Notes under the pieces: model-generated
Seen by the model: only the letters and a program-made list of their open reading frames with translations
What the model was told of the DNA's origin: nothing
Databases searched by the model: none
In this document: piece by piece, positions 1 through 64,000 of the stretch
Position numbering within the stretch: position 1 is the first letter of the stretch
Layout: every line of letters starts with the position of its first letter
NCBI GenBank assembly: GCA_902500825.1
Contig: CABVRX010000001.1
Span: forward strand, 1-64,000
Length of the DNA stretch: 64,000 nucleotides
Source: an uncultured Nitrospira sp.
GTDB taxonomy: Bacteria > Nitrospirota > Nitrospiria > Nitrospirales > Nitrospiraceae
Direction: 5' to 3'
Translations under genes and position numbers: made by a program

Positions 1-52
1 CTCCAACCTGCGGTTTACAAAACCGCTGCTCTGCCGATTGAGCTACGCCAGC
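1..52 (-). tRNA. tRNA-Thr (anticodon TGT), 3' part cut off by window edge
   Basis: Read on the minus strand from position 52, the sequence folds as acceptor strand GCTGGCG, then TA, a D-stem GCTC/GAGC, and an anticodon stem GCGGT/ACCGC around the loop TTTGTAA, giving anticodon TGT (Thr). The T-arm and the 3' acceptor strand lie beyond position 1. It points away from the flagellar genes. Confidence 0.9.
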
Positions 53-245
53 CTGCCGATGAGATCACGTTCAAACGTTGTCTCGCACAGTACCAACAGG
101 CCGAAGAACCTGTCAAGAAAGCTCTCTCGTTCCAGATCATTCGATAGCGATCGATTGCCGGATTTATCGATACGGCTTGCATTGCCTGCCACGGGCCATT
201 ATTCTAGGCTCGTTTTCTTCTTTCGTATTCCAAAGGACATTACGC

Positions 246-1697
246 ATGAGTCAACTCCATGTCCTGGTTGTCGATGATGATCCTGCCGTGCGGGATGTGC
301 TGCAGGAAGCCCTGATGCAGGAGGAGTATCGCGTCTTCACCGCAGAAGACGGCGCTGCGGCGATCCAGGCGGTGAAGGACGCGGTCGTCCATATCGTGAT
401 CACGGATTTTCAGTTGCCCGATATCAATGGCATCGAGATCATCGATCGCCTTGCGAAACTCGACGCGAAAATTATTCCCATCATGATGACCGGGTTCGGC
501 ACCATTGAAACGGCGGTTCGCGCCATGAAGTCCGGTGCGTTCGACTTCATTACCAAGCCGTTCGACCTTGAAGCCGTGGGCGTGGTGGTTCGGAAGGCGG
601 CCGAGTTCCTCCGGCTTCGGCAAGAAAACCACCTTTTGCGGAAGGCCGTGCGCGATCAATATCGATTGGAACAGCTGGTGGGCGTCAGCGAGCCGATCCG
701 GCAAGTGATGGAGTTCGTCCAAAAAGTCGCCGACAGCGACAGCACGGTCATGATGCAAGGCGAGAGCGGCACCGGTAAGGAGCTGGTGGCGCGCATGCTG
801 CACTTCAATAGTCTCCGAAAGGACCGTCCGCTGGTCCCGGTCAATTGCGGCGCCATCCCTGAAAATTTGCTGGAGTCGGAGCTCTTCGGACATGAAAAGG
901 GCTCGTTCACAGGGGCCACACATGCGCGGATGGGCCGGTTTGAACTGGCAAACGGAGGAACTATCTTTCTCGATGAAATCGGCGAGATGAGCCTGCCGTT
1001 GCAAGTGAAGTTGCTTCGGGTATTACAGGAGCGGGAATTCGAACGAGTAGGAGGAAACCGGACGATTCACGTGGATGTGCGCATCGTTGCCGCGACCAAT
1101 CAGGATTTGGAAATGCTGGTTGAGGAAAAGCGATTTCGCAAAGACCTGTTCTATCGGCTCAATGTGATTCCCATCGTGATTCCTCCGCTACGAGACCGCC
1201 GAAGCGACATCCCGCTCCTGATCGATCACTTTTTGACTCGTTTCAATCACACCAAGCATACCGAGGTGTCGGGTCTTGCTCCAGACGCTCTCGATATGTT
1301 GACCGAGTATGACTGGCCAGGCAACATTCGAGAGTTGGAGAACATGATCGAGCGGTTGGTCGTGATCAAGAAGCACGGAGTTCTTTCCACCGAAGATCTA
1401 CCTGAGAAAATCCGTCGGCGGTCGGCGGCCTCCGAATTGAAAGAGCAGTTCATCCGGTTCAGCGAAGACGGCATCAATCTTTCAAGAGAGGTTGAGCAGT
1501 ACGAAAAGCATCTCATCATGGAAGCCTTGCGTAAAGCCAACGGTGTCACCTCACGGGCAGCGCAACTGCTCCATTTGAACCGGACGACATTGGTTGAAAA
1601 ACTGAAGCGCAAGGGTGTGGATCCACGATCCAACCTGGAAACGCTCCCGCTCTGGCCACGGTCTTCCAGTCAAAAGATTGACGACCTGGCGACGTAG
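246..1697 (+). CDS. sigma-54-dependent response regulator (NtrC/FlrA-FlrC class)
   Basis: A 483-residue three-domain activator of sigma-54 RNA polymerase. Residues 4-115 form a receiver with acidic DDD at 10-12, phospho-acceptor D54, T82 and K104. The AAA+ domain follows with Walker A GESGTGKE (172-179), the sigma-54 contact loop as GSFTGA (219-224, instead of the usual GAFTGA) and Walker B FLDE (241-244). A Fis-type helix-turn-helix lies near the C-terminus. I chose ATG 246 because AAAGGA sits 8 nt upstream and the receiver starts right after it; the open frame extends further upstream without homology. It stands first in the locus, where FlrA/FleQ-type master regulators are often found, but I cannot tell from sequence whether it is the master or a second-tier regulator. 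Confidence 0.85.
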   Translation: MSQLHVLVVDDDPAVRDVLQEALMQEEYRVFTAEDGAAAIQAVKDAVVHIVITDFQLPDINGIEIIDRLAKLDAKIIPIMMTGFGTIETAVRAMKSGAFDFITKPFDLEAVGVVVRKAAEFLRLRQENHLLRKAVRDQYRLEQLVGVSEPIRQVMEFVQKVADSDSTVMMQGESGTGKELVARMLHFNSLRKDRPLVPVNCGAIPENLLESELFGHEKGSFTGATHARMGRFELANGGTIFLDEIGEMSLPLQVKLLRVLQEREFERVGGNRTIHVDVRIVAATNQDLEMLVEEKRFRKDLFYRLNVIPIVIPPLRDRRSDIPLLIDHFLTRFNHTKHTEVSGLAPDALDMLTEYDWPGNIRELENMIERLVVIKKHGVLSTEDLPEKIRRRSAASELKEQFIRFSEDGINLSREVEQYEKHLIMEALRKANGVTSRAAQLLHLNRTTLVEKLKRKGVDPRSNLETLPLWPRSSSQKIDDLAT

Positions 1698-1785
1698 CCG
1701 ACGCCAATCCTGACGCCATTCATCCAAACTATCCATTGCTCTGAAGAACTCTCCTGATTTCCCGCGAGTTTCCTAGGCATGTGCA

Positions 1786-1801
1786 GGGCATGAGCTTTGC
1801 T
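1786..1801 (+). promoter_or_regulatory. weaker candidate sigma-54 promoter before the TPR gene
   Basis: GGGCATGAGCTTTGCT keeps the invariant GG-N10-GC spacing and the TTGCT of the -12 box, with G for T at the first base. The predicted start of transcription is near 1812, only 4 nt before the GTG at 1816 and 58 nt before the next in-frame ATG at 1870, so either the gene starts later than annotated or the match is chance. Confidence 0.4.
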
Positions 1802-1815
1802 GATGCCCTATCGCC

Positions 1816-3996
1816 GTGCATCGATGCCGCTTACGATATCGTCCATTTCTGTTCTCGATTGCCGTCTGGATGTCGCTCTCCGGGCCGGCCATGGGGAAGG
1901 TTCCCCCGCCTCCTGCTCCCAACACCTCGAATGCCGCAGCACCCGAACGCGCGGCCCCAACATGGAATCCAGTATCGGTTGAAGGATTCACGCAGCCTCT
2001 GCCGGACGATGGGCCTCGTCAGGAAGGCCAATCTTCGGGGATCGACGGACTGGCTTGGCAAGAAGGCCTGTCCGCGTACAGGAGGAATGCATGGTCTGAC
2101 GCGCAACGCTTCTTTACGAAGATCGTAAAGGACCATCCCGAAAGCCTACTCGTCCCATCGGCGAAAGCCTTCTTGGTCGAACTTTTGTTGCGTGATGAGA
2201 CCTCGGAGCAACCACGATCCGAAGCAATGGTCGAGTACAAAAAACTCCTTCGGGACCATCCGCAATCGTTAAACGCCCGAAGAGCAGAATGGCGGATCGC
2301 GGATTTGTATGTCGAGCAAAGCGCGTTCCAAGAGGCGCAGGCGTTCTATCAGCAAGCCATGGCTCATTCAATCGATATTCCCTTTGATAGGAATCGGGCG
2401 TTCCTGGGTCTTGGGTATACATTCATGGCCATGGGGAAATGGAGCGATGCCGAGCATGCGTTTGCCGACGTGCGAAAGCGAAGTGAAGACGAGCGGTTGC
2501 TCCAAGGGGCGACGGTGGGGTTGGCCCATGCATTGTTCAGGGCGCAACGATTTTCTGACGCGCAGCCGATCTTCGAGAGCGGTTACAGACGATGGCCGCA
2601 TCTCTTCAAAGGCGATCCCTTGTCGCTGCAACGGTATGCCGTCACGCAGGTCAAACTGCATCATGAAGCTTCTGCTCGAGAGCTCATGCTGCTCTTTTAC
2701 AATCTCTATCCGCGCCATGGATATGCGCCGACGGCTCTGCTGCACGTTGCCGAGGGGTTGCGGGCGAATGCCAAACAGCCGTTGGCTGAGTTCGTGTATG
2801 CGCTGATCCCCTCGCTCTATCCGGACAGCGAATCGGATGCGACAGCCAAGCTTCGGCTCGCTGCGCTTCGCGCGGAGAACATGTCGCCGGCCGGCAGTAA
2901 TTCGCTCGGGCTTACGATCAGCGCCATGATCCACAACGTGCCGGTTCCGGACCAGACCGCCGCCGCCTACCGATCGCTGCTTGAAGAGATCGCGACTCGA
3001 GAAGTCGGGAATCCGATGGGCAGCGAGGCTCTGTATTACCTCGGCAGAGAATATGAGTACGCCGGGGACATGAATCGCACGCTTCACACCTACAAGGAGA
3101 TCACGCTTCGAGCCACGGTTCAGAACGATCCGTGGGTCATGAAAGCATCGGAGCGCCTGGCCGTCCTTCTGACACCGTGGCTTGAGGCGGCGATCGCGTC
3201 GCGAGACGACCTGACGGTCGTCAGTCTGTTTCACAGACATGGCGCCATGGCAGAACAACGTTATGCGCGGTCTCCTCGCTTGCTGGACATCGCGGAATCC
3301 CACCGACGCCTGGGATTCACGCCGGAAGCCATGCGGCTGCATCAGCAGATCATTAAGTCGTACAGCGATTCGACGTTGCTCGAATCCGCTTTGATCGGCC
3401 TTGGGAAAATCTATCTGGACCAGCGGGACCCTCAGGCCGCCAGAAAAGTGCTGGAACGATACCGGTTTCAGTTCCCTCTCGGAAAGTATGAAGGAGAGGT
3501 AGTGCGCCTTCTGATCGATGCCATGCGGCAGCAACGGGACCTGCAAGGGCTTCTGCATCTGTGCCGTATGTGGCTTTTGCGTCATTCCGTTCATCCCGAA
3601 CGACCGGCCATGTACGTCGAGTTGGCTAAGACGCTGGGAGAACTGGAAAAACTGGAGGAATCCGCGTTGGCCTACGAAGAGGCATTCAAAGCCGGGGCGG
3701 TGCAATCGTCCGACACGCTTCTGCCCTATGCGGATACCTTGTCGCGATTGAATCGACATGAGCGGGCGATCGCCGCTTATCACGTCGTGTTGGAAAAGAA
3801 ACCGAACGCGGCTCAAGCCGATTGGGCGCGTCTGCAAACCGCCCAGCATTGGACGGCGTTGAAACAATACGATCGCGCCACCGTCGCGCTGGCCGAACTC
3901 GATGTCACGGATGATCCGATACTGAATCGACTGTCGTCTTCCCTGAAAGCGAGTTTACGGACGGCGGATCGTTCGGGGAGATCAGAGGGGTTATGA
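1816..3996 (+). CDS. exported TPR-repeat protein coupled to the FlrB-like kinase
   Basis: About 726 residues. The N-terminus has a basic start and a hydrophobic stretch (about residues 10-25, ending in SGPAMG) that looks like a signal peptide or anchor, then a Pro/Ala-rich linker, then helical tetratricopeptide-type repeats to the end (clear units around 80-130, 185-230 and 480-690). No catalytic motif is visible. Its stop codon overlaps the start of the histidine kinase gene (ATGA), so the two are probably co-translated, which suggests that the TPR protein acts with the kinase in the envelope. The start is uncertain: GTG 1816 has no clear ribosome site and an in-frame TGA at 1801 blocks any earlier start; ATG 1870 would remove the signal sequence. 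Confidence 0.7.
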   Translation: MHRCRLRYRPFLFSIAVWMSLSGPAMGKVPPPPAPNTSNAAAPERAAPTWNPVSVEGFTQPLPDDGPRQEGQSSGIDGLAWQEGLSAYRRNAWSDAQRFFTKIVKDHPESLLVPSAKAFLVELLLRDETSEQPRSEAMVEYKKLLRDHPQSLNARRAEWRIADLYVEQSAFQEAQAFYQQAMAHSIDIPFDRNRAFLGLGYTFMAMGKWSDAEHAFADVRKRSEDERLLQGATVGLAHALFRAQRFSDAQPIFESGYRRWPHLFKGDPLSLQRYAVTQVKLHHEASARELMLLFYNLYPRHGYAPTALLHVAEGLRANAKQPLAEFVYALIPSLYPDSESDATAKLRLAALRAENMSPAGSNSLGLTISAMIHNVPVPDQTAAAYRSLLEEIATREVGNPMGSEALYYLGREYEYAGDMNRTLHTYKEITLRATVQNDPWVMKASERLAVLLTPWLEAAIASRDDLTVVSLFHRHGAMAEQRYARSPRLLDIAESHRRLGFTPEAMRLHQQIIKSYSDSTLLESALIGLGKIYLDQRDPQAARKVLERYRFQFPLGKYEGEVVRLLIDAMRQQRDLQGLLHLCRMWLLRHSVHPERPAMYVELAKTLGELEKLEESALAYEEAFKAGAVQSSDTLLPYADTLSRLNRHERAIAAYHVVLEKKPNAAQADWARLQTAQHWTALKQYDRATVALAELDVTDDPILNRLSSSLKASLRTADRSGRSEGL

Positions 3997-5294
3997 CGAA
4001 TGCCGTGATCAAGCATCCGGAGGAACGGGAGCTGCTGCACGCCGCGTTCAAAAGTTTTGATGAGGCCGCTCAAACGTTGCAGCAATCATACAGCGCGCTG
4101 ACGACACGTGTGGAGCAGATGGATCTGGAGTTGGCGCAGAGCAACGAGGCGCTTCGCCGGCAGCTTGGCGACAATGAGGCCATGCGCGTCCATCTGGACG
4201 GAATTCTGGAGTCCATGTCAACGGGAGTGTTGGTGACGGACGATTGCGAGACGATCAGTCGCAGCAATCGCGCCGCCGAGGCGTTGCTGGGCGCCAGGGA
4301 TACCGAACTGCGGAACCGCCGTGCGTCGGACGTCTTGGCGGGTGTCGGTCTCGGCGTGTGCGACCGGCCGCAACACATCGGACAGACCGTCGTCTCCATC
4401 AGCCGTGTTCCGCTTCGCAATGATTCCGGGATGCGTTCCGGCCATCTTATTCTCTTGCAGGACATTACGCGCATCTATCAGCTTGAAGAACGGTTGCAGC
4501 GCAAGGAAAGACTTGCGGCCATGGGAGAACTGATCGGGCGGATCGCTCACGAGATCAGAAATCCGTTGGGCAGCGTGGAGCTCTTCGCGTCCATGCTGCA
4601 GCGTGATCTTGCCGAGCACTCGTCCGGCAAACGCTATGCCCAACAGATTTCGCAGGCCGTTCAGTTGATGGATCGCGTGTTGTCCAATCTCCTGTTGTAC
4701 ATGCGGCCGATTCGCATGGCCCGCGATTGGCACGTGGCCGAGCCATTGATTGGTGAATCGATCAAATTGGCTGCCCATGCGCTCACCAAGGTATCGGTTG
4801 AAACCCGAGTGGAGATCGATCGGGAGGTTCAATCAATTTGGTGTCACGACGGGCAGCTGAAACAGGTCCTCCTGAACTTGATCGTCAACGCGGTTCAGGC
4901 GATGCCGAATGGAGGTATCTTGGCGATCAGTCTCTCTCAAGAACCGCCGCAGACACTTGGCGGATCCGCTGTTCGGCTGTGCGTACGCGACTCCGGAGTC
5001 GGCATCGATCCGGCCCATCGCTCGCGCATATTTGACCCATTCTTTTCGACGAAGGAAGCGGGAACCGGTCTTGGCCTGGCGATTGTGCATTCGATCGTCG
5101 ATGCGCACCAAGGACGGATCGATGTCGAGAGCGTGGTCGGGCAAGGCACCTCATGCTCGATTATTCTGCCTCATCCTTCGACGGATGGCGATCCGAATGA
5201 AGCGCAAGTCCAAACCAGGAACGAGTCTCAACCCAGTGCCGCTCATCCCGTCGAGCGTGAGGTGGCGGTAGCGGAGGAATGGTCTCATGAGTGA
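3993..5294 (+). CDS. flrB: FlrB/FleS-like PAS sensor histidine kinase
   Basis: A 433-residue kinase without transmembrane segments, so probably cytoplasmic. A coiled N-terminal part (about 10-65) is followed by a PAS domain (about 68-160), then the dimerization box IAHEIRNPLG with phospho-accepting H186, and the ATPase with an N box (LNLIVNAVQAMP), G1 (DSGVGI), F box (FDPFF) and G2 (GTGLGLAI). This arrangement is that of FlrB/FleS/AtoS kinases, which phosphorylate an adjacent sigma-54 regulator to switch on middle flagellar genes. Start ATG 3993 overlaps the TPR gene stop, and the kinase end overlaps the regulator start at 5287, so TPR-kinase-regulator form one unit. Confidence 0.85.
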   Translation: MTNAVIKHPEERELLHAAFKSFDEAAQTLQQSYSALTTRVEQMDLELAQSNEALRRQLGDNEAMRVHLDGILESMSTGVLVTDDCETISRSNRAAEALLGARDTELRNRRASDVLAGVGLGVCDRPQHIGQTVVSISRVPLRNDSGMRSGHLILLQDITRIYQLEERLQRKERLAAMGELIGRIAHEIRNPLGSVELFASMLQRDLAEHSSGKRYAQQISQAVQLMDRVLSNLLLYMRPIRMARDWHVAEPLIGESIKLAAHALTKVSVETRVEIDREVQSIWCHDGQLKQVLLNLIVNAVQAMPNGGILAISLSQEPPQTLGGSAVRLCVRDSGVGIDPAHRSRIFDPFFSTKEAGTGLGLAIVHSIVDAHQGRIDVESVVGQGTSCSIILPHPSTDGDPNEAQVQTRNESQPSAAHPVEREVAVAEEWSHE

Positions 5295-6699
5295 CCGCGA
5301 GAAGAGCAATCCTATTTCTGAAATCGGCGACGAGCGCGAGCGCATTCTCATCGTCGATGACGACCCATCGATGCGGACTGCATTGATGGAGACGGTCAAG
5401 CGACTCGGCTATTCCGTGCAAGGGGCGGTCGATGGAATGGACGCGATCGAACGGATCGCCCGGTTCCGTCCTTGGATGGTGCTGACCGACCTCAAGATGC
5501 CGCGCCTGAACGGCCTCGAATTGATCAAGGAAGTCCGGACGCGCGCTCCTCAAGCCACGATTGTGCTGATGACGGCCTATGGAGACATAGAAACCGCCGT
5601 GGAGGCCATGAAGTTGGGTGCGAGCGAGTATCTCTTGAAACCGTTTTCCATGGATGTGCTGGAGCGAGTCATCTCGAATCTCAAATCGGGACGAGAGGAC
5701 GGGGTTCCGCTTGATCATCCGCCCCATCCAACGGAAAACCGGGCTTTCTTAACTCAAGACCCAGGAATGATCCGGCTCCTCAGCACCATCGAAGGAGTGG
5801 CGGCCAGCCAAGCCACGGTGTTGATTCAGGGGGAGAGCGGCACCGGAAAGGAGCTGTTAGCCCGGTTTATTCATCATCGGAGCCCACGGGCGCATCGGCC
5901 GTTTATCGCGGTCAATTGTGCGGCGTTGCCGGATGGATTACTTGAGAGCGAGCTTTTCGGCCACGAGCGCGGTGCGTTCACCGGCGCATTGATCAGAAAA
6001 ATCGGCAAATTTGAGATGGCCCATACCGGCACACTGTTGCTGGACGAAATCAGTGAAATGAACTTGAGTCTCCAGGCCAAGTTGTTGCGCGTGCTGCAAG
6101 AACGTGAGGTTGATCGGATCGGGGGGCGCGATCCGGTTTCAGTCAATATTCGCGTGATCGCGACGACCAATCGGGCGCTCTATCGGGAAGTCGAACAAGG
6201 ACGTTTTCGGGAAGATCTATACTATCGTATCAACGTCTTTCCGGTCACAGTTCCCCCGCTGCGGGAGCGCGCGATGGATATTCCACTGCTCGCGCGGCAT
6301 TTTGTGAGCCAGTCGGCCTCGAGGAACGGTGTGGCGCAGCCGACGCTGTTGGACAGTGCGAGTGCTCACTTGCAGCGGTTGGTATGGAAAGGAAACGTCC
6401 GCGAGTTGGAGAACGTCATGGAGCGGGCGGTGTTGCTGGCAGGGCCTGGCCCGATCCTTCCCGAACACTGTCCCCCCGAACGGAGCGGAGAAACGCCGGT
6501 TCTGTCTGCCCCTCTGCAACAGCCGGCCAACGGATCGCTGTGGGAGATGGAACGCGAGCTGATTTTCAAGACGCTGGCACGAGTGAAGGATAATCGCACG
6601 CATGCGGCGAAGGAGCTGGGCATCAGCATTCGGACGTTGCGAAATAAACTGCGAGAGTATCGGGAGACTGGAAGACCATTGTCCATCATCGCGCCGTAA
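5287..6699 (+). CDS. flrC: FlrC/FleR-like sigma-54 response regulator
   Basis: A 470-residue NtrC-family activator and the presumed partner of the overlapping kinase gene. The receiver (about 18-130) keeps D68, T96 and K118. The AAA+ domain has Walker A GESGTGKE (182-189), a canonical GAFTGA loop (229-234) and Walker B LLDE (250-253). The C-terminal Fis-like helix-turn-helix reads HAAKELGISIRTLRNKLREY. It overlaps the kinase gene by 8 nt. It very likely acts at the GG-N10-GC promoters before flgB, fliK, fliL and flgF. It differs from the activator at 246 in keeping GAFTGA exactly and having a longer linker between receiver and ATPase. Confidence 0.87.
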   Translation: MSDREKSNPISEIGDERERILIVDDDPSMRTALMETVKRLGYSVQGAVDGMDAIERIARFRPWMVLTDLKMPRLNGLELIKEVRTRAPQATIVLMTAYGDIETAVEAMKLGASEYLLKPFSMDVLERVISNLKSGREDGVPLDHPPHPTENRAFLTQDPGMIRLLSTIEGVAASQATVLIQGESGTGKELLARFIHHRSPRAHRPFIAVNCAALPDGLLESELFGHERGAFTGALIRKIGKFEMAHTGTLLLDEISEMNLSLQAKLLRVLQEREVDRIGGRDPVSVNIRVIATTNRALYREVEQGRFREDLYYRINVFPVTVPPLRERAMDIPLLARHFVSQSASRNGVAQPTLLDSASAHLQRLVWKGNVRELENVMERAVLLAGPGPILPEHCPPERSGETPVLSAPLQQPANGSLWEMERELIFKTLARVKDNRTHAAKELGISIRTLRNKLREYRETGRPLSIIAP

Positions 6700-6838
6700 T
6701 CGAGGCAAGAATTGCCGGTCGGCACATTCGTACCGGACGCCCTCGCTGGTCGAGTAAAGGATCGAGCGCATGCGGGTTGCAGAACGCCGGGGCAGTCGTT
6801 CGAGGCGGTGGTTTTGTCCAAGACCTGAGCATCGGCAT

Positions 6839-6854
6839 AGGCATTAGGGTTGCA
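6839..6854 (+). promoter_or_regulatory. sigma-54 promoter of the flgBC-fliE(-fliF...) operon
   Basis: AGGCATTAGGGTTGCA has GG at 6840-6841 and GC at 6852-6853, exactly ten bases between, and a perfect TTGCA -12 box. The predicted transcription start is near 6865, 28 nt before the flgB ATG. It lies directly after the two sigma-54 activator genes. Confidence 0.75.
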
Positions 6855-6892
6855 AGAGCCGCGATGGTGTATGCCGAAAGGAGTAGGAAGGT

Positions 6893-7303
6893 ATGACGAT
6901 TTTCGATCGAACGATGCGATTGTTGGAGAGAACGCTTGATCTTCGCAGTGCGAGACAACGCGTAATCGCCTCGAACTTGGCCAACGAAGAAACGCCGGGC
7001 TATCGCGCATCGGAGTTGACCTTTATGGATCAATTACAGTCGGCCCGCAAGGGGCGCCTGCCGATCGTCATGGCTGCGACTCGGCCGGGACATTTCGGCG
7101 TTCAAGGGCCGCAGGGGGTGCAGGCAGTGACGGGGAAGCTCGGCGAAGTGCCGGCGGGCGATCTCCCGCTCGACGCCAACTCTGTGAACCTCGAATTGGA
7201 GATGGCGAAGTTATCCGAAAACGCCATGCAGTACAACGCCGCTGCCACGATACTGGCCAAGAAGTTTAACGGATTGCTGAACGTGATACGGGAAGGGAGA
7301 TAA
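6893..7303 (+). CDS. flgB: flagellar proximal rod protein FlgB
   Basis: 136 residues, normal for FlgB. The N-terminus carries the rod/hook family signature: a heptad-rich helix followed by ASNLANEETPGYRA. The C-terminal helix (VNLELEMAKLSENAMQYNAA) is the other half of the coiled coil that builds the rod. FlgB joins the MS ring/export gate to the rod in the periplasm and is itself exported by the flagellar type III system. The ribosome site AAAGGAG plus GGAAGG precedes ATG 6893. It is first in an operon with flgC and fliE, under the sigma-54 site at 6839. Confidence 0.95.
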   Translation: MTIFDRTMRLLERTLDLRSARQRVIASNLANEETPGYRASELTFMDQLQSARKGRLPIVMAATRPGHFGVQGPQGVQAVTGKLGEVPAGDLPLDANSVNLELEMAKLSENAMQYNAAATILAKKFNGLLNVIREGR

Positions 7304-7366
7304 CACCTAGCCCGCTCGGCTGGCTGAAATTGGCAAGCGGTTGACGGTTGATAGAGGAGGTCCATC

Positions 7367-7816
7367 ATGGAAATGTCCGACAGTTTGGCTGTTTCGGTTT
7401 CAGGGTTGGATGCTCAACGGCGACGACTCAATGTGATCGCCAGCAATCTGGCGAATGCCCAATCGACGAAGACGCCGACGGGTGGTCCGTATAAACGCCG
7501 GGATGTTGTCTTTCGTTCGACAGCGGTCCCAGGCGCATTTCAGCAGGCGTTCCGAAAAGTCGCCGTCGGGCCGTCGGCTCATGCGCTTGAAGGGGTCTCC
7601 GTCGCACGAGTGGTGGAAGATTCAAAACCCGGGCAACTGATCTATGAGCCGCATCATCCGGATGCCGATCCCAAAGGGTTCGTGCGTCTTCCCAACGTGA
7701 ATGTCATGGAAGAGATGGTGAACATGATCGGCGCCTCGCGCGCATACGAAGCCAATGTCCAGGCGATCAATGCGACACGCGCGATGTGGAACAAAGCGCT
7801 GGAGATCGGGAGGTGA
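7367..7816 (+). CDS. flgC: flagellar proximal rod protein FlgC
   Basis: 149 residues. The N-terminal family motif SNLANAQSTKTPTGGPYKRR and the C-terminal VNVMEEMVNMIGASRAYEAN are the typical paired helices of rod proteins. It has the longer middle region expected of FlgC. It is preceded by GAGGAGG 8 nt before ATG 7367 and follows flgB by 63 nt, with a non-functional sigma-54 look-alike in the gap. FlgC polymerises with FlgB and FlgF in the proximal rod. Confidence 0.95.
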   Translation: MEMSDSLAVSVSGLDAQRRRLNVIASNLANAQSTKTPTGGPYKRRDVVFRSTAVPGAFQQAFRKVAVGPSAHALEGVSVARVVEDSKPGQLIYEPHHPDADPKGFVRLPNVNVMEEMVNMIGASRAYEANVQAINATRAMWNKALEIGR

Positions 7817-7818
7817 TC

Positions 7819-8121
7819 ATGAGTCAGATTTACGGTCCGACATCCGGTATCGCTCCCATTCTCGATGTGGCCCCGGCGGGGTCTGCGGGAACGGCCGGGG
7901 CCTCCGGATTCTTGGATTCTCTCAAGTCCGCGATCGGAAAGGTCAACGATACGCAACTGGAGGCCGGCCGAACAGTGGATGCCCTCATGACGGGCGAAAC
8001 GCAGGATATTCACCGCACGATGGTGGCTCTCCAACAGGCCGATGTGTCTTTTCAATTGATGATGCAAATCAGGAACAAACTGGTCACGGCGTATGAAGAG
8101 ATTCAACGGATGCAGATCTAA
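7819..8121 (+). CDS. fliE: flagellar hook-basal body protein FliE
   Basis: 100 residues, the usual FliE length. FliE joins the export gate and MS ring to the rod and is needed for rod export. The C-terminal half (QDIHRTMVALQQADVSFQLM then RNKLVTAYEEIQRMQI) is the conserved part of the family. I start at ATG 7819 (GGGAGG upstream) rather than the upstream in-frame codon at 7786, which lies inside flgC. The stop codon is at 8119-8121, and a palindromic repeat begins two bases later. Confidence 0.92.
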   Translation: MSQIYGPTSGIAPILDVAPAGSAGTAGASGFLDSLKSAIGKVNDTQLEAGRTVDALMTGETQDIHRTMVALQQADVSFQLMMQIRNKLVTAYEEIQRMQI

Positions 8122-8122
8122 C

Positions 8123-8240
8123 AGGATGCTGAAAAAGCCCGCCAGCGGCGTTCTCGCATTGCTCAGAGGCTCAACGTACCGAAACGTACGCCTCGCCGCT
8201 TCGCTCGCTGCGGCCTTGCTGAACGGCTTTTTTGAGCATC
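8123..8240 (+). repeat. palindromic dispersed repeat, copy 1 (between fliE and fliF)
   Basis: A 118-nt element whose ends are inverted copies: GATGCTGAAAAAGCC (8125-8139) against GGCTTTTTTGAGCATC (8225-8240). It also holds an internal inverted CGTAC/GTACG pair. The first 97 nt match the copy at 26416 with about nine differences. It begins two bases after the fliE stop and ends 70 nt before the fliF start, so it sits inside an operon and could form a strong RNA hairpin that affects processing or polarity. Confidence 0.85.
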
Positions 8241-8309
8241 ATGGAATTATTATGGCGTTAGCACTGTAGCCTGTGAGTCGGTCAGGCGCGATGAAGGAGT
8301 GTGGCTAGA

Positions 8310-9875
8310 ATGTTCTCCAAGTTCTCGATCAATCAGCGGATGATCATCCTCATCGCTCTGGCCGGGTCGGTGGCGGGCCTTATCGCGCTTGCGCTCTGGA
8401 CGCAGCAACCGGATATGCAGGTGTTGTTCACGAATCTCGGCAGCGAGGACGCCGCCGCCATCATCGACAAGCTGAAAGAGACGAAAGTGCCGTACGAAAC
8501 GACCGGCGGTGGATCGACGGTGCTGGTACCGAGCGCCCAAGTGCACGACCTACGACTGCAATTGGCGACCCAAGGGCTTCCCCACGGAGGAGGGGTCGGG
8601 TTCGAGATTTTTGACCGGACGTCGATCGGCATGTCCGAATTCGTCCAGAAGCTCAACTATCGTCGTGCCTTACAGGGTGAGTTGGCGAGAACCGTTGCGC
8701 AGCTGCCGGAAGTCGAACGGGCGCGGGTGCATCTGGCGATTCCCGAACGTCGGCTCTTCGCCAGCGAACAAGAGAAAGCGCGGGCATCCGTGATCGTGTC
8801 GCTTCGCAGCGGGCAACAGCTGACTCAGGCGCAGGTGCAAGGGGTCATCCACCTGGTATCGAGCAGCGTCGAAGGTTTGCAGGCCCGCGATGTGACTGTG
8901 GTGGATGGGCACGGGCGTATGTTGTCCGCCACGATGACGGATGAAACCTCCGGTTTGACCAATGCACAGCTCGACTATCAGCGCAGCATCGAAAAGGACG
9001 TGGAATCGCGTATTCAGACGATGTTGGAACGGATCGTCGGCGCCAATAAAGCTGTCGTACGTGTATCCAGCGTGGTGAATTTCAGGAAGGTTGAAACGAC
9101 GGAAGAGCGATACGATCCGAACAGCCAGGTTGTAAGGAGCGAACAGCGAGGGCAGGAAAAGGCCAATGGCTCCAACGGCGTCGGCGGCGGTGTGCCGGGC
9201 GTGCAGTCGAATGTCCCACCGGGCACGGATCAAGAACCTGCACAAACCAGCTCGAACAATAGTCAGATGAAAAATGAAACGGTCAACTACGAGATCAGTC
9301 GAACCGTTTCAAAAATCGTCGAGCCGGTAGGCGTCATTAAACAATTGTCCGTGGCCGTGCTGGTCGATGGCATCTATGAAACACCCAAAACCGGTGATGG
9401 ACAGTCGGCGGAGACACCGGCTGCCGCACGCAAATACACCCCCCGTTCGGAAGAAGATCTCAAGCGGATTGAAGATATCGTCAAGAAAGCGATGGGCTAT
9501 TCGGACGAGCGACAGGATCAAGTTCAAGTCGTCAACGTTCAATTCGGGACGGAATCGGACGAGCCTCAGGGTATGACCGCAGAAGCCGCGACGGAGGGTC
9601 CCAAGCCATGGTTGCCGTATCTCCGCTATGCGGTCGGAATCCTTCTGTTTACAGTAATCCTCTTGTTCGTCGTTCGTCCATTATTGGCCATGTTGGGTTC
9701 GACCACGGCGCAGACGCAGACTGAAGTGTCGCACTCTGCGCTACCCGGCGCCGTCGGAGCGGCAGAGGCCTCATTGGCCGGCTCGCCGGATCGTGCGCAG
9801 ATCATCGACATGGCGAGAAAGAACCCCGACACGACTGCCGTGGTCGTGAAGCAGTGGCTCAAAACTCCCACATAG
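8310..9875 (+). CDS. fliF: flagellar MS-ring protein FliF
   Basis: 521 residues, near the usual 530-570. One transmembrane helix near the N-terminus (about 12-33), a large periplasmic ring-building region with the TQGLPHGGGVGFE stretch, and a second transmembrane helix (YAVGILLFTVILLFVV, about 432-455) followed by the short cytoplasmic tail that binds FliG. AAGGAG at 8294-8299 is 10 nt before ATG 8310; the in-frame GTG at 8301 is too close to that site. FliF forms the inner-membrane platform on which rotor and export gate are built. It follows the repeat element and precedes fliG by 9 nt. Confidence 0.95.
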   Translation: MFSKFSINQRMIILIALAGSVAGLIALALWTQQPDMQVLFTNLGSEDAAAIIDKLKETKVPYETTGGGSTVLVPSAQVHDLRLQLATQGLPHGGGVGFEIFDRTSIGMSEFVQKLNYRRALQGELARTVAQLPEVERARVHLAIPERRLFASEQEKARASVIVSLRSGQQLTQAQVQGVIHLVSSSVEGLQARDVTVVDGHGRMLSATMTDETSGLTNAQLDYQRSIEKDVESRIQTMLERIVGANKAVVRVSSVVNFRKVETTEERYDPNSQVVRSEQRGQEKANGSNGVGGGVPGVQSNVPPGTDQEPAQTSSNNSQMKNETVNYEISRTVSKIVEPVGVIKQLSVAVLVDGIYETPKTGDGQSAETPAAARKYTPRSEEDLKRIEDIVKKAMGYSDERQDQVQVVNVQFGTESDEPQGMTAEAATEGPKPWLPYLRYAVGILLFTVILLFVVRPLLAMLGSTTAQTQTEVSHSALPGAVGAAEASLAGSPDRAQIIDMARKNPDTTAVVVKQWLKTPT

Positions 9876-9884
9876 CGCATCGCA

Positions 9885-10877
9885 ATGGCGAAAAACCTGA
9901 CGGGTGAACAGAAAGCGGCGATTCTTCTTCGTGCCATCGGAGAAGAAGCGGCCGCTCAGGTCATGAAGCAACTCGATCCCAAAGAAATCAAACGGCTGGG
10001 AGGTTTCATGAACGGCACCGCCCAAATTTCACGAGATGAAGAAGAGGCGGTCATCTCAGATTTTCGGACTGCCAGCGCGTCCGGCGACGTTCAGTTTCAA
10101 GGAAAAGAGTTCATCAAGACCGTACTCGTTAAGGCGTTGGGGCCAGAAAAGGCGGCGCGGATCATTGAATCCATGACCCGCAAGAGCTATCCCGGGCTGG
10201 AGGCGTTGAAATGGGCGGATGTGAAAACTCTTGTCCAAATGTTGAAGGTCGAGCATGCGCAAACGGTGGCCGTCATTCTTGCCCATCTTGAAAGCGAGCA
10301 AGCCGGGCAAGTGCTTGCAGGGCTTCCGGAAGCGATGCGCGGAGACGTGGCGCTTCGCCTTGCCACCATGGAGGAGGTGCAGCCGGACATCTTGGAAGAG
10401 CTCAGCCAAAGCATGCAGGAGACGTTGCTGGCGAGTAAAGGCATGGGTTCACAGAGCATCGGAGGGCCCGAGGTGATGGCCGACATTCTGACACGAATGG
10501 ATAAGGCCAACGAGGGCGGCATCATGGTCAAGATTGCGGAGAAGAGCCAGCCGTTGGCGGATGCAATCCGGGCGCTCATGTTCGTCTTCGACGACCTGAT
10601 AAAGGTCGATGATCGCGGCATACAGGAATTGATGAAAGAAATCAGCAAGGACGATCTTCCGCTGGCCCTCCGCGGAGCCAATCCTGAGGTCAAGGAAAAA
10701 TTCTTCAAAAATATGTCGAGTCGTGCCGCTGAAATGTTGAAAGAGGATATGGAGGCGAGAGGACCTGTCAAGGTGTCCGATATCGAGAGAGCCCAGCAGA
10801 ATATCTTAAAAGTCTGCAGAAAACTTGAGGAAGAAGGACGTATCGTCATTGCGGGCGCAGGAGAGGAGATGCGGTAG
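9885..10877 (+). CDS. fliG: flagellar motor switch protein FliG
   Basis: 330 residues, the standard length. The N-terminal part (LTGEQKAAILLRAIGEEAAA) binds the FliF tail, the middle has the EHAQTVAVILAHL motif, and the C-terminal domain carries the charged residues that meet the stator (around MFVFDDLIKVDDRGIQELM). FliG turns ion-driven stator force into rotation. There is no strong ribosome site before ATG 9885. Its TAG stop overlaps the next gene's GTG start (TAGTG). Confidence 0.96.
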   Translation: MAKNLTGEQKAAILLRAIGEEAAAQVMKQLDPKEIKRLGGFMNGTAQISRDEEEAVISDFRTASASGDVQFQGKEFIKTVLVKALGPEKAARIIESMTRKSYPGLEALKWADVKTLVQMLKVEHAQTVAVILAHLESEQAGQVLAGLPEAMRGDVALRLATMEEVQPDILEELSQSMQETLLASKGMGSQSIGGPEVMADILTRMDKANEGGIMVKIAEKSQPLADAIRALMFVFDDLIKVDDRGIQELMKEISKDDLPLALRGANPEVKEKFFKNMSSRAAEMLKEDMEARGPVKVSDIERAQQNILKVCRKLEEEGRIVIAGAGEEMR

Positions 10878-11902
10878 TGACGGAGATGACCATCCCGACA
10901 TCAGCTGTTCCTACGAGAAACGCTCCGCGACTGCAGGGAACGGTCTTGGTCGTTGATGACGATGAGGGCGTTCGAAGTTTGCTCTTTGAATTGTTGCGGC
11001 GGGAAGGCGTGCCCATTCGGGTTTCTGATTCCGGACAATCGGCACTCTCAATGGTGAAGCAGATAGCTCCCGCGCTGCTGATCATCGATGTCGTATTACC
11101 GGATCGAGATGGAATTGCACTGCTGGAGGAGGCACAGCGGATCGACAGTCGTATGATGGGAATCGTGATGACCGGAGCGGCCTCGATCGAACTGGCCGTT
11201 CGTGCGATGCAGGCCGGCGCCGTCGATTTCTTGATGAAACCCTTTCACAATGACGCGGTGCTCGCAACCGTGCGCCGTGCACTGGAACTCTATCGGTTGC
11301 GCAACGATCATACGGTCCTGAAGCATGCCGCTGTACGGTCCGGCGCCGTACGGCTGCAAAATGTCCCCTTTCAGACATTCGGGGATGACGGCACGCTCCG
11401 AGGGGAGAATGATCTGACGGAATACGAACGTGGTCTGGCGGACGGCCGGCGACAGTCCCAAGCGCAACGTCAACAAGATCTCGCTGTGCTGATGGAGACC
11501 GTCGGGAAGTTTGATGCCGCTCGGTCCGCGCTTCAACGGACGATCGACGACGACATCATCGCGCTTTCGCTTCAGATCGCATCCAAAATACTTCATGAGT
11601 CGGCCGAGTCCCGTCGCGAACAGATCGTGACGCAGGTCAAGGCGGCACTCGGCGCCGTTCAAGAGTCGGACAGCGTGGTGATACAAGTGCATCCGGCAGA
11701 TGCGGCCGTACTGGAAGAGGTTCGGGCGGAGCTTGCAGGACGACAGAACATCGCACTGAAGCTGATCATCGAGCCGGTAGCCTCTCTCCCACGAGGAGGC
11801 TGTCTTCTGCATACCGCAACACGATTGGTCGATGCCTCTCTCGATACGCAATTAGTTCGCTTGGGCGAGACCTTGAGGAATAGGGCGCATCATGAGTCTT
11901 AG
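10877..11902 (+). CDS. fliH: receiver domain fused to FliH, flagellar export ATPase regulator
   Basis: 341 residues, much longer than usual FliH (about 230). Residues 22-135 are a complete response-regulator receiver: acidic DDD 27-29, phospho-acceptor D71 in LLIIDVVLPDRDG, T99 and K121, all in place. After a linker, residues 180-335 match the FliH/YscL C-terminal part: a charged coiled coil with repeated Q/R, then SLQIASKILHES and the region ending in EPVASLPRGGCLLHT. FliH binds and restrains the ATPase FliI at the export gate, and the next gene is fliI (11-nt overlap). The fusion suggests that phosphorylation could tune export. GTG 10877 has AGGAGAGGAG 8 nt upstream; an ATG three codons later is an alternative. 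Confidence 0.88.
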   Translation: MTEMTIPTSAVPTRNAPRLQGTVLVVDDDEGVRSLLFELLRREGVPIRVSDSGQSALSMVKQIAPALLIIDVVLPDRDGIALLEEAQRIDSRMMGIVMTGAASIELAVRAMQAGAVDFLMKPFHNDAVLATVRRALELYRLRNDHTVLKHAAVRSGAVRLQNVPFQTFGDDGTLRGENDLTEYERGLADGRRQSQAQRQQDLAVLMETVGKFDAARSALQRTIDDDIIALSLQIASKILHESAESRREQIVTQVKAALGAVQESDSVVIQVHPADAAVLEEVRAELAGRQNIALKLIIEPVASLPRGGCLLHTATRLVDASLDTQLVRLGETLRNRAHHES

Positions 11903-13199
11903 TCATCTGATCGAGCGCATCGACTCTATTGAAGTTTCCGGAAGAGTGGCGCAAGCGGTCGGGATCGTCGTGGAAGGATATGGGCCGATGACGACCGTCG
12001 GAGAACTTTGCCGAATTACCAGAGAGGTGGAGGGAGGGCCGATTGCCGCGGAAGTTGTGGGATTCCGAGGAGACCGTGTCCTCCTCATGCCCCTGGGAGA
12101 CATGCAGGGGATCGGGCCGGGAAGTCGAATTACCATGTCAGGCCAAGTGGCCAATCTCGCCGTCGGACCGGGCTTACTGGGAAGGGTTCTCGACGGCTGC
12201 GGAAATCCGCTGGACGGCAAAGGGCCGCTGACGGCCACGGAGCGCTACCCACTGTATGCCAGCGCGCCGAACCCGTTACAACGAGCTCGTCTACGCGTAC
12301 CGCTTGATCTCGGCGTGCGTGCGATCAACGGGTTTCTTACGTGCGGACGTGGTCAGAAGATGGGCATCTTTTCCGGTTCCGGGGTTGGGAAGAGCGTGCT
12401 CCTAGGCATGATCAGCCGGTACACAAAAGCGGATGTCAACGTCATCGCCCTCATCGGAGAGCGAGGTCGCGAGGTCAACGAATTTCTGGAACGCGATCTG
12501 GGTGCAGAGGCACTCAGACGATCGGTGGTGGTGGTGGCGACCTCGGATCAAGCCCCGCTTATACGGCTACGTGCGGCGTTGGTGGCGACGACCATTGCGG
12601 AATACTTTCGTGATGGGGGGAAGCAGGTCTTGTTGTTGATGGATTCCCTCACACGATTGGCCTATAGCCAGAGAGAAGTGGGTTTGGCGATCGGAGAACC
12701 TCCGACGACCAAGGGGTATACCCCCTCGGTGTTTACCCTCTTGCCGAAACTGCTGGAACGTGTCGGGACCGGGCCAGGTCCGGGAACCATTACCGGATTG
12801 TATACGGTCCTCGTCGATGGCGACGATCTCACCGATCCAATCGCCGATGCCGCTCGCTCGATCTTGGACGGCCATATTGTCTTGTCACGCGCATTGGCCG
12901 CCCGCAATCACTTTCCTGCGATCGATCTCCTCCAAAGCACCAGCCGAGTCATGCGGGATATCGTTGAACGGGGACACTACGATGCCGCCAAAAAGCTCCT
13001 CGAATTGGTGGCCCGGTATCGCCAATCTGAAGACCTGGTTGTGCTGGGAGCGTATAAGCCCGGGATGAACGCCGCGCTCGACCGTGCGGTTCACGCGCAG
13101 GAGGCGATCAATAGTTATTTGAGGCAAGATATTGATCAACCGGCCGGCCTGCCCGCGTCGGTGCAGCAACTTGAGGCACTGGCTCAGCAGGCGGCATGA
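11892..13199 (+). CDS. fliI: flagellar type III export ATPase FliI
   Basis: 435 residues, the usual length. It resembles the F1-ATPase beta subunit: P-loop GSGVGKS at 162-168 (K167), then IGERGREVNEF and the DSLTRLAYSQREVGLAIGEP block specific to type III export ATPases. FliI hydrolyses ATP at the export gate to feed rod, hook and filament subunits. It overlaps the REC-FliH gene by 11 nt and the fliJ start by 4 nt, so the three are tightly coupled in translation. Confidence 0.97.
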   Translation: MSLSHLIERIDSIEVSGRVAQAVGIVVEGYGPMTTVGELCRITREVEGGPIAAEVVGFRGDRVLLMPLGDMQGIGPGSRITMSGQVANLAVGPGLLGRVLDGCGNPLDGKGPLTATERYPLYASAPNPLQRARLRVPLDLGVRAINGFLTCGRGQKMGIFSGSGVGKSVLLGMISRYTKADVNVIALIGERGREVNEFLERDLGAEALRRSVVVVATSDQAPLIRLRAALVATTIAEYFRDGGKQVLLLMDSLTRLAYSQREVGLAIGEPPTTKGYTPSVFTLLPKLLERVGTGPGPGTITGLYTVLVDGDDLTDPIADAARSILDGHIVLSRALAARNHFPAIDLLQSTSRVMRDIVERGHYDAAKKLLELVARYRQSEDLVVLGAYKPGMNAALDRAVHAQEAINSYLRQDIDQPAGLPASVQQLEALAQQAA

Positions 13200-13636
13200 G
13201 CCTCGAGTCGTTACGGAAGCTCCGTGCCCAGACTGTAGAGACCCTGATGATGGAATTGGCGCAGATCACCCGCACCATGGCTCAGAGCGAGGAACAGTAT
13301 CGGGACATGGAAATCCAGATTCAGAAGGATGCCGACGCGTATCACCGCCAATCAGCGCAAGGGATGACGATAGAAGCGTGGATGGAATGGCAGGGGCGCA
13401 TGGATTCCCAACAGGCCGCGCTCTGTCGAACGCGTCGCAAGATTGATCAAGCCGTTGAGGCATGGCAACACATCAAGGCACGTCTGGTCGAAGCCGGTAG
13501 GGAGCGCAAACTTCTGGATCGTGTCGCCGACAGACGGCTCGAAGCCCAACGTGCCGAGGCGGGGCGACAGGAGCAACGGATGACAGATGAAGCGGCGAGC
13601 CGACGGTATTCCACCGGAAAAGCACACAACTCATGA
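13196..13636 (+). CDS. fliJ: flagellar export protein FliJ
   Basis: 146 residues, almost all helix with long charged heptads, which is the coiled-coil pattern of FliJ. The sequence is poorly conserved in this family, so the call rests on length, coiled coil and position between fliI and motE. FliJ inserts into the FliI hexamer like the gamma subunit of F1 and links it to FlhA. It starts at ATG 13196 overlapping the fliI stop (ATGA) and ends overlapping the next start in the same way. Confidence 0.85.
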   Translation: MSLESLRKLRAQTVETLMMELAQITRTMAQSEEQYRDMEIQIQKDADAYHRQSAQGMTIEAWMEWQGRMDSQQAALCRTRRKIDQAVEAWQHIKARLVEAGRERKLLDRVADRRLEAQRAEAGRQEQRMTDEAASRRYSTGKAHNS

Positions 13637-14382
13637 AGGCACGAACCGTCAGAAGATGGGTTGATCATTTCGGTCTGGGAGGCCGTGGGCGTCTGGCCGG
13701 AACGGTACCAAGGATGAACCGGTCTTCCCAGTTTTGGACGATGGTCGGTGGGATCATCGGCTCGACTATTCTCTTCTGGGTCATGGTGCAATTGGGGCAG
13801 GCGTCCTCCGAACCAAAATACAAAACACCGCCGGCGACGACGAGCGGGCCGAAGCAGGAGGTGACGCCACAAGCGCAGGATGCGGAGAGTTCAGGAGCGG
13901 AGTCCGATGACGATGCGAAATTGTTCGCCCCACCCGTGACGCAAGGACCGGCGATCGATTTGCCGCGTGAAGTGCTTGCGATGCTGGACCAGCGAAAGCG
14001 CGATCTTGACCGACGCGAGCAAACGATTCGCCAGAATGAAGAACGGCTCATGATTGTGAGGGGTCAGGTTGAAGAGCTCTTGGACCAGAACGAAGCCTTG
14101 GAAAAGAAGATCCAGAGCGCGCAGGCCAAAGTTCCCAGTCAACAAGTGAAGCTCCAAGCGGAAAAGGAGCGTGTGGCGCAGGACCAACGGACGCAGCTCG
14201 CCAAAATCTACGAATCCATGCCGTCTGAAGATGCTGCCTCGCGCCTGGAACGTATGCCGGATCGGAAGGCGATCGAAATCCTCAAAATGGTGAAAGCCAA
14301 GACTGCCGGGGCGATCCTTGCGCAGGTCAAAGTCGACCGGGCCGCGAAACTCACGGAGCAGTTGCTGGCGCAAACGCCGTAA
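13633..14382 (+). CDS. motE: MotE-like chaperone with MgtE N-terminal fold
   Basis: 249 residues. One transmembrane helix (about 35-54, MVGGIIGSTILFWVMVQLG), a Pro/Ser-rich periplasmic linker, a long coiled coil (about 115-180), and a C-terminal MgtE_N-like part: AKIYESMPSEDAASRLERMP then KAIEILKMVKAKTAGAILAQ. MotE/FlbB proteins with this layout stabilise the stator MotA/B or its partner MotC in the periplasm. It overlaps fliJ by 4 nt, so it belongs to the export operon although no stator gene is nearby. ATG 13714 would give a shorter tail before the membrane helix. Confidence 0.72.
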   Translation: MKARTVRRWVDHFGLGGRGRLAGTVPRMNRSSQFWTMVGGIIGSTILFWVMVQLGQASSEPKYKTPPATTSGPKQEVTPQAQDAESSGAESDDDAKLFAPPVTQGPAIDLPREVLAMLDQRKRDLDRREQTIRQNEERLMIVRGQVEELLDQNEALEKKIQSAQAKVPSQQVKLQAEKERVAQDQRTQLAKIYESMPSEDAASRLERMPDRKAIEILKMVKAKTAGAILAQVKVDRAAKLTEQLLAQTP

Positions 14383-14383
14383 A

Positions 14384-14422
14384 AGTCAGATGCTCACCAG
14401 ATGCACGATACAAGATCTGACT
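14384..14422 (+). terminator. possible hairpin after motE
   Basis: AGTCAGAT (14384-14391) and ATCTGACT (14415-14422) form a perfect 8-bp inverted repeat around a 23-nt loop, two bases after the motE stop and followed by CTCAATTTT. The long loop and short T run make this a weak terminator candidate at the left edge of the accessory patch. Confidence 0.3.
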
Positions 14423-14451
14423 CTCAATTTTCGTGAAGCAGGCGCACTTCG

Positions 14452-14847
14452 ATGACAGAAACTGAGATTAGAGAAGCCTTCGCACGACACAGGCGGCTGG
14501 CTGGTCCTCGTGGCACCCGCCGGGCACTCACGCCACGGCAGAGGGCCTATGTCTTGGCTAAGACTGGGGGTACTTGTCACGTCTGCGGTGGCGCGGCGGG
14601 TCAATGCTGGCAAGCTGACCACGTGATCCCGCATCTGCACGGCGGTGCACACTCCTTGGACAACTATCTGCCGATCTGCAAGGAGTGCAACCGACTTCGG
14701 TGGAGCTACCGGCCTGAGGTACTACGACTGATGCTCCGCTTCGGTGTCTATATTAAGCGTGAGATTCGGCACGACACGAAACTTGGTCGTCGGCTTATCA
14801 AGCTTGCGACTCGACGATTGCGCCAGAGTGGCAAACGGAGAGCGTGA
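14452..14847 (+). CDS. HNH endonuclease-like protein
   Basis: 131 residues. It has the HNH core: a first Cys pair CHVCGG, then QADHVIPHLHGG, SLDNYLPICKECN with the second Cys pair, i.e. the zinc-supported beta-beta-alpha metal fold of McrA/HNH nucleases (His of DHV and Asn of CN as active-site candidates). The tail is rich in Arg and Lys, as in DNA-binding proteins. No intron, intein or methylase partner is visible. It lies between motE and a broken antitoxin, so it looks like a recent arrival in the flagellar operon. Confidence 0.7.
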   Translation: MTETEIREAFARHRRLAGPRGTRRALTPRQRAYVLAKTGGTCHVCGGAAGQCWQADHVIPHLHGGAHSLDNYLPICKECNRLRWSYRPEVLRLMLRFGVYIKREIRHDTKLGRRLIKLATRRLRQSGKRRA

Positions 14848-15044
14848 GAGAAAAGGGGACAGGCAGGGATGCGGGGCTGGGTGACGCCGCAATGGGCTGT
14901 GGCGTCGGCCTGCTTCCAGTTCTTGGCCTTGATGATAGCCGCGATCTGCCGCATCAGTTCGGCCCGCGCCTGGAGATTGGCTGCCTGCTCAGGAGTGTCG
15001 GCAATCGCATCCCACACGCTGCTGAAAGTTTTGGTTTTGGTCAT
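14748..15044 (-). pseudogene. HigA-like antitoxin, C-terminal half lost
   Basis: The first ~59 residues read as an XRE-type antitoxin of the HigA family: SVWDAIADTPEQAANLQARA, then AELMRQIAAIIKAKNWKQAD and a helix-turn-helix start AHCGVTQPRI. In the family this is followed by a NDLLRGR-like stretch and a further ~30 residues. Here the frame instead runs into unrelated sequence (PACPLFSHAL...) that overlaps the HNH gene on the opposite strand, so the DNA-binding domain is cut near 14868. The motif AAAAGGGGACAGGC lies at the break. It shares 4 nt with the preceding toxin remnant, as in intact higBA pairs. Confidence 0.65.
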
Positions 15045-15229
15045 TGGGTACCTCTCATCAGTTCGGTGAATCGCTTTTTGGCAAGCTCGATGTCACGCTT
15101 GGCCGTCGCCTGCGTTTTCTTCTGGAATGCGTGCAGCACATAGACCGCATCGGCCAGCCTGGCCGTGTAGACCACGCGGTATGTGCCGGTGTCGTCCCAC
15201 ATCCGGATTTCTTCGACGCCGCGCTTCAC
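15041..15229 (-). pseudogene. HigB/RelE-like toxin, N-terminus lost
   Basis: 62 residues that match the C-terminal half of phage-derived Gp49-like HigB toxins: GTYRVVYTARLADAVYVLHA, then FQKKTQATAKRDIELAKKRF. A full toxin is about 110 residues. An in-frame stop TGA (15235-15233, minus strand) precedes the GTG at 15229, and upstream sequence in the other frames shows no toxin N-terminus. A tandem 7-bp duplication, CGCTTCA at 15222-15228 and 15229-15235, lies at the break and would shift the frame. With the truncated antitoxin downstream, this is a dead toxin-antitoxin module in HigBA order. Confidence 0.65.
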
Positions 15230-15343
15230 GCTTCATAGGTTGGATATACATAGACAACCAATTCCGTGCGTCATGTCAAAAGCCCCTGCTTTGCCGAGAG
15301 GCTTTCCCGTAAACCAGCCTTCATTGTGACCAACGTGGCTGTC

Positions 15344-15374
15344 TTGACGCTGTCGGACAGATTTGTTAATCTGT
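15344..15374 (+). promoter_or_regulatory. sigma-70 promoter with overlapping operator for vapBC
   Basis: TTGACG (15344-15349) and TAATCT (15367-15372) are separated by exactly 17 nt. A perfect inverted repeat ACAGATT-TGTT-AATCTGT (15357-15374) covers the -10 box, as expected of an operator bound by the VapBC complex. GGGAGG follows at 15380, 6 nt before the vapB ATG. Confidence 0.75.
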
Positions 15375-15391
15375 ATGACGGGAGGTGGTGC

Positions 15392-15586
15392 ATGGCGCTC
15401 ATTCAAGTGTCCGCTAGATTAAACCCCATACAGCTTAGGCGAGCCCAAAAAGCGCTCGGCGCGAAGACAACCAGCGAAACGTTGCAGCGCGCCTTGGATT
15501 TGGTCACGGAAAAGGCCGTGCATGATCGTATCCTCCAGCGCTATAGCGGTGTGGGCAAGCCCGATGCCTTTGGCGAAGACCACTAA
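15392..15586 (+). CDS. vapB: VapB-type antitoxin
   Basis: 64 residues. The short N-terminal strand plus helices (LIQVSARLNPIQLRRAQKAL, then KTTSETLQRALDLV) suggest the ribbon-helix-helix DNA-binding fold of VapB antitoxins; the tail (YSGVGKPDAFGEDH) would wrap the toxin. I start at ATG 15392, which has GGGAGG 6 nt upstream and follows a well-formed promoter; the frame is open upstream from 15266 but this part has no family similarity. It overlaps the toxin gene by 23 nt. Confidence 0.75.
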   Translation: MALIQVSARLNPIQLRRAQKALGAKTTSETLQRALDLVTEKAVHDRILQRYSGVGKPDAFGEDH

Positions 15587-15989
15587 GTTCGCGCTTCTTG
15601 ATACCGCGATCTACATTGAGAATTTCCGATCCGGCCGCTTTGCCTTTCGCCTGCTGCAATCTCCTTATATCATTCGCTGTTCTTCTGTCGTGCTCCACGA
15701 ATTGCTGCGCGGGGCTCGAACAGCCACTGAACGGAAGTTTGTCCTTGAATTGAGTCAGCGGTGCCAAGTGGTGACGCCCACGGATCAACAGTGGTTGAAT
15801 GCCGCCGAGATCCTCCATCGGCTCAGACGGCGGGAGCACTATGAGACTGTCAAGTTGCGCGAGCTGGCCTTTGACGTGTTGATCGCCCTGTCGGCAAGAA
15901 GTATCGGCGCCAGTGTGATCACGACCAATCACGCAGACTTTCGCGCGATTCAGCGCGAACTGCTTTTTCATCTCCTGTGTTGGGAATAG
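15564..15989 (+). CDS. vapC: VapC-type PIN-domain toxin
   Basis: 141 residues with the PIN ribonuclease pattern: a first acidic residue in FALLDTAIYIEN, a second in VVLHELLRGA, and the C-terminal block RELAFDVLIALSARSIGASV, ITTNHADFR with the remaining acidic positions. Such toxins cleave tRNA or rRNA when their antitoxin is degraded. I place the start at ATG 15564, inside the vapB end, because the PIN domain begins seven codons later. The pair looks intact, unlike the HigBA remnant on its left. Confidence 0.75.
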   Translation: MPLAKTTKFALLDTAIYIENFRSGRFAFRLLQSPYIIRCSSVVLHELLRGARTATERKFVLELSQRCQVVTPTDQQWLNAAEILHRLRRREHYETVKLRELAFDVLIALSARSIGASVITTNHADFRAIQRELLFHLLCWE

Positions 15990-16076
15990 AGGCAAAGTCG
16001 CGAGACAGCTGATCGAGAGACCTTTCTGCTGGGGGTGGCACTTGACCGTGGAATGCCCAGTGATTACAGTGCTTCT

Positions 16077-16469
16077 ATGGTACGAGCTTGCGCGATCGTG
16101 CTCTTTGTGATGTGCCTGGCCGCTCCGGTCTGGGCGACTGAGGCGGAATCGTTCGACCCCGATCAGCCGTTCAAGCAGGCGTTGACCACGAATCTCCTCC
16201 GTTCGCTGCTCAATCAGGCGCTCGATAAGCTGGAAGACCATGTTGAAATCACCGGCAATCTTAACTCGGATGCGTCAAGAGACCATAAGGACAGGCATTT
16301 TCGCTTCAAGTTCTATCCCGATGGCAAGTCACAATCTGATCAGCATCTCACCGCAGAGGGCTGGTTCCGTTTCTCCCCGGAAGCTGGGCAGCACGATTGG
16401 CATTTTAAGTTCGAGTTGCCTAAGGACCACCCAAAGAAACTTTCACCGCAGCTTGAATCACCGCTGTGA
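16077..16469 (+). CDS. small exported protein, function unknown
   Basis: 130 residues from ATG 16077. The N-terminus is a clear signal peptide (VRACAIVLFVMCLAAPVWAT, cleavage after VWA likely). The mature part is polar, with repeated aromatic-charged stretches (HFRFKFYPDGK, EGWFRFSPEAG, HDWHFKFELPK) that suggest beta strands. I recognise no family. GTG 16035 and ATG 16053 are in-frame alternatives that would lengthen the leader. It lies between vapC and the sigma-54 promoter of fliK, so it may belong to the accessory patch or be a small flagellar envelope protein. Confidence 0.5.
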   Translation: MVRACAIVLFVMCLAAPVWATEAESFDPDQPFKQALTTNLLRSLLNQALDKLEDHVEITGNLNSDASRDHKDRHFRFKFYPDGKSQSDQHLTAEGWFRFSPEAGQHDWHFKFELPKDHPKKLSPQLESPL

Positions 16470-16606
16470 TAGGCAACAAAAACCGTTTATCGGTTCGCCG
16501 GTCGTTTTTGCCTACTACCCAGTAAAGTTTTCCTCTCTCGCCATACAGTTGTAGAGATCCTCATCACAATAGCCCCGTAAATTGAGAGCTTAGTGAGCCT
16601 CTCATG

Positions 16607-16622
16607 TGGCATGGGGCTTGTA
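16607..16622 (+). promoter_or_regulatory. sigma-54 promoter of fliK-flgD-flgE
   Basis: TGGCATGGGGCTTGTA keeps GG, the ten-base spacing and TTG, with T for C in the -12 GC. Predicted start of transcription near 16633, 24 nt before the fliK ATG at 16657. It overlaps the 5' extension of the open frame, which supports the later start of fliK. Confidence 0.65.
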
Positions 16623-16656
16623 TTCTTTCGGCGCGGATCATACGAGGCTCGCGTAT

Positions 16657-18342
16657 ATGGATTTCATCGCTCCTGACATCCTTTCACCTTTTTCCGGATC
16701 CCCTGTGGATGGGGGAGTAAAGCCGATCCGGGCAACGACTTCTTCCAACTCCGGCAGTGTTCGGAAGAGTTTTTCCGCTGTGCTCCAAGGCGTTCGTGGT
16801 GAAGAAAGGAGAGGGGAGGCGCGTGAGACAGATACTGTTCGATCAACGAACAAGTCTGATCGTGAACCTTCCTCGAAGGAAGCGAGGGGTCTCGATGCTT
16901 CTTCTGCTCAAACGGAGCAGGCTGAGGCATCACCCTCTCGCGCTGAAAACGAAAGTCGATCGAGCGACAAGGAGAGCACCCGTGCTGAAGTTCCAACGAC
17001 AGCCCCCGAAGCTGCCGGACAAGAGAGCAATGCCGGTTCCGATGTTCAGGGACAAAAACCTGAGTCTATTGTGACCGTCGTTCCCTTTCAGCCGGCACCC
17101 GAAGCGATCGGTGAGCCGGAGGTTCGCACGGAAGGAGAGATTCAGACAGAAGAAGAGGTTGATGGAGGTGGAGAGGTTCAGTCAGTCGTGAATGATGCCG
17201 CAGCTTCTGATGGTTCTTCAAAGTCTCCGCTGATATCGCTTGCGACCATGGATGGTCCTGCAACGGTTTCTGATTCTGCAGAAGACCGTTCTACTCCAAA
17301 CAAGACAAGCGCTCCGTTGCTTAATCTGCCGGAACAGAATTCGGATGCCGCGGTGATTCAGCCGAAACATGATTCACAAGCCGCGCAAGTCATAAGACAG
17401 AGCTCCAATGCGGTTGTCGATGACAGCGCTTCAGAGACGGTGAATCTTGCGGAACATTCCCAAACGCCTGTGGAGTCGCAGCCTGGTTCGGCTCCTCCAA
17501 ATCAGGGCTCGGCTGCCCGGCGGGCTTTTCACGCATACCTTGGAGCGATATCGTCAAATAGTAAAGCAGAACCTTCCAGTCCAGATTCAGGTAAGCATGA
17601 CGGAGTATTGCGCGATCAACCTGTTTCCTCACAGGATAACTGGTATGCACAATCCGTTAACGAGGGTCAGGGTGCCGAAGGAAAGACGCGATGGGTCGTA
17701 TCGCATGGGCAGCAATCGAGCAATGAAGGGACCGAACATTTCAGCGAGTTCTGGAATGATCAACAGAGCCGACAGCATGGTCAGACCGAGACCAAGCTGC
17801 CGCAGGCAGCGGTTGCCGAGCTCCAAGTTTCGAACGGCCAGTCCACAGAGTCGATCATGGCCGGAGCTCATGGGCGTGTAGTCGCTAGTCCGCAACCTCC
17901 CTCTCCCGCGGTCACGTTCGCGAGCCAGGCGCAACCGGCTGTGTCGGCCCATAACACTGCGGAAACATCCGCACATGTGATGGCACGATCAGTCGTGTTG
18001 AATGTGGCCCAGCCTGACCTCGGACATGTGAATATTCGTGTGGCGATGGCGAATGATGTGGTGCATGCCCATTTGTCGGCCGACAGGCCTGAAGTGGGGC
18101 AATTCCTTATCAATGGACAAGACCGTCTTCAGGCGGCGTTTCAGGCGAACGGACTGGACATGGGACAATTCCGCGTGGACATCGATCGTCAGGGTGGCGG
18201 TCGTTCCTTCCAGCACGGCCCTTCTCAGGAACAAGGACAAAGCTGGAATCAAGATTCGCAGGGGATGAAATGGGGGCAGAGTCAGGACCGACAGGATGAA
18301 CAACGCTCGTCGCTCCACGGCCTCTTGAATGTCGTGGCCTAG
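16657..18342 (+). CDS. fliK: flagellar hook-length control protein FliK
   Basis: 561 residues. The first ~420 residues are low-complexity, rich in Ser, Glu, Gln and Ala, as in FliK rulers. The C-terminal domain (about 425-530) is the conserved Flg_hook region: SVVLNVAQPDLGHVNIRVAM, HLSADRPEVGQFL, LQAAFQANGLDMGQFRVDI. FliK measures hook length during export and then switches substrate specificity through FlhB. I chose ATG 16657 because GAGG lies 9 nt before it and the sigma-54 site would overlap any earlier start. It precedes flgD by 21 nt. Confidence 0.85.
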   Translation: MDFIAPDILSPFSGSPVDGGVKPIRATTSSNSGSVRKSFSAVLQGVRGEERRGEARETDTVRSTNKSDREPSSKEARGLDASSAQTEQAEASPSRAENESRSSDKESTRAEVPTTAPEAAGQESNAGSDVQGQKPESIVTVVPFQPAPEAIGEPEVRTEGEIQTEEEVDGGGEVQSVVNDAAASDGSSKSPLISLATMDGPATVSDSAEDRSTPNKTSAPLLNLPEQNSDAAVIQPKHDSQAAQVIRQSSNAVVDDSASETVNLAEHSQTPVESQPGSAPPNQGSAARRAFHAYLGAISSNSKAEPSSPDSGKHDGVLRDQPVSSQDNWYAQSVNEGQGAEGKTRWVVSHGQQSSNEGTEHFSEFWNDQQSRQHGQTETKLPQAAVAELQVSNGQSTESIMAGAHGRVVASPQPPSPAVTFASQAQPAVSAHNTAETSAHVMARSVVLNVAQPDLGHVNIRVAMANDVVHAHLSADRPEVGQFLINGQDRLQAAFQANGLDMGQFRVDIDRQGGGRSFQHGPSQEQGQSWNQDSQGMKWGQSQDRQDEQRSSLHGLLNVVA

Positions 18343-18363
18343 ATCCGAAGGGAGATGCCGGAA

Positions 18364-19017
18364 ATGATCGATGTATCACAGGTCAACTCGACGGGAACCC
18401 CATCGACACCCGAAAAAACCGGACCGCGACAGTTGGGTCAGGACGATTTCCTCAAATTGCTCATCACGCAATTAAAGAACCAGGATCCGTTGAAGCCCAC
18501 TGATAACGCCGAATTTGTCTCGCAGCTCGCTCAATTCAGTCAGTTGGAACAGACCGCGAAGCAGGCGCAGTTGCTTCAGAAGAGTCTTGACGCGCAGACC
18601 GCCTCGCTGCAGTTCACGTTGCTGCCCATGGTCGGCCGCCGGGTCACCATCGATCGTCCCTTGACCCAATTGGAAAATGGTCAGGCCTCGCTGACCTATG
18701 CACTCGAAAAGAATGCGGCCCGCGTGCAAATGACGATTCTTGATCAGAATCGTCATGTTGTGCGGACGTTGGAGTACACCGGACTCCAGGCCGGGCTCAA
18801 CCAAGCGCAATGGGACGGGAAGGACAGTCAGGGGGACGTCATGGCACCCGGTGTGTACGAGTATGCTCTCTCAGCTGTCGATCATCAGGGCGCGTCGGTT
18901 GTCGCAAAAGGCCGCGCACAACTCACCGTGACGGGCGTGCGCATGGAGGACGGGGAGCCGAAGTTGGCTGTCGGAACGATCACGGTGGATCCGTCGGAGA
19001 TCGTGGAAGTGCAATAG
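18364..19017 (+). CDS. flgD: flagellar hook cap / scaffold protein FlgD
   Basis: 217 residues. The N-terminal motif LGQDDFLKLLITQLKNQDPL, followed by NAEFVSQLAQFSQLEQ, is the FlgD signature; a beta-sandwich follows with GLNQAQWDGKDSQG and GVYEYALSAVD. FlgD caps the growing hook and is needed for its polymerisation. GGGAG lies 9 nt before ATG 18364; the ATG at 18355 is too close to that site. It sits between fliK and flgE. Confidence 0.95.
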   Translation: MIDVSQVNSTGTPSTPEKTGPRQLGQDDFLKLLITQLKNQDPLKPTDNAEFVSQLAQFSQLEQTAKQAQLLQKSLDAQTASLQFTLLPMVGRRVTIDRPLTQLENGQASLTYALEKNAARVQMTILDQNRHVVRTLEYTGLQAGLNQAQWDGKDSQGDVMAPGVYEYALSAVDHQGASVVAKGRAQLTVTGVRMEDGEPKLAVGTITVDPSEIVEVQ

Positions 19018-19059
19018 CAGGGACTTATCCGAACAGATTGAAGAAGGAGGCATGCACCC

Positions 19060-20796
19060 ATGGGAATACTGTCGTCATTGTTCGCCGGAGTCAGCGGGCT
19101 CAACGCCAATGGTACGGCGCTCTCCGTCATCGGCAACAACATCGCCAACCTCAGCACGGTCGGCTTCAAGGGGAGCAAGGCGACGTTCGCGGACTTGATC
19201 AGTTCGTCGATTTCAGGCGGGTCCGGCGCGATTCAGACCGGTATCGGTGTGGCCCTTACGTCGGTGCAGGGGAACTTCTCTCAAGGATCACTGGCGACCT
19301 CGTCCAATGTGTTGGATCTTGCCATCGACGGCAACGGATTTTTCATCGTTGAAGACGCGCAGGGCGGCACCTTCTATTCCCGCGCCGGTCTGTTCCGTCT
19401 CGATAGAAACAACAATGTCGTAGATCCTACGGGATTCAAACTGCAAGGATTTCTTGCCGACACGACCGGCACCATTACCGGTACGATCGGCGACATCGCG
19501 CTGCCCTCGACTACGGCGTCGCCGAGGGCCACGACCACTGCGCTCGTTGCTGCCAATTTGAATTCGGCAACCGTTCCGACTGGTGTTCGCGGCAATGTCG
19601 TGGCTTCCTCAGCGTCGACGACGACAAGCGCAGCTGGTAACAATTCTTTTACCATCAATTTAAACGGTGATGGGGCTCGAACAATCACCGTGGCGAACGG
19701 GTTGACAGGCTCGGCACTTGCCTCCGCAATTCAAAATGCCGTGCGCGCGCTGGTTCCCAACGATCCCTTCAAGGGCGCTGCGTACGCAGGATTCACCGCG
19801 TCGGTCAATGCCTCCAACATTTTCACCTTTGCGTCGGGCATGACCGGGACAACGAACAATTCCACGACCGGCACCGGGACGGTTGTGGTCGCGGCAAACG
19901 GCGGCGATACATTGGCGGCCGGCCTCAACATGCTGGCGCCGACGTCGACGACCGGCACGGACTTTCAGTTATCCGACCCGCCCGCCACGTCGAATTTTTC
20001 TACGTCGATGACGGTTTTCGATTCACTCGGCAACAGCCATCTGCTGACCACCTACTTCACAAAGATCGGTGCCAACAGTTGGAACTACAACACCGTAGCG
20101 GGGGTGGCCGACGTGGTGACAGCGAATTATGATTCCAGCAACATCGACACCAGTCTGGGTATCGTTCGCGTTGCGTCCGGTACCTTGACGTTCGGGACGG
20201 ATGGGACGTTGGATCGAGAGAGCACGGTGATCCGGTATGACACCGCCTCGGCGGCCGGAGCGTCGGGTACGGTACCAGGAGCGCTACAGATCGACTTTGT
20301 CGGCGCCACGCCAGACCAGATGATCGCCATGAATTTCGGTTCCAGTGTGACGACTGACGGCGGGAGCGGACTTGACGGTACGACCCAGTTCGGGTCGACG
20401 TCGGCGATCGTCCAGCAAACGCAGGACGGCTTTGCCGCCGGCTCGCTCCAAGCCTTTTCGGTGGATGCGAACGGCGTCATCAACGGTCGTTTCTCGAACG
20501 GCCAACTGCGCGCGTTGGCGCAGGTAGTGCTCGCCCGCTTCCCGGATCCCATCGGGCTGACGAGGACCGGTAAAAATACATTCGCGCAGTCTGGGAATTC
20601 CGGCCAGCCGGTGACGGGAACGCCGGATAGTGCCGGGCTAGGGCAAGTCAAATCTAACTCGCTGGAGTTGTCGAACGTTGACCTCGGCGAAAGTTTTATC
20701 GATATGATCGCCGCGCAGCGTGGTTTTCAGGCGAACTCGCGCGTGATCACCACATCCGACGAAATACTACAGGAATTGGTCAATCTGAAACGGTAA
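19060..20796 (+). CDS. flgE: flagellar hook protein FlgE
   Basis: 578 residues, longer than enterobacterial FlgE (about 400) because of an inserted Thr/Ala-rich middle part (about 165-300) that recalls the flagellin-IN-like inserts of FlgK and FlgL here. The N-terminus (FAGVSGLNANGTALSVIGNN, then IANLSTVGFKG) and C-terminus (NVDLGESFIDMIAAQRGFQA then NSRVITTSDEILQELV) are the conserved rod-forming helices. GAAGGAGG lies ahead of ATG 19060. A strong hairpin follows 15 nt after the stop. Confidence 0.96.
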   Translation: MGILSSLFAGVSGLNANGTALSVIGNNIANLSTVGFKGSKATFADLISSSISGGSGAIQTGIGVALTSVQGNFSQGSLATSSNVLDLAIDGNGFFIVEDAQGGTFYSRAGLFRLDRNNNVVDPTGFKLQGFLADTTGTITGTIGDIALPSTTASPRATTTALVAANLNSATVPTGVRGNVVASSASTTTSAAGNNSFTINLNGDGARTITVANGLTGSALASAIQNAVRALVPNDPFKGAAYAGFTASVNASNIFTFASGMTGTTNNSTTGTGTVVVAANGGDTLAAGLNMLAPTSTTGTDFQLSDPPATSNFSTSMTVFDSLGNSHLLTTYFTKIGANSWNYNTVAGVADVVTANYDSSNIDTSLGIVRVASGTLTFGTDGTLDRESTVIRYDTASAAGASGTVPGALQIDFVGATPDQMIAMNFGSSVTTDGGSGLDGTTQFGSTSAIVQQTQDGFAAGSLQAFSVDANGVINGRFSNGQLRALAQVVLARFPDPIGLTRTGKNTFAQSGNSGQPVTGTPDSAGLGQVKSNSLELSNVDLGESFIDMIAAQRGFQANSRVITTSDEILQELVNLKR

Positions 20797-20811
20797 TCCT
20801 TTCTCGCGGTA

Positions 20812-20839
20812 GGCTGGGAGCCATAGCGCGCTCCCAGCC
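20812..20839 (+). terminator. hairpin after flgE
   Basis: GGCTGGGAGC (20812-20821) pairs perfectly with GCTCCCAGCC (20830-20839) around an 8-nt loop. The tail (AACCCTTCTCC) is not a clean T run, so it may terminate weakly or protect the transcript 3' end. It separates the fliK-flgD-flgE unit from the sigma-54 promoter of fliL. The rest of the 20797-21037 gap holds only the TGAC/GTCA half-site cluster listed in the findings. Confidence 0.6.
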
Positions 20840-21037
20840 AACCCTTCTCCACTCGCTCTTCCTGTCCAGAGGCCGTTCCTACTCACCATTCCCCCGTCCT
20901 GTCAGCTTATTGACGGTGTCAAGAGGCTTGCTTGACAGAATACTCATGCCGTGTGCTTTCAGCCGACGTTTTGAATTGGATTGTGCGCCAAATGTAGTGA
21001 TTCACGCCTATTTAAGCCTGCGAGCAGCAGGGCGTAG

Positions 21038-21053
21038 TGGCATATGCATTGCA
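21038..21053 (+). promoter_or_regulatory. sigma-54 promoter of the fliL-M-N-O-P-Q-R operon
   Basis: TGGCATATGCATTGCA has GG and GC separated by ten bases and perfect TTGCA; predicted start near 21064, 29 nt before fliL. GAGGAGGAG precedes the fliL ATG. Confidence 0.8.
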
Positions 21054-21092
21054 GTCTCCGCACCGGGCCAATGAGCCAATCGAGGAGGAGTT

Positions 21093-21644
21093 ATGGCAGA
21101 TGTAGCCGCAGCCGATGAAAAAAATCCCGTCGCGGTCCCCGCTCGGGCGTTCCCCATCAAACTGTTCATTATTGTATCGGTTGCTGCCTTGATGTTCGGT
21201 GTCGGCGGAGCGTTTGTGACGGTCAAGTTTCTGGGAGATGCAGGCAAAGGTAGTGAAAGTTCAGAAGAACACAAGGCGTCCGCCGAGGTCAAGGCCGAAT
21301 CCAAGAGTGAAGCCGTGGGAAAGCAAGGTCAGGCCGCTTCGCCGGGCGCCATGTTCGACTTGGATCCCTTCATCGTCAACCTAGCGGACACCCCCGATGT
21401 TCGGTATTTGAAGCTGACCCTTAAACTTGAGGCGGATAGTGAAGCCGTCGTTGCCGAACTGTCCGCCCGCATTCCTCAGATACGAGATGCCATCCTCGTC
21501 CTGCTCAGCAGCAAGGACGTCAATGCGGTGAGAACGACGCAGGGAAAGTTCCAGCTGCGTGATGAAATTACGCAGCGCGTCAACGGTCTCCTGAAGAAAC
21601 CAGGAATCCGGTCGGCCTATTTCACGGAATTTGTCGTTCAGTAA
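21093..21644 (+). CDS. fliL: flagellar basal body protein FliL
   Basis: 183 residues. One membrane anchor near the N-terminus (about 24-46, LFIIVSVAALMFGVGGAFVTVK), a charged Ser/Glu/Lys-rich linker, and a periplasmic domain with FDLDPFIVNLADTPDVRYLK and LKLEADSEAVVAELSARIPQ. FliL surrounds the stators and supports torque at high load. It opens the operon that runs to flhB and probably to flhA-fliA, with GAGGAGG before ATG 21093. fliM starts 9 nt after its stop. Confidence 0.93.
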   Translation: MADVAAADEKNPVAVPARAFPIKLFIIVSVAALMFGVGGAFVTVKFLGDAGKGSESSEEHKASAEVKAESKSEAVGKQGQAASPGAMFDLDPFIVNLADTPDVRYLKLTLKLEADSEAVVAELSARIPQIRDAILVLLSSKDVNAVRTTQGKFQLRDEITQRVNGLLKKPGIRSAYFTEFVVQ

Positions 21645-21653
21645 GAGCGGACC

Positions 21654-22628
21654 ATGGAAAAGATTCTCTCGCAGGACGAAATCGACGCGCTCTTGAAGGG
21701 TGTCGTTTCGGGTGAAGTGGACACGGCTCCGAAAGAAGCCGCCCAGGAAGCCAAAGGTGTCTCGCGTTACGATCTGTTCAACCAGGAACGGATCATCCGC
21801 GGGCGGATGCCGACCATGGAGATGATCAACGATCGATTCATCCGCCGACAATCCGTCGTCTGGACCGGTATGTTTCGGGAGGCCGTTGATTTTGCCGTCG
21901 TCGGGACGCAAGTGATCAAGTTCGGCGAGTTTCTGAAAACAGTTCCGATGCCCTCCTCGTTGAACGTGTTTCATATGTCCCCGTTACGAGGCAGCGCGCT
22001 CTTCGTGATGGACGCGTTCCTGGTGTACTTGGTCGTGGACTATTTTTGTGGGGGAAAAGGCCAGACCCACGTGAAGCCCGAGGGGCGGGACTTTACGCCC
22101 GTCCAATCGAGGATCATCAAGAAGCTGCTGCTGCTCTCGCTTGCCGACTTGGAAAAAGCGTGGCATGCGGTGGCGCCGATCAAAGTGGAGTATGTGCGTT
22201 CCGAGAGCAATCCGCAGTTCGCGATGGTGGTGACCGCATCAGAAATCGTGGTCGTCGTCACGTTGCAGGTCATCTTGGGAGAAACGGCCAGAGAACTGTA
22301 CATCGTGTATCCCTACAGCATGCTCGAGCCGATCAAAGAGAAACTCTATTCCGGCCTCGTGTCCGATCAAGTCGAGCAAAACGGCGAATGGAATCTTCGA
22401 TTCCGAGATCGATTACAAGACTGTCCGCTTCCGATTGCAGTCCGGCTGGGAACCGCGACCGTCACGGTGAAGGATGTCATGAATTTTTCCCAGGGTGACG
22501 TGATCGTGCTCGACCAGCATCCCGGAGATCCTCTCGATTGCTATATCGAGGGGTATCACAAATTTCAGGGCAGTCCTGGAATTTATAAAGGCAATCACGC
22601 GTGTCGTGTGACCAAGGTATTGAACTAG
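21654..22628 (+). CDS. fliM: flagellar motor switch protein FliM
   Basis: 324 residues, the standard length. The N-terminal ILSQDEIDALLKGV is the CheY-binding peptide; the middle CheC-like fold is followed by the C-terminal SPOA domain (LGTATVTVKDVMNFSQGDVI, VLDQHPGDPLDCYIEG). FliM binds phospho-CheY to reverse rotation and holds FliG to FliN. It follows fliL directly and precedes fliN by 25 nt. Confidence 0.96.
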   Translation: MEKILSQDEIDALLKGVVSGEVDTAPKEAAQEAKGVSRYDLFNQERIIRGRMPTMEMINDRFIRRQSVVWTGMFREAVDFAVVGTQVIKFGEFLKTVPMPSSLNVFHMSPLRGSALFVMDAFLVYLVVDYFCGGKGQTHVKPEGRDFTPVQSRIIKKLLLLSLADLEKAWHAVAPIKVEYVRSESNPQFAMVVTASEIVVVVTLQVILGETARELYIVYPYSMLEPIKEKLYSGLVSDQVEQNGEWNLRFRDRLQDCPLPIAVRLGTATVTVKDVMNFSQGDVIVLDQHPGDPLDCYIEGYHKFQGSPGIYKGNHACRVTKVLN

Positions 22629-22653
22629 TCTCGACATCACAGAGAGAGTAACC

Positions 22654-23022
22654 ATGGCTGAGTCAGACTCCGCAACTCGCACCGAATCGCAGACCGCCGG
22701 TAGTCAATCCCCACAACCCGCTTCATTTCCGCCCGTCCAACAGGCGGAAACGGGAGGAGCCCCGAAGAATATCGACTTTATTCTGGACATTCCCATGAGC
22801 GTCACCGTGTATGTCGGGTCCACGAAGATGGCCATTCGGGATCTGTTGCAACTGGCGCAAGGTTCCGTCATCGAGCTGGATAAACTGGCGGGCGAGCCGA
22901 TGGAAGTGATGGTGAACAACAAACTGGTCGCGCGCGGTGAAGTGGTGGTCGTTAATGAAAAATTCGGTATTCGCTTGACCGATGTGGTCAGCGCGGCGGA
23001 ACGCGTGCAGCAACTTCGCTGA
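22654..23022 (+). CDS. fliN: flagellar motor switch protein FliN
   Basis: 122 residues. A short Ser/Gln/Pro-rich tail is followed by the SPOA domain (IPMSVTVYVGSTKMAIRDLL, LAQGSVIELDKLAGEPMEVM, then VNNKLVARGEVVVVNEKFGI), the FliN/YscQ core. FliN forms the lower C-ring and helps dock FliH-FliI, so the fused receiver-FliH of this locus is a likely partner. It lies between fliM and fliO in one operon. Confidence 0.95.
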   Translation: MAESDSATRTESQTAGSQSPQPASFPPVQQAETGGAPKNIDFILDIPMSVTVYVGSTKMAIRDLLQLAQGSVIELDKLAGEPMEVMVNNKLVARGEVVVVNEKFGIRLTDVVSAAERVQQLR

Positions 23023-23049
23023 ACGATTCACTGATCCGAGGGTGAGACT

Positions 23050-23454
23050 GTGAGCGATTTGTGGGAAAGCCTGTTCCGCACCGTTTCGGCCTTGGCCATT
23101 GTGCTGGTATTGATGGGGATCGTCGCGGTGGCCGTTCGGCGATTGATGGGGCAGCGCTTGGGGATCGCCGGCGGGCGTCCTCTCGTTCAAGTCTTGGCCA
23201 GCAGCTACATCGCCCCGCGCAAGACGATCACCCTCGTGTCGGTCGCGGGAGAATATCTGATTGTCGGGGCGACCGCGACCGATCTTGTCCCGTTGGGGCG
23301 CATCAACGATTCCCCGGAATTACGGCAATTGCTCGCTCTCACCGGTGAGAAGACGTCCACTGAGGCGGCGTCGGTCCCACAGGGGCTCTGTGCCTCCTGG
23401 CTTCGGCGCCTCCCACTCGGCATCTTTCATCACGACAAAGGACTCCATGGTTGA
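23050..23454 (+). CDS. fliO: flagellar biosynthesis protein FliO
   Basis: 134 residues with one membrane helix (about 8-28, LFRTVSALAIVLVLMGIVAV) and a small cytoplasmic domain with VLASSYIAPRKTITLVSVAG and EYLIVGATATDLVPL, as in FliO/FliZ. FliO acts as an assembly chaperone for the FliP ring. GTG 23050 is preceded by GAGGGTGAG. Its end overlaps fliP by 8 nt; this tight link and its position confirm a short, weakly conserved gene. Confidence 0.88.
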   Translation: MSDLWESLFRTVSALAIVLVLMGIVAVAVRRLMGQRLGIAGGRPLVQVLASSYIAPRKTITLVSVAGEYLIVGATATDLVPLGRINDSPELRQLLALTGEKTSTEAASVPQGLCASWLRRLPLGIFHHDKGLHG

Positions 23455-24214
23455 TAGGCACGAGCCGCGCTCTCGTATGTTGCCGGTGATCATCGTCGGA
23501 GCGATGGCGCTGCTCGTCATGCCCTCTTCGGAAGCGGCGGCGGTCGGCCCATCGGTCAACATCGATTTTGGAGCAGACGGCCCGAAACAAACCGCCGTCG
23601 TGATTCAGATTTTGATTCTCCTGACGGTGCTGTCCTTGGCGCCGGCCATGTTCATCATGGTGACCTCTTTTACCAGAATCGTGATCGTGTTGGCGTTCCT
23701 CCGGCAAGCGCTGGGAACGCCGACCGTTCCTCCGAACCAAGTGCTGTTGTCCTTGGCGCTGTTCTTAACGATGTTCATCATGGCGCCTGTGGGTCAGGCC
23801 GTCTACAACAACGCGCTACAACCCTTAATGGCCGAGCAGATCTCCTATGAGGAGGCGTGGAAGAAGGGCATCGAGCCGGTGCGAGGCTTCATGCTGCGTC
23901 AGGTACGGGAGAAGGACCTTGAGCTCTTCATCACCCTGAGCCGCATGCCGAAACCGGACCGAGTCGAGGATGTGCCGACTCAGGCGATCATCCCGGCGTT
24001 TATTCTGAGCGAACTGCGGATTGCGTTCCAGATCGGATTTTTAATCTACATTCCCTTTCTCATCATCGACATGGTCGTGGCGAGCATTCTGATGTCGATG
24101 GGCATGATGCTCCTTCCGCCTGTCGTGATCTCACTGCCGTTCAAGTTGATCTTGTTCGTGTTGGCCGACGGGTGGTACCTCGTCGTGGGGTCGATGATGC
24201 GGAGTTTTCAGTAG
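23447..24214 (+). CDS. fliP: flagellar export gate protein FliP
   Basis: 255 residues from ATG 23447. A cleavable signal sequence, then the family core with membrane helices: ILILLTVLSLAPAMFIMVTS, FTRIVIVLAFLRQALGTP, PNQVLLSLALFLTMF, and the C-terminal ILMSMGMMLLPPVVISLPFK. FliP forms, with FliQ and FliR, the helical export pore. I chose 23447 because AAAGGA lies 4 nt before it and it overlaps the fliO end; the frame is open upstream inside fliO but has no family match there. Confidence 0.93.
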   Translation: MVDRHEPRSRMLPVIIVGAMALLVMPSSEAAAVGPSVNIDFGADGPKQTAVVIQILILLTVLSLAPAMFIMVTSFTRIVIVLAFLRQALGTPTVPPNQVLLSLALFLTMFIMAPVGQAVYNNALQPLMAEQISYEEAWKKGIEPVRGFMLRQVREKDLELFITLSRMPKPDRVEDVPTQAIIPAFILSELRIAFQIGFLIYIPFLIIDMVVASILMSMGMMLLPPVVISLPFKLILFVLADGWYLVVGSMMRSFQ

Positions 24215-24276
24215 GGCTGAGCCTGCTCCAAACAGTCGACAGCTGACGACTGGGCGCTGATCGGGAGGGTGATCGA

Positions 24277-24546
24277 GTGACGCCGGAAATTGTGACGGAA
24301 CTGGGAAGACAAGCGCTGGAAACGACGCTGTTGGTGGCGTCACCGATTCTGGGACTGAGTTTGTTCATCGGTCTGGCTGTCAGTGCGCTCCAAGCGATGA
24401 CCCAACTGAACGAAGCCACACTCACATTTGTCCCGAAAGTGGTGGCCCTTTTTGTGGCGTTGTTGTTCTTTCTGCCTTGGATGCTGAACGTCATGACCAC
24501 ATACATGGCGAATCTACTGATGAATATTCCCAACTACATCCACTAG
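24277..24546 (+). CDS. fliQ: flagellar export gate protein FliQ
   Basis: 89 residues, the standard length, with two membrane helices: TLLVASPILGLSLFIGLAVS and VVALFVALLFFLPWMLNVMT. The link ALQAMTQLNEATLTFVPK is the family signature. FliQ subunits pack around FliP and FliR in the export gate. It starts with GTG at 24277 after GGGAGGG and lies 62 nt after fliP and 9 nt before fliR. Confidence 0.95.
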   Translation: MTPEIVTELGRQALETTLLVASPILGLSLFIGLAVSALQAMTQLNEATLTFVPKVVALFVALLFFLPWMLNVMTTYMANLLMNIPNYIH

Positions 24547-24555
24547 TACGAGACG

Positions 24556-25344
24556 ATGGCGTTGACACAGACTCTCCAAATCGCCCTTCCGGAATTTCAA
24601 GGGTTCTTGGTCCTCGTTTCCCGCATCGGGGGTCTGTTGGCCGCATTGCCGGTCTTGAGCGGCCGAGCGGTTCCGTTGAAAGTCAAAGTGGCTCTCGTCC
24701 TGGCGTTGGGAGTTCTATTGGCTCCTTTGGTTCCGCTTCCCGTCGTTCCCTATGATCCTTTCGTCTTGGCAGCCGGGCTCGTCAATGAAATGGCCATCGG
24801 TTTGACGATCGGCTTGGCCGTCCGATTATTTTTCAGCGCATTGGAAGTTGCCGGAGAGATGATCGGCGTGCAGATGGGGTTTGGTGTGGTCCAACTGTTT
24901 GATCCGGCGACGGCTGATCACACACCCATCATCGGCCAATACTTCACCCTCCTGGCAACCCTCGTCTTCCTCTCTTTAAACGGGCATTTGCTTCTGGTGG
25001 CCACGATTCTCTCCAGCTACGAATCTATTCCGGCATTCGGCGCCTCCCTCCCAGGGGGATTGGGAGACGAGATCCTTCGCCTCTTTCAGCACATGTTCAT
25101 GGTGGGATTGAAATTGGCGACGCCCGTGCTCGTCGTCATTCTCCTGATCAATATTCTTCTCGCGCTTCTTGGACGCGCGGTCAGCCAGATCAACGTGTTT
25201 GTGCTGAGTTTTCCCGTCACCATCGCCGGTGGTTTGGCGGTGATGGGATTGTCCGCACCCTTTGTGGTGGAGCTTCTTGTTCAGGAAATTGAACGGCTGC
25301 AGTTCACGATCCATGGGCTCATGAAAGCGCTGGGGCATGGCTGA
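24556..25344 (+). CDS. fliR: flagellar export gate protein FliR
   Basis: 262 residues, six to seven membrane helices, standard length. Family stretches include FLVLVSRIGGLLAALPVLSG, VNEMAIGLTIGLAVRLFFSA, LEVAGEMIGVQMGFG. FliR is the single-copy subunit that closes the FliP ring and contacts FlhB. It overlaps the flhB start by 8 nt. It lacks a strong ribosome site of its own, in keeping with close coupling to fliQ 9 nt upstream. Confidence 0.94.
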   Translation: MALTQTLQIALPEFQGFLVLVSRIGGLLAALPVLSGRAVPLKVKVALVLALGVLLAPLVPLPVVPYDPFVLAAGLVNEMAIGLTIGLAVRLFFSALEVAGEMIGVQMGFGVVQLFDPATADHTPIIGQYFTLLATLVFLSLNGHLLLVATILSSYESIPAFGASLPGGLGDEILRLFQHMFMVGLKLATPVLVVILLINILLALLGRAVSQINVFVLSFPVTIAGGLAVMGLSAPFVVELLVQEIERLQFTIHGLMKALGHG

Positions 25345-26413
25345 GGACCGGAGTAATAAGACAGAACCCGCGACCCCGAAACGCAAAGAGGAGGCGCGCA
25401 AGAAAGGACAGATCGCTGTTAGTCGAGATCTGTCGACCGCAGCAATTCTCCTGAGCGGCATCGGACTGCTGGCGGCCATGTTGCCGGTCGGCGTTCAGAA
25501 CATGACGGAGATGATCCGCCAAGGGCTCACGCTTTCGTTTCCTCTGGATTTCCACGAAGGAATGTCGATCGAGCAGGTGTATTCAATCGTCATGCACGCC
25601 GGCATCACCGTGGTGACGCTGAGTCTTCCGGTCGTGGCTGGCATTCTGGTGATGGGGAGCGGCGCGGCGCTGCTACAAACCGGGTTGCTGTGGCGCACAG
25701 AGGCCATTCAACCGGATGGCGCGCGCATCAGCCCAATCAAAGGGCTTTCCCGATTGTTCTCGCTGCGGTCTGTGATGGAGCTCGTGAAGGGGCTGCTCAA
25801 GATCGCAATCGTAACGGGCATCGGCTTTTGGGTGGCACGGTATGACGTGCTCCAGATTCCGGGTTTGATTGGGTTCGATATCGGTACCATCCTCCAAGTC
25901 ACCGGACGGCTCTCGTTGAAAGTGAGTTTGGCCGTTGCCGGGGCGATCGCGGTACTGGCCGGATTCGACTACTTCTACCAACGCTATGAGTGGGAACGAA
26001 GTCTGCGGATGTCGAAGGAAGAGGTCAAAGAGGAACACAAGGCCACGGAAGGCGATCCGCTCATCAAGAGTCGTGTACGGACCATTCAGCGGGAGATGAC
26101 GAAGAAACGCATGATGGCTGCCGTCAAAACGGCGGACGTGGTGATTACCAATCCGACACACTTGGCCGTTGCCCTGAAATATGACACCGCCACGATGGGA
26201 GCGCCGGTCGTGGTCGCCAAAGGAGCCGGCTTGGTCGCTGAACGCATCCGTGAGCTGGCGCGACATCATGGAGTGCCGGTCGTCGAGCATAAATTCGTGG
26301 CCAGAACACTGTTCAAGCTCGTCGACCTCGGCAAAGAGATTCCGAATGAGCTGTATCGTGCGGTCGCGGAGATCCTGGCGTTTGTGTATCGCGCCAGAGG
26401 GATGACTCCATGA
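25337..26413 (+). CDS. flhB: flagellar export switch protein FlhB
   Basis: 358 residues. The N-terminal DRSNKTEPATPKRKEEARKK is the family tag; four membrane helices follow, then the cytoplasmic domain with the self-cleavage motif NPTH (N272-P273), which lets FlhB switch from rod/hook to filament export when FliK signals. ATG 25337 overlaps fliR. The stop at 26411-26413 is followed within three bases by the second repeat copy. Confidence 0.96.
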   Translation: MAEDRSNKTEPATPKRKEEARKKGQIAVSRDLSTAAILLSGIGLLAAMLPVGVQNMTEMIRQGLTLSFPLDFHEGMSIEQVYSIVMHAGITVVTLSLPVVAGILVMGSGAALLQTGLLWRTEAIQPDGARISPIKGLSRLFSLRSVMELVKGLLKIAIVTGIGFWVARYDVLQIPGLIGFDIGTILQVTGRLSLKVSLAVAGAIAVLAGFDYFYQRYEWERSLRMSKEEVKEEHKATEGDPLIKSRVRTIQREMTKKRMMAAVKTADVVITNPTHLAVALKYDTATMGAPVVVAKGAGLVAERIRELARHHGVPVVEHKFVARTLFKLVDLGKEIPNELYRAVAEILAFVYRARGMTP

Positions 26414-26415
26414 AC

Positions 26416-26580
26416 AGGATGTTGAAAAAGGCCGCCAGCGGCGTTCTCGCATCGCTCAGAGGCTCAACGTACCGAGGCGTACGCCTCAGTACTTCGCTCG
26501 CTGCGGCCTTACCTGCGGAGAGGCGCGTCTCGGCGCGCCAGGGCTGGGCGGGTGAGAACAGCCGCCTTTTGGGGCATCCT
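26416..26580 (+). repeat. palindromic dispersed repeat, copy 2 (between flhB and flhA)
   Basis: Starts AGGATGTTGAAAAAGGCC and ends GGGGCATCCT, so the ends are again inverted (AGGATG/CATCCT). It is 165 nt, about 45 longer than copy 1 because of an extra GC-rich stretch (about 26513-26560). The first 97 nt agree with copy 1 except for about nine bases. It begins three bases after the flhB stop and ends 29 nt before flhA. A short open frame through it (26410-26625) looks non-coding. Confidence 0.85.
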
Positions 26581-26609
26581 GAAGTTAGTCCGCAGCCTGC
26601 TGGGGGATT

Positions 26610-28697
26610 ATGGCAACGGCAATAGAACCGGTGGAACGAAACCAGCTGATCAAGCACCCGGACGTCGTCATCTCCGTCGGGGTGGTCGCCATTCTCATGG
26701 TGATGCTGTTGCCGTTGCCTCGATTTGTACTCGATTTGTTGTTGAGCTTCGATATCACCTTGTCGGTCGTGATTTTGCTTGTCGGACTTCAAGTGCGGCG
26801 TCCGATCGAGTTCTCGGTGTTTCCGTCGGTCCTTCTCATAATCACCTTGTTCAGGCTGTCCCTCAACATTGCGTCCACGCGTCTCATTTTGCTGCATGGC
26901 AACGAGGGCGCAGGGGCGGCCGGCGAAGTCATTCGGGCCTTCGGGAACTTTATCGTCGGGGGCAATTACACAGTCGGCTTGGTCGTGTTCTCCATCCTCG
27001 TCATCATTAACTTCGTCGTAGTGACGAAAGGCGCCGGACGCGTGGCGGAGGTCGCTGCCCGGTTCACATTGGATGCTATGCCGGGAAAACAGATGAGCAT
27101 TGATGCGGATCTGAATGCCGGTCTGATCAATGAGGCGGACGCGCGCCGCCGGAGGCGGGAAATCGCCGAAGAATCTGATTTTTACGGGGCAATGGACGGC
27201 GCCAGCAAGTTCGTTCGAGGAGATGCCATTGCAGCCGTCATCATCATATTCGTCAACATCATCGGTGGATTGGCGATCGGTATCCTGCAACAGGGTATGA
27301 GTCCGGCGCTCGCGGCTCAAACCTACACGATTCTGACGGTCGGTGAAGGGTTGGTGGCGCAGATTCCCGCCCTGATCGTGTCGACGGCCGCCGGTATCGT
27401 GGTGACCCGCGCCGCCTCGGAAACGGATTTGGGAGAGGCGATGACTCGGCAGCTGTTGATGTCCTCCAAACCGGTGGGCATTGCTGCGGGTATTCTGCTC
27501 GCACTTGGATTGGTGCCGGGGCTTCCGCACGTAGCGTTCTTGGCGTTAGGGAGCGCCATCGCATGGATCGCCTATCACCTCCATCAGCAGGAACAGGTTC
27601 AAGCAACCCCGACTCCCACTCCTGTCGCTCCGAAGGCCGAGGAAAGCCTGACCCGAGTAACGCCGCTCGATCTCATGGAAGTCCAGGTCGGGTACGGGTT
27701 GATAGGACTCGTTGAGGGAACGCAAGGCACCGCGCTGCTCGATCGGATTAAAGCGCTCCGTCGTCAATTTGCTGAATCGATGGGTTTTGTCGTTCCCCCC
27801 ATTCATATACGGGACAATCTTCAGCTGCGCCCCAACGAATACGCCCTCATTCTGAAGGGGGTAGAGGTGGCGAAGGCCGATGTCTTGCCGGGGCATTTGT
27901 TGGCGATCGATCCAGGTACCGGCCAGCGTGGTTTGGTGCAAGGGATTTCGACAAAGGAACCCGCCTTCGGATTGCCGGCGCTCTGGGTTCCTGAAGACGC
28001 CAGGGAACAGGCTCAAGTGGCCGGGTATACCGTGGTTGATGCCAGTTCGGCGATCGCCACACATTTGTCCGAGTTGATTAAGCGTCATGGCCATGAATTG
28101 TTGGGACGGCAGGAAGTTCAAGCGCTGTTGGACGAAGTCGGAAAATCGCATCCGAAGCTGGTGGAAGAGCTCATTCCCACGATGTTGCCGCTTGGAACAG
28201 TCGTCAGGGTTCTCGGGAACTTGCTCAAGGAGGGCATCCCTGTTCGCGACCTCCGGTCAATCCTTGAAGCCATTTCTGATCAGGCCTCAACCACGAAGGA
28301 TGCTGAGGTTCTCACGGAATATGCAAGGCAGGCGTTGGCCCGGACCATTACCAAGCAGTATCAATCGCCAGACGGCAGTCTGCAGGTCATCACTTTGGAC
28401 CCCCGACTGGATCGGTCGCTATCGGAACAAGCGGCGGCATTGCCGCCAGGGGCCACGTTGAACCTTGATCCAACGGTCTCGCACAAACTGTTGACTGGAC
28501 TCAAACAAGCGGCCGAACGGGTCGCAGCACGAGGACAGCAGCCGATTGTACTCTGTTCACAGGTTGTTCGTCGCCATCTCCGTCGACACAGCGACCGCAT
28601 GCTGCATGCCGTTCCTGTGATGGGGCTCAATGAAGTGGATTCATTCGTCCGGCTACAGTCTTTGGATACGGTGCGGATTGATTTGGAGTTGGCGTAG
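26610..28697 (+). CDS. flhA: flagellar export receptor protein FlhA
   Basis: 695 residues, the usual length, with eight membrane helices in the first half and a large cytoplasmic domain. Family motifs include FSVFPSVLLIITLFRLSLNI, the FHIPEP-type block RFTLDAMPGKQMSIDADLNA, and NAGLINEADARRRRREIAEE. FlhA forms the nonameric ring that receives chaperone-cargo pairs such as FlgN-FlgK/FlgL. It follows the repeat and is followed after 16 nt by flhF. Confidence 0.96.
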   Translation: MATAIEPVERNQLIKHPDVVISVGVVAILMVMLLPLPRFVLDLLLSFDITLSVVILLVGLQVRRPIEFSVFPSVLLIITLFRLSLNIASTRLILLHGNEGAGAAGEVIRAFGNFIVGGNYTVGLVVFSILVIINFVVVTKGAGRVAEVAARFTLDAMPGKQMSIDADLNAGLINEADARRRRREIAEESDFYGAMDGASKFVRGDAIAAVIIIFVNIIGGLAIGILQQGMSPALAAQTYTILTVGEGLVAQIPALIVSTAAGIVVTRAASETDLGEAMTRQLLMSSKPVGIAAGILLALGLVPGLPHVAFLALGSAIAWIAYHLHQQEQVQATPTPTPVAPKAEESLTRVTPLDLMEVQVGYGLIGLVEGTQGTALLDRIKALRRQFAESMGFVVPPIHIRDNLQLRPNEYALILKGVEVAKADVLPGHLLAIDPGTGQRGLVQGISTKEPAFGLPALWVPEDAREQAQVAGYTVVDASSAIATHLSELIKRHGHELLGRQEVQALLDEVGKSHPKLVEELIPTMLPLGTVVRVLGNLLKEGIPVRDLRSILEAISDQASTTKDAEVLTEYARQALARTITKQYQSPDGSLQVITLDPRLDRSLSEQAAALPPGATLNLDPTVSHKLLTGLKQAAERVAARGQQPIVLCSQVVRRHLRRHSDRMLHAVPVMGLNEVDSFVRLQSLDTVRIDLELA

Positions 28698-28713
28698 CCA
28701 ACATAGAGACACC

Positions 28714-30057
28714 ATGAAGGTTAAGACATTTCATGCGCTCACCATGCAGGATGCCATGCGTGACATCAAGGAAGAGCTAGGGCCGGACGCCATCATCTTG
28801 TCGGCGAAAGAAGTGCGTGAGGGAGGGCGCATCTTACAGGCATTCAATCGACCGGTCCTGGAAGTGATGGCCGCCTCCGATCAAGACGGACAACACTTCC
28901 CTCAGCGTAGAGAAAAAGTGCACCCAGCTTCTCCTGTGAAACCGTCTGATGCAGGGGCCGATGCCGCGCTGTCTGCGCAGACCTTTCAACAGACCCTGCA
29001 AGGGATGCTGAAGCCGAATAGTGAGACGACGACACGGACCGTCGGCAAGCGGGCTGCCTCCTTGAAGAGGTCTGTTGTACAGGTGAAGCCGAAACGCCTT
29101 CCACATCTGCAGACTGTGATGAATGAATTGGGATGCCTCTTGGAAAATCTGTCGCGGGAGGACAGCCGGATGATCGAAGGCCGACTGTCGCCCATGCCGA
29201 TGTCGCTGTGCCGCCTCCTCATTGAGCAGGGGATGAATCGTTCCACTGTAGACGTCCTCTTGAAAGAGGCATGCAAGACCGAGCAAGCCGCCGGCCCATA
29301 TGACGATGAATCGCTTCGGCGCGCGCTACAGCGTGAAATCGCGAAGCGCGTACGAACGAGTGGGCCGCTTCAGAAAGCGGAGGGATATCCCTCCATCGGT
29401 CTCTTGATCGGACCCAGCGGAGCCGGGAAGACCTCTGCGGTGGCCAAGCTGGCGTCACATTATCGTCTCGAACAACGCAGATCCGTCGCCCTCATCACCT
29501 TTGACATGTATCGAGAAACCGCGGTCGAACAGGTGCGTCGGTATGCCAAGGTCGTGGGGGTGCCGTTTGCGTGTGCCGTATCGGCTCGACAGGTTCATGA
29601 AGGGCTTCGTCGCCATACACGGGTAGACCTCGTGCTGATCGACATGCCGGGTATCGGTCCGCGTGACTTGGCGTTGGCCCACGAATTGCGTCTGCTCCTA
29701 CCAAAGGAGGCCGTCACGACACATCTGGTCCTTCAAGCTTCCACCCGGGAGCAGGAGCTCTGTCGGATCACGAGGCGTCTCAGCGACCTTCCGCAGCTGC
29801 GTCTTCTGTTTACCAAGCTGGACGAAACGGAATCGTTCGGCACCATCTTTGAAGTAGCGCATCAAACCGGTGTGCCTCTTTCCTATTGGAGTATTGGTCG
29901 GCGGGTCCCCGGAGATATCGAGGTCGCCTCGTCGGAACGTTTGGCGGCGCTTCTGACCGCGGAACGCTCCGCCCAGTCTCAGCTGCTTGTCAATCGGTCG
30001 GTTCAATCATCGGAAACCGCTCCGGCATTAATGGGAGCAGGAACTCATCACGGATAA
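28714..30057 (+). CDS. flhF: flagellar placement GTPase FlhF
   Basis: 447 residues. The N-terminus MKVKTFHALTMQDAMRDIKE and KEELGPDAIILSAKEV are the FlhF start; a basic linker follows, then an SRP-type GTPase with P-loop GPSGAGKT (233-240, K239), ALITFDMYRETAVEQVRRYA and DLVLIDMPGIGPRD. FlhF sets where the flagellum is built, usually a pole, and recruits early basal-body parts. I start at ATG 28714; the open frame begins earlier inside flhA without homology. Confidence 0.94.
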   Translation: MKVKTFHALTMQDAMRDIKEELGPDAIILSAKEVREGGRILQAFNRPVLEVMAASDQDGQHFPQRREKVHPASPVKPSDAGADAALSAQTFQQTLQGMLKPNSETTTRTVGKRAASLKRSVVQVKPKRLPHLQTVMNELGCLLENLSREDSRMIEGRLSPMPMSLCRLLIEQGMNRSTVDVLLKEACKTEQAAGPYDDESLRRALQREIAKRVRTSGPLQKAEGYPSIGLLIGPSGAGKTSAVAKLASHYRLEQRRSVALITFDMYRETAVEQVRRYAKVVGVPFACAVSARQVHEGLRRHTRVDLVLIDMPGIGPRDLALAHELRLLLPKEAVTTHLVLQASTREQELCRITRRLSDLPQLRLLFTKLDETESFGTIFEVAHQTGVPLSYWSIGRRVPGDIEVASSERLAALLTAERSAQSQLLVNRSVQSSETAPALMGAGTHHG

Positions 30058-30076
30058 TCTGGTTGGAGGTCGTGAT

Positions 30077-30946
30077 ATGTCGATCGGAACAAGAAGGTCT
30101 GTCCTTGTATCTGAGGATCTGAGTCGGGAAGGTGGCTCGTCCACTCACGTCATAGCGGTCTCCAGCGGCAAGGGAGGGGTGGGGAAGTCCAATGTGGTCG
30201 CGAATCTTGCCGTTGCACTCACGAGGATTGGAAAGCGGGTGCTGATTCTGGATGCCGATCTCGGGTTAGGTAATCTGGATGTCCTCCTGGGACTGGTTCC
30301 ACGGCATACGATCGAAGACGTCTTGGTGGGCACACATACGCTCGACGAGATCGTGCTCAAAGGTCCGGGGGGCATTCATGTGCTCCCCGCCAGCTCGGGT
30401 GTCCCGCGTCTTACGGCACTGACGGAAGCCCAGCAGTTGATGATCCAGGAGCAACTGGCGCAACTCACCTCAGAGATGGATGTGTTGTTGATCGATACGG
30501 GCGCCGGCATCTCGCCGAACGTCACCTTCTTCGCTGCTGCGGCGGATGAGACGATGATCGTCGTCTCGCCGGAACCGACCTCGCTCACGGATGCGTATGC
30601 ACTGATCAAAGTCTTGTCCCGCCAGTATCGAGAACGTCGCTTCAAAGTGTTGGTGAATCAGGCCAAGAGTCCCCGTGAAGCCGCCGAGGTGTTCGGTAAG
30701 CTGGATGTGGCGGTGGATCATTTTCTTCATGTGACCGTGGAATTGGTCGGGGCGATTCCCTATGACGACTATGTGCATTTGGCGGTCATGCAGCAGAGGG
30801 CGCTCTCTGAGTTGTTCCCGGTTGCACCGGCCGCCCAAGCGTTCATGAGGCTGGCTCATCAAGTCGTCCAGTGGCCGAGGCCTGGTCTCCCCAAAAGTTC
30901 CGTGCAGCTGGTCTGGCAGCGAGCGGCAACTCCGGCCGGCAACTAA
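30077..30946 (+). CDS. flhG: flagellar number regulator FlhG (MinD-like ATPase)
   Basis: 289 residues. The deviant Walker A SSGKGGVGKSN (29-39, K32 as the signature lysine) and the MinD-like ILDADLGLGNLDVLLGLVPR and LIDTGAGISPNV mark FlhG/FleN/YlxH. FlhG counts flagella, usually by restraining FlhF and a FlrA/FleQ-type activator, so it probably links this operon back to the sigma-54 regulators at 246 and 5287. GGAGG precedes ATG 30077. It lies between flhF and fliA. Confidence 0.94.
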   Translation: MSIGTRRSVLVSEDLSREGGSSTHVIAVSSGKGGVGKSNVVANLAVALTRIGKRVLILDADLGLGNLDVLLGLVPRHTIEDVLVGTHTLDEIVLKGPGGIHVLPASSGVPRLTALTEAQQLMIQEQLAQLTSEMDVLLIDTGAGISPNVTFFAAAADETMIVVSPEPTSLTDAYALIKVLSRQYRERRFKVLVNQAKSPREAAEVFGKLDVAVDHFLHVTVELVGAIPYDDYVHLAVMQQRALSELFPVAPAAQAFMRLAHQVVQWPRPGLPKSSVQLVWQRAATPAGN

Positions 30947-30970
30947 AACGCGATCGTATATGGGAAGATC

Positions 30971-31720
30971 ATGAGCAAGACAGCCTTACCACGCGAGCAA
31001 AAATCCTTTTCGGCCCAGGGAGTCAGACGCGAACAACTTATCAAGGAGTTTGCCCATGTCATTCGCGCAATGGCCCATCGACTGGCCTTTCGTCTCCCGG
31101 CATACCTGGACGCCGAGGACCTGATCTCGGTCGGTACCATCGGACTCATGGATGCCATGGACAAGTACGATCCGACCAGAGAAGCGAAGTTCAAGACGTA
31201 TGCGGAGTTCAGAATCCGTGGAGCCATGCTCGATGAGATTCGTTCGATGGATTGGATTCCACGATCGGTTCATGAACGAATCGGCCTGCTCCAAAAGACT
31301 CACACGGCGCTCATGAGCCGACTGGGAAGGCCGCCGCAGGATGAAGAAGTGGCGGCAGAACTGAAGATGTCCCTGGAAGAGCTCGATGATTTCATTACGC
31401 GGGCCAGAGGGGCGGTGATGATCAGTGTGGACGATCTCAGTCTTCATGAACCGGACGGGCACAAAGTGGTCAAGATGTTGGCCGACACGCACACGCCGGA
31501 TCCTCTTTCTTCATTGGTCAACGAACGTGAACGTGCAGCGCTCGCCGGGGCCATTCAATCGTTGCCGGAAAAAGAACGGCTCGTCCTGACGTTATATTAC
31601 TATGAGGAGCTCACGATGAAGGAAATCGGCGAGTTGCTGAAAGTCACTGAGTCACGGGTCTGCCAAATTCATACCAAGGCCATCATCCGGCTGAAGGCGC
31701 ACTTGCAAAGCCCGAATTGA
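30971..31720 (+). CDS. fliA: flagellar sigma factor FliA (sigma-28)
   Basis: 249 residues with the sigma-28 layout: region 2 EDLISVGTIGLMDAMDKYDP, then FKTYAEFRIRGAMLDEIRSM with DWIPRSVHERI, and region 4 LPEKERLVLTLYYYEELTMK, EIGELLKVTESRVCQIHTKA. FliA directs late flagellar and output genes and is held by FlgM (43701) until the hook is complete. It ends the flhA-F-G operon. Four sites in this window fit a FliA promoter, the nearest just downstream at 31802. Confidence 0.97.
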   Translation: MSKTALPREQKSFSAQGVRREQLIKEFAHVIRAMAHRLAFRLPAYLDAEDLISVGTIGLMDAMDKYDPTREAKFKTYAEFRIRGAMLDEIRSMDWIPRSVHERIGLLQKTHTALMSRLGRPPQDEEVAAELKMSLEELDDFITRARGAVMISVDDLSLHEPDGHKVVKMLADTHTPDPLSSLVNERERAALAGAIQSLPEKERLVLTLYYYEELTMKEIGELLKVTESRVCQIHTKAIIRLKAHLQSPN

Positions 31721-31801
31721 TCGAAGCGGTTCTCCGACTGGTTCGGCTTGTTCCGTTGTATTCGTTGTGATGCGATTTGCAATGTCCTGTTATCGCCTGC
31801 C

Positions 31802-31829
31802 TTCAGTTCTGTGTCAGAAAAACCGATAC
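31802..31829 (+). promoter_or_regulatory. candidate FliA (sigma-28) promoter before the GGDEF-like gene
   Basis: TTCAGTTC - 12 nt - ACCGATAC. The -35 half differs by one base from the flgM site TTAAGTTC and the spacing is identical. Predicted start near 31836, so the open frame's TTG at 31748 cannot be used from this promoter. Confidence 0.55.
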
Positions 31830-31852
31830 CTCACAGGACGAGATCCCGACAA

Positions 31853-32791
31853 ATGCCTGATGTATTGAGTGGGAATTCTTTACATCAGGTCGGAAGGTTG
31901 ATCGGGCTTCCGGTCTATTCAGAATTCCAGTCCAATTCTCATTCAGCAGTCACGACAATGCATTTGAAGGTATCGCACCATGAGGTCTCACGATCGCGAC
32001 ACCGATCGTTTGCATGGTGGTGTGCCTCAGCAACGATGTGCGGTGTCAGCCTGGTGTGGATGCAGGCGACGCCGGCCGGTTCTGTGGACGTAGCTGAAGT
32101 CCTCTCCGTACAGCGTGTCGTCGCTTGGATTGGTCTTGTTATCGCTGCCGGATTCGGTATGGCCGGCCTCTTGTGTTGGCCGTATAGTCAAGACGTCACG
32201 CAACGCAAGCAGGGGAATTCGATCTCGGCGTATGACAGCGTCACCGGCCTCCCTACGCGGCGACTCTATCTTGCCTTGCTTGGCCAGGCGTTGAATAGAG
32301 CCGACGCCATAAGGCGGAACGTTGCCGTTTTGGTATGCACCTTGGAACAGTTCCGTCCGCTGTCCACCGCTTCAACCACACCAAATATGACGCTGGTCGT
32401 GCGAGTGCAAGCCGCTCGCATCAAGAGTGCCCTGCAGCCTCATGATGTTGTGGCGCGTCTGGACGAATACACCTTTGCCGTGATTGCCGACAATCTCGAA
32501 TCATCGAATGAGGCTCGATTGATCGCCGAGAAAATCCAGAAAGCGATCGCCCTTCCCCTATTGATCGAAGGCCAGGAATTGCTGATTTCCTGCCGGATCG
32601 GGGGAATCGTGGGGCCGCAACATGGAACTCATGCCGAGTCACTGCTTGATGCCGCATCACAAGCCCTCTCGGAGAGTCAAACAGCCGACGTGTCTATTGC
32701 ATTTGTGTCGGATCCCGCAACACCTTCCTTCTCGCCATCAAGCCATGCCTCTACAAGCCGAATGCGTCGCTACGCAGGTGCGCGGCATTAG
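31853..32791 (+). CDS. membrane protein with degenerate GGDEF domain
   Basis: 312 residues from ATG 31853 (AGGACGAG about 10 nt upstream); ATG 31958 is an alternative without a ribosome site. Two membrane helices (RSFAWWCASATMCGVSLVWM and VVAWIGLVIAAGFGMAGLLC) precede a GGDEF-like fold: DSVTGLPTRRLYLALLGQAL, then VLVCTLEQFRPL, and RLDEYTFAVIADNLE where the signature GGDEF should be. The catalytic Gly-Gly is lost, so diguanylate cyclase activity is unlikely; it may bind c-di-GMP or act through protein contacts. It lies just after fliA with a FliA-like promoter, so it is probably a late motility output. Confidence 0.6.
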   Translation: MPDVLSGNSLHQVGRLIGLPVYSEFQSNSHSAVTTMHLKVSHHEVSRSRHRSFAWWCASATMCGVSLVWMQATPAGSVDVAEVLSVQRVVAWIGLVIAAGFGMAGLLCWPYSQDVTQRKQGNSISAYDSVTGLPTRRLYLALLGQALNRADAIRRNVAVLVCTLEQFRPLSTASTTPNMTLVVRVQAARIKSALQPHDVVARLDEYTFAVIADNLESSNEARLIAEKIQKAIALPLLIEGQELLISCRIGGIVGPQHGTHAESLLDAASQALSESQTADVSIAFVSDPATPSFSPSSHASTSRMRRYAGARH

Positions 32792-32965
32792 CCTCGTTAA
32801 CACTGATAAGCCAATAGTACTGCCTAGCCTCCCCATTGCAGGGTTAGACACCTCAGCGTGTTCGGATGAGGATAGGCATATGGTTCCCTTCATTCATATC
32901 GGTCAGTTCGTGTCGGCACCGATCGCACAGAACGACTTGAGATAAACAAAAACAACAGGTGGCAT

Positions 32966-35900
32966 ATGAACAACGGGACAACCGACGGAGCTGAATCCAC
33001 GGAGGCGTCGGTCGCCGTCCAGATCCTTGCCGATCCGACAGTTAGCTACGCTTCTTACCAGAATAGCGTTCCTCTCCTCCGCAGCCTCATCGTCACCAAT
33101 ACCTCTGACAATGCACTACGCGACCTCGAAATCTCTGTGCGTTGCGAGCCTGAATTCGCAGAGGCAATGCGGTTTCAGTTTGAGCGGCTGGATCCCAAGG
33201 AAACTCGGCGTATTGACGCCCTGGACCTGAAATTTCGACATCAATACCTCGCGGAGCTTAACGAGGCGGAGCGTGGCCGTGTGATCGTTGACATTAGTTC
33301 GTTAGAAACGAAGCTCTCCCGCACTGATCATGCGGTGGACGTGTTGGCATATGATCAATGGGGGGGCGTCCGTGCGTTGCCGGAATTGCTGGCCGCCTTT
33401 TCCCTCCCGAACAATCCTGCCGTCGATCGCATGATCTCTCAGGCCAGTGAACTTTTGTCTAAGACCGGTGGCGGTTGTTCGATGAACGGTTACCAGTCGA
33501 AGAACCGCGAGGACGTATGGGCGCAGGTTTCAGCGCTCTATAGCACGATTGGAGACTCTAACCTGCATTACAGCGAGCCGCCAGCCTCATTCACCAACGA
33601 TGGCCAGAAGATTCGTACGCCGGGCCGGGTGCTCTCGGGTGGGATCGCGACCTGCATGGACCTCGCCATGCTGTTCGCTTCTTGCCTCGAGCAGGCTGGC
33701 CTCAACCCGGTCGTGTTACTCAAGAAGGGGCATGCGTGGGTCGGCTGCTGGCTCATCAATACGACATTCTCGACACCGGCATTCGACGATGGTCAGGCGG
33801 TGCGCAAGCGGATTGCCAGCGGCGAGTTGATTGCATTCGAAACTACCATGCTGACTCATCGGCCAAGGCCCTCGCTGCGAGTATCCTGTGAGCATGGATT
33901 GGGGCACCTACAGCAGGAAGGCGAATTTCTGTTTGCTGTCGACGTCAAGCGCGCACGCATCGAACAAGTGAGGCCGTTGCCAAGCAAGACCGAAGCCGCG
34001 ATTGCCGAAGAAGACCGGTTGCCAGGGCGAGTCGCCGATACGGGTGTCGAGCTGTCTCCAGCGCTGCCGCCCCTAGACGGTGAGACATTCCTGCTCGACG
34101 AGAACGTGCGTCCAGAAACACCGGAAGGGCGGCTCGCTCGCTGGAAGTCAAAACTCCTAGATCTCACATTGCGCAACCGCCTGATCAATTTCAAACCGAC
34201 GAAGGTTATGCTGCCGTTGCGAGTGCCGGACCCGGCTCATCTGGAGGATGCATTGGCTGACGGGCAAGAATGGAAGTTTAGACCGTTACCGCAGATCATG
34301 CAGGGTTCGGATCCGCGAGTTGCCTCTGTTGCTGCAAAACGTACCGGCGAGGATCCGGTCGAGACGGCTGCGAAGCAGGCGATGGAGCAGAAGGAACTGC
34401 TCGCCGCCGTTGAGCCGAAGATCCTTGATGCTCGACTTTATGAAATTTACAGCACCGCACGCCTTGGACTAGAGGAAGGCGGCGCCAATACACTCTATCT
34501 GGCGCTCGGCTTTCTGAGCTGGGCCGAAGATGAACGAGCGGAAAAGACTCATCTTGCCCCGATTCTGCTGGTGCCGGTCACCCTCACGCGTCAGTCGGTG
34601 AGGACCGGCTATGCCATCAAACGACACGATGACGAAACCATCGTCAATCCGACACTGGTTCAATTGCTGCGCGAGAATTTCCAGTTGACGTTGAGAGGGC
34701 TCGATCCTCTGCCGACCGACGGAAACGGCGTGGACGTGAAGAAAATCTGGCAGATCTTCCGCATCGCAGTGAAGGAAATTCCACGCTGGGAAGTAAGAGA
34801 GGACGTCTACCTCGGCATCTTCTCCTTCACCAAGTATTTGATGTGGAAGGATTTGCAGGATCGCACGCAGCAGCTCCAGCAAAACCGTGTGGTGGATCAC
34901 TTGATCGAGCGTCCTCGGGAGCCTATCGGCGCTGGTGAGGATCTTTCTCCGCGCGAAGACCTCGACGAACGCCATGCGCCCGAGGACCTACTTGCGCCGC
35001 TACTGGCCGACTCTTCGCAATTGAATGCCCTGAGCCGTGCAGGTGAGGGTCATGACTTCGCGCTGGAGGGGCCACCAGGCACGGGGAAGTCCCAGACCAT
35101 CACTAATCTGATCGCGCATTTTTTGGGACACGGTAAGACGGTATTGTTTGTCTCGGAAAAAATGGCGGCACTCGACGTGGTCGAGCGTCGCCTTAAAGCG
35201 ATCGGGCTAGGGCCGTTTTGTCTGGAGCTACATTCGGCCAAGGCGCGCAAGACGGAGGTTCTTGCCCAGTTGCGCGAGGCCATGGACGCTGCTCGCGGCA
35301 TGGCGGGAAATTGGAAACACGAGGCGGAGCGCCTCGGCAGGCTGCGCGGCGATCTGAACGATTTCGTGAGAGCGCTGCACAGACGGCATCGCAACGGATT
35401 AACGGTGCGTGGAGCCACCGACACTGTAATTCGACATCAGGAGTGGACGCCCGCTCCCATGCCATGGCCGGACCCCGACATCCATGATGAAGAGACGTTG
35501 GACCGACTGCAGGAGACGATGCGCATTGCTCAGTCGGTCGCCGGCGAGCTTGGCAAGATCAAGAACAATCCGTTGTCCCTTGTACAGCACACCGAGTGGA
35601 CGAACGCCTGGGAAGAGCGCCTGCTCAAAGAGGCGGCGGCCCTGGAAGCAGTGGTCTCTCGGTTTCAAGAGGTCGCCATCGCTATTACTCCGATGCTGGG
35701 CATTCGATTAGACACGCCTTCGGCTGTCTTGCTGGACGCCGTCGATGGGTTGATTGACATCTTGCTGCAGGCGCCGCATGTGCCTAAAGAATTTGCCGCT
35801 CACGGTGGAAACCCGACTGTTCGAGCCAGCATGCAGACCGTTCGACAGCATGGAGAACGTCGGCAGGCTCATTGGCGGCGGTTATCTGAAAGATTCAAGT

Positions 35901-38254
35901 CCGAGGTTGCAGAAGTAAACGGTGCACAGCTAGCTCAGGATTGGAATCTCGCATCCAAAGCTTGGTGGCCCAAGCGCTGGTTTTTGCAGCGAGCGGTGAT
36001 GAGTCGTCTGGTGCCTTACACCTCCAATCAAAGACGACCCACTGTCGAAGAAATGCCGCCCCTGCTTGACACCTTGCGTCACCTGAATGTTGAAGATCAT
36101 GAGCTGAAAGCTTTAGAGGCGCATTGTGTCGAATTGCTGGGATGCGAATACAAGGGTCCGGATACAGATTGGGCGGCAGTGCATCGCTACGAACAGTGGG
36201 GAGCGCGTTTCGAGGAAGCGATCGGGAGAGTTGCGAACGGTAGTGATGAATCTACGATCGTGACCGTGAACGAACAGTTGTACAAGCTTGTAGGTGAGCA
36301 ACGCAGCCTGCTTCTTCCCACAGGGAATGGCAGCGGTAGACTGTCCGCGTTCCGCGATGCCTGGCATGGGCTTCGGAACCAGATTACAGTGGTAGCCGAC
36401 CTTTCAGGTGCCGGGAAGGCCTTGTCTGGAGAACCCGTCGTCGCAGGGCTGCCCAGCCGGGTGAGAACGATTGTCGGCGGGTGGGTTTCGTCTCGGCGCT
36501 ACTTGAAGTTGTGGTGTCGATGGCGGAAGTTGCGCGGGCAGGTCTTATCTGCGGGACAGGAGGCTGTCATTCGTGCAGTGGAAGAGGAACAGATACCTGT
36601 CCAGAATCTCCATACCTATGCCGACTATTCCTACCAAAACTGGTGGTTGAAAGCCGTGATTGACCGTGAACCGGCTCTCCGGAATTTCGCGAGCGCCGAC
36701 CATGACCGGAAAATCCTGGAGTTCCGGCAGACCGACGAGCGCTTCCAGAAGCTCACCGAGCGATATATCGTGGCCGTACTGGCAGGAAAGGTGCCACGGC
36801 AGCAGTCGAGAGAAAAACCAGACAAGGAAATAGCGCTGGTCTTGCACGAGCTTGCGAAGCAGCGAGCGCACTTGCCGGTGCGGCAACTGGTTCACCGTAT
36901 CCCCAATCTGCTTCCCAAGCTTAAACCCTGTCTGCTCATGTCGCCGTTGTCGGTTGCACAATACCTGGACGCCGCGCATTCGAACTTCGATGTGGTGGTG
37001 TTCGACGAAGCGTCCCAGATTCCGGTCTGGGACGCGGTCGGCGCCATCGCCCGAGGCAAGCAACTCATCGTGGTGGGTGATCCCAAACAGCTTCCGCCCA
37101 CCAACTTTTTCAATCGGGCAGATGGTGCCGAAGATGATGCTTCGGGTAACGAGGAAGATGCATTGGTCCCGGACCTGGAAAGCATACTGGATGAATGTCT
37201 GGGCGCCGGATTGCCCACGCTGCGTCTGGAATGGCACTACCGCAGTCGGCACGAAAGCCTGATCACTTTTTCGAACCACCGCTACTATGATTCCAGATTG
37301 ATTACCTTTCCGTCACCTGTGACAAATGATCTAGCTGTGAGACTGAACCTGGTAGACGGTATATACGATCGAGGTGCCACCCGTACAAACCGGGCCGAAG
37401 CCGACGCCATTGTCAAAGAGATCGTCACGCACTTTTCGGACGAATCGCGGCAAAAACTGACGATGGGCGTGGTGACGTTCAATCAGACGCAGCAGCGACT
37501 CATCGAAACGTTGTTGGACGAGGAATTACGCAAACATCCCGAGATTGAACAGCACATCGCCGAGCATGGGCCGGAACGGCTGTTCATCAAAAACCTTGAG
37601 AATGTGCAGGGTGACGAACGAGATCTCATCCTGTTCTCGATCACATATGGCAAGGACGTGGCGGGGAAGATGGCCATGAATTTCGGCCCGATCAACCAGG
37701 AAGGCGGACAGCGACGGCTGAACGTAGCAATCACCAGAGCACGGACTGGGGTGACGATCTTCAGTTCCATCCGCCCCGACGACATCGATCTATCTAAAAC
37801 CCGCTCAGCTGGCATCGCCGATCTGAAAAATTACCTCGAGTTTGTTATCAAAGGTCCACGCGCCATCATAGAGCAGGCCATCCCGACCGGTCTGGAACCT
37901 GAGAGTCCGCTGGAAATCGAAATTATCCGTGCCTTGCGCAACAAAGGTTGGACCGTGCACCCCCAGGTCGGCTGTTCCGGCTACCGGATCGACATGGCCG
38001 TCGTTCATCCGCAAAAGCAGGGAAGATATCTTCTGGGGATCGAGTGCGACGGGGCGACATATCACTCCTTGCCCACGGCACGTGATCGAGATCGGCTGCG
38101 TCAATTCGTGCTAGAAGACCTGGGCTGGACGCTGCATCGGGTATGGTCAACTGACTGGTGGAACGATCCGGAGCGGGAAATAGAGAAGCTGGAATGGTCA
38201 ATCAATAAACGATTAGCCACTGAATCGTCTCAACGATCAGGCTGCATAGAGTAA
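32966..38254 (+). CDS. DUF4011 / SF1 helicase / Vsr-like nuclease protein (anti-phage type)
   Basis: 1762 residues. An N-terminal domain includes a transglutaminase-like pair, C230 (GGIATCMDLA) and H256 (KKGHAWVGCW). A DUF4011 region follows (RWKSKLLDLTLRNRLINFKP, about 390-410). The SF1 helicase has P-loop GPPGTGKS (702-709, K708), Walker B DEAS (1347-1350), GDPKQLPPTNFF, YRSRHESL and the late motif NVAITRAR. The C-terminus (about 1640-1745) has a Vsr/MTES_1575-type PD-(D/E)xK nuclease: YRIDMAV then GIECDG and RDRDRLRQ. I recall this architecture as hhe (DUF4011-helicase-Vsr) in the Gao et al. 2020 defence screen. It is a single-gene insert between the GGDEF-like gene and flgF, with a modest AGGTGG before ATG 32966. 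Confidence 0.85.
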   Translation: MNNGTTDGAESTEASVAVQILADPTVSYASYQNSVPLLRSLIVTNTSDNALRDLEISVRCEPEFAEAMRFQFERLDPKETRRIDALDLKFRHQYLAELNEAERGRVIVDISSLETKLSRTDHAVDVLAYDQWGGVRALPELLAAFSLPNNPAVDRMISQASELLSKTGGGCSMNGYQSKNREDVWAQVSALYSTIGDSNLHYSEPPASFTNDGQKIRTPGRVLSGGIATCMDLAMLFASCLEQAGLNPVVLLKKGHAWVGCWLINTTFSTPAFDDGQAVRKRIASGELIAFETTMLTHRPRPSLRVSCEHGLGHLQQEGEFLFAVDVKRARIEQVRPLPSKTEAAIAEEDRLPGRVADTGVELSPALPPLDGETFLLDENVRPETPEGRLARWKSKLLDLTLRNRLINFKPTKVMLPLRVPDPAHLEDALADGQEWKFRPLPQIMQGSDPRVASVAAKRTGEDPVETAAKQAMEQKELLAAVEPKILDARLYEIYSTARLGLEEGGANTLYLALGFLSWAEDERAEKTHLAPILLVPVTLTRQSVRTGYAIKRHDDETIVNPTLVQLLRENFQLTLRGLDPLPTDGNGVDVKKIWQIFRIAVKEIPRWEVREDVYLGIFSFTKYLMWKDLQDRTQQLQQNRVVDHLIERPREPIGAGEDLSPREDLDERHAPEDLLAPLLADSSQLNALSRAGEGHDFALEGPPGTGKSQTITNLIAHFLGHGKTVLFVSEKMAALDVVERRLKAIGLGPFCLELHSAKARKTEVLAQLREAMDAARGMAGNWKHEAERLGRLRGDLNDFVRALHRRHRNGLTVRGATDTVIRHQEWTPAPMPWPDPDIHDEETLDRLQETMRIAQSVAGELGKIKNNPLSLVQHTEWTNAWEERLLKEAAALEAVVSRFQEVAIAITPMLGIRLDTPSAVLLDAVDGLIDILLQAPHVPKEFAAHGGNPTVRASMQTVRQHGERRQAHWRRLSERFKSEVAEVNGAQLAQDWNLASKAWWPKRWFLQRAVMSRLVPYTSNQRRPTVEEMPPLLDTLRHLNVEDHELKALEAHCVELLGCEYKGPDTDWAAVHRYEQWGARFEEAIGRVANGSDESTIVTVNEQLYKLVGEQRSLLLPTGNGSGRLSAFRDAWHGLRNQITVVADLSGAGKALSGEPVVAGLPSRVRTIVGGWVSSRRYLKLWCRWRKLRGQVLSAGQEAVIRAVEEEQIPVQNLHTYADYSYQNWWLKAVIDREPALRNFASADHDRKILEFRQTDERFQKLTERYIVAVLAGKVPRQQSREKPDKEIALVLHELAKQRAHLPVRQLVHRIPNLLPKLKPCLLMSPLSVAQYLDAAHSNFDVVVFDEASQIPVWDAVGAIARGKQLIVVGDPKQLPPTNFFNRADGAEDDASGNEEDALVPDLESILDECLGAGLPTLRLEWHYRSRHESLITFSNHRYYDSRLITFPSPVTNDLAVRLNLVDGIYDRGATRTNRAEADAIVKEIVTHFSDESRQKLTMGVVTFNQTQQRLIETLLDEELRKHPEIEQHIAEHGPERLFIKNLENVQGDERDLILFSITYGKDVAGKMAMNFGPINQEGGQRRLNVAITRARTGVTIFSSIRPDDIDLSKTRSAGIADLKNYLEFVIKGPRAIIEQAIPTGLEPESPLEIEIIRALRNKGWTVHPQVGCSGYRIDMAVVHPQKQGRYLLGIECDGATYHSLPTARDRDRLRQFVLEDLGWTLHRVWSTDWWNDPEREIEKLEWSINKRLATESSQRSGCIE

Positions 38255-38508
38255 CTCTCCTTGGCGCAAGATGTCGGCAGGGAACGAGGCCATGACGTGG
38301 GCGATTGTTGACCTGCAGGCGACCGATCATCCAACTAGGCATATTTTTCACTGAGCCTGGTAAGAATAGCCTAATAATATCCTGTCAGTGATGACGACTT
38401 CCCTCATTCCTTCTTCCATCGGTATTCAGTCTTCTTAATCTCCTAAGGAATTGACTCATTTCCGATCATCCGTTGGTACTTATCCCAACAATATTTCGTC
38501 GGTGAGCC

Positions 38509-38524
38509 TGGCATGAGGGTTGCT
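38509..38524 (+). promoter_or_regulatory. sigma-54 promoter of flgF-flgG-...
   Basis: TGGCATGAGGGTTGCT has GG, ten bases, GC and TTGCT, the closest full match in the window apart from a T for C in TGGCAC. Predicted start near 38535, 22 nt before flgF. The rest of the gap 38255-38508 holds no gene, repeat or clear terminator that I can see. Confidence 0.8.
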
Positions 38525-38556
38525 GTTCTCTCTCGAAGACAAAAGGAGTCGGCAAC

Positions 38557-39327
38557 ATGAATCGAGGTATTTATCCTATCTTGTCCGGAGCACTGGCCCA
38601 CGAGCGGCGGATGCAGGTGTTCGCGAACAACATGGCCAATGTGAATACCGCGGGTTTTAAGCAGGACGAACAGGCGTTCAAAGCCATATTCCCACGATAT
38701 CACGCGGTCGTTCCGACTGGAGGCCGAACCATGGGATTGGCCCAACAGATCATGGCCAGGCCGTTTGGACCGACTGAGCGCGCGTTTGTCGCGCCGCACC
38801 AGATCAAGACCACATTTGAGCCGGGCCGCATTCGACTGACCGGTAATCCGCTGGACATCGCTGTTCAAGGACGAGGGTTTTTGGAAGTACAGACGCCTCA
38901 AGGGCTTCGATATACCCGCAACGGCATGCTCTCGCTGGACAATCAACATCGGTTGGTGAACGGACTTGGCTATCCCGTGATGGGGACGAAAGGTGAGATC
39001 AAGATTCCTCCCGGCAAATTGGAAATCACGACACAGGGAGCCATCAAAGTCGATGATAAACCTGTGGCGACCATCAAAGTCATGGAGTTTGCGGATAACG
39101 ACATGCCACAGAAGTCGTCGGAAGGGCTTTTCTTTTCGGAGAAAGGCACAGTGGCCAAGAATCCGCAGATTCAGGTCGGGCATATCGAAGAATCCAACGT
39201 CAATTCCATCGGTGAGATGGTAAAGATGATTCAGGGCATGCGTAACTACGAATCGACGCAAAAGCTGATTCAGACGCTTGATCGAATGGCCGAAGTCGCG
39301 ATTCAAGACGTAGGGCGGGTGCTATGA
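38557..39327 (+). CDS. flgF: flagellar rod protein FlgF
   Basis: 256 residues. N-terminal YPILSGALAHERRMQVFANN, MANVNTAGFKQDEQ and the C-terminal HIEESNVNSIGEMVKMIQGM, RNYESTQKLIQTLD are the typical paired rod helices. Its length and its place before flgG fit FlgF, a proximal rod part; the distinction from a second FlgG rests on order. AAAAGGAG lies 10 nt before ATG 38557. flgG follows after a 112-nt gap. Confidence 0.9.
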   Translation: MNRGIYPILSGALAHERRMQVFANNMANVNTAGFKQDEQAFKAIFPRYHAVVPTGGRTMGLAQQIMARPFGPTERAFVAPHQIKTTFEPGRIRLTGNPLDIAVQGRGFLEVQTPQGLRYTRNGMLSLDNQHRLVNGLGYPVMGTKGEIKIPPGKLEITTQGAIKVDDKPVATIKVMEFADNDMPQKSSEGLFFSEKGTVAKNPQIQVGHIEESNVNSIGEMVKMIQGMRNYESTQKLIQTLDRMAEVAIQDVGRVL

Positions 39328-39439
39328 GACGGAATGCGCATGACCGATGGCCGATAGCTGTTGGCAAGGCTTGGAAATCAGCTGATGGGGAATCTCTTGC
39401 GGTCAGCTATCTGCTATCAGTTCTTCTTTGGAGGGTTCT

Positions 39440-40231
39440 ATGATTCGAGCGATGTGGACAGCGGCGACCGGCATGACGGCTCAACAGATCAACGTCGACA
39501 CCGTCGCCCATAACCTTGCCAACGTTAATACCAATTCCTTCAAACGCAGCCGCGCGGAGTTTGCAGACCTGCTCTATCAAATTCAACGACTTCCCGGCAC
39601 GAATGCGTCCAACGTCGGAGTCTTTCCAGTCGGCATCCAGGTAGGTGCCGGAGTTCGACCGACAACGGTGGCAAAAGAATGGATGCAAGGCAATATGCGC
39701 CAAACGAACAACGAACTGGACCTAGCGATCGACGGCAACGGATTTTTTCAAGTGTCTCGTCCCGACGGAACGATCATGTACACCAGAAATGGTTCATTTA
39801 AACGCGACAACGTGGGGAACCTTGTGACCGGCGACGGCGATCTTCTGAATCCCGTGATTACGATTCCTTCCGGTGCGCTGAAGGTGGATATCGGTCAGGA
39901 CGGTACCGTCTCCGTATTGCTTCCAGGAGTCACTCAGGCTTCGCAAGTGGGGCAAATCCAACTCACGCGGTTCGACAATCCTTCCGGCTTGGTCGCCATG
40001 GGGAACAATCTCTTCATTGACAGCTTTGCATCAGGACCTCCGACGCAAGGGACAGGCGGCTTCACAACCGGTTTCGGCACGATCCAGCAGGGATTTTTGG
40101 AGAGCTCGAATGTCAATCTCGCTGAAGAGATGGTCAATATGATCATTGCCCAGCGAAGTTACGAGATCAACTCGAAGACAATCCAGGCTTCCGATGAAAT
40201 GATGGCCATTGCCAATAATCTTCGACGATAA
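39440..40231 (+). CDS. flgG: flagellar distal rod protein FlgG
   Basis: 263 residues, the standard FlgG length. MIRAMWTAATGMTAQQINVD, then HNLANVNTNSFKRSRAEFAD and the C-terminal SNVNLAEEMVNMIIAQRSYE, INSKTIQASDEMM match the family very closely. FlgG polymerises into the distal rod that crosses the peptidoglycan and outer membrane. GGAGGG lies 5 nt before ATG 39440; the upstream in-frame codon at 39428 overlaps that site. Confidence 0.96.
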   Translation: MIRAMWTAATGMTAQQINVDTVAHNLANVNTNSFKRSRAEFADLLYQIQRLPGTNASNVGVFPVGIQVGAGVRPTTVAKEWMQGNMRQTNNELDLAIDGNGFFQVSRPDGTIMYTRNGSFKRDNVGNLVTGDGDLLNPVITIPSGALKVDIGQDGTVSVLLPGVTQASQVGQIQLTRFDNPSGLVAMGNNLFIDSFASGPPTQGTGGFTTGFGTIQQGFLESSNVNLAEEMVNMIIAQRSYEINSKTIQASDEMMAIANNLRR

Positions 40232-40241
40232 GGAACACTTC

Positions 40242-41042
40242 ATGCCTAGCCTCTTGCCGATCCTGATCATGCTCCTGTTACCAGGAGTCTCTGATGTCGC
40301 GACAGCAATCGCGGGGCCTAACGGCGATTCTCGCGCGACCTCATCGGCATCAAGAAGTCAGATCCATCGGGCGGCCGACACCGTTGTGGATCGAGGGGTT
40401 GTCAGCGAGGTCAATGCCGAGCTGATTCGGAAGGCCATTCAGAAACATCTGGAGAGCGAGTGGGGACGCAAGGTCAAGACGGTGCATGTGACTATTTTGG
40501 AACCGGCTGACCCGGTGATGATCCCCGGAGGGACGGTGGAACTATCTATTATTCCTACTCCTTTGGAAGAAGGCCTAGGGCGACGCATGTTTCATGTGGA
40601 AGCGGTGGCGAACGGAAAATCCCGGAAGACAATTCAAGTTGTGGCCGATATTGCGGCGATGGTTGATGCTGTCGTTGTGACTCGCTTCCTAAAGGCCGAC
40701 GAATTAATCGATATGGGAGATCTCAAGACCGTCGGAATGAGGATTCATCAGGTGAACCATCCGTTCATCACAGATCAAGGTGAGGTCATAGGAAAGAGCG
40801 CTTCGCGGCCTCTTCCGCCCGACACCCCTCTGCGTCCAGCGTTCGTGAAGCTTCCGTTGGTGATTAAAAAAGGAGATCGAGTCCTTATCGAAGCGCGGCG
40901 AGGGGGGCTGTCGATTCGGGCCTATGGCGTGACGAAATCGAGCGGACAGGTCGGGCAGACCGTCATGGTCGCCAATCTGGATTCCGGCAGGGAGCTGAGA
41001 GCCAAAGTGGTGGCACCCAGTCTCGTTGAGGTGGACTTTTAG
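40242..41042 (+). CDS. flgA: P-ring assembly chaperone FlgA
   Basis: 266 residues with a signal peptide (PSLLPILIMLLLPGVSDVAT) and the SAF domain near the C-terminus (VVVTRFLKADELIDMGDLKT, then IGKSASRPLPPDTPLRPAFV, KKGDRVLIEARRGGLSIRAY). FlgA acts in the periplasm to help FlgI assemble the P ring. I start at ATG 40242 with AAGGA 7 nt upstream; an in-frame codon at 40209 lies inside flgG. It follows flgG by 10 nt. Confidence 0.9.
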   Translation: MPSLLPILIMLLLPGVSDVATAIAGPNGDSRATSSASRSQIHRAADTVVDRGVVSEVNAELIRKAIQKHLESEWGRKVKTVHVTILEPADPVMIPGGTVELSIIPTPLEEGLGRRMFHVEAVANGKSRKTIQVVADIAAMVDAVVVTRFLKADELIDMGDLKTVGMRIHQVNHPFITDQGEVIGKSASRPLPPDTPLRPAFVKLPLVIKKGDRVLIEARRGGLSIRAYGVTKSSGQVGQTVMVANLDSGRELRAKVVAPSLVEVDF

Positions 41043-41066
41043 AACGAGTTGAAAGAGGTTAAGGCT

Positions 41067-41768
41067 GTGCGCACTTGTCGCATGCATTTAATAACCGTGC
41101 ATTGTTTATGGATGGTGCCCTTGGTTTTTCTTGAAGGATGTTCGAGTCCGCCGAGTGTCTCGAACAAGGTCGTCGTGTCCCCATTACCACTCCCTAAGAC
41201 CGTAGGGTCTCTGTGGCAGGAGGAAAATGGGCGGGCCTATCTCTATGAGGATCTCCGCGCGATGCGCATCGGCGACATCCTTACCGTAAGGATCGTCGAA
41301 AAACACAAAGGATCGAAATCGGCGGATACGGAAGCCCAACGAGATTCGACCATTAAAAATAGTCTGATCGGCAGCGCGATGGGTTATATCGGAATACCAG
41401 GCCTACGGTTCAGCGATGAAACGAGGCGGGGGATGGGAATTGATGCGAGCGCCAGCAACAAGTTCGGAGGAAAAGGCGCGACCAGCCGTGAAGGAACTCT
41501 GACAGGGACCATCTCCACCATCGTGACCGAAGTGCTTCCCAACGGCGATCTGCGTATCGAAGGGCGTCGCGAAGTGACGGTGAACAGTGAAAAGCAGCTG
41601 ATGAGCATCGGCGGCATCGTGCGTCGAGTCGATGTCGATACCAAGAATACGGTTCTGTCATCCGCCATCGCCGATGCCAGAATCGAATATTCAGGTCTCG
41701 GTGTTCTCGACGATGTGCAGCGACCCGGGTGGTTCATCCGCATTCTTGATTGGGTCTATCCGTTCTGA
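41067..41768 (+). CDS. flgH: L-ring lipoprotein FlgH
   Basis: 233 residues from GTG 41067 (GAGG 9 nt upstream); ATG 41082 is an alternative. A lipoprotein signal ends in FLEGC; the Glu before Gly-Cys is unusual for a lipobox. Family motifs: GSLWQEENGRAYLYEDLRAM, RIGDILTVRIVEKHKGSKSA, and the end LPNGDLRIEGRREVTVNSEK. FlgH forms the outer-membrane L ring, which implies a Gram-negative envelope. It follows flgA by 24 nt. Confidence 0.93.
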   Translation: MRTCRMHLITVHCLWMVPLVFLEGCSSPPSVSNKVVVSPLPLPKTVGSLWQEENGRAYLYEDLRAMRIGDILTVRIVEKHKGSKSADTEAQRDSTIKNSLIGSAMGYIGIPGLRFSDETRRGMGIDASASNKFGGKGATSREGTLTGTISTIVTEVLPNGDLRIEGRREVTVNSEKQLMSIGGIVRRVDVDTKNTVLSSAIADARIEYSGLGVLDDVQRPGWFIRILDWVYPF

Positions 41769-41782
41769 GAAGGGATTGTTTG

Positions 41783-42049
41783 ATGACGGCTCCGCCGAGG
41801 CGTAGGACAACAAGGAGGGGCATTCCAAAGCGACGGCCCTTGAATCTCCTCACCCTGCAGATGATGGTCCAGAGTGGAGTCGTACGACGGGCTGATTTTG
41901 ATCCTCCCTCCTTCGGAAGCAGGACGCGATTCCATGTGCTGGATGATGTTGATGGTGACTCGGTGAAAGAAATGGTCTGTAAGCAGGGATGGTTGGCGCG
42001 CCTCTTACTGGGTCGTCGGTCACAGTTCTCCGTTTCGAAACGTTTGTAG
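41783..42049 (+). CDS. small basic protein between flgH and flgI, unknown
   Basis: 88 residues from ATG 41783, with AAGGGA 7 nt upstream, 14 nt after flgH and 20 nt before flgI. The first 30 residues are very basic (RRRTTRRGIPKRR), then LNLLTLQMMVQSGVVRRADF, a Trp-Leu-rich end and a basic tail. No signal peptide and no family that I recognise. Its spacing inside a tight operon supports expression; it may be lineage-specific. Confidence 0.55.
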   Translation: MTAPPRRRTTRRGIPKRRPLNLLTLQMMVQSGVVRRADFDPPSFGSRTRFHVLDDVDGDSVKEMVCKQGWLARLLLGRRSQFSVSKRL

Positions 42050-42069
42050 CGAGAATAGGTATTCCACCT

Positions 42070-43209
42070 ATGTTCATACGACTTGTCCCGATCCTCAGCG
42101 CGTTGATACTGACAGGTAGTCTGTTGACTCCTTCCGGAGCCGATGCGGTGAGGATCAAGGATATCGGCGTGATTGAAGGGGTGCGCGAAAACCAGTTGAT
42201 CGGCTACGGGTTGGTGGTTGGTCTGGACAGCACCGGAGACCGCGTGATCGGTGGACAGTTCACGATTCAGGCGATGATGTCCATGTTGAACAAAATGGGC
42301 GTGAATTTGGTGATTGATCCCATTCAGTTACTGACCAGAAATATCGCTTCGGTAATGGTCACGGCCAAGCTTCCTCCATTCTCAAGACCGGGGATGACGC
42401 TGGATGCAGTCGTGTCGTCGATGGCGAACGCAAAAAGCCTGCAAGGCGGTACGCTCCTGCTCACGCCCTTAAAAGCGGCAAACCAACAAGTGTTTGCAGT
42501 CGCGCAGGGGCCGGTCTCAATCGGAGGTTTTCTCGGCGGAACAGGAGGGGCTGGAGGAGCAACGGTGGCCAAGAATCATCAAGCCGCCGGTGTGGTTCCC
42601 GGGGGAGCAATCATCGAGAAGGAGCTGCCGGTCAATATCGAATCGTGGGAAACGGTTTCCGTACTCTTACGACAACCTGATTTCACGACTGCCATCAGGG
42701 CCACCGAAGCTATCGAAAGTGCCTTCGGGAAAGGCAGCGCGATAGCCGTGAATGCCGGATCCGTCAAGGCCACGATTCCTCAAACTTTCCATGGCCGGGT
42801 CGTCGAATATATCGCCTCGATCGAGGGTCTGGATGTGGCCGTCGATTCTGTGGCCAAAGTCGTCGTCAATGAGCGGACCGGAACGGTAGTGTTGGGCGAA
42901 CATGTACGAATTTCCACATGTGCGATCTCCCATGGGAATCTCACGATCTCGGTCAAAAACACGCTGAATGTGTCGCAGCCGCCTGCGCCGCTTATCGGCT
43001 CTTCCGCGGGACAGACTACCGTCACACCGGATGTGCAGACGGAGATCAAGGAGCAGGAATCGCGACTTATAGTAGTAGATGAAACGGTGACATTGGGGGA
43101 AGTTGTGCGGGCTCTCAATGCAGTGGGAGTGACGCCGCGAGACCTCGTGGCAATACTTTCAGCTCTCAGGTCGGCCGGAGCACTTCAGGCTAATCTTGAA
43201 ATAATTTAA
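42070..43209 (+). CDS. flgI: P-ring protein FlgI
   Basis: 379 residues from ATG 42070. A signal peptide (FIRLVPILSALILTGSLLTP, then SGADA) is followed by the conserved VRIKDIGVIEGVRENQLIGY, GLVVGLDSTGDRV, and the C-terminal LGEVVRALNAVGVTPRDLVA. FlgI polymerises around the rod in the peptidoglycan layer with help from FlgA. In-frame codons from 41989 lie inside the preceding small gene and have no homology. It directly precedes flgJ. Confidence 0.95.
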   Translation: MFIRLVPILSALILTGSLLTPSGADAVRIKDIGVIEGVRENQLIGYGLVVGLDSTGDRVIGGQFTIQAMMSMLNKMGVNLVIDPIQLLTRNIASVMVTAKLPPFSRPGMTLDAVVSSMANAKSLQGGTLLLTPLKAANQQVFAVAQGPVSIGGFLGGTGGAGGATVAKNHQAAGVVPGGAIIEKELPVNIESWETVSVLLRQPDFTTAIRATEAIESAFGKGSAIAVNAGSVKATIPQTFHGRVVEYIASIEGLDVAVDSVAKVVVNERTGTVVLGEHVRISTCAISHGNLTISVKNTLNVSQPPAPLIGSSAGQTTVTPDVQTEIKEQESRLIVVDETVTLGEVVRALNAVGVTPRDLVAILSALRSAGALQANLEII

Positions 43210-43247
43210 GTATATTATTGATTTATATGGAATATATAGCACGAGAC

Positions 43248-43616
43248 ATGAGCCGAATTGCGCCGCTTACACAATCATACGTGGATCTTGGATTGGCCAC
43301 ACGCTCTGGTCGTCCTGACCCTCTCGTAAATCTCTCACAATCGAAGGACGCTGCCGAGGCACGTCAACAACTGGTCCGAGCTGGGGGGCAATTCGAGGCC
43401 TATTTTATCTCGTATCTACTGAAGGTGATGAGGGAAACGGTGCACGAAGGTGCCCTCGCCAATAAGCAAGGGGCGTATTTTTACTCATTTTATGATGAAG
43501 AGATCGGCAAACGGGCGGCCGAATCCGGAGGAATAGGCATTGCCAAGATGGTCCAGGAGTATTCGCAACAATATTTTCAGTCCTCTCCTCCAGGACACTT
43601 AAGTTCTTCAGAGTAG
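43248..43616 (+). CDS. flgJ: rod-binding protein FlgJ, without muramidase domain
   Basis: 122 residues matching only the N-terminal half of enterobacterial FlgJ: AGGQFEAYFISYLLKVMRET, then QGAYFYSFYDEEIGKRAAES, GGIGIAKMVQEYSQQYF. This part caps the rod during assembly; the peptidoglycan hydrolase half is absent, as in many single-domain FlgJ, so another hydrolase must open the wall. Start codons at 43227 or 43248 are both possible; neither has a clear ribosome site. The FliA-like promoter of flgM overlaps its 3' end. Confidence 0.85.
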   Translation: MSRIAPLTQSYVDLGLATRSGRPDPLVNLSQSKDAAEARQQLVRAGGQFEAYFISYLLKVMRETVHEGALANKQGAYFYSFYDEEIGKRAAESGGIGIAKMVQEYSQQYFQSSPPGHLSSSE

Positions 43617-43626
43617 AAACCGATAA
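43599..43626 (+). promoter_or_regulatory. candidate FliA (sigma-28) promoter of flgM
   Basis: TTAAGTTC (43599-43606) - 12 nt - ACCGATAA (43619-43626), the -10 differing from the enteric GCCGATAA in one base. Predicted start near 43633, 68 nt before flgM. flgM is a known FliA target in many bacteria. Confidence 0.6.
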
Positions 43627-43700
43627 GAGGTTCGATCGGGGTAAAGTTTATAACCCTCTCAGAACGCTGGGAGAAAAAACGCCGGAGAAGGAGCGGCAAT

Positions 43701-44006
43701 ATGCAGATTTCAGGTCATGGGAAGGTCGATCACCTTGCAAAGCTGTTGCTTGGAGTTCAGGAAATCGATGGCTCTGGGGGACGGCAAGCGGCTGCCCGTA
43801 CCCAGGTTGGTAAGGATGAGGTCCAGATTTCTGCCCAAGCGAAGGAGTTTCAACGGATTCGAGAGCTGGCCAACCAGCCTGATCCCGGGCGGACGGAACA
43901 TGTGGAGCGCATCAGACGCGCTCTTGACAGCGGCACATACGATGTCAGTGGCCGTGCGGTTGGAGATGCTCTCATGAAGCAGGTTCTGACCGACGCCATA
44001 CTCTAG
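43701..44006 (+). CDS. flgM: anti-sigma-28 factor FlgM
   Basis: 101 residues, slightly longer than enteric FlgM. A Gln/Ala-rich N-terminal part is followed by the family core (EVQISAQAKEFQRIRELANQ) and the C-terminal RIRRALDSGTYDVSGRAVGD, LMKQVLTD that binds FliA. FlgM holds FliA until it is exported through the finished hook. AAGGAG lies before ATG 43701. It precedes flgN by 126 nt without a gene between. Confidence 0.9.
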   Translation: MQISGHGKVDHLAKLLLGVQEIDGSGGRQAAARTQVGKDEVQISAQAKEFQRIRELANQPDPGRTEHVERIRRALDSGTYDVSGRAVGDALMKQVLTDAIL

Positions 44007-44132
44007 GATCCGTCTTTCCAGGCTCCTAAACACTCACTCGCCGTAGCTCTTTCTATCTTTTCCTCCGATGGAAGAGGGCGGAGGAGATGGACGGCGGAAT
44101 GCAGCGTACGCCTATGATGACAAGGAGTCTGT

Positions 44133-44648
44133 ATGCCCACGTCCACGTTCTTGCCGGCGATGACCCAGCTTTGCCGCTTGTTGCTCCAGGAAGAGGCCAC
44201 CTGTCATCAGTTGCTTGAGACGGTCCACGCAGAGCGAGCGGCCATCCGGACGCTCGCTATCACCGAGTTCCATTCCATCAACTGTCGTCGGCTGTCGATC
44301 CTAGAATCGTTGCAGTCTCTTGCCGATGAACGACAACGTCTTGTTCAAGAACTAGTGACGCACTATGGCCTTCGTCCGGAAGCGATGTCGATTCAGAACC
44401 TTATTGATAACGTCCAAGACCCTGCGTCAGAGGACTTACGGACCGTCTACCGAAGCTATATGACGGTAGCCAAGACCGTCCGCGATGAGATCAAGCAGAA
44501 CGTCGTGCTCATCGAAGGTATTCGCGGTGTGGTTGATCAAGCGTTGTCGACCGGCACACCCGTCGCTCCAGGAAGGGAACTGTATACAGCCGATGGGCAA
44601 TCGTTCGTCGCCGGCCGTGTCAACGTCCTCATTCATCAGCAGGGCTAA
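44133..44648 (+). CDS. flgN: FlgK/FlgL export chaperone FlgN
   Basis: 171 residues, almost wholly helical with heptads (LLLQEEATCHQLLETVHAER, RRLSILESLQSLADERQRLV), as in the FlgN family. The tail has the conserved FlgN-like IEGIRGVVDQAL. FlgN carries FlgK and FlgL to FlhA; both cargoes are the next two genes. Sequence conservation in the family is low, so the position 2 nt before flgK is strong support. Confidence 0.88.
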   Translation: MPTSTFLPAMTQLCRLLLQEEATCHQLLETVHAERAAIRTLAITEFHSINCRRLSILESLQSLADERQRLVQELVTHYGLRPEAMSIQNLIDNVQDPASEDLRTVYRSYMTVAKTVRDEIKQNVVLIEGIRGVVDQALSTGTPVAPGRELYTADGQSFVAGRVNVLIHQQG

Positions 44649-44650
44649 TT

Positions 44651-46678
44651 ATGATCGGACTCACATCTCTGTTTGATATCGCGAGAAGCGCGCTGACGAC
44701 TTCGCAGCAAGCGCTTGCCGTCATAGGACATAACGTCGCCAATGTGAATACGCCTGGATATTCCAGGCAGGAAACGGTGCTTACAGAACGTCCACCGCTG
44801 AACGGACAGCCCGGCATGGTGGGGACTGGTGTACAGGCCACGTCCATCAGGCGGTATACGGACCAATTCATCAACCGGCAGCTTACGACCGTACAGCAGA
44901 ATCTCGGACGCCTGTCGGTATCGCGAGAGGAGTTATTTCGGCTGCAAAACCTGTTTGGAGACAGCAACAATCAAGGCATCGCCGCACGGATGAACGATTT
45001 TTTCCGTGGTTTGCAAGATGTGTCTACCAATCCGGATGGGCTGGCGGCTCGTTCTGTTCTGTTGGCAAACGCCAGGCAGTTGGCGTCGAGTGTGAATCAG
45101 GTTTCCTCGGATCTCATAGCGGCGCGACAATCATTAAACTTTCAGGTCGAGCAGACGGTGACGGAGATCAACAGCCTGTCAAAACAAATCGCCGAGCTGA
45201 ATAACCAGATTGTTGCGGCTGAGGTGACGGGCCAGAGCGCCAATGGCCTCCGAGATCAACGTGAGCTCGTACTGAATGAGTTGGCAACACGCATTGATAT
45301 CACAACCGTGGAGTCCGGAACCGGTGCGTTGACGGTCTTTGCGGCACGGGGACAGATTCTGGTGGAAGGCACCTCCGTCCGGCAGCTGAATGCCGTCGAA
45401 GATCCGGACAACGACGGACTTTTTACGGTCGGCTATTCTACCGGGGGCACGCGTCCATTAAGCATCGCCCCATTGATCTCGAACGGTCGCTTACGCAGCC
45501 TGTTGGATGTCCGTGACACCACAGTTCGAGATCTGGAAGTCTCATTCGACCGCCTGTCGGCGACGCTGGCAAATGCGGTGAATAGTATTCATCGACAAGG
45601 GTACGGACTCGACGGATCGACCGGGCTCGATTTTTTTGGTCCTCCGACGGTGTCCACGCGTGCCATGACCGCCAATCAGGGAGCCGTCACGATCAATAGC
45701 AGCGTGATTACCGCGAACAGTCTGCTCACGTTTCACGATTATGAGATCCGGTTCTCTTCGGGATCCGCCTACTCCATCGTGGATGCGACGACCGGCGCCA
45801 CCATTAGAGGCAACTACACCGGCACGTCGATCACGCCACCATCATCGGACAATCCGTTGTCTATCGTGACTGGGACAAACGATACGCTGACGGTCACCGT
45901 CGATGGTGTGGCATCCGGCACGATCACACTGGCAGGCGCCGCAAGTCCTGGTTTGTCCTATACCTCCGGTACGGCCCTCGCGCAAGAAGTGCAGAACAAG
46001 ATCAATGCAGACGCCACGCTACAGGCGGCCGGGAAAACCGTGGCGGTGACTTATGACACTACGACCAACCGCCTGGTCATTGCATCGAATGATACGACAG
46101 CCTCGTCGGCCGTCAGCGTGACAGGGGGCACGGCCCGAACGTCGTTCGGATTGATCGCCGGCACCAGTACCCAGGCATCCGGCACCTATACAAGCCCGGC
46201 GACCCTGACATTCGACGGCCTCAGTGTGACGTTGACCGGCGCGGCGGCGGCAGGAGACGTTTTCGAGGTCGATTCATACAACCACACGGCTCGTGATCTA
46301 GCGGTCGCTCTGACGAATCCGTCGTCCGTTGCGGCTGCTTCCACACGAGCTGGTGTTCCGGGGAACAATACCAATCTCCTCTCGCTGGTTGCGCTTCAGC
46401 AGCGACGATTCGCGAGTCTGGATAATGGCACCTTGAACGACGGGTATCGGGCTATTGCGGCGGAGCTGGGCGTTGCTGCACAGACGGCCGACCGTGAAAA
46501 GGAAGCGAAGGAGATTTTGAAGGACCAGATCGAGACATTGCGGGCGCAGGTATCCGGCGTTTCTATGGACGAAGAGCTGGTGAATCTTCTTAAGTTCCAA
46601 CGAGGGTTCGAAGCCGCTTCACGGCTGGTACGTATTACCGACGAAATGTTCCAGACGCTGTTGTCGATCAAACCGTAG
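44651..46678 (+). CDS. flgK: hook-filament junction protein FlgK
   Basis: 675 residues, longer than enteric FlgK (about 550). N-terminal FDIARSALTTSQQALAVIGH, NVANVNTPGYSRQE and C-terminal VSMDEELVNLLKFQRGFEAA are the paired axial helices. A middle insert (about 370-530) is beta-rich and resembles a segment of FlgL in this window (TVTVDGVASGTITLAGA, then NKINADATLQAAGKTVAV). FlgK sits between hook and filament with FlgL. It starts 2 nt after flgN and ends 13 nt before flgL. Confidence 0.95.
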   Translation: MIGLTSLFDIARSALTTSQQALAVIGHNVANVNTPGYSRQETVLTERPPLNGQPGMVGTGVQATSIRRYTDQFINRQLTTVQQNLGRLSVSREELFRLQNLFGDSNNQGIAARMNDFFRGLQDVSTNPDGLAARSVLLANARQLASSVNQVSSDLIAARQSLNFQVEQTVTEINSLSKQIAELNNQIVAAEVTGQSANGLRDQRELVLNELATRIDITTVESGTGALTVFAARGQILVEGTSVRQLNAVEDPDNDGLFTVGYSTGGTRPLSIAPLISNGRLRSLLDVRDTTVRDLEVSFDRLSATLANAVNSIHRQGYGLDGSTGLDFFGPPTVSTRAMTANQGAVTINSSVITANSLLTFHDYEIRFSSGSAYSIVDATTGATIRGNYTGTSITPPSSDNPLSIVTGTNDTLTVTVDGVASGTITLAGAASPGLSYTSGTALAQEVQNKINADATLQAAGKTVAVTYDTTTNRLVIASNDTTASSAVSVTGGTARTSFGLIAGTSTQASGTYTSPATLTFDGLSVTLTGAAAAGDVFEVDSYNHTARDLAVALTNPSSVAAASTRAGVPGNNTNLLSLVALQQRRFASLDNGTLNDGYRAIAAELGVAAQTADREKEAKEILKDQIETLRAQVSGVSMDEELVNLLKFQRGFEAASRLVRITDEMFQTLLSIKP

Positions 46679-46691
46679 TGTCGAGGTTGCT

Positions 46692-48455
46692 ATGCGCGTG
46701 ACAGAGCTGCAGACCTTCGGCGTGCTCGCAAATAACCTGGCCAGGGCGCGCGCCAGAGCCCTGGAAATCCAACAGCAAGTGTCGACCGGTAAGTTGGTGC
46801 GCCAGCCGTCCGATGATCCCAGTGCGTTCAATCACATCGCATTAGACAAGGCCTCGCTTGCCGCAATTGAGCAACGGAAACGTAATATTTCGTTTGGGCA
46901 GACGAGACTGGATCTCTCAGATAACGCGTTAAGTCAAGCGATGACCTCGCTGTCCCGTGTGCAGCAGCTCGCCGTACAGTTTCGTAGCGATACGAACGGC
47001 GCAGCGGAACGAGTGATCGGGGCCAAGGAAGTACGACAATTGTTCGCGCAGCTTCAACAAACGGCAAATACGGAGCTGAACAATCAGCCGATCTTTACCG
47101 GCACGAGTACGCACGGACGGGCCACTGGACTGGCGATTACAACGCCCATGACCCTGACAAACGGCAGCAATGACACGCTCATCGTGACTGTCGATGGGAC
47201 CACATCCGGCGCGATTGATCTGACAACCGGGACGGAATCGTTGACCGGCGCTCAACTGGCGGCACGCGTGCAGAGCCGCATCAACGCCGATACAACACTG
47301 ATCAATGCCGGAAAGAGTGTAACGGTCACATTTGAGGGAGATCGTTTGAACATCGCCTCCGATTTGAGTGGCACGCAGTCAACCGTGCGTATAACCGGAG
47401 GCCTGGCCCGTACGGCGCTCGGATTCGCGGGTGGCAGTGAGACGACCGGCGGTTCGCCGTTTGCGCTTACCGCGACCGTTGCTTCGGCTGTCGGCAACAC
47501 GGGAGGAACTGTCGCGGGACAGGGGCGGGTCGTTGACGACAATGCCGCCACCTTGGACGACTATGTCATCCGGTTTACTTCGTCTACCACCTACGATGTG
47601 TTGAACGTGACGGCTCCGGTGACGACGTCGCGAGGGACGTCCAACGCCGGTGGCGCTGCCGTACTGGACGCAGGAGTGGTGAATGCGGCACAGCTCACGT
47701 TGCACAACTATCAAATCCAGTTCACGTCTCCGACACAGTATTCGGTGGTGGACCAGACGACCAGCACGACGCTGTCGTCCGGCAACACCTACGTGTCGGG
47801 TGAGGCGATTTCATTCGCCGGCTTGCGTGTTGTATTGAGTAACGGCCAACAGGGAGGGCCGCAAACCGGGGATACTTTTTCCGTCAGTCTGTCGCCCCGA
47901 AATGTCCTCACCAACCAGACCTATGTGTCTGGGGGCGAGATCAGTTTCGACGGTATTCGAATGGCATTGACAAATGCGACCGGCGCGCCGGCGACCGGCG
48001 ATCTGTTTTCCGTCGTCTCGGGTCTACAGTACCAGGGGGATGCGGGGGTTCATGCCATCGAAGTGGGAACAGGTCAGACTGTGCCGACCAATGTTGCCGG
48101 GAATCGGGCCTTTATCGCAGGCGGGACCGATATCTTTTCAGAGGTCAAACAACTGATCGGCGCGCTGCGTGGAAATTATCGACTGGGCATCAGCGATGCT
48201 CTGGGAGGGCTGAACCAGGGGGTGTCGCAGATTGCAGCGATTCAGGGAGAAGTAGGCGCGACATCGAATCGTCTGACCACGAGTGCGGCGCAGCTTGAAG
48301 AGGCTAAAGGCTTCTTTACACAGACGCTCTCAGAAACCGAAGACGTCGATCTGGCTAAAGCCATCTCCGACCTGACTCTCCAGCAATATGCGATCGAAGC
48401 GGCAAGCAGGACGTTGAGCAAGGTATTTGAGAACTCGCTGCTGAATTATTTATGA
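46692..48455 (+). CDS. flgL: hook-filament junction protein FlgL
   Basis: 587 residues, much longer than enteric FlgL (about 320). The flagellin-like N-terminus (VTELQTFGVLANNLARARAR, LEIQQQVSTGKLVRQPSDDP) and C-terminus (VDLAKAISDLTLQQYAIEAA, SRTLSKVFENSLL) are intact. The middle holds one segment like that of FlgK (VTVDGTTSGAIDLTTGTESL, INADTTLINAGKSVTV) and repeated beta modules (YVIRFTSSTTYDVL; YQIQFTSPTQYSVV). csrA follows after 139 nt. Confidence 0.94.
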   Translation: MRVTELQTFGVLANNLARARARALEIQQQVSTGKLVRQPSDDPSAFNHIALDKASLAAIEQRKRNISFGQTRLDLSDNALSQAMTSLSRVQQLAVQFRSDTNGAAERVIGAKEVRQLFAQLQQTANTELNNQPIFTGTSTHGRATGLAITTPMTLTNGSNDTLIVTVDGTTSGAIDLTTGTESLTGAQLAARVQSRINADTTLINAGKSVTVTFEGDRLNIASDLSGTQSTVRITGGLARTALGFAGGSETTGGSPFALTATVASAVGNTGGTVAGQGRVVDDNAATLDDYVIRFTSSTTYDVLNVTAPVTTSRGTSNAGGAAVLDAGVVNAAQLTLHNYQIQFTSPTQYSVVDQTTSTTLSSGNTYVSGEAISFAGLRVVLSNGQQGGPQTGDTFSVSLSPRNVLTNQTYVSGGEISFDGIRMALTNATGAPATGDLFSVVSGLQYQGDAGVHAIEVGTGQTVPTNVAGNRAFIAGGTDIFSEVKQLIGALRGNYRLGISDALGGLNQGVSQIAAIQGEVGATSNRLTTSAAQLEEAKGFFTQTLSETEDVDLAKAISDLTLQQYAIEAASRTLSKVFENSLLNYL

Positions 48456-48594
48456 GGAAGGGCGGGGCATCGGTCGCGCGTCGCATTCTTCTGATCATTC
48501 CGACTGATGGTGTCGCCCCCGTAGCAGCTTAAAGTTTCCGCCCGAGTAGGCCGAAGAGAGTTGAGACTCATACCTCTTGCCAAGGAAGGCCGGT

Positions 48595-48840
48595 ATGCTG
48601 GTGCTCAGCCGTCGATGTGGAGAAAGTGTCACGATCGGTCCGGACATCCGCGTGGTCGTGCTTGGGGTAAAAAGCGGCCAAGTCCGCCTGGGAATCGAAG
48701 CGCCGTCGGCGGTTGCGGTTCATCGGGAAGAAGTCTACGTGAGGATTCAAGAGGAAAACCGGTTGGCCGCAAAGACTCATGTGGTACCCATCGATGCATT
48801 GCGTCGCTTGATCCCTGCAAAAACCAAGATTGCTTCGTGA
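48595..48840 (+). CDS. csrA: translational regulator CsrA
   Basis: 81 residues. [20 protein letters not shown] then [35 protein letters not shown] is the CsrA core with the conserved N-terminal strand and the RNA-contact VHREE. CsrA binds GGA-containing leaders, in flagellated bacteria often the flagellin transcript. I start at ATG 48595. It is followed 10 nt later by fliW, its usual antagonist. Confidence 0.95.
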
Positions 48841-48850
48841 GGACACAATC

Positions 48851-49333
48851 GTGAAGTGCACAGCGACTCGTTTTGGGTCATTTGAAGTTCGCGACGAAAG
48901 CATCTTGACGTTCCCTTCAGGACTGCTCGGTTTCCCGGAGCAGCAGCGATATGTCATTCTGGATCATGACACCGAGGCACCCTTCAAATGGCTTCAATCG
49001 GTTGAAAAACCGGCGCTGGCATTTGTGATTCTGGATCCAGCCCTGTTTCACCCAGGCTATCAGATCGACATTCCCGCCGATGCTTTGAGTGAAATCGGAG
49101 CGAAGGAGGGTGAAGATCTAGCGCTGGTTGTGATTTTGACCATTCCCTCGGATGATCCTGGTCGCATTACCGCCAATTTACGAGGACCGCTGGTCATCAG
49201 CCACAAGACCAAACTCGGAAAGCAGTTGGTGCTCTCGGAAGATTTTCCCACTCGGCACCCCTTGTTTCCCGTCTCCGGACCTCCGTCGTCCGAGCTGGCG
49301 CAGGCTTCTCACCCTGTAGAATGTCGAGTCTAG
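48851..49333 (+). CDS. fliW: flagellar assembly factor FliW
   Basis: 160 residues from GTG 48851 (GAGG 9 nt upstream; TTG 48830 in the same frame is less likely). Conserved stretches: ILTFPSGLLGFPEQQRYVIL, FKWLQSVEKPALAFVILDP, LTIPSDDPGRITANLRGPLV. FliW binds CsrA or flagellin and couples flagellin synthesis to export. csrA is immediately upstream. Beyond its end the gap 49334-49571 lies between converging genes; I see no clear terminator there. Confidence 0.93.
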   Translation: MKCTATRFGSFEVRDESILTFPSGLLGFPEQQRYVILDHDTEAPFKWLQSVEKPALAFVILDPALFHPGYQIDIPADALSEIGAKEGEDLALVVILTIPSDDPGRITANLRGPLVISHKTKLGKQLVLSEDFPTRHPLFPVSGPPSSELAQASHPVECRV

Positions 49334-49571
49334 CCGACACGTAGCCTACCTGTTCTATTCCTCGCCCCGTCTCCTCAGTATCTACGCCATCGATCTTGAT
49401 GATCTGGAGAAGTCCTACCACGTCATGCGCCACCCCATGACCATGACTGCCTCCGCAGCTGACGTGTTTTCAAAGAAAACCTATCTGGTTTAACAGCATC
49501 AGTGAGCCGTTCAAATACTTATTTCTCATATCGTCATAGCGGAGAACTTGGTGTCGGGAAGATTGAATGAC

Positions 49572-52436
49572 TTAGGCGGCTGCCTGGGTCGCGGGTTGGT
49601 ATCCCTGCCGGTAGGATTCAAGTATTCGGACCAGTCGTGCGACTTCGAGTTCAAGTTGCGCGTAGACAGGAGGGGCGTCGTGGAGCGCGTTAAGGCGGCC
49701 GACTGCTTCGAGACGACCGGCCGTGAGTGCGACCTCGGAGGCGCAAAGATTTCCGGCGGTGCCTTTGAAGGTGTGAGCCATCCGTTCGACGGCAATCGGG
49801 TCGGCATCGGCCAGTGCCGTTCTGATGTCGGCCAGCATAGTCTGGTGCCGATCGAGAAACAGGCGGACGAGTTGAGCGAACAGCTCACTGTCGCTGCCGA
49901 TGTTCCGATACATTTTTGCAGGGTCAAAGGTTCTTCGGGTTGGGTCGGCTGTCGTGCAAATTGGTTCCTGCTTCCCATGGACCACCGCATCGGGCGGTGA
50001 GGGTGTCCAACGTGCCAGGGTGCTCCTTAGCTCATCCAGTTTAATCGGTTTGGCGAGATAGTCGTCCATCCCGGTTGCCAAGCAGCGCTCGCGATCGCCC
50101 TGCATCGCATTGGCAGTGACCGCAATGATTGGAATATGTCCGGGGCTCAGGCTCAAGGTCCTTCCGGGACTCGAAACTGTTCCGGAGGCTTCAGCTTCCC
50201 GAATGCGCCGGGTTGCCTCAAGCCCATCCATGACGGGCATGTGACAGTCCATCAGGATGGCGGCATAATCACCTTTGGTGAGCGCTGTCAGGGCCTCTTG
50301 ACCGTTTTCCACGACGTCCGGTTTGTAGCCAAGTTTTTCGACCATCCGCACGACGAGTTTCTGGTTGACGATGTTGTCTTCCACGATCAAAATGCGCTGA
50401 TGTTGCACATGCTCCGCGACCATATGCCTGGTGACGAGTTGAGGCACGACGGAGTGTGTCTGGGAATCCTTCGGCACGTGGCCCACGGGCAAGCCGAGCA
50501 CAGTTCGTAGGCAATCGCGTAATTCGTCGTGACGGATGGGTTTCGGAAGGTAGCCCATCGCGCCGGCCTGGCGAGCTTGTTCCGCATGGCCCCGTTGCAG
50601 CATCGACGTCATCACGACGAGGCGAATCCCGGATCCCGCCGGGTGGCTTTGCAGCTCTCGTGCAAGCTGTAACCCGTCCTTCCCCGGCATGATGACGTCC
50701 AAGATCGCCAGATCGTACGGCTTTCCTCGCCGTGTTGCCTTCGCGACATGGTGTAGCGCCGATTCGGCATCCTCTGCAAGATCGTCAACCATCCCCCATC
50801 CTGATACCAGATGGTGGAGGATCAATCGATTCGATTCGTTATCATCGACGATCAAAACACGCTTTCCGGTGAGATCTCCGGTCGGAAGGATCGCGCGAAG
50901 GGAATCCGCCTGTTTCTGGAAGCGTGCGGTGCACCAGAAGGTGCTGCCCTGTCCTTCCGTACTGCGCGCTCCGATCTGGCCACCCATCAATTCGACGAGT
51001 TGCTTGGAAATGGAAAGGCCAAGGCCGGTCCCGCCGTATTTTCTCGTTGTGGAGCTGTCAGCCTGCACAAACGGACGGAACAATTTGGCTTGCGTATTCG
51101 GATTGATACCGATGCCGCTGTCCGTCACTTCAAAACGGATGACTGCGGCGTCGGGCAGGTCTTCTTCGAGATAGGCCTGCAGGGTCACCTCGCCCTTGTC
51201 GGTAAACTTCACCGCGTTGGCGACCAGATTGGTGAGAATTTGACGCAAGCGCCCTGGGTCGCCTTTGAGTCCCGTCGGAACCGACGCATGGACGAGTCCG
51301 GTCAGTTCCAGTCCTTTTGTCTCCGCCCGCTCAGCGAATTGTGCCAACACCTGTTCCACGGTGGTTCGTAGATTGAAGTCGAGGCGTTCCAGCTCCAGCT
51401 TTCCCGCCTCAATCTTGCTGCATTCGAGCACGTCGTTGATCAGCTGTAGCAGCGCTTCGCCGCATTGCCGAATGGTTTCGGCGTAGGATTGTTGCTCCGG
51501 CGTCAAGGAAGTCTCCATCAACAGGCTCGTCATGCCGATCACCCCGTTCATGGGGGTACGTAGCTCATGACTGACGGTTGCGAGAAACGCCGTCTTGACG
51601 CGCGCCGATTCCTTGGCCTCGTCCAGAGCCTGATCGAGGCAGCAGTTGCTTTGGCGAAGTCGGTCGGCGGAGAGGAGGAGCGCCTGTTGCGTCTCACGAA
51701 CGCTCGTCATGTCGGTGGCATAGCCTCGCACGATCTCGTGAGGGAGAACCGGGCAAAAGATCCATGAAAAAGCGGCTTCCGGGAGCGTGACTGCCTCATC
51801 ATGACACACCTGGCCCGTGAGGAGACAGCGTCGCACGATGTCCGGAAGGTCTCGCGGGGCGACGTTCGGAACGCCTTCAAGGTTGTATCCGAATCGCGTG
51901 AGCAGGGCCACCATGGCTGGATTGGCATACAGAAGACTCATGTGCCGATCCAGTTCGATCATCGGCAACGGACTTTCTTCAGCGATCGAGGCCAACCGAT
52001 CGCGAGCCTGCCTCAATTCCTGTTCATGGGACAAGTCTCGAATGCTGAGAATCAGTACGGTTTTTCCATCAAATGTGCCGGGTGCGCACGTCCATTCCAC
52101 CGGAACGGGGTGAGTTGCCTTCTGCATGAGAAGATGTTGCGTCACCGTCGGACGGCGGCTTGTCAGCACTTCGTTCAGTTGCGCTGTCATGGCGGTTGTG
52201 TCGGACTGCGTGAGCATCGACCACAGGAATGGAAAGGATCGGACAGTGGACGGAGGAAACAGTTGTCCCAACAATCGATGGCTCTCCCGATTCGCAGCCA
52301 CTATGCAAAGATCAGTATCGAGAATGACGGTGGCCAGCGGAAGCCCTTCGAGAAGGTCGAGGCTCGTGGAGGGCGTAGGAAGCGAGGTTGCACGCTGTCG
52401 TCGGTCGCGTTCTCGTTTTCGTCCAGAGGACTTCAT
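49572..52436 (-). CDS. hybrid sensor histidine kinase (PAS-PAS-HK-REC-REC-HPt)
   Basis: 954 residues with no membrane helix. Two PAS-like domains (about 28-135 and 145-245), a coiled linker, HisKA with H290 (SHELRTPMNGVIGM), an ATPase with LTNLVANAVKFTDKGEVTLQ, DSGIGIN and GGTGLGLSIS, two receivers (D580 in LAILDVIMPGKDG; D730 in ILMDCHMPVMDG), and a C-terminal HPt with H888 (AHTFKGTAGN). This is a full internal phosphorelay that must pass the signal on; the sigma-54 regulators and the REC-FliH protein are possible receivers. Its ATG overlaps the stop of the HD-GYP gene by one base (TAATG). Confidence 0.9.
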   Translation of the reverse strand: MKSSGRKRERDRRQRATSLPTPSTSLDLLEGLPLATVILDTDLCIVAANRESHRLLGQLFPPSTVRSFPFLWSMLTQSDTTAMTAQLNEVLTSRRPTVTQHLLMQKATHPVPVEWTCAPGTFDGKTVLILSIRDLSHEQELRQARDRLASIAEESPLPMIELDRHMSLLYANPAMVALLTRFGYNLEGVPNVAPRDLPDIVRRCLLTGQVCHDEAVTLPEAAFSWIFCPVLPHEIVRGYATDMTSVRETQQALLLSADRLRQSNCCLDQALDEAKESARVKTAFLATVSHELRTPMNGVIGMTSLLMETSLTPEQQSYAETIRQCGEALLQLINDVLECSKIEAGKLELERLDFNLRTTVEQVLAQFAERAETKGLELTGLVHASVPTGLKGDPGRLRQILTNLVANAVKFTDKGEVTLQAYLEEDLPDAAVIRFEVTDSGIGINPNTQAKLFRPFVQADSSTTRKYGGTGLGLSISKQLVELMGGQIGARSTEGQGSTFWCTARFQKQADSLRAILPTGDLTGKRVLIVDDNESNRLILHHLVSGWGMVDDLAEDAESALHHVAKATRRGKPYDLAILDVIMPGKDGLQLARELQSHPAGSGIRLVVMTSMLQRGHAEQARQAGAMGYLPKPIRHDELRDCLRTVLGLPVGHVPKDSQTHSVVPQLVTRHMVAEHVQHQRILIVEDNIVNQKLVVRMVEKLGYKPDVVENGQEALTALTKGDYAAILMDCHMPVMDGLEATRRIREAEASGTVSSPGRTLSLSPGHIPIIAVTANAMQGDRERCLATGMDDYLAKPIKLDELRSTLARWTPSPPDAVVHGKQEPICTTADPTRRTFDPAKMYRNIGSDSELFAQLVRLFLDRHQTMLADIRTALADADPIAVERMAHTFKGTAGNLCASEVALTAGRLEAVGRLNALHDAPPVYAQLELEVARLVRILESYRQGYQPATQAAA

Positions 52437-53695
52437 TATGCGGCCCGTGGGAGAGTTTGATCCAGGTGAATGCCGATGTTGACACGTTCTTTGACCGGGT
52501 CTAGGACACGCAGCACGGTTCGGACTGTGTGGGTGGGGGATGGTACAGCGAGGTCCACTTCGATGGGCGTGGCATAAGAGCCTCCATGTGGGTCGGTCAT
52601 AATTTTGACCAGAGGTTTGAGTCGTTGTTGAGGGTTGACTCCGACGACGACCGCCTGTTCGCCGGTATTGAGCTGGATGAGGCTCCCGACCGGGTAGACG
52701 CCGATACTCCGAATCATGATCTCCACGAGAGATTTTGCGAACTGTCCTTGTTCCGCGGCCAAGAAGAGTTGCCGAACGGCGTCGTGTGGAATCATAGCCG
52801 GACGCGTCCCGCGCCGGCTGACCATGCTGTCATACACATCGACGATGCCGATGATCTGGGCGAGGTGTGAAATCTGATCGGTGCCTAGACCGGCGGGAAA
52901 CCCGCTTCCATCGGCCCGCTCATGATGCTCTCGGACGATGCGTAGGACATCCTCGTGCATGTCGGGATGCTCGGAGAGGAGTGCGACGCCGAGTTTGCAA
53001 TGCTGTTCGAGGAGGGTCTTATCTTGTCCGCTGCATTCCTCCCGCTTACGAACGAGGTTGCGCGGGAGGCGGACATACCCCGCGTCATGGAGCAACGCGC
53101 CCATGCCGACCTGTTCCTGCGTCGATTGATCCAACCCGCTCTCAATGGCCACGATGAGCGACAAGATGCAGGTATCCAGGGCATGGGCCGTCAGGGAGCG
53201 GTCGAACTGCTTTATCTTGTGAATCGCGACCTGAGTGGCCATTGCGGCGCGGTCGCTGAGAATTTGCCGCAACACGTCGGACACGATGGCTTTGGTCGCT
53301 TCAGGAGACGGGGGAATTCCCTGTTCCAGATCGCCGAAGATGCGCTCAACCGCTTCCTGAGCCTGTGCGTAGATCATGGTGGCCGAATGATCGTCAGATT
53401 TCGCCGCAGACGCGTGTGGGGTCTTGTGCTCAGGAGGAGCAAGGACATCCGGGTTGGTCGAGTGCCGGCTTGCGGCAGGTTGGGTATTCGTCGAGGATTC
53501 TGACGGGAGATCGGACCCTTTGCTGGTATCGATGGTCACCATCCTGATCCCATGCTGTTTCATGAGTTGGATGGTCTGCTGGTCCTTGATCAGTCGTTTA
53601 TGGGAGAGGAAGGGGGTTCGGTACCACGGGACATCCATCTCTATGATGAACATGCCGGGAATGAGTTGCTCGATCGCGATACGTCTTGTCGCCAT
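52436..53695 (-). CDS. HD-GYP c-di-GMP phosphodiesterase
   Basis: 419 residues. A DUF3391-type N-terminal domain (EQLIPGMFIIEMDVPWYRTP), a variable linker, then HD-GYP: HD at 203-204 (LLHDAGYVRLP), HHE at 257-259, and GSGFP 263-267 in the GYP loop, with further metal residues in VDVYDS. The HD motif and the HHE are kept, so hydrolysis of c-di-GMP is likely. It is co-transcribed with the hybrid kinase behind it, and a FliA-like promoter precedes it on the minus strand. It sits divergent from the PilZ gene, so the pair would be a writer-free eraser and receptor set for c-di-GMP. Confidence 0.88.
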   Translation of the reverse strand: MATRRIAIEQLIPGMFIIEMDVPWYRTPFLSHKRLIKDQQTIQLMKQHGIRMVTIDTSKGSDLPSESSTNTQPAASRHSTNPDVLAPPEHKTPHASAAKSDDHSATMIYAQAQEAVERIFGDLEQGIPPSPEATKAIVSDVLRQILSDRAAMATQVAIHKIKQFDRSLTAHALDTCILSLIVAIESGLDQSTQEQVGMGALLHDAGYVRLPRNLVRKREECSGQDKTLLEQHCKLGVALLSEHPDMHEDVLRIVREHHERADGSGFPAGLGTDQISHLAQIIGIVDVYDSMVSRRGTRPAMIPHDAVRQLFLAAEQGQFAKSLVEIMIRSIGVYPVGSLIQLNTGEQAVVVGVNPQQRLKPLVKIMTDPHGGSYATPIEVDLAVPSPTHTVRTVLRVLDPVKERVNIGIHLDQTLPRAA

Positions 53696-53764
53696 AAGTC
53701 ATTGAACTCCAGGACAGAAAGGGGCTCCGATCGGACTTGCCGACAGAATAGAGAGCTGCGGATG

Positions 53765-53792
53765 GTATCGGACAAGGATGGGTCAAACTTGA
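53765..53792 (-). promoter_or_regulatory. candidate FliA promoter of the HD-GYP operon
   Basis: On the minus strand, TCAAGTTT (53792-53785) - 12 nt - TCCGATAC (53772-53765). Same spacing as the flgM site; the -35 differs from TAAAGTTT in one base. Predicted start near 53758, 63 nt before the ATG. Confidence 0.55.
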
Positions 53793-53825
53793 TCATTGTC
53801 GGTGGAGTTTCGTGTCTGTTTACCC

Positions 53826-53853
53826 TCAAGATCTATCCGTGGCATTCCGATAG
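53826..53853 (+). promoter_or_regulatory. candidate FliA promoter of the PilZ gene
   Basis: TCAAGATC (53826-53833) - 12 nt - TCCGATAG (53846-53853), on the plus strand and back to back with the HD-GYP site 33 bp away. Predicted start near 53861, 40 nt before the PilZ ATG. Confidence 0.5.
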
Positions 53854-53900
53854 GATTCATCAGAGTCGGTTCATATCGGCTATATCCTGGAGCGATGGGT

Positions 53901-54632
53901 ATGAATGAGATCGTCGTGTCTGTTCCGCCCGCGGCATCATTTTTATCGGTCGGTCTTCCTCTGAAAATATCCCTTATTCTTGATCAGCAGAAGGTGATGC
54001 ACGGTACGACGCTTCTCGGGTGGAAGGACCACGCATGGCTTGTCTGTGAATGGCCGATTCAGCTCGGTCATGATCAGCTGATTGCCGGAGGCACCCCGTG
54101 CACGGTCAGTTATTTTCATGACGGCAAGCTGGTCGGTTATCGCAGTGAAATACGCGATCTCCTCACCTCGCCGGTGCCGCTGCTGTTCCTTGCTTATCCA
54201 AAATCGGTGGAAGAAATGCATCTGCGTAAACATCTCCGTGTGCCGGCCAATGAACCGATTCTATTGATGAAGGCCGATCAAACCGGCGTCTCCGAGTCCG
54301 CGCTACCTACCAGCAACTATTTCGGTGGTTTGTTAAAGGACCTCAGCGAGGGAGGGTGCAGTGTAGTCTTGGTGCGAAGGCCTGCTTGGCTGCGTTCGGG
54401 AGCAACGGTCCGCCTGGAGTTCGAACTCCCTGGGCTGGGACATGTCACGAACCTGACGGGGATCGTGAAGAATGTCGACACGCGGGATGGCAACGAGATG
54501 CTCGGCATCGAGTTTCGATTCAACGAACTCGAGTATATGGAATATCGCGGGTGGGGCGGATCCGTCCGACAGGCAATCGAACAATGTGTTTTTCAGCGAT
54601 ATCAGGGTAACGATCTGCTTGGAGCCAGGTAA
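53901..54632 (+). CDS. YcgR-like PilZ protein (c-di-GMP flagellar brake)
   Basis: 243 residues from ATG 53901 (GGAG 8 nt upstream; ATG 53895 is a near alternative). The first half resembles the YcgR N-terminal domain that meets the motor; the PilZ domain follows with the c-di-GMP-binding RKHLRVP (arginine motif) and DLSEGGCSVVL (DxSxxG). Proteins of this kind slow the motor at high c-di-GMP. It faces away from the HD-GYP gene, sharing the promoter region, which fits joint control by FliA. Confidence 0.8.
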   Translation: MNEIVVSVPPAASFLSVGLPLKISLILDQQKVMHGTTLLGWKDHAWLVCEWPIQLGHDQLIAGGTPCTVSYFHDGKLVGYRSEIRDLLTSPVPLLFLAYPKSVEEMHLRKHLRVPANEPILLMKADQTGVSESALPTSNYFGGLLKDLSEGGCSVVLVRRPAWLRSGATVRLEFELPGLGHVTNLTGIVKNVDTRDGNEMLGIEFRFNELEYMEYRGWGGSVRQAIEQCVFQRYQGNDLLGAR

Positions 54633-54692
54633 GAACATCACAACTCACATACCAACAGGTAGCCGGTCAAGGTTTTCCTCGTCCCGCCCGAT

Positions 54693-54720
54693 CCTGACCG
54701 GCAGAATTTTCCCGGTCAGG
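54693..54720 (+). other. inverted repeat between pilZ and the glycosyltransferase gene
   Basis: CCTGACCGG (54693-54701) and CCGGTCAGG (54712-54720) form a 9-bp perfect inverted repeat with a 10-nt spacer; a third half-site, CCGGTCA, lies at 54663-54669. It is about 60-120 bp upstream of the -24 element at 54784. It could be the pilZ terminator, though the flank is not T-rich, or an activator-binding site. Confidence 0.5.
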
Positions 54721-54783
54721 GCCCACACCGCGTAGTCAGCAATCATTCTCTCGGGAATGCACCCCTCTCAGGTCGACCGTGAA

Positions 54784-54799
54784 TGGCACGGATCTTGAT
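54784..54799 (+). promoter_or_regulatory. sigma-54 promoter of the large glycosyltransferase gene
   Basis: TGGCACGGATCTTGAT has a perfect TGGCACG -24 box, the ten-base spacing and TTG, with A for C in the -12 GC. Predicted start near 54810, 51 nt before GTG 54861. This ties glycan synthesis to flagellar control. Confidence 0.6.
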
Positions 54800-54860
54800 G
54801 TTTCCAGTGGAAACACTTCATCGGAAGCTGGCGGCGTAGTCGGGACGCGAGACGTTCATC

Positions 54861-57800
54861 GTGAAGCCCAAAATCCTTTTGGTGCAATTGGAATTCGGGA
54901 CGTGGGACCGGGCAAGAGCCTGGTCCTACTTGGGAAACTTTGCGGTAGAGGACGGCCTCCGTGCCAACGGGTGTGAGTGCGTGACGATTCCGGCACTCTG
55001 CGACATTCCGGATACCTCGCCGTTATCTTGGCTGCATCATGCGAAAGACCTATTGGCCGGCCAACGTTTCGATCAGGCCTGGGTGTGGCTGGTGCACAAT
55101 CGCTATTCGGATGTGTTTCTTGGATGGCTTGCCGAACTCGCGCCGGTGCGGGTCGGGCTCATCATGGAGTCGTTGCGGTATAGCGAGGAAGATTGCCGAC
55201 GTTGGCCGCACTTGCGAGAACGAGCGGGAATTGTCGAACGGCAGGCGAGCTATATGACGCATGTGCTGGCTGCGGATGAGCACGATGCTGAAATGCTCAA
55301 TCAAGCCGGTTCGCTTCGGGCCCTATTTTGGCCATCAGCAGTGCCGGCTCATTTCATTACCGCAATGATCGAACGACCATCGCGCCGTGAAGCCGCGTTT
55401 TACGGGGAACTCTATGGAGAGCGAAAGGCGTGGTTGGGGATATCCGGTCTCAAGGACTTGCTGATCCATCCGCCATCCGCAGAAGCCGCGACAGAATTGC
55501 CCCAGCTCTTCAATGCATTGCATCAGCAGATGTCTGAGCGGCTCCGGTCAGGGTGGCAGCCTAATCCGACCGCTCTTACGGAGTATGTGCGCCTATGGCA
55601 CCGGCTGCGCGAAACCATTTTCGCCAATTGGCTGACAAGCCTCAAGACCTGGAGTGCCATCGTCAATCTCCCGAGTTTGTTTCAATCCTATGCTGGCCGT
55701 GTCGTGGAAGCCATGGCCGCAGGTCGCCCTGTCATCTCGTGGGAAATTCCTGATCGACCGCGCACGCATGACTTGTTTAAAGATGGGCGAGAAATTCTCC
55801 TCTATCCCAAGGATCGTCCCGCAGTCTTGAAGGATCATGTGGAGCAGATAGCACGTGATGCTGACTACGCCGGGGACATTGCGGCCGCTGCCCGCACGGA
55901 ATTGCTCCGATCGCATACGGCTGAAGCTCGTGCCAGGCAGTGGTTGGACTGGATTGAGACCGGGCAACCTCTCGTGGCTCGTCATGTACGAGAGAAGGCA
56001 GCTATTCTGGATGTATGTCCGCCCCTGACGCAATCCTATGCCGTCGAGCGCAAGGCGTCGCCGGCCCACGGGCCAATCCCATTCGAACAGGTGCGGTGGA
56101 AGGGGGAGAGAGATCGAAATTCACTGCCCAAAGTTGCAGACTGTGTTGCGCAACGGCGGACTTTCTCGACACACTTGGAGCAAGTGGAGTCGAAATTCGT
56201 CGGTGTGGTAAGCCCCGGAAGTGGGCCGTCGACAAACGACGTGACGAGACAAGCTAACGGAGGCGCCATGAACTCGGACGCGTTCTATGTAAACTTGTTC
56301 GTCAATGCTCCGGCTTGGTCGGCGCCGCAGCCGAACGCCGATGAGGCGGCACGGTGGAGCAAAATCGCGGCTTTTCTGGAATACATTCTTCGCGACGTTC
56401 GACAGAAGGAGCCCGGCAGGCGGCTCCGTATCCTGGATGTCGGATGTGGACGAGGATGGTTGACGAATCTGGCGACCATGTACGGGACTTGCGAAGGGGT
56501 CGAGCCGGTTGCCGGGGTTGTCGATCATGCACGCAAGCTGTTTCCCCACCTTCGGTTTGAAGCGGGGACGGCCGAAATCGTATCAGGTCGCGCCGATTTT
56601 GAACCCTACGATGTGATCCTGACCTCAGAAGTCATCGAGCATGTGCCTCATGGCCAGAAAGAAAACTTTCTCGCGCAACTATTCAGGCTGTTGAAGCCGG
56701 ACGGCTACGTTGTGCTCACGACCCCGCGCGGGGAAATGTGGGAACAGTGGAAGACCATTGCGCCGCCCAACCAACCTGTGGAGGACTGGGTGACCGAAGA
56801 GCAACTGCGGGACCTATTCACATCCCAGGGTTTTGTGGAAATGGGACTGGATCGTATCCACGTGGAGGTTCCAGGCTTGCGCTATGTGCCGGCGCCCACG
56901 CCAGCCGACCTCCGATCCATGAGTCTGCTCCCGATCTATCAAGTATGGTGCTGCCGCAGATCTGTCGACCAGCGTCCCATTGCCTTTACGTGCGCACCAA
57001 AAGTGTCCGTCATCGTCCCGACATACAATCGTCCCGATCGTCTCCGGACGGCGCTCGCGAGCCTGGCCGCGCAGACGTACCAAGACTTCGAGGTCATCGT
57101 CGTCAACGATGCGGGTCGCGACGTGGAGTTCGTCGTGGCGGCCTGTGCCGATCGGCACCGCATCACGACCGTCATCCACGATCGAAATCGTGGCTTGGCG
57201 GCAGCCCGCAATAGCGGACTCCGTGAGGCGAAGGGCGCCTATATCGCCTATCTAGATGACGATGATCGCTATCTTCCGAACCATCTGGAAACACTTGTCG
57301 GTTATTTAGATCGCCGTGAATGCCGCGTCGCGTACACCGACGCCTGGCGAGTGCAAGAACGACAGAGCGACGGCGGTTATGTCGAAACCGGGCGTGATGT
57401 CCCGTACTCCTATGATTTCAGACCGGCGGAGTTGCTGGTATCCAATTACTTTCCGGTTCTCTGTGTGATGCATGACCGGGCTTGTCTCGATGACGTAGGC
57501 CTATTCGATGAATCGCTCTTTGCCCATGAGGATTGGGATCTCTGGATCCGCATGGCGACTCGCTTTCCGTTCAAACACCTGCCGGTCAGGACGGCCGAGT
57601 TCACTTGGCGAACCGACGGAAGTTCCATGACCAGCGGGACGCGTGAAACCTATTGGCGTACGACCGAGATCATTTACCGGAAATACCGCCCCTATGCCGA
57701 CCTCATCGGCGGCGTGCGCGAAGCGCAGGACAAGCGTCTCGCCGAAATGCGGGTGATCGGAAGCGCCAAGAATTATGTCTGTTCCCTCGTCATGCCCATT

Positions 57801-59393
57801 TGCAACCGCGTGGAGCTGACGAAAGATTGTCTGACGGCATTGGCCGGGTTGAAAGACCAGCCGGAGTACGAATTGATCATCGTGGACAATGGATCCACCG
57901 ACGGCACGACGGATTTTCTTCGCCAACTGAGCGGTGATGTTCGAATCATCGTCAATGACGAGAATCTTGGATTCGCCAAGGCTTGCAATCAAGGAGCCGC
58001 CGCAGCTCGAGGAAAATATCTCGTCTTCTTGAACAACGACACGATTCCCCAGCCCGGATGGCTGGCGGCGCTGGTGGCGGAAGTGGACAGTCATGCGGAG
58101 GTGGGGATTGTCGGCAGCAAGCTCTTATATCCTGATGGAACCGTTCAACATGCCGGCGTCGTTCGGGACTGTGCGCGCCGATTGCCTTACCATATCTATA
58201 AGGGCTTTGCCGGCAGCCATCCGGCCGTGAACCAACGCCGAGAGTTCCAAATCGTCACGGCCGCCTGTTTGTTGATCAGGCGAGCCTTGTTCGATGAGGT
58301 GGGGAGATTTGACGAAGAGTACGTGAACGGATTCGAAGATGCGGATTTGTGCCTGAGAGTGCGGGAGCGTGGTTACGTCGTCGTGTATCAACCTCGAAGC
58401 GTCGTTATTCATCTCGAAAGTCAAACTCCCGGAAGGAAGTCGCACGACGATGCGAACGTGACTCGTTTCTTGGACCGGTGGAAGGCGCAATGGTGGGCGG
58501 CCGACGAAGACCGGCATTTCCATATGGATGGTTTCAAATTGAAACGAGTGTTTCGCAACGGCCTTGAGGGGGGTGACATCTTGATGTTTAGCGACATCAA
58601 GGATCACGCAGCCTGGGCGCACGTCGCCGCTACCCAGGCCGCCGCGTTGAAACAAGACAGGCAAACCGTGAAGCGTGAACTGAGTCTGGCTTCGGATTGG
58701 CCGAACGATCCTGAGATATTGGCCTGGGCGTCATCCATCTGCGAACATCTACAGGAACCGAAACTGCAACAAACCTTCCTCTCCCGGTATCTAGTCCTGA
58801 AAGAAGCTCCAAAGGAACGATTGTCGCTCATCCGTTCCTTACTGGAGCAAAACGATCTGCGGGGTGCCGACAGCCATCTGCAATCGCTGCTTGCGGCTTC
58901 GCCCAGTCATGCGGAAGGGCTTTTGCTCAAAGGGGTTCTCTGCATGCAACGGGAACAATATGAACAAGCCGAGCGTGCTTTTGCTTCGGCAAGGCAAGCG
59001 GGCGCCGATCGCAAGAAATGCCTGATGGGAATGGGAATGGCGGCAATGGGAAGAGCGTACACACAAGGAGCCTGGGAGCGGTTTCTTGAGGTGTTGGCAG
59101 ACAACCCCGACGATGGCGAGGCGATCCATTGGCTGCTCCGTGCCGGCACGGCGCAGAACCGATGGCAAGAGCTGGGTGAGCAGTTGCATCGGTTTGTGAC
59201 GAGAAATCCCGGCGATGTAGCCGTGCGATTCGCCTTCGCCGGCGTGTTGCTAAGAGGTGAGCAGATCGAAGCGGCTCGCCGAGAATATGAAACGCTCCAG
59301 ACGCTTGCGTCAGGGTACGATGGCCTCGACCAACTCGGCCAGATGATTGCAGGAAAACAAGCCGTGTTTCTGACGGGAGCCGCGCGGTCGTGA
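54861..59393 (+). CDS. multidomain glycosyltransferase with fused methyltransferase and TPRs
   Basis: 1510 residues with several enzyme units in one chain. About 1-390: a CgeB/GT-B-like glycosyltransferase (RVVEAMAAGRPVISWEIPD). About 470-690: a class I methyltransferase with LRILDVGCGRG (522-532) and the FEPYDVILTSEVIEH block. About 712-930: a first GT2 domain (VSVIVPTYNRPDRL, YLDDDDRYLP). About 970-1240: a second GT2 domain (VMPICNRVELTKD, FLNNDTIPQPGW, IVDNGSTDG). About 1310-1500: TPR-like helices. Together they would build and methylate a surface or flagellin glycan; the exact sugar is not readable. GTG 54861 is the start; a good sigma-54 site lies upstream. Confidence 0.78.
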   Translation: MKPKILLVQLEFGTWDRARAWSYLGNFAVEDGLRANGCECVTIPALCDIPDTSPLSWLHHAKDLLAGQRFDQAWVWLVHNRYSDVFLGWLAELAPVRVGLIMESLRYSEEDCRRWPHLRERAGIVERQASYMTHVLAADEHDAEMLNQAGSLRALFWPSAVPAHFITAMIERPSRREAAFYGELYGERKAWLGISGLKDLLIHPPSAEAATELPQLFNALHQQMSERLRSGWQPNPTALTEYVRLWHRLRETIFANWLTSLKTWSAIVNLPSLFQSYAGRVVEAMAAGRPVISWEIPDRPRTHDLFKDGREILLYPKDRPAVLKDHVEQIARDADYAGDIAAAARTELLRSHTAEARARQWLDWIETGQPLVARHVREKAAILDVCPPLTQSYAVERKASPAHGPIPFEQVRWKGERDRNSLPKVADCVAQRRTFSTHLEQVESKFVGVVSPGSGPSTNDVTRQANGGAMNSDAFYVNLFVNAPAWSAPQPNADEAARWSKIAAFLEYILRDVRQKEPGRRLRILDVGCGRGWLTNLATMYGTCEGVEPVAGVVDHARKLFPHLRFEAGTAEIVSGRADFEPYDVILTSEVIEHVPHGQKENFLAQLFRLLKPDGYVVLTTPRGEMWEQWKTIAPPNQPVEDWVTEEQLRDLFTSQGFVEMGLDRIHVEVPGLRYVPAPTPADLRSMSLLPIYQVWCCRRSVDQRPIAFTCAPKVSVIVPTYNRPDRLRTALASLAAQTYQDFEVIVVNDAGRDVEFVVAACADRHRITTVIHDRNRGLAAARNSGLREAKGAYIAYLDDDDRYLPNHLETLVGYLDRRECRVAYTDAWRVQERQSDGGYVETGRDVPYSYDFRPAELLVSNYFPVLCVMHDRACLDDVGLFDESLFAHEDWDLWIRMATRFPFKHLPVRTAEFTWRTDGSSMTSGTRETYWRTTEIIYRKYRPYADLIGGVREAQDKRLAEMRVIGSAKNYVCSLVMPICNRVELTKDCLTALAGLKDQPEYELIIVDNGSTDGTTDFLRQLSGDVRIIVNDENLGFAKACNQGAAAARGKYLVFLNNDTIPQPGWLAALVAEVDSHAEVGIVGSKLLYPDGTVQHAGVVRDCARRLPYHIYKGFAGSHPAVNQRREFQIVTAACLLIRRALFDEVGRFDEEYVNGFEDADLCLRVRERGYVVVYQPRSVVIHLESQTPGRKSHDDANVTRFLDRWKAQWWAADEDRHFHMDGFKLKRVFRNGLEGGDILMFSDIKDHAAWAHVAATQAAALKQDRQTVKRELSLASDWPNDPEILAWASSICEHLQEPKLQQTFLSRYLVLKEAPKERLSLIRSLLEQNDLRGADSHLQSLLAASPSHAEGLLLKGVLCMQREQYEQAERAFASARQAGADRKKCLMGMGMAAMGRAYTQGAWERFLEVLADNPDDGEAIHWLLRAGTAQNRWQELGEQLHRFVTRNPGDVAVRFAFAGVLLRGEQIEAARREYETLQTLASGYDGLDQLGQMIAGKQAVFLTGAARS

Positions 59394-59489
59394 ACTGATT
59401 CGCTATTTCGTTCCGGTTGAGGCTGTCAAAGCCAAGACCAGAAAGAGCTCCCCTAGTCAGTTCAGGTTACGCAGGGTGATATAGGAAGA

Positions 59490-60641
59490 ATGCCACGCGC
59501 GCTACTCATACAATTGGCGAGACTCGGAGATCTTCTGCAATCGCTGCCCGCGATCACGCAGCTCAACGCGCGTTATCCCGAGATGCAATTCGATCTACTC
59601 TGTCCGTCTCATCTTTCCGAGGTGGGACGTATGCTGCCGGGCGTCGAAAAGGTCATCGAGTGGGATGGAGCGGCCTGGCATCGGCGTGCGAGGGTCGCTC
59701 AGCAGGACTTGCGAGAGGAGCATCTCGTGGAGGTCGATGCAACGCTGATGGCATTGGCGCCGGACCGGTACGATTGTGCCTATGTTCTCAATCAACATTA
59801 TCGCGCGCTCATAGCCGGTTCCTTACTGGCTCGAAGGGTCAAAGGACCATTTCTGCAAGGGCCGCTTGGTGAGACGTTGACGCCCTGGGCGGCCTACGTG
59901 CGCGATGTGGCACAGCGGCGTTCAGGACGGCGCGTACACCTGGCCGATGCCTTCTGTGGGCTTTGCGGAGTCTCTCCGCCAGGGTGTGTCGTCATGCTCG
60001 ATCCTCCGGCAGTCCGATTGCCTGACGATTTAGAACCCATCGGTAAACAGGGGGCCCCGTGGATTGCGCTCATTGTAGGAGCCGGGGAGGCCGAGAGATT
60101 TGTGCCTACGGAGGTGTGGCGGCGGTGGATTACCTCATTTCTTACATCTATGCCGCAGGGTCGTGTCGTCCTTGTCGGAACAGAACGCGAACGAGCTGCA
60201 GAGATTCAATCGCCGCTGCCTCCATCGGTTCTTGGCCGGATATGGGATACGACCGGTCGCACGTCGCTGTTGCAACTTGCTGCCATTCTCGCGCGCTGCC
60301 GTCGGGTCGTTGGTTCGGACACAGGCCCTCTGCATTTCGCTGCGGCGCTCGGCAGGCCGGTGATCGGTTGGTATTTTTCGCGGGCACGGGTCCATGAAAC
60401 GGGACCGTACGGTTTCCATCATGTCGTATGGCAGGCTGAGGAAATGAGGGGTGGGACTTGGCCGATTGACGAAACCACCGCCGCAATACATAAGCAGGAT
60501 CATCATGCACCGGTCGGCTGGAGTGTATGGACAAGCCACTGTGATACATGGGGGGCCTACTATTCGCCGGCTGGCCAATCAGCCTGTCCACCACGTGAAC
60601 GTGAAGGACTTTGGCATGAATTGGAGCCGGCCCTCTCATGA
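59490..60641 (+). CDS. GT9-family glycosyltransferase (heptosyltransferase-like)
   Basis: 383 residues with the GT9 layout: N-terminal RALLIQLARLGDLLQSLPAI, nucleotide-sugar region IALIVGAGEAERFVPTEVWR and the signature RRVVGSDTGPLHFAAALGRP. GT9 enzymes add heptose or related sugars in LPS or in protein glycosylation; context suggests the latter. The C-terminus overlaps the next gene by 4 nt (ATGA). No ribosome site is strong; GATATAGGAAGA precedes ATG 59490. Confidence 0.8.
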   Translation: MPRALLIQLARLGDLLQSLPAITQLNARYPEMQFDLLCPSHLSEVGRMLPGVEKVIEWDGAAWHRRARVAQQDLREEHLVEVDATLMALAPDRYDCAYVLNQHYRALIAGSLLARRVKGPFLQGPLGETLTPWAAYVRDVAQRRSGRRVHLADAFCGLCGVSPPGCVVMLDPPAVRLPDDLEPIGKQGAPWIALIVGAGEAERFVPTEVWRRWITSFLTSMPQGRVVLVGTERERAAEIQSPLPPSVLGRIWDTTGRTSLLQLAAILARCRRVVGSDTGPLHFAAALGRPVIGWYFSRARVHETGPYGFHHVVWQAEEMRGGTWPIDETTAAIHKQDHHAPVGWSVWTSHCDTWGAYYSPAGQSACPPREREGLWHELEPALS

Positions 60642-62455
60642 GTTATCTCGCGCAGAATCTTGAAGGCCTTCGTAAGCGATACCCAGCGCTTGCTCAGATT
60701 ACGCAGGAGAATTCTGGTGGTCTATTGACAGTCGTGCCTTCTCGAGAGGGGAGTCCATCGGCGACGCATGAGGGACGATGGGTGCACAGCGGATACGATC
60801 CGCGCAAAGAAGCCCACGCGTGGGCCGAAGCCCAATTGCTCGAATGGAAAGTCGGCGAGCTCGGAGTCGTGCTTGGTGTCGGCTTGCTGTATCACGTCGA
60901 AGCCTTGGTCGCCTTGAAGTCGCAAGGGGCGATGCTGGCGGTCGTCGTACCTAACGTGGCTGAGCTCAAGGACGCTGCGTCGGCCAGACTTATGGAGACC
61001 TGGACCAACAAGGTCGAATGGGTGTGGGGAACGTCGGCGGCTATGGCGGAACAGCTAGTCGAAAAATCGGCAGCGCTCCGGTTCATGACGTATGGGCCGG
61101 CTGCTTGTCTGCACGCCGACGCTCATCGTGATTTGGAAACGGGACTCCGACGGATCGTTGCCGCCAAGCAGACCGGCCGTCTTCATGTCGCCGTTGTCGG
61201 GCCGATCTACGGCGGCTCGCTTGGGATCGCACGCCACACTGTTGCAGCGCTGGAAGCGCTCGGCCATCGGGTCACCTGGCTGGATCAGAGCCCGCATCAG
61301 GAGAGTTATGAGGCGTTCGGGGTTTATCGTGAGCCTCGTCATCGCCTCACCATGCAAAGCCGGTTTGCCGACATGCTGAGTGTCGGCATTGTCACGCATC
61401 TTGCCGAAGACCCGCCGGATCTTGTGTTGGCGCTTGCTCAGGCGCCGATGAATCTCGCCGTGCTCGAGCATCTGCGCAAGAAGAAATTTCTCACTGCGAT
61501 GTGGTTCGTGGAAAACTACCGACATCTGACCTATTGGCGGCAATTGGCGGGCGGATACGACTATTGGTTCGTCATCCAGCAAGCCTCATGCGTTGAAGCG
61601 TTGAAACGGGCGGGGGCGCGCCATGTCGACTATCTGCCGATGGCGGCCGATCCCGCTCTGCATCGGCCGCTGAATCTCACTGCAGCTGAACAGCGCGAGT
61701 ATGGTGCAGACGTCTCATTCGTTGGAGCCGGTTATACCAACCGGCGCACCCTGCTTCCCCGATGGTTATCGAACGACCGGTCGTTCAAGCTCTGGGGTAA
61801 TGAATGGGAAGGCGCGGACGGGCTTGCTTCAGTGCTCCAGCGCGCCGGCACCCGCATCGATACGGAGACCTGCATCAAAGTCTTCAACGCCACGTCCGTC
61901 AACCTGAATCTCCATTCCTGTGCCGGAGACGGGCTCGATCCGGAGGCTGACTTCGTCAATCCTCGGACGTTCGAATTAGCCGCTTGCGGTGCGTTTCAGC
62001 TGGTCGACGAGCGCTCACTCTTGCCCGATCTCTTTACCTCTAACGAGATGATCAGGTTCACAGCGGCGGCCGAAGTCCCTGCGCTTATCCGTACCTGGCT
62101 CGACGATGCGCCAGGACGGCGCGCGATCGCCGAGGCCGCGCGCCGGCGTGTTCTTGCGCAGCACACGTATGAACATCGCGTGAAAGAACTCTTGGCGACG
62201 ATCGGTGTACATCAACCTGATCGAATAGGAGCCATTGTGCGCGGCGATCGTAACGCCGGCGTGTTAGCGCAACAGGTGGATACGCCACCCGAGCTTGCGG
62301 CGATGCTTCGCCGATTTCCGCCGGATCAACGAGTGGAGCTTAAAGACGTGGCCGCCCAGATCAAGGCGAAAGGCGCGGGACAGGAACTGACTCGGAAGGA
62401 ATTGCTGGTCTTGATGCTGGATAGTTATCGAGCGGAAATGAGAGATCTCGTATGA
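60638..62455 (+). CDS. CgeB-like glycosyltransferase
   Basis: 605 residues. An N-terminal domain with a Gly-rich VVLGVGLLYHVEALVALKS recalls the DUF115/MAF type of flagellin glycosylation proteins; this is a guess. The middle and C-terminal part (YGGSLGIARHTVAALEALGH, then ADVSFVGAGYTNRRTLLPRW and PRTFELAACGAFQLVDERSL) match CgeB-like GT-B glycosyltransferases. It overlaps both neighbours by 4 nt, so the three glycosyltransferase genes are coupled. Substrate unknown. Confidence 0.72.
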   Translation: MSYLAQNLEGLRKRYPALAQITQENSGGLLTVVPSREGSPSATHEGRWVHSGYDPRKEAHAWAEAQLLEWKVGELGVVLGVGLLYHVEALVALKSQGAMLAVVVPNVAELKDAASARLMETWTNKVEWVWGTSAAMAEQLVEKSAALRFMTYGPAACLHADAHRDLETGLRRIVAAKQTGRLHVAVVGPIYGGSLGIARHTVAALEALGHRVTWLDQSPHQESYEAFGVYREPRHRLTMQSRFADMLSVGIVTHLAEDPPDLVLALAQAPMNLAVLEHLRKKKFLTAMWFVENYRHLTYWRQLAGGYDYWFVIQQASCVEALKRAGARHVDYLPMAADPALHRPLNLTAAEQREYGADVSFVGAGYTNRRTLLPRWLSNDRSFKLWGNEWEGADGLASVLQRAGTRIDTETCIKVFNATSVNLNLHSCAGDGLDPEADFVNPRTFELAACGAFQLVDERSLLPDLFTSNEMIRFTAAAEVPALIRTWLDDAPGRRAIAEAARRRVLAQHTYEHRVKELLATIGVHQPDRIGAIVRGDRNAGVLAQQVDTPPELAAMLRRFPPDQRVELKDVAAQIKAKGAGQELTRKELLVLMLDSYRAEMRDLV

Positions 62456-64000
62456 CGCAGCAGGTCCTGGTCATCAATATCACTCGGATGGGCGATCTCG
62501 TACAGATGGGCACTCTCTTGGCACGTCTCCGTGACGAATGGCCAGGCGTGGCGGTGGACCTTGTGGTGGATCGACAATTTGCACCGGTCGCATCCATGTT
62601 GAATGGCTTACGTGACATTATCGCCTATGACTTTCATACGTTGATTGAGGAGAGTCGGGCCTGCGTCAAAGATACCGTTAGGCTCTATCAAGAGGTCGCA
62701 TCGTGGGCAAATGAGTTGCACGAGCGTCGCTATGATCGCATCATCAATCTTACGTTTAATCGGCCCAGCGCACTGATGGCCGATTATGTCGGAGCGACGG
62801 ATATCCGTGGTGCGCGGAGCGCTTGGGACGGGGGTACGGTCGTCGACAATCCATGGATGGCGTACTTTACCGATATTCATCAGGTCCGCCGCATCAATCG
62901 CTTCAACCTCGTCGACGTCTATGCAATGGGTGGGAGCGGGCCGGGCTCGTTTGCGCCACTGTCTGTAGCGGCGCCTACAGAGAGTACGGACTGGGCGATG
63001 CGTTTTCTGTCGAGTCCGAACGGGCAGGAGGGCGAATGGATCGCAGTGCAGGCAGGGGCGAGCGACGTGATGAAAGCCTGGCGGCCACAGCATTTCGGCG
63101 TGACGCTGGCTCGCTTCAGCAAGCATTGGGATGGAGGCATTCTGTTCATCGGGTCGCCATCGGAACAGGACACGATCGCCCATGTGATCCGGACGTATCG
63201 AGAGGCGGGTGGGCGCAGCGCGATCAAGAATGTAGCCGGGCAAACGACGCTGGCGCAGCTCGTCGCGCTCCTGGCGCGGTGCCGATTGCTGCTCACGAAC
63301 GACACGGGGCCGATGCATTTGGCCGTGGGAGTGCAGACGCCGGTCATTGATCTCTCGGTCGGCCATGTGGATTTTCAGGAGACCGGCCCGTACGGACCGG
63401 GACATTGGGTTCTGCAGCCGGATCTAGAGTGTGCGCCCTGCGGATTTGACCAGGTCTGTTCGCACCAGGCCTGTAAGGAGCGTCTGCCGATCGATGCGGT
63501 CGCTGACGTCATGATTCATATGGTAGGAAAAGGCCCGCTGCCGTTGGCCGGGTTGGGCTACAGTTTATATCGATCGGGCGTCGACGCGGACCACTTGGGA
63601 AACTTTGAATTGGTCTCCGGCCGAGAAGATGCGGTAGTGGCTTGGTATGCGGCTTTCTGGCGCCGACGCTGGTATGAGTCCTTTACCGGCCAGCCCAGCC
63701 GACTCGGGGAGTTGAACAGTCTTGCTCCGGACACCAGCGAAGGATTGGCCTGTATTCGGACGATGATGCCGCTGCTCGACAGTCTCTGTCGCCGGGCCGA
63801 CCACATTGTCCAGCTTACCGGGCAAACGCCGCTTTCTGTACAAGCCATTCAAACGCTGCAGCGGGCACAAGCGGAAGAGCGTCAAAAGGCCGCTCACGCC
63901 GGTATGGCGACGTGGGCGACAAAACCACTGACCATGGCCGCGCTCCGTCTGTTGTGTCAGGACAATGTGCAAGGGCTGGAGCCAATGGCGAGATATCACG
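62452..64000 (+). CDS. second GT9-family glycosyltransferase, 3' end beyond window
   Basis: Starts at ATG 62452, overlapping the previous stop (ATGA), and stays open for 516 codons to the window end. N-terminal QQVLVINITRMGDLVQMGTL and the signature CRLLLTNDTGPMHLAVGVQT identify GT9. A Cys cluster follows (CAPCGFDQVCSHQAC), seen in many GT9 proteins. After about residue 370 it continues into an extra region I do not recognise. It probably acts in the same glycan pathway as the genes before it. Confidence 0.8.
   Translation, partial: MTQQVLVINITRMGDLVQMGTLLARLRDEWPGVAVDLVVDRQFAPVASMLNGLRDIIAYDFHTLIEESRACVKDTVRLYQEVASWANELHERRYDRIINLTFNRPSALMADYVGATDIRGARSAWDGGTVVDNPWMAYFTDIHQVRRINRFNLVDVYAMGGSGPGSFAPLSVAAPTESTDWAMRFLSSPNGQEGEWIAVQAGASDVMKAWRPQHFGVTLARFSKHWDGGILFIGSPSEQDTIAHVIRTYREAGGRSAIKNVAGQTTLAQLVALLARCRLLLTNDTGPMHLAVGVQTPVIDLSVGHVDFQETGPYGPGHWVLQPDLECAPCGFDQVCSHQACKERLPIDAVADVMIHMVGKGPLPLAGLGYSLYRSGVDADHLGNFELVSGREDAVVAWYAAFWRRRWYESFTGQPSRLGELNSLAPDTSEGLACIRTMMPLLDSLCRRADHIVQLTGQTPLSVQAIQTLQRAQAEERQKAAHAGMATWATKPLTMAALRLLCQDNVQGLEPMARYH

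Follow-up and report, generated by a model that had tools for sequence, protein, structure and literature searches.

Why does a single giant gene with the look of an anti-phage protein stand among the flagellar genes of a Nitrospira genome, and where did it come from? The gene lies in a stretch of 64,000 nucleotides (the window; positions 1 to 64,000 of contig CABVRX010000001.1 in the uncultured Nitrospira sp. assembly GCA_902500825.1), which we compared with other genomes of the genus and family. Below, G000 denotes the window's genome, G016 and G003 belong to the same genus, and G201 belongs to another genus of the family. The gene, hereafter proA, has the following surroundings:

30971-31720: FliA gene
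31748..32791, + strand: left neighbor, GGDEF-family gene behind fliA (PF00990, 4.1e-19)
32899..32965, + strand: 67-bp match to the csb2-proA junction of G201, comprising the csb2 3' end and the csb2-proA leader (the scar)
32966..38254, + strand: ProA-family giant protein, 1762 aa, open ORF with an ATG start (NF058533, PDC-S37, and Pfam matches)
38255..38334, + strand: right spacer, common only to G016 (90%), the right junction being the same in both species
38335..38556, + strand: flgF leader, uninterrupted by the insertion, beginning CTAGGCATATTTTTC and with a sigma-54-like TGGCATGAGGGTTGCTG at 38509
38557..39327, + strand: right neighbor flgF, an ORF conserved in 68/77 genomes of the genus

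The GGDEF gene is separated from proA by 174 bp and proA from flgF by 302 bp. No cas gene adjoins this copy, which does not stand between a csb2 and a cas4-1, no further defense gene is clustered in the window, and proA has no modification enzyme as a neighbor. The GC content of proA (0.55 to 0.59) is level with that of its neighbors, so that composition alone would not mark it as foreign, and GC gave no signal of a foreign origin. Delivery by a mobile element was rejected, as a tRNA search of the window recovered none and the ORFs flanking proA showed neither an integrase nor a transposase. The left neighbor has a degenerate signature, with RLDEYTFAV in place of GGDEF, and among relatives the GGDEF-family gene behind fliA is full-length, shortened, or missing.

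The 1762-aa protein combines, in this order, a transglutaminase-like N terminus, DUF4011, a split SF1 helicase, and a Vsr-type (MTES_1575) nuclease, with every catalytic motif present in the window copy:

32996..33955, + strand: N-terminal beta-sandwich and transglutaminase-like core, residues about 11-330 (alignment, structure model)
34151..34669, + strand: DUF4011, residues 396-568 (PF13195, 1.2e-46)
35069..35092, + strand: Walker A motif GPPGTGKS, residues 702-709, including K708 (AAA_30-type match)
37004..37015, + strand: Walker B motif DEAS, residues 1347-1350, in the second helicase half (AAA_11/AAA_12, about 1332-1600)
37913..38194, + strand: Vsr-type REase MTES_1575, residues 1650-1743, with RID and GIECDG motifs (PF18741, 6.2e-38)

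The two SF1 helicase halves (AAA_11/AAA_12 in Pfam) are about 590 residues apart, and the solved helicases nearest to them are Sen1, SMUBP-2, UPF1, and DNA2. Much of what the initial annotation had proposed from the letters of the window held up: ORF coordinates and Pfam matches confirm the position after fliA and a GGDEF-like gene and before flgF, the Pfam domains bear out the label "DUF4011-helicase-Vsr," which is right because MTES_1575 is counted as a Vsr-family REase (PMC3710099), and K708 is the Walker A lysine, since GPPGTGKS begins at residue 702. The N-terminal transglutaminase-like domain is absent from that description. In this domain C230 (33653), H256 (33731), D274, D275, and E292 are invariant in the alignment (9 relatives, down to about 31 to 33% identity) and provide the conserved Cys-His-Asp/Glu of transglutaminase-like peptidases, the acid being D274, D275, or E292. 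The structure model of the N terminus has a pLDDT of 67; at this pLDDT, its Foldseek matches are mostly to TG2, TG3, and factor XIII, at low TM, and VIA-align aligns residues 127-326 with protease 3kd4 (Z 9.7, 133 aligned, 2.9 Å). On this model of moderate confidence, the N terminus may resemble transglutaminases and a transglutaminase-like protease.

Against NCBIfam NF058533 ("anti-phage protein ProA") the protein scores 2114.7 bits and passes the curated cut-off of 1500, and the earlier reading as a defense gene is supported by this membership in a defense family. The window protein spans positions 1-1713 of a model that continues to 1903 and is therefore short of full length; together with the relatives in G201 and in another genome, G187, it stops right behind the nuclease (model position 1712 to 1716), and Pfam finds DUF3320 in none of the three. 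As the curated ProA score is passed although the DUF3320 region is missing, the protein is a variant of the family and not a typical member. The ProA proteins of Klebsiella plasmids and Methylobacterium ("DUF3320 domain-containing protein") have the same domain order, which the window protein follows in full to profile position 1713, but there ProA reaches the model end, or nearly so, with a DUF3320 detected by Pfam, whereas the Nitrospira members lack this winged helix (DUF3320 is described as a winged helix-turn-helix in PMC3710099). We found no publications on ProA or PDC-S37 in the literature searched. Giant proteins that join a transglutaminase, an SF1 helicase, and a Vsr REase were described as a defense family in 2013 (PMC3710099); these MTES_1575-type giants resemble the window protein in that a single chain bears a transglutaminase-like peptidase along with the SF1 helicase and the Vsr REase, and in having no modification gene, and were proposed to work without modification, but they carry HEPN and wHTH domains, neither of which was detected in the window protein.

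Relatives in CRISPR loci bear on the origin of the gene. The G201 relative, full-length and 83% identical, belongs to a complete type I-G operon, where csb2 precedes it and cas4-1 follows; the order is Cas3g, Csx17, Csb1, Csb2, ProA, and Cas4g/Cas1g, followed by repeats, and each gene exceeds its NCBIfam cut-off. In G003, a replaced effector module is followed by a G201-like csb2 tail with the first 33 ProA codons, and then by Cas4-1. These two Nitrospira loci, one intact copy and one remnant, are the cases seen with a link to type I-G cas genes, and the remaining relatives viewed have no such tie. The csb2-cas4-1 junction also holds cargo in Thioalkalivibrio type I-G loci, where toxin-antitoxin and xpf-like genes occupy it (PMC9638904), just as other Nitrospira carry MNT/HEPN-like genes there (named from the sequence itself and not from a profile). 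Unlike these cargo-bearing loci, the window copy lies outside any such locus, in a genome with type I-E.

The window retains a trace of such a junction. The 67 bp in front of the start codon match the G201 junction with a local score of 54, and none of 1456 control stretches taken from the window was as good (best control, 22); the csb2-coding part alone scores 33, versus 22 for the best control. Positions 32899-32965 also match the G003 cas locus. Because csb2 has the identical HFGLGQF ending in type I-G loci that lack ProA, the scar stretch belongs to csb2, and a scar with csb2 sequence argues that the window copy once stood behind a csb2. A ProA subfamily without DUF3320 would then be optional cargo between csb2 and cas4-1 in type I-G loci, and the window copy would have moved, with 67 bp of the csb2 junction, into the gap that separates the GGDEF gene from the flgF leader, either within the genome or with a transfer. 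We consider it probable that the window's ProA is a relocated orphan of this kind with a predicted role in DNA-cutting defense.

An unlikely alternative is that a standalone ProA was gained directly in the flagellar interval, the csb2 match being due to chance or to ProA's own leader. Most relatives seen, including those in Methylobacterium and on plasmids as well as the G187 orphan, have no adjoining cas genes, and about 30 bases before the start codon are common to G187 and may be ProA's own leader; before the G187 copy no csb2-coding scar was found and the leader alone matches, and the csb2-coding part is likewise missing from G016. However, the window match extends about 34 bp into csb2 codons, with those for LGQFV kept, to an extent equaled by 0/1456 controls, and ProA or its remnant stands at exactly the csb2-cas4-1 junction in two genomes.

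The CRISPR loci themselves differ between the two species of the genus that carry proA. No Cas4g/Cas1g was found in the window's genome, which has a type I-E system beside clpB (G000:C25, L182 13042-18602), while in G016 a locus of I-G type flanks clpB (G016:C77, L179) and includes an adaptation module of that type (Cas4g/Cas1g). A search with the divergent Csb1 of G003 had suggested that type I-G was absent from G016, which this module overturned. CRISPR types appear to have been swapped whole at one chromosomal place, with I-E in G000 and the I-G type in G016. Several type I-G loci (L102, L179, L180, L183, and L184) also keep 30 to 40 bp of an old csb2 tail before cas4-1 despite divergent replacement effectors, as if effector exchange in these loci breaks at the csb2 end.

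Within the genus, full-length proA is present in only 2/79 genomes (species), G000 and G016, whose proteins are 88% identical and whose genes both lie between the GGDEF gene and flgF. This presence rules out a fixed flagellar gene of the genus and supports an accessory gene, inserted into the flagellar locus as the initial annotation had it. At this site the nearest relatives carry either nothing or other cargo (HicAB, HigBA-like, SBBP, or RHS/transposase genes). Among the 56 genomes counted, in which fliA and flgF are joined on one contig, the two genes are at most 1.4 kb apart in 47, with the GGDEF gene, part of it, or nothing between them, and more than 2 kb apart in 9. The nine long intervals hold ProA (twice), HicA/HicB-like genes, HigB/HigA-like genes, genes for SBBP-type proteins, an aminotransferase with a GNAT gene, and RHS/transposase clusters, the SBBP, RHS, and transposase names having been assigned by reading the sequence. 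No second dedicated defense system was found in the fliA-flgF intervals of these 56 genomes, and the mixed cargo, in an interval that is long in 9/56, argues for a tolerated insertion space and not a dedicated defense hotspot. The suggestion that the site might be a hotspot is supported in part, by a variable cargo that includes toxin-antitoxin pairs but does not consist chiefly of defense genes. A suggested link to flagellum-binding phages finds no support in the relatives, whose settings are a CRISPR operon, the vicinity of siroheme-type genes, or plasmids.

Insertions in close relatives end at the conserved flgF leader, CTAGG[A/C]ATATTTTTC ... TGGCATGAGGGTTGCTG, and the space before this leader would tolerate insertion because an insert there leaves the flgF promoter region unbroken. 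Across most of the genus, the flgF leader retains a sigma-54-like TGGCA-N7-TTGCT motif. Close relatives have two forms of the leader (G000, G016, and G044 versus G060, G040, and G081) that are 54 to 61% identical, and flgF itself is 84 to 93% identical between the two groups.

Between G000 and G016, ProA has a dS of 0.447, compared with 0.433 for FlhA, 0.458 for ClpB, and 0.30 to 0.50 for the flanking genes. Since these values are alike, proA has most likely been inherited at the flagellar site since the two species split, and to judge from the substitutions it was most likely constrained for most of that time (dN/dS 0.15, lowest in the helicase and DUF4011 parts). The initial annotation had held that its insertion model would fall if the gene were fixed at this site across the genus and evolved like the flagellar genes; the first is contradicted by presence in 2/79 genomes, whereas the second is borne out by the synonymous rate between G000 and G016. 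Independent insertion of the two copies is less likely, since they have a common right spacer and a dS matching that of the flanking genes, and G044, G060, and G040 most likely came to be without proA by loss or by exchange through recombination. Some recombination took place at the site: in G016 the coding part of flgF groups with G060, yet the leader in front of it shares 98% identity with the leader of G044.

Divergence was also compared between genera. The pS of ProA is 0.51 to 0.54 between G000 and G201 or G187, compared with 0.75 for ClpB and 0.67 for FlhA (G000-G187), and between G187 and G201 it is 0.37, versus 0.72 for ClpB; FlhA rows with G201 and ClpB rows with G003 were left out of these comparisons as out of frame (dN about 1). 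Because the pS of ProA lies well below that of ClpB and FlhA, ProA crossed genera after their split. ProA appears to be cargo of cas loci that crossed genera and was relocated to the flagellar site. An 80% identical ProA is encoded on L115 (CAADGY010000367.1), filed as an uncultured Acidobacteria MAG; misbinning of a Nitrospira contig, or else a transfer, is the likely explanation. The nearest plasmid-borne ProA seen outside Nitrospira is that of Paraburkholderia sp. PGU19, on a 2.4-Mb plasmid (53.5% identity; L173 5539-14883), where the gene sits behind integrase-like and transposase-like ORFs.

Whether the cargo still serves its carrier can also be asked, and it is quite improbable that proA is functionless, carried by chance, and on its way out. 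In G016, the sole other holder in the genus (L052 4428-9716), a TGA replaces the W883 codon in an otherwise open frame and the Walker A motif is changed from GTGKS to GTGKL; two changes in one gene suggest decay, with an assembly error possible. G003 retains 33 codons only, and close relatives lost the gene or never had it. The window copy, however, has an uninterrupted frame of 1762 codons and retains every motif, and the low dN/dS between G000 and G016 speaks against a gene without function.

From its domains, the relocated ProA would load onto invading DNA, along which the SF1 helicase would translocate with ATP and which the Vsr-type nuclease would cut; the transglutaminase-like domain may process a protein, either ProA itself or a target, thereby acting as a gate or as a further effector. 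The anti-phage function of the window copy is in this sense a prediction from sequence. DNA recognition through a C-terminal winged helix has been proposed for such giants (PMC3710099), and in a subfamily without this helix, recognition would lie elsewhere or depend on partner proteins in type I-G loci. An orphan copy under constraint suggests that type I-G effector genes need not be nearby for proA to be retained. It would be a long shot to propose that Nitrospira ProA dropped DUF3320 because the type I-G effector aims it or switches it on, as a back-up nuclease for stalled interference, and that it later became an orphan beside another CRISPR type (here I-E). Cooperation of ProA with a CRISPR effector in cas operons, if true, would make the gene of greater interest.

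The name hhe in the initial annotation, which reportedly originates with Gao et al. in 2020, did not survive comparison with the curated profiles. Hhe likewise has DUF4011, an SF1 helicase, and a Vsr-type nuclease in identical order, and the matches of the window protein to it are significant (626.8 bits in PADLOC, 912.1 bits to NCBIfam NF042953), but the latter fails the curated cut-off of 2000, which rules out membership, and PDC-S37 scores twice as high as Hhe in PADLOC (1250.8 bits). The relatives tested all behave alike on the two profiles. With the ProA cut-off passed, the Hhe cut-off failed, and PADLOC agreeing, Hhe is a related yet different family, and it is very unlikely that the gene is a single-gene Hhe system inserted as such. 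A host gene for flagella or DNA repair is extremely improbable, for although proA shares its strand with the flagellar genes, leaves their leader intact, and has helicase halves like those of Sen1, UPF1, and DNA2, it is missing from 77/79 species whose flagellar loci are largely present, and its relatives are found within a CRISPR operon and on plasmids.

What is new here is the apparent CRISPR-locus origin with its scar, a DUF3320-less subfamily linked to type I-G, and the history of transfer. It seems that a giant gene of the innate type departed from a locus of adaptive immunity and took up a place between core flagellar genes. The tie between this subfamily and type I-G loci makes it testable whether ProA acts alone or with Cas proteins. 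As proA stands outside any defense island, searches based on islands would miss such a gene. A conserved DUF4011 gene also flanks the core defense hotspot cDHS1 of Pseudomonas aeruginosa (PMC10250203).
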